From a bacterium (GTDB lineage Bacteria; B130-G9): DNA of 6,809 nucleotides. Within the stretch, counting starts at the first letter, position 1. Every line of letters starts with the position of its first letter. The position numbers were made by a program, and so were the translations under genes. The notes below the pieces were generated by a model. It was not told the DNA's origin. It worked only from the letters and a program-made list of their open reading frames with translations, and made no database searches. Positions 1 through 6,809 of the stretch are shown here, in pieces. The DNA is taken from assembly GCA_021160245.1 (NCBI GenBank), contig JAGHCW010000053.1:1-6809 (forward strand), read 5' to 3'.

Positions 1-485
1 ATCGTAGGCAGCGCCATGAATGCGAGTAGAAAGCCCCCAGTCAAGGCGCACAGACCAGTGCTAAGACTAAATACGCTCTTCACAAGAGGAGCCATCACCA
101 TCAAACCAAAAAATCCGAGAACGACCGAGGGTAATCCGGCAAGAAGCTCAACCACCGGCTTGAGTATCTCTCGCTCCCTTGGTCTTGCCACATGAGATAT
201 GTATATTGCTGCTCCCAGCCCCAGAGGCACCGCAATCAACGTGGCAACGAGGGTAACAGATACGGAGCCAACGAAAAGCGACGTAATCCCGAACTGCTCC
301 TGCACGAACGAGATCGGACGCCAAACGGAACTCGTAAACGATGAGAAGGGGACCTCCCACACGGCGGGGAGGCCCTCCTTCACCAGGATGACAAGGATCG
401 TTGTGACCAGTAGTACTGAGCTTGAGGCGCAGACCAACAGGCTAGGTCTAACCCACCAGTCCGCGCCTTGCTTGTTATTTATCAT
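1..485 (-). CDS. pstC: Phosphate ABC transporter permease PstC (N-terminal part, cut by the window edge)
   Basis: Inner-membrane permease subunit of the PstSCAB high-affinity phosphate importer; it would pair with PstA and the ATPase PstB, neither of which is in the window. The frame is open from ATG at 485 to position 1, giving 161 codons with no stop. Visible features are a short cytoplasmic start, a hydrophobic helix at about residues 16-35, a periplasmic stretch containing SSVWRPI and FGITSLFVGS, a second long helix at about 85-112 ending in LGLGAAIYIS, then ELLAGLPSVVLGFFG, the conserved cytoplasmic-loop segment of PstC/PstA permeases. The ATG overlaps the pstS stop as ATGA and has no clear ribosome binding site of its own, so translational coupling to pstS is likely. 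The C-terminal part is outside the window. Identification rests on the family motifs plus the adjacent pstS. Confidence 0.93.
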   Translation of the reverse strand, partial: MINNKQGADWWVRPSLLVCASSSVLLVTTILVILVKEGLPAVWEVPFSSFTSSVWRPISFVQEQFGITSLFVGSVSVTLVATLIAVPLGLGAAIYISHVARPREREILKPVVELLAGLPSVVLGFFGLMVMAPLVKSVFSLSTGLCALTGGFLLAFMALPT

Positions 486-1366
486 TGGGCTTTTAGAGGA
501 ACGAACTTCATGGTCTCGACTATTCTCTGTCCTTCTGGGCTCTTAACAAAAAGCAGGAACCGTCCGGCCGGGCCTGTTGGCTGACCGTTTGTATACATCA
601 GCAGCGGTCTGGAAATCGGATAGTCCCCATTGGACACGGCATCAGCGGAAGGAGTAACTGCCCGCGAGGAATCTGATTTCTTCACCTTTACCATCTTCAC
701 GTCGGAGGTAAGCGCGTACCCAAGCCCGATGTAGCCAATGCTCCACCGGTCCTGCATAACGGAGTTCGCGATGGCCGCGTTGGATGAAAGCATTCTCGCG
801 TTCGCCGTGTAGTCGTCCTTCATCAGCACGTGCTTCTGGAAGTAAAGATACGTCCCCGAGGATGTGTCCCGCGTGAGCACGATTATCCTCTTGTCGGGAC
901 CGCCCACCTGACGCCAGTTCGTATAGCTACCGTTGAATATCCGGCGTATCTGGTCGAGTGTCAGGATACCTACTCTATTCTTTTTGTTCACTACGACGGA
1001 GATGCCATCATAAGCAACAATGTGCTCAACTGGCGTAATGCCCAGATTAGATGCCCTGTTCTTCTCCTTCTCCTTCCAGCGCCTCGAGCAGTTGGCGATG
1101 TCGCATGTGCCGTTAAGCATGGCCGCGATCCCCGTTCCCGAGCCACCGCCGGTTATCGATATGGAGACATCAGGCCGCAACTCCATGTAAGCCTCCGCCC
1201 AAGCGCTCGCGAGGTTGACTATTGTGTCAGAGCCCTTGACCACTACCTGCTGTTCGCCCAGCGCAATCGCTGGCGTCCCGAAATGGGCAACAGTCAAAAA
1301 TAGCGCAAGCGCCCCGACCGTTGCGATTGTCCTGAACCTGGCTGAAACTCTCCGTTTGGCGTGCAT
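482..1366 (-). CDS. pstS: Periplasmic phosphate-binding protein PstS
   Basis: Substrate-binding protein that captures phosphate in the periplasm and delivers it to PstC/PstA. From the chosen ATG the protein is 294 aa, typical of the shorter PstS family. Residues 1-37 form a Sec signal peptide (HAKRRVSARFR, then a hydrophobic core from TIATVGALALFL), with no lipobox cysteine. Phosphate-site motifs are present: GSDT (45-48), GGGSGTG (73-79), D89 and TRDTSSGT (165-172), followed by GYIGLGY (211-217). I chose 1366 rather than the longer GTG start at 1444 because AAGAGGAG lies 4 nt upstream and because the signal peptide then begins correctly. A minor oddity is NCSR at 92-95, where relatives usually read NSSR; Cys93 and Cys88 could form a pair. 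It lies 202 bp after phoR and probably has its own Pho-box promoter. Confidence 0.95.
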   Translation of the reverse strand: MHAKRRVSARFRTIATVGALALFLTVAHFGTPAIALGEQQVVVKGSDTIVNLASAWAEAYMELRPDVSISITGGGSGTGIAAMLNGTCDIANCSRRWKEKEKNRASNLGITPVEHIVAYDGISVVVNKKNRVGILTLDQIRRIFNGSYTNWRQVGGPDKRIIVLTRDTSSGTYLYFQKHVLMKDDYTANARMLSSNAAIANSVMQDRWSIGYIGLGYALTSDVKMVKVKKSDSSRAVTPSADAVSNGDYPISRPLLMYTNGQPTGPAGRFLLFVKSPEGQRIVETMKFVPLKAQ

Positions 1367-1370
1367 AGCT

Positions 1371-1378
1371 CTCCTCTT
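1371..1378 (-). promoter_or_regulatory. Ribosome binding site of pstS
   Basis: AAGAGGAG on the minus strand, 4 nt before ATG 1366. It decides the start: the upstream in-frame GTG at 1444 has no comparable site and would put 26 extra polar residues ahead of the signal peptide. Confidence 0.8.
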
Positions 1379-1457
1379 AGCTTGTTCGTTAGCCTTTGCC
1401 AAACATGAAGGCCCGAAATTGAGCCTTTCTAATTCTGAACTCACGATAACGCCTGTG

Positions 1458-1497
1458 ATTTAACTGCGCATGACAGATGCGTTAAGATTTCGTTAAG
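1458..1497 (-). promoter_or_regulatory. Candidate Pho box: four 7-bp units at 11-bp period upstream of pstS
   Basis: Read on the minus strand, four units follow one another with exactly 4 bp between them: CTTAACG (1497-1491), CTTAACG (1486-1480), TGTCATG (1475-1469) and GTTAAAT (1464-1458). Two are identical, one resembles the TGTCAT half-site of the enterobacterial Pho box, and the TTAAC core resembles the TTAACA repeats bound by PhoP in Bacillus. PhoB-type regulators bind tandem direct repeats with this 11-bp spacing. The array sits about 90-130 bp before the pstS ATG and lies in the only sizeable gap of the operon, so it probably lets PhoB activate pstSC separately from porin-phoBR. A -10-like GTTATC follows at 1450-1445, though it is a weak match. 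The spacing is seen in the sequence; binding is inferred. Confidence 0.6.
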
Positions 1498-1568
1498 CGG
1501 GGGGGAGGAGGTCGAGTTGTGAGAATCATCTAGCGAGATGAGGCGCCCTAGGGCATCACCTGGCTGGA

Positions 1569-3338
1569 TTAAACTGCCGGCAGCCTCATCGTGAACGTGG
1601 AGCCACGCCCGGGTTGGCTCTCCACCTGCATACTTCCACCGTGTAACGCGACGATGTGCTTGACGATTGAGAGGCCGAGGCCCGTTCCACCAAGCTCGCG
1701 CGACCTCGCGCTGTCTGCGCGATAGAAGCGCTCGAAGATGCGGTTGATATGACGCCTTTCGATGCCAATACCATCATCCCGAACAACTAGTATTGCGACG
1801 TTGTACTCCAAGCAGACCTTGATGACGATGTGACCGCCCTTCGCAGTGTATTTGACCGCGTTATCCACAAGGTCTCCAATCGCCTGTTCAAGAAGCGATT
1901 CATTGGCCTTGACGTTCACCGGGCGCTCGGGCGCCTCGAGGCGGAGGTCTAAACCTTTGCTTGAGGCGATGGGCATGAAGTTGGACCTGACACGGTCGGC
2001 GACCGAGACGATATTAATCACCGTTGCCTCGCTCATTTCTTGAACCGCCTCTAATTTCGAGAGCTGCAGTAGATCGTCGATTATTGAGTTCATGCGGTTT
2101 GAGTGCTTTTTGACCTTAGAGAGGAATTCCGGCAATTTCTCGGCATCGTTTAGCGCGCCGTCGAGTAACGTCTCGACGTAGCCTTTGATCAAGGTTATGG
2201 GCGTCTTCAGCTCATGGGAGACATTCGCCACAAAGCTCGTCCTTATCTCCTCCAGTTGCCGCATTCTCGTCACATCGCGTGCGACAATAAGGGTTCCGAC
2301 TCTGCTGCTGTCACCCCCTATGAGGGGAACTGCGTGGAGGCTCATAATTCGATGAGACGGCTCCTGCAGAACAATCTCAATCTCCGACTGCCCTGGGGAG
2401 GTTTGAGCTTCTTTCACGAATTGGGCAAGTGTTGCGTTACGAACCGCCTCAATGAGCATCATCCGCACTACGTCATTCCCTTCAGCCCCCATCATCTCCT
2501 TGAATGCTTGATTTGCTAGCAACACCCTTCCTGTCCTGTCAACTGTGATAATCCCCTCCTTCATACTCGATAGTATCGAGTGCATCTCATTCCGTTGGGC
2601 TGCCAGTGCATCGACGTTGAATTCCAGGCGTGTCGCCATCTCATTGAAGGCGTTTGATAAGACTCCCAGCTCGTCATTGGTCGAGACCTCTACTCTCACA
2701 TCCAAGTCCCCCTTACCAATGCGCCCGGCGGCTCGGCCCAACGACTCAAGAGGTTTTACAATGGAGCGACCGATAAGACCGCCCACAATCAACGCGAGCG
2801 CCGCTGCAACCAGAGCCCCCAGGCCCAGCGCGGCATAGACGGGCCTCAGCTGCTCAGAAGTCTCATCCTCGGGAACCGCGATTCGTACAACGCCAATTGC
2901 CTCCTGGTTACGAAGGAGCGGTATCGCAACGTAGAACATATACTTGCGGAGTGTCTTGCTGAAGCGGGTGTTCTCACCCAGACCACATTCCAGGGCGCCA
3001 ACCACCTCGGGCCGGGAACCGTGATTGTCCATAGTCTCTGCGTCGCCAAGCGAATCGCCCAATATATTACCGTCAAGGTCCATGATAGTAATCCGAGCCT
3101 CGGCAGCCCGGCCAAGTTCCTCGCAGATAGAATCACACTCCACGATGCGCGACTCCACGGGGATACGGAGAAACATCTGGCCAGCAAGCTGCGCTCGGAC
3201 TCTCAAGTCGGAGGAGAGTTCTGCCAGGAAGCGCCCCCTTAGGGAGACCCCTGCATAGACCGCCACCACCAGAACGCAGATAATGATGATGGTTACGTAC
3301 GAGATGTATAGGGTGCTATATAGACGCTTCATCTTCAT
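1569..3338 (-). CDS. phoR: Phosphate-regulon sensor histidine kinase, PhoR type (HAMP-PAS-HisKA-HATPase)
   Basis: Membrane sensor kinase that phosphorylates the adjacent PhoB-like regulator. From ATG 3338 it has 589 aa. Order of parts: TM helix 1 (about 11-31, TIIIICVLVVAVYAG), an extracytoplasmic domain (about 34-165), TM helix 2 (about 168-190), HAMP (about 191-243), PAS (about 252-355, GIITVDRTGRVLLAN), HisKA with VSHELKTP and phospho-acceptor His375, and an ATPase domain with N-box DNAVKYT (Asn493), G1 DDGIGIE (521-527), F-box FERFYRAD and G2 GGTGLGLS (550-557). All catalytic motifs are intact. An in-frame TTG at 3383 would add 15 residues but has no ribosome binding site; a second ATG at 3332 is also possible. 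The start lies inside phoB (23-nt overlap), implying coupled translation. The sizeable periplasmic domain resembles PhoR/ResE kinases of non-enteric bacteria. The phosphate role is inferred from pstSC next door. Confidence 0.92.
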   Translation of the reverse strand: MKMKRLYSTLYISYVTIIIICVLVVAVYAGVSLRGRFLAELSSDLRVRAQLAGQMFLRIPVESRIVECDSICEELGRAAEARITIMDLDGNILGDSLGDAETMDNHGSRPEVVGALECGLGENTRFSKTLRKYMFYVAIPLLRNQEAIGVVRIAVPEDETSEQLRPVYAALGLGALVAAALALIVGGLIGRSIVKPLESLGRAAGRIGKGDLDVRVEVSTNDELGVLSNAFNEMATRLEFNVDALAAQRNEMHSILSSMKEGIITVDRTGRVLLANQAFKEMMGAEGNDVVRMMLIEAVRNATLAQFVKEAQTSPGQSEIEIVLQEPSHRIMSLHAVPLIGGDSSRVGTLIVARDVTRMRQLEEIRTSFVANVSHELKTPITLIKGYVETLLDGALNDAEKLPEFLSKVKKHSNRMNSIIDDLLQLSKLEAVQEMSEATVINIVSVADRVRSNFMPIASSKGLDLRLEAPERPVNVKANESLLEQAIGDLVDNAVKYTAKGGHIVIKVCLEYNVAILVVRDDGIGIERRHINRIFERFYRADSARSRELGGTGLGLSIVKHIVALHGGSMQVESQPGRGSTFTMRLPAV

Positions 3339-4029
3339 TCGCCGGATACCGGAACTTATAACCCACACCCCGAACCGTCTCAATCAGCGGCCCGTATGAC
3401 CCGAGTTTCTTCCGAAGGGCAGCAATGTGAACGTCAACAGCCCTATCTATGATAACCACCTCTTCGCCACGAACGGCATCTATGACCTGGTAGCGGTCAT
3501 AAACCCGGCCACGTCCCCGCATCAAGAACTCGAGTATCTTAAACTCAGTAACTGTCAGCGCCAGTACCTTGCCATCCGCCCTCGCCTCGTAGCAGCGTGT
3601 ATCAACTAAAAGCCCCGCAGCCTTGAGTATCTTGCTCGAATCACTTGCACGCTCCGCTTTCCTTCGGAGAACGGCCCTCACTCTCGCGGTAAGGACTCTT
3701 GGGCTGAAAGGCTTTGTCATGTAATCGTCGGCGCCAAGCTCAAGGCCCAAAACCACATCCGCCTCCTCCGTCCTTGCAGTGAGCATGATTATCGGGATTT
3801 CAGCTGTCGCTTCAGATGCCTTCAGCTCTTTGCAGACATCGACGCCATCAACCATAGGAAGCATCAGGTCTAGAATGACGAGGTCAGGCTCGCAGCTCCT
3901 TGCCGCGGAAAGCGCCGCCTCGCCATTGTACTCCTTCAGGACATTGTAACCCGCGCGAGTCAGGTTGTAGTCAATGAGCTCAACAATGTCCCTCTCATCA
4001 TCCACCACCAAAATTGTCTTCTTGCTCAT
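3316..4029 (-). CDS. phoB: Phosphate-regulon response regulator, PhoB type (OmpR family)
   Basis: Cytoplasmic transcription factor activated by phosphorylation from the kinase encoded just downstream. It has 237 aa, normal for the OmpR/PhoB family. The receiver domain (about 4-118) has acidic residues Asp10 and Asp11, phospho-acceptor Asp54 in LDLMLP, Thr84 in MLTAR and Lys106 in TKPFSP. The C-terminal winged-helix domain (about 135-230) has LTVTEFKILEFL, the recognition-helix region VDVHIAALRKKL and the closing wing RGVGYKF. The ATG at 4029 is preceded only by a closely placed GAGG, a modest ribosome site. The stop (TAG) lies 23 nt inside phoR. The porin gene ends 69 bp upstream with no clear terminator between them, so read-through from the porin promoter is possible. 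Likely targets are the 11-bp repeat array before pstS and perhaps the porin promoter (inference). Confidence 0.93.
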   Translation of the reverse strand: MSKKTILVVDDERDIVELIDYNLTRAGYNVLKEYNGEAALSAARSCEPDLVILDLMLPMVDGVDVCKELKASEATAEIPIIMLTARTEEADVVLGLELGADDYMTKPFSPRVLTARVRAVLRRKAERASDSSKILKAAGLLVDTRCYEARADGKVLALTVTEFKILEFLMRGRGRVYDRYQVIDAVRGEEVVIIDRAVDVHIAALRKKLGSYGPLIETVRGVGYKFRYPANEDEASI

Positions 4030-4098
4030 AGCCTCATCAACCTATCATCGCCATCCTGCCGCTTCAAGTGGCACGTGCCCCGCCTCGCATCAGTTTGA

Positions 4099-5292
4099 TC
4101 ACAGCTTGACCTTCAGGTCAGCCTGTATCGTGAAGTGCCTGTGGCTCTCGGCGCCGTCCAGAACGTCCTTGGGCTCAGTCATAAGACCAGTGAGGTGAAG
4201 GGACGCTTTTTTGAACGGCTGATAGCCAACGCTTAGCTTATGTCCCTTTCGATTGGCGTGCCCAAAATCCGAATCGCAGAAGTCACCAGGCGCCGCGTTT
4301 GCCTCGATGTAAGCGAACTTGTACTTGACCTCCCAATCGTGCTTCTTCTTGCACTTGCCAACCTTCAGATGCGCCGCAAGCGCGGTGTCCTTGCCCTCAA
4401 ACTCCCCGTCTCCCCTGGCGTCATCGCCGGTGTTTATTGCCCAATCCAGTATCACTTTGATCGGCACAGGACCGGCCTTTACACCAAACTGAGCCACGAG
4501 GTCGAAGACATTGAAATCCCCTGCTGCCAGCACGCCATTGCTGTCAACGGGATTGCCATGCGCTTTGCGATAGCTCTTCTCAAACTCGTCAAAATCGTAA
4601 TATGCGGCGGCAAGAGCTGCCGAGAAGCCACCTGTCTTGAGCTTGATTCCGGCCTGTCCAGCAAGCATCCCCGAATCGTGGTCCGCATCCATCTTGTTCT
4701 CATCAAGGAACATCTGAGCCATTGTTACAAACGGGCGCACCGTCCCTTCGCTGAGCTCAAAGCTCTGATACAGGCCGTCCATATTTACGTCAGAATCCCA
4801 GAGGATATCCGTATGGACGAACGGGTTCTTGACCTTCCCACCGGCGAATGTAAGGCCGGGTAGGGCTGGCGGGCTATACTTGACGTATGCAAGATCGATC
4901 CAGACGGGCTTCTTGCTGTTGTTGCTCTCCATGGTCTGATTAGTCGAGGTCGGATCGTCGCTGGAACCCGAGGCAAGCCTGAACCCGACCTCGAGGCCAT
5001 CATCCTTGTACTTCTTCGTGAAGCCCAGCCTCAGGCGAAATCTGCCTCTTTGCCTGTCGTTTTCACATTCCCGACCATCCGAATCGGTGAACTCCCACCA
5101 TTCGCCCTGGTAGCGAAGCCGGAAATCGGCCTTGAACTTCAGACCTTTCAACCACTTGAGACCGCTATCCTTGAGCCATTCGTCCATCAGGCTTGAGTCA
5201 GTTTCACCCGCCCAAGACAGACCAGAAATCAATACCGCATGCACGATCAGCACAGCGATCGCCATTGTTATCAGGTGTTTGCCTTTGTACAT
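4099..5292 (-). CDS. Outer-membrane beta-barrel porin (Porin_5-like 'putative porin'), possible phosphate porin
   Basis: Predicted outer-membrane channel of 397 aa. Residues 1-28 form a Sec signal peptide (hydrophobic core ITMAIAVLIVHAVLISGL, cleavage expected after SWA). The mature protein starts with a short helical stretch (SSLMDEWLKDSGLKWLKGLK), followed by alternating amphipathic strands such as FKADFRLRYQGEW, GRFRLRLGFTKKY and GLEVGFRLASG. The segment GLTFAGGKVKNPFV...LWDSDVNMDGL is what I recognise from the putative-porin family. The last strand, FTIQADLKVKL, ends in Leu rather than the usual Phe. I chose ATG 5292 because GAGG lies 6 nt upstream and a proper signal peptide follows; the TTG at 5331 would add 13 residues. 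It sits directly before phoB, so a role in phosphate or anion uptake is plausible (inference). Substrate specificity cannot be read from the sequence. Confidence 0.85.
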   Translation of the reverse strand: MYKGKHLITMAIAVLIVHAVLISGLSWAGETDSSLMDEWLKDSGLKWLKGLKFKADFRLRYQGEWWEFTDSDGRECENDRQRGRFRLRLGFTKKYKDDGLEVGFRLASGSSDDPTSTNQTMESNNSKKPVWIDLAYVKYSPPALPGLTFAGGKVKNPFVHTDILWDSDVNMDGLYQSFELSEGTVRPFVTMAQMFLDENKMDADHDSGMLAGQAGIKLKTGGFSAALAAAYYDFDEFEKSYRKAHGNPVDSNGVLAAGDFNVFDLVAQFGVKAGPVPIKVILDWAINTGDDARGDGEFEGKDTALAAHLKVGKCKKKHDWEVKYKFAYIEANAAPGDFCDSDFGHANRKGHKLSVGYQPFKKASLHLTGLMTEPKDVLDGAESHRHFTIQADLKVKL

Positions 5293-5293
5293 T

Positions 5294-5306
5294 GAGTGCC
5301 TCACTC
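5294..5306 (-). promoter_or_regulatory. Porin ribosome binding site inside a small stem-loop
   Basis: On the minus strand GAGTG-AGG-CACTC forms a perfect 5-bp stem whose 3-nt loop is the AGG of the porin Shine-Dalgarno sequence (GAGG, 5302-5299, 6 nt before ATG 5292). The TGA of the small upstream ORF lies within the stem and loop, so a ribosome finishing that ORF would open it. The stem is short, so any effect on translation is uncertain. Confidence 0.35.
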
Positions 5307-5351
5307 CCTCTCGATGTCTAATTCTTGCCAATAACTGTCAAAAGAACTCAT
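5301..5351 (-). CDS. Possible 16-aa leader peptide upstream of the porin
   Basis: A 16-codon ORF encoding MSSFDSYWQELDIERE. Its ATG at 5351 is preceded by GAGAGG with 5-nt spacing (5362-5357), a better ribosome site than several full genes in this window have. Its TGA ends 8 nt before the porin ATG and overlaps the porin Shine-Dalgarno region, the arrangement expected for translational coupling or a leader that controls porin translation. The peptide is acidic and has no run of one amino acid, so a classical attenuator is not suggested. It could also be a chance ORF in a purine-rich untranslated leader. No homologue is known to me. Confidence 0.35.
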   Translation of the reverse strand: MSSFDSYWQELDIERE

Positions 5352-5415
5352 AGATTCCTCTCTTCCGCCGATTCCCTCCTTCCTCTCTCGCGAGATTCGC
5401 TAACACAATCATCCA

Positions 5416-5429
5416 GCGCCTCCGGGCGC
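5416..5429 (+). other. Perfect hairpin with UNCG-class tetraloop
   Basis: GCGCC-TCCG-GGCGC is a perfect 5-bp GC stem closed by C-G around TCCG, an unusually stable UNCG-type loop if transcribed on the plus strand. On the minus strand the loop is CGGA. No U-run follows on either strand, so it is not a standard intrinsic terminator. It would lie in the 5' leader of a porin transcript starting near 5435. Confidence 0.4.
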
Positions 5430-5469
5430 AGACTCATGCAACTTATAGTCCCTATGTGTGAGGTGGGTG

Positions 5470-5670
5470 TTGAGGATGCGCAAAGAAATAATGAATCCGC
5501 CGGATGAGATAGAAAATGCTTGGAATGCTGTCATTGAGGACGGCAGTGTCCGACGGGCTTTCCAGCCTGTCCCTCTATTACGTCATTCGATCTTGAACAC
5601 CGTCCGCCGAAATGCTATATCCTCTTCTACGAACGGACATCGCGTACTCTTTGTCCTAATGGCCCGATAA
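5470..5670 (+). CDS. Doubtful small ORF, hypothetical protein
   Basis: A short open frame starting at TTG 5470 or ATG 5476 and ending at TAA 5670 (66 or 64 aa). GAGGTG at 5460-5465 is spaced 4 nt from the TTG and 10 nt from the ATG, so initiation is conceivable. The protein begins MRKEIMNPPDEIENAWNAV, is hydrophilic and mixed in charge, and has no signal peptide, membrane segment or motif that I recognise. It lies divergent from the porin and upstream of the DUF4365 gene with 130 bp between. It may be a real small protein, a decayed gene fragment or chance; I lean to chance or a remnant. Confidence 0.22.
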   Translation: MRMRKEIMNPPDEIENAWNAVIEDGSVRRAFQPVPLLRHSILNTVRRNAISSSTNGHRVLFVLMAR

Positions 5671-5796
5671 ACGATAATTCGGAGTCGCCTCAATAATGTA
5701 TGCTTCGAGTTTGTGTGATTATGAGCGGCCGTGAACTATCCTGGCGAAACAAGAGAATGTCACAAGGCATGAGCGCAGATTATGGAATGCCGATGC

Positions 5797-5803
5797 GAGG
5801 TGA
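5797..5803 (+). promoter_or_regulatory. Ribosome binding site for the original DUF4365 start at ATG 5807
   Basis: GAGGTGA ends 3 nt before ATG 5807, with the GAGG core 6 nt away: a near-ideal Shine-Dalgarno sequence. The frame it serves reads only MKKAFDHA before TAA at 5831-5833, yet is the same frame as the DUF4365 protein. A strong site serving an eight-codon ORF in register with a gene argues that this was the gene's real start. Confidence 0.65.
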
Positions 5804-5806
5804 GAT

Positions 5807-5833
5807 ATGAAAAAGGCATTTGACCATGCCTAA
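5807..5833 (+). pseudogene. Detached N-terminal codons of the DUF4365 gene, ending at an in-frame TAA
   Basis: ATG 5807 opens eight codons (MKKAFDHA) and then meets TAA at 5831-5833. The same frame continues without another stop to 6769: RPIAHQTSDQGVLLFWNMLP, then the recognised DUF4365 core. A single base change in the TAA would restore a continuous 321-codon gene with a strong ribosome binding site. Either the gene is inactivated by one nonsense mutation, or the base is a sequencing error, or translation restarts downstream. TAA is used as a normal stop by phoR, so code reassignment is unlikely. Confidence 0.55.
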
Positions 5834-5869
5834 AGGCCGATAGCTCATCAGACAAGTGATCAGGGCGTT

Positions 5870-6772
5870 TTGCTTTTCTGGAACATGCTGCCTAAAGCAT
5901 GGGTTTTCAGAGAAGTAGCAAAAGATTACGGTATTGATGTCGAAGTCGAAGTATTCGACGAGAATGGTAATGCTACGGGCCTTGTATTCTTAGCTCAAAT
6001 CAAAGGCACGTCGAAATCGTCCGCGTCAGGAAGGCGCGCTAGGCTCAAGATCGACCGAATCAGACATTACAATTCTCTGGAGCTGCCCGTGTTAGTGGTG
6101 CGCAGTTCCGAAAACGAGGGGGAAGTATATGTCAGGTGGTCGCGCTCTATTGATCTTTTCTATGCGAAGGACGGGGCAAAGACATATGGTGTCACCTTCG
6201 GAGAGGAGCATAGGTGGGACGGAAGCAAGCCTCAAGCGATAATCAGAGAGCTGAGAGATATGCGACGTATCAGGAATCCGGGATTCAGTCTGCCATTGTC
6301 GTTCTCCATCAGCGCTAGTTGCAGATCAATCTGCGGCATCGCCACTACCAGGATATCGTCTGAGATCAGGAGGATAGCTGGGTATTCCCCTGGGCTTTTC
6401 ATCTTGAAGAGCGAGGAGGATCACCCGCTGGGGCATGTCTCCATCGGAGGGAGGGAGGTCGCTTCGACCCTGGGGCAGATATTAGGATGTGTCGTGCATT
6501 CAATAGACAAGCTGTCTCCGGATGAAATCCGACAGGAATTACCACAATACATATTGCTGGGCTTCGGCATTGCACTATATAGATATGGCCATCATGGAGC
6601 CGCGTCAGCAATAATTCGAGCCCTCGACCCGACGCCTATGATGAGGCGATATCCTGTGCTTGCGCAAAATATCTGGGGCTCGCTGTTGCTTGGTGATCAT
6701 TTGGAGTATGCTCTTGAACTTTGGGACAACCTTGGAAAAGGGCCGAATGCCTTGACGACAGAAGTAGTCTGA
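5870..6772 (+). CDS. DUF4365 domain protein (PD-(D/E)XK nuclease-like), 5' end disrupted
   Basis: From TTG 5870 this is 300 aa. The N-terminal 115 residues match DUF4365: WVFREVAKDYGIDVEVEVFD (11-30), then TGLVFLAQIKGT (36-47). Asp19, Asp23 and Gln43-x-Lys45 fit the D...(D/E/Q)xK pattern of PD-(D/E)XK nuclease-like folds, so nucleic-acid cleavage or binding is possible but unproven for the family. LPVLVVRSSENEGEVYVRW (75-93) fits the later core strands. Residues from about 190 look helical, with TPR-like segments (YILLGFGIALYRYGHHGAA; LLLGDHLEYALELWDNLG) that could bind a partner. TTG 5870 has only AGGG 4 nt upstream, and family-like sequence extends before it to a TAA at 5831, so the true N-terminus is probably ATG 5807. 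The gene may be a pseudogene. DUF4365 proteins are often found near defence genes, but none is visible here. The orientation is opposite to the Pho locus, so it is an independent unit. Confidence 0.75.
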   Translation: MLFWNMLPKAWVFREVAKDYGIDVEVEVFDENGNATGLVFLAQIKGTSKSSASGRRARLKIDRIRHYNSLELPVLVVRSSENEGEVYVRWSRSIDLFYAKDGAKTYGVTFGEEHRWDGSKPQAIIRELRDMRRIRNPGFSLPLSFSISASCRSICGIATTRISSEIRRIAGYSPGLFILKSEEDHPLGHVSIGGREVASTLGQILGCVVHSIDKLSPDEIRQELPQYILLGFGIALYRYGHHGAASAIIRALDPTPMMRRYPVLAQNIWGSLLLGDHLEYALELWDNLGKGPNALTTEVV

Positions 6773-6809
6773 AATGCAAGGTCCCTCAGAATTGAGTCGC
6801 CGCACAGCC

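Follow-up and report, generated by a model that had tools for sequence, protein, structure and literature searches.

Organization of the Contig and the DUF4365 Gene

The window analysed here is an entire contig of 6,809 bases, belonging to a draft genome bin of an uncultured bacterium, of 3.43 Mb in 244 contigs. Its minus strand encodes a PhoR/PhoB-like two-component pair and a Porin_5-type porin, alongside a pstS-like gene. The longest phoR-like ORF, read from TTG 3383, shares 68 bases (3316–3383) with the phoB-like gene, and the true start of the phoR-like gene is probably located further downstream. A gene for a DUF4365 protein occupies the right end of the contig on the plus strand. Around its start (5400–6300), the G+C content drops from about 0.54 to 0.47–0.49, which is consistent with acquired DNA.

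The start region of the DUF4365 gene contains a strong Shine-Dalgarno-like site (GAGGTGA, 5797–5803), followed by an eight-codon open frame (MKKAFDHA, 5807–5833 including the stop), which begins at ATG 5807 and is closed at codon 9 by a TAA triplet (5831–5833) in frame with the DUF4365 body. The body then runs open for 312 codons (5834–6769) to a TGA stop (6770–6772), exactly as an earlier note on this DNA had described. The pairing energy with the anti-Shine-Dalgarno sequence before ATG 5807 is −10.2 kcal/mol, a value that about 1% of randomly chosen ATGs in a sample of the genome attain, and the strong ribosome-binding site reported in that note is thereby borne out. Two further start codons are present: ATG 5826, which has a far weaker site (−2.6 kcal/mol), and TTG 5870 (5870–5872), the start expected from a gene finder, which also has a weak one (−4.0 kcal/mol). 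No start codon is connected by an unbroken frame to the whole of helix 1 of the encoded domain, as TAA 5831–5833 intervenes and ATG 5826 is out of frame; the start of the gene is disrupted in the sequence as given. The arrangement of Shine-Dalgarno site, ATG and early stop before a long open frame is not extraordinary on its own, because it occurs three times in 245 kb of the genome, the DUF4365 case included. The informative feature is instead the homology of the stretch from TAA to TTG 5870.

Structure and N-Terminus of the DUF4365 Protein

The body encodes a nuclease-like domain, a middle region and the start of a helical region. It matches PF14280 in Pfam (E 1.8e-12; 47.9 bits, with a curated cut-off of 24.3) and, at 7e-59, a profile made from independent relatives only, with the window sequence left out (model positions 6–303 of 637, with no frame break), so the frame after TAA was correctly read as a clear DUF4365 protein. 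The residues Asp44, Gln64 and Lys66 (numbering of P0001, the read-through protein) are invariant, and the PD-(D/E)XK-type catalytic columns are kept; these residues are equated with D41, Q60 and K62 of DREN through the motif and a weak profile match. The 312-codon body is intact and free of decay.

The segment between TAA and TTG 5870 (5834–5869) holds an invariant Arg and His and the first half of helix 1, all of which would be lost with a TTG 5870 start. With the body alone as query, six alignments (H1, H2, H6, H7, H8, and H10) start at the first residue past TAA, and the relatives that align there are plasmid-borne, from Aliarcobacter, Agrobacterium, Vibrio, Curtobacterium, and Rhizobium, with identities of only about 25–31%. 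Arg10 and His14 (P0001 numbering) are invariant among the plasmid-borne relatives, whose annotated starts are located 5–8 residues upstream of the shared Arg. The residues after the stop thus correspond to the family N-terminus, as the note had supposed: similarity extends over 5834–5869, and the aligned homologues reach upstream of the position of TTG 5870. Because the relatives align from the first residue after TAA, TTG 5870 is not the true start, as far as relatives can say.

In an AlphaFold2 model built from a three-sequence alignment (mean pLDDT 57; about 60–85 over most of the nuclease part), helix 1 is predicted at residues 9–18 counted from 5834, and TTG 5870 corresponds to residue 13. 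On this model, a start at TTG 5870 would halve helix 1 of the PD-(D/E)XK-like fold, in line with the suggestion that it would cut into the fold. In the NbaSPARDA complex, helix 1 of DREN, which is the DUF4365 domain, contributes to the tetramer interface, and substitutions at tetramer-interface residues abolished activity (PMC12205087).

The 3′ End of the Gene

The TGA stop is located 37 bases before the contig end and closes the frame at about residue 320. Full-length relatives have 596–647 amino acids, and most run about 300 residues further, through TPR-like repeats. The other contigs of the genome, searched for the absent 3′ part, offered no clear candidate; the TPR-type matches seen there in long ORFs were unrelated. 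The early end hints at a second defect but does not prove one, because one relative (L008) is also short (251 amino acids as annotated).

Nature of the 5′ Lesion

The DUF4365 gene belongs to a known family and is a broken or mis-assembled copy of an ordinary kind. The preferred reading, to which we assign a probability of roughly 0.5, is that it carries one small lesion at its 5′ end, with a frame change somewhat likelier than a nonsense mutation and favored over a more complex history. The ancestor was likely a stand-alone DUF4365-TPR nuclease on mobile DNA, with an intact gene. A small lesion at about 5826–5836 would leave the complete domain without a good start codon in its frame, and the present product would be either absent or deprived of part of helix 1. 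The intact protein is predicted to be a DNA- or RNA-degrading effector, probably of phage defence. The lesion may have occurred in the organism or may have arisen only in the assembly.

A one-base frame change near 5826–5836 is at least as likely as a nonsense mutation to explain the break, because the conserved Pro-Lys is located in the frame of ATG 5826; TAA would then be merely an out-of-frame triplet. The out-of-frame stretch TTG ACC ATG CCT AAA (5820–5834; MTMPK) is similar to the very first residues of relatives (MDMPI, MRLPK, MNLPR, MKLPK, and TPK), and its Met-Pro-Lys is encoded by the nine bases up to and including 5834. Pro-x directly precedes the shared Arg in seven of eight relatives (MPI, LPK, LPR, LPT, TPK, LPK, and TPK); the exception, L018, which is truncated at the edge of a contig, has Ser-Gln at this position and argues against the frame change. 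When the three frames are scored against the relatives at positions −3 to −1, that of ATG 5826 obtains +10.4, that of ATG 5807 −7.3 and the third −6.4, in a test that was devised after the residues had been seen and that compares two alternative frames. Of all 9-mers on the two strands of the contig, 0.04% reach +10.4. Against the frame change, the ribosome-binding site of ATG 5807 is much stronger than that of ATG 5826, which favors ATG 5807 as the original start, and only about 0.13% of the stops in this genome are preceded within 11 codons by an in-frame ATG whose site reaches −9 or better. The Met-Pro-Lys match and the ribosome-binding site of ATG 5807 are each unlikely to arise by chance.

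An error of base calling or assembly, with the gene of the organism itself intact at the 5′ end, is a serious possibility, although we hold it to be somewhat improbable; it is orthogonal to the type of lesion. The draft state of the genome, the small size of the contig with the gene at its very end, and the lack of decay in the body all speak for an error. The A-run at the break, however, has only three bases and is no typical error hot-spot, and the short 3′ end would require a separate explanation.

The earlier note favored a single nonsense mutation. Its broken start stands, but the nonsense substitution itself is doubtful, given the position of the conserved Pro-Lys in the frame of ATG 5826. 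Neither the Pro-Lys-type residues in the other frame nor the short 3′ end was remarked on in the note. For a gene starting at ATG 5807, a substitution in the ninth codon agrees with the strong ribosome-binding site and the correct frame of that start, and the resulting start distance of 9 residues is near the 5–8 of the relatives. The residues before the stop (Asp-His-Ala), by contrast, are unlike those of the relatives, which the ATG 5826 frame does resemble, and we consider this substitution unlikely.

It is more improbable still that the gene is functional from a downstream start, at TTG 5870 or at a rare start codon such as ATA 5840, with the upstream similarity as a remnant. The catalytic motif is kept in the remaining frame, and a start at ATA 5840 would retain helix 1, which is predicted to begin only at residue 9. 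Both codons have weak ribosome-binding sites, however, and either start would lose the conserved upstream Arg; TTG 5870 would also lose the His and cut helix 1, a part of the tetramer interface that NbaSPARDA DREN needs for activity (PMC12205087).

Deliberate control by recoding, programmed frameshifting, phase variation or an eight-codon leader coupled to ATG 5826 is very unlikely. Recoding of TAA, proposed in the note, is rejected, because TAA serves as a normal stop across 245 kb of this genome: it terminates 15 of the 94 ORFs with 300 or more amino acids, frames after TAA stay open no longer than those after TAG or TGA, and the phoR-like gene in the window also ends in TAA. The phase-variable start that was also proposed has no visible basis, as no repeat permitting phase variation was seen, and inspection revealed no slippery heptamer and no homopolymer longer than three A at the break. 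A leader would reconcile both start signals, since the eight-codon frame has the strong site and overlaps ATG 5826. Against it, the frame of ATG 5826 ends at TAG 5841–5843, so that coupling alone falls short of the body, and the 30 bases inspected in two relatives (L006 and L010) contain no leader, with purine-rich sites directly before their starts. That such a leader, through its strong site and overlap, controls a costly nuclease by coupling or frame change is scarcely credible.

The case illustrates that a gene-finder start such as TTG 5870 can conceal a broken 5′ end, and it contributes one more decayed or mis-assembled copy to a family whose members are likely defence nucleases. Beyond these two points, the finding changes little.

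Distribution and Comparison With Known Systems

The DUF4365 gene is accessory, because three genomes of the same family have no match to PF14280, and it was probably acquired horizontally. Among 386 relatives one other, weak match was obtained, and among 398 genomes of another phylum two. The sole match of a scan of genome contigs (L003) was judged spurious, a chance match in an unrelated gene. Phage records and a DNA-level search of plasmids gave no match, and viral contigs yielded two useful distant relatives. On a Rhizobium plasmid (L011, CP021375.1; about 3970–4500), an unannotated DUF4365 copy has at least two frame changes and a transposase gene downstream; it is another decayed member of the family, and this frame-broken copy is counted in support of the broken-gene reading.

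The nuclease part resembles that of SPARDA, a short-Argonaute system in which DREN is fused to APAZ and partnered by a Piwi protein. The top structural matches of the model, which has low overall confidence (pLDDT 57), are SPARDA DREN chains (9qcc, 9jt2, and 9jsz; E 3e-5 to 1e-3). DREN-APAZ is thus recovered clearly by the fold search and weakly by a profile search, and a PDB sequence search with the nuclease part as direct query returned nothing. The PADLOC model for pAgo-associated REase matches residues 22–99 (1.8e-6), within the nuclease part only. The motif DYGID…VE…QIK agrees with the catalytic residues D41, Q60, and K62 of NbaSPARDA DREN (PMC12205087). The gene is not filed as a SPARDA system, because the 94.8% complete genome contains no Pfam match to Piwi (PF02171), a model that a divergent short Argonaute could escape, and no APAZ domain is seen in the window protein, for which PF14280 is the sole Pfam match. 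In place of APAZ, the relatives of the window protein have a C-terminal TPR-like region.

The TPR-containing branch of the family is uncharacterized as far as found in the literature, where no studies of four plasmid-borne DUF4365-TPR proteins (L006, L007, L009, and L010) were found. The genes for these four are located near possible defence or mobility genes, which encode a SMEK domain, a site-specific DNA methyltransferase, a PDDEXK nuclease, HEPN, and recombinases. The closest comparison is with the plasmid DUF4365-TPR proteins of Aliarcobacter (WP_148572017.1), Vibrio (WP_175247384.1), and Agrobacterium (WP_038496277.1), which have in common with the window body the N-terminal Arg…His block, the motif DYG(I/V)D…VE…Q(L/I)K.T, the middle region, and the start of the helical region. 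Whereas these proteins have an intact start and 596–647 amino acids, the start of the window gene is interrupted and its frame closes at about residue 320.
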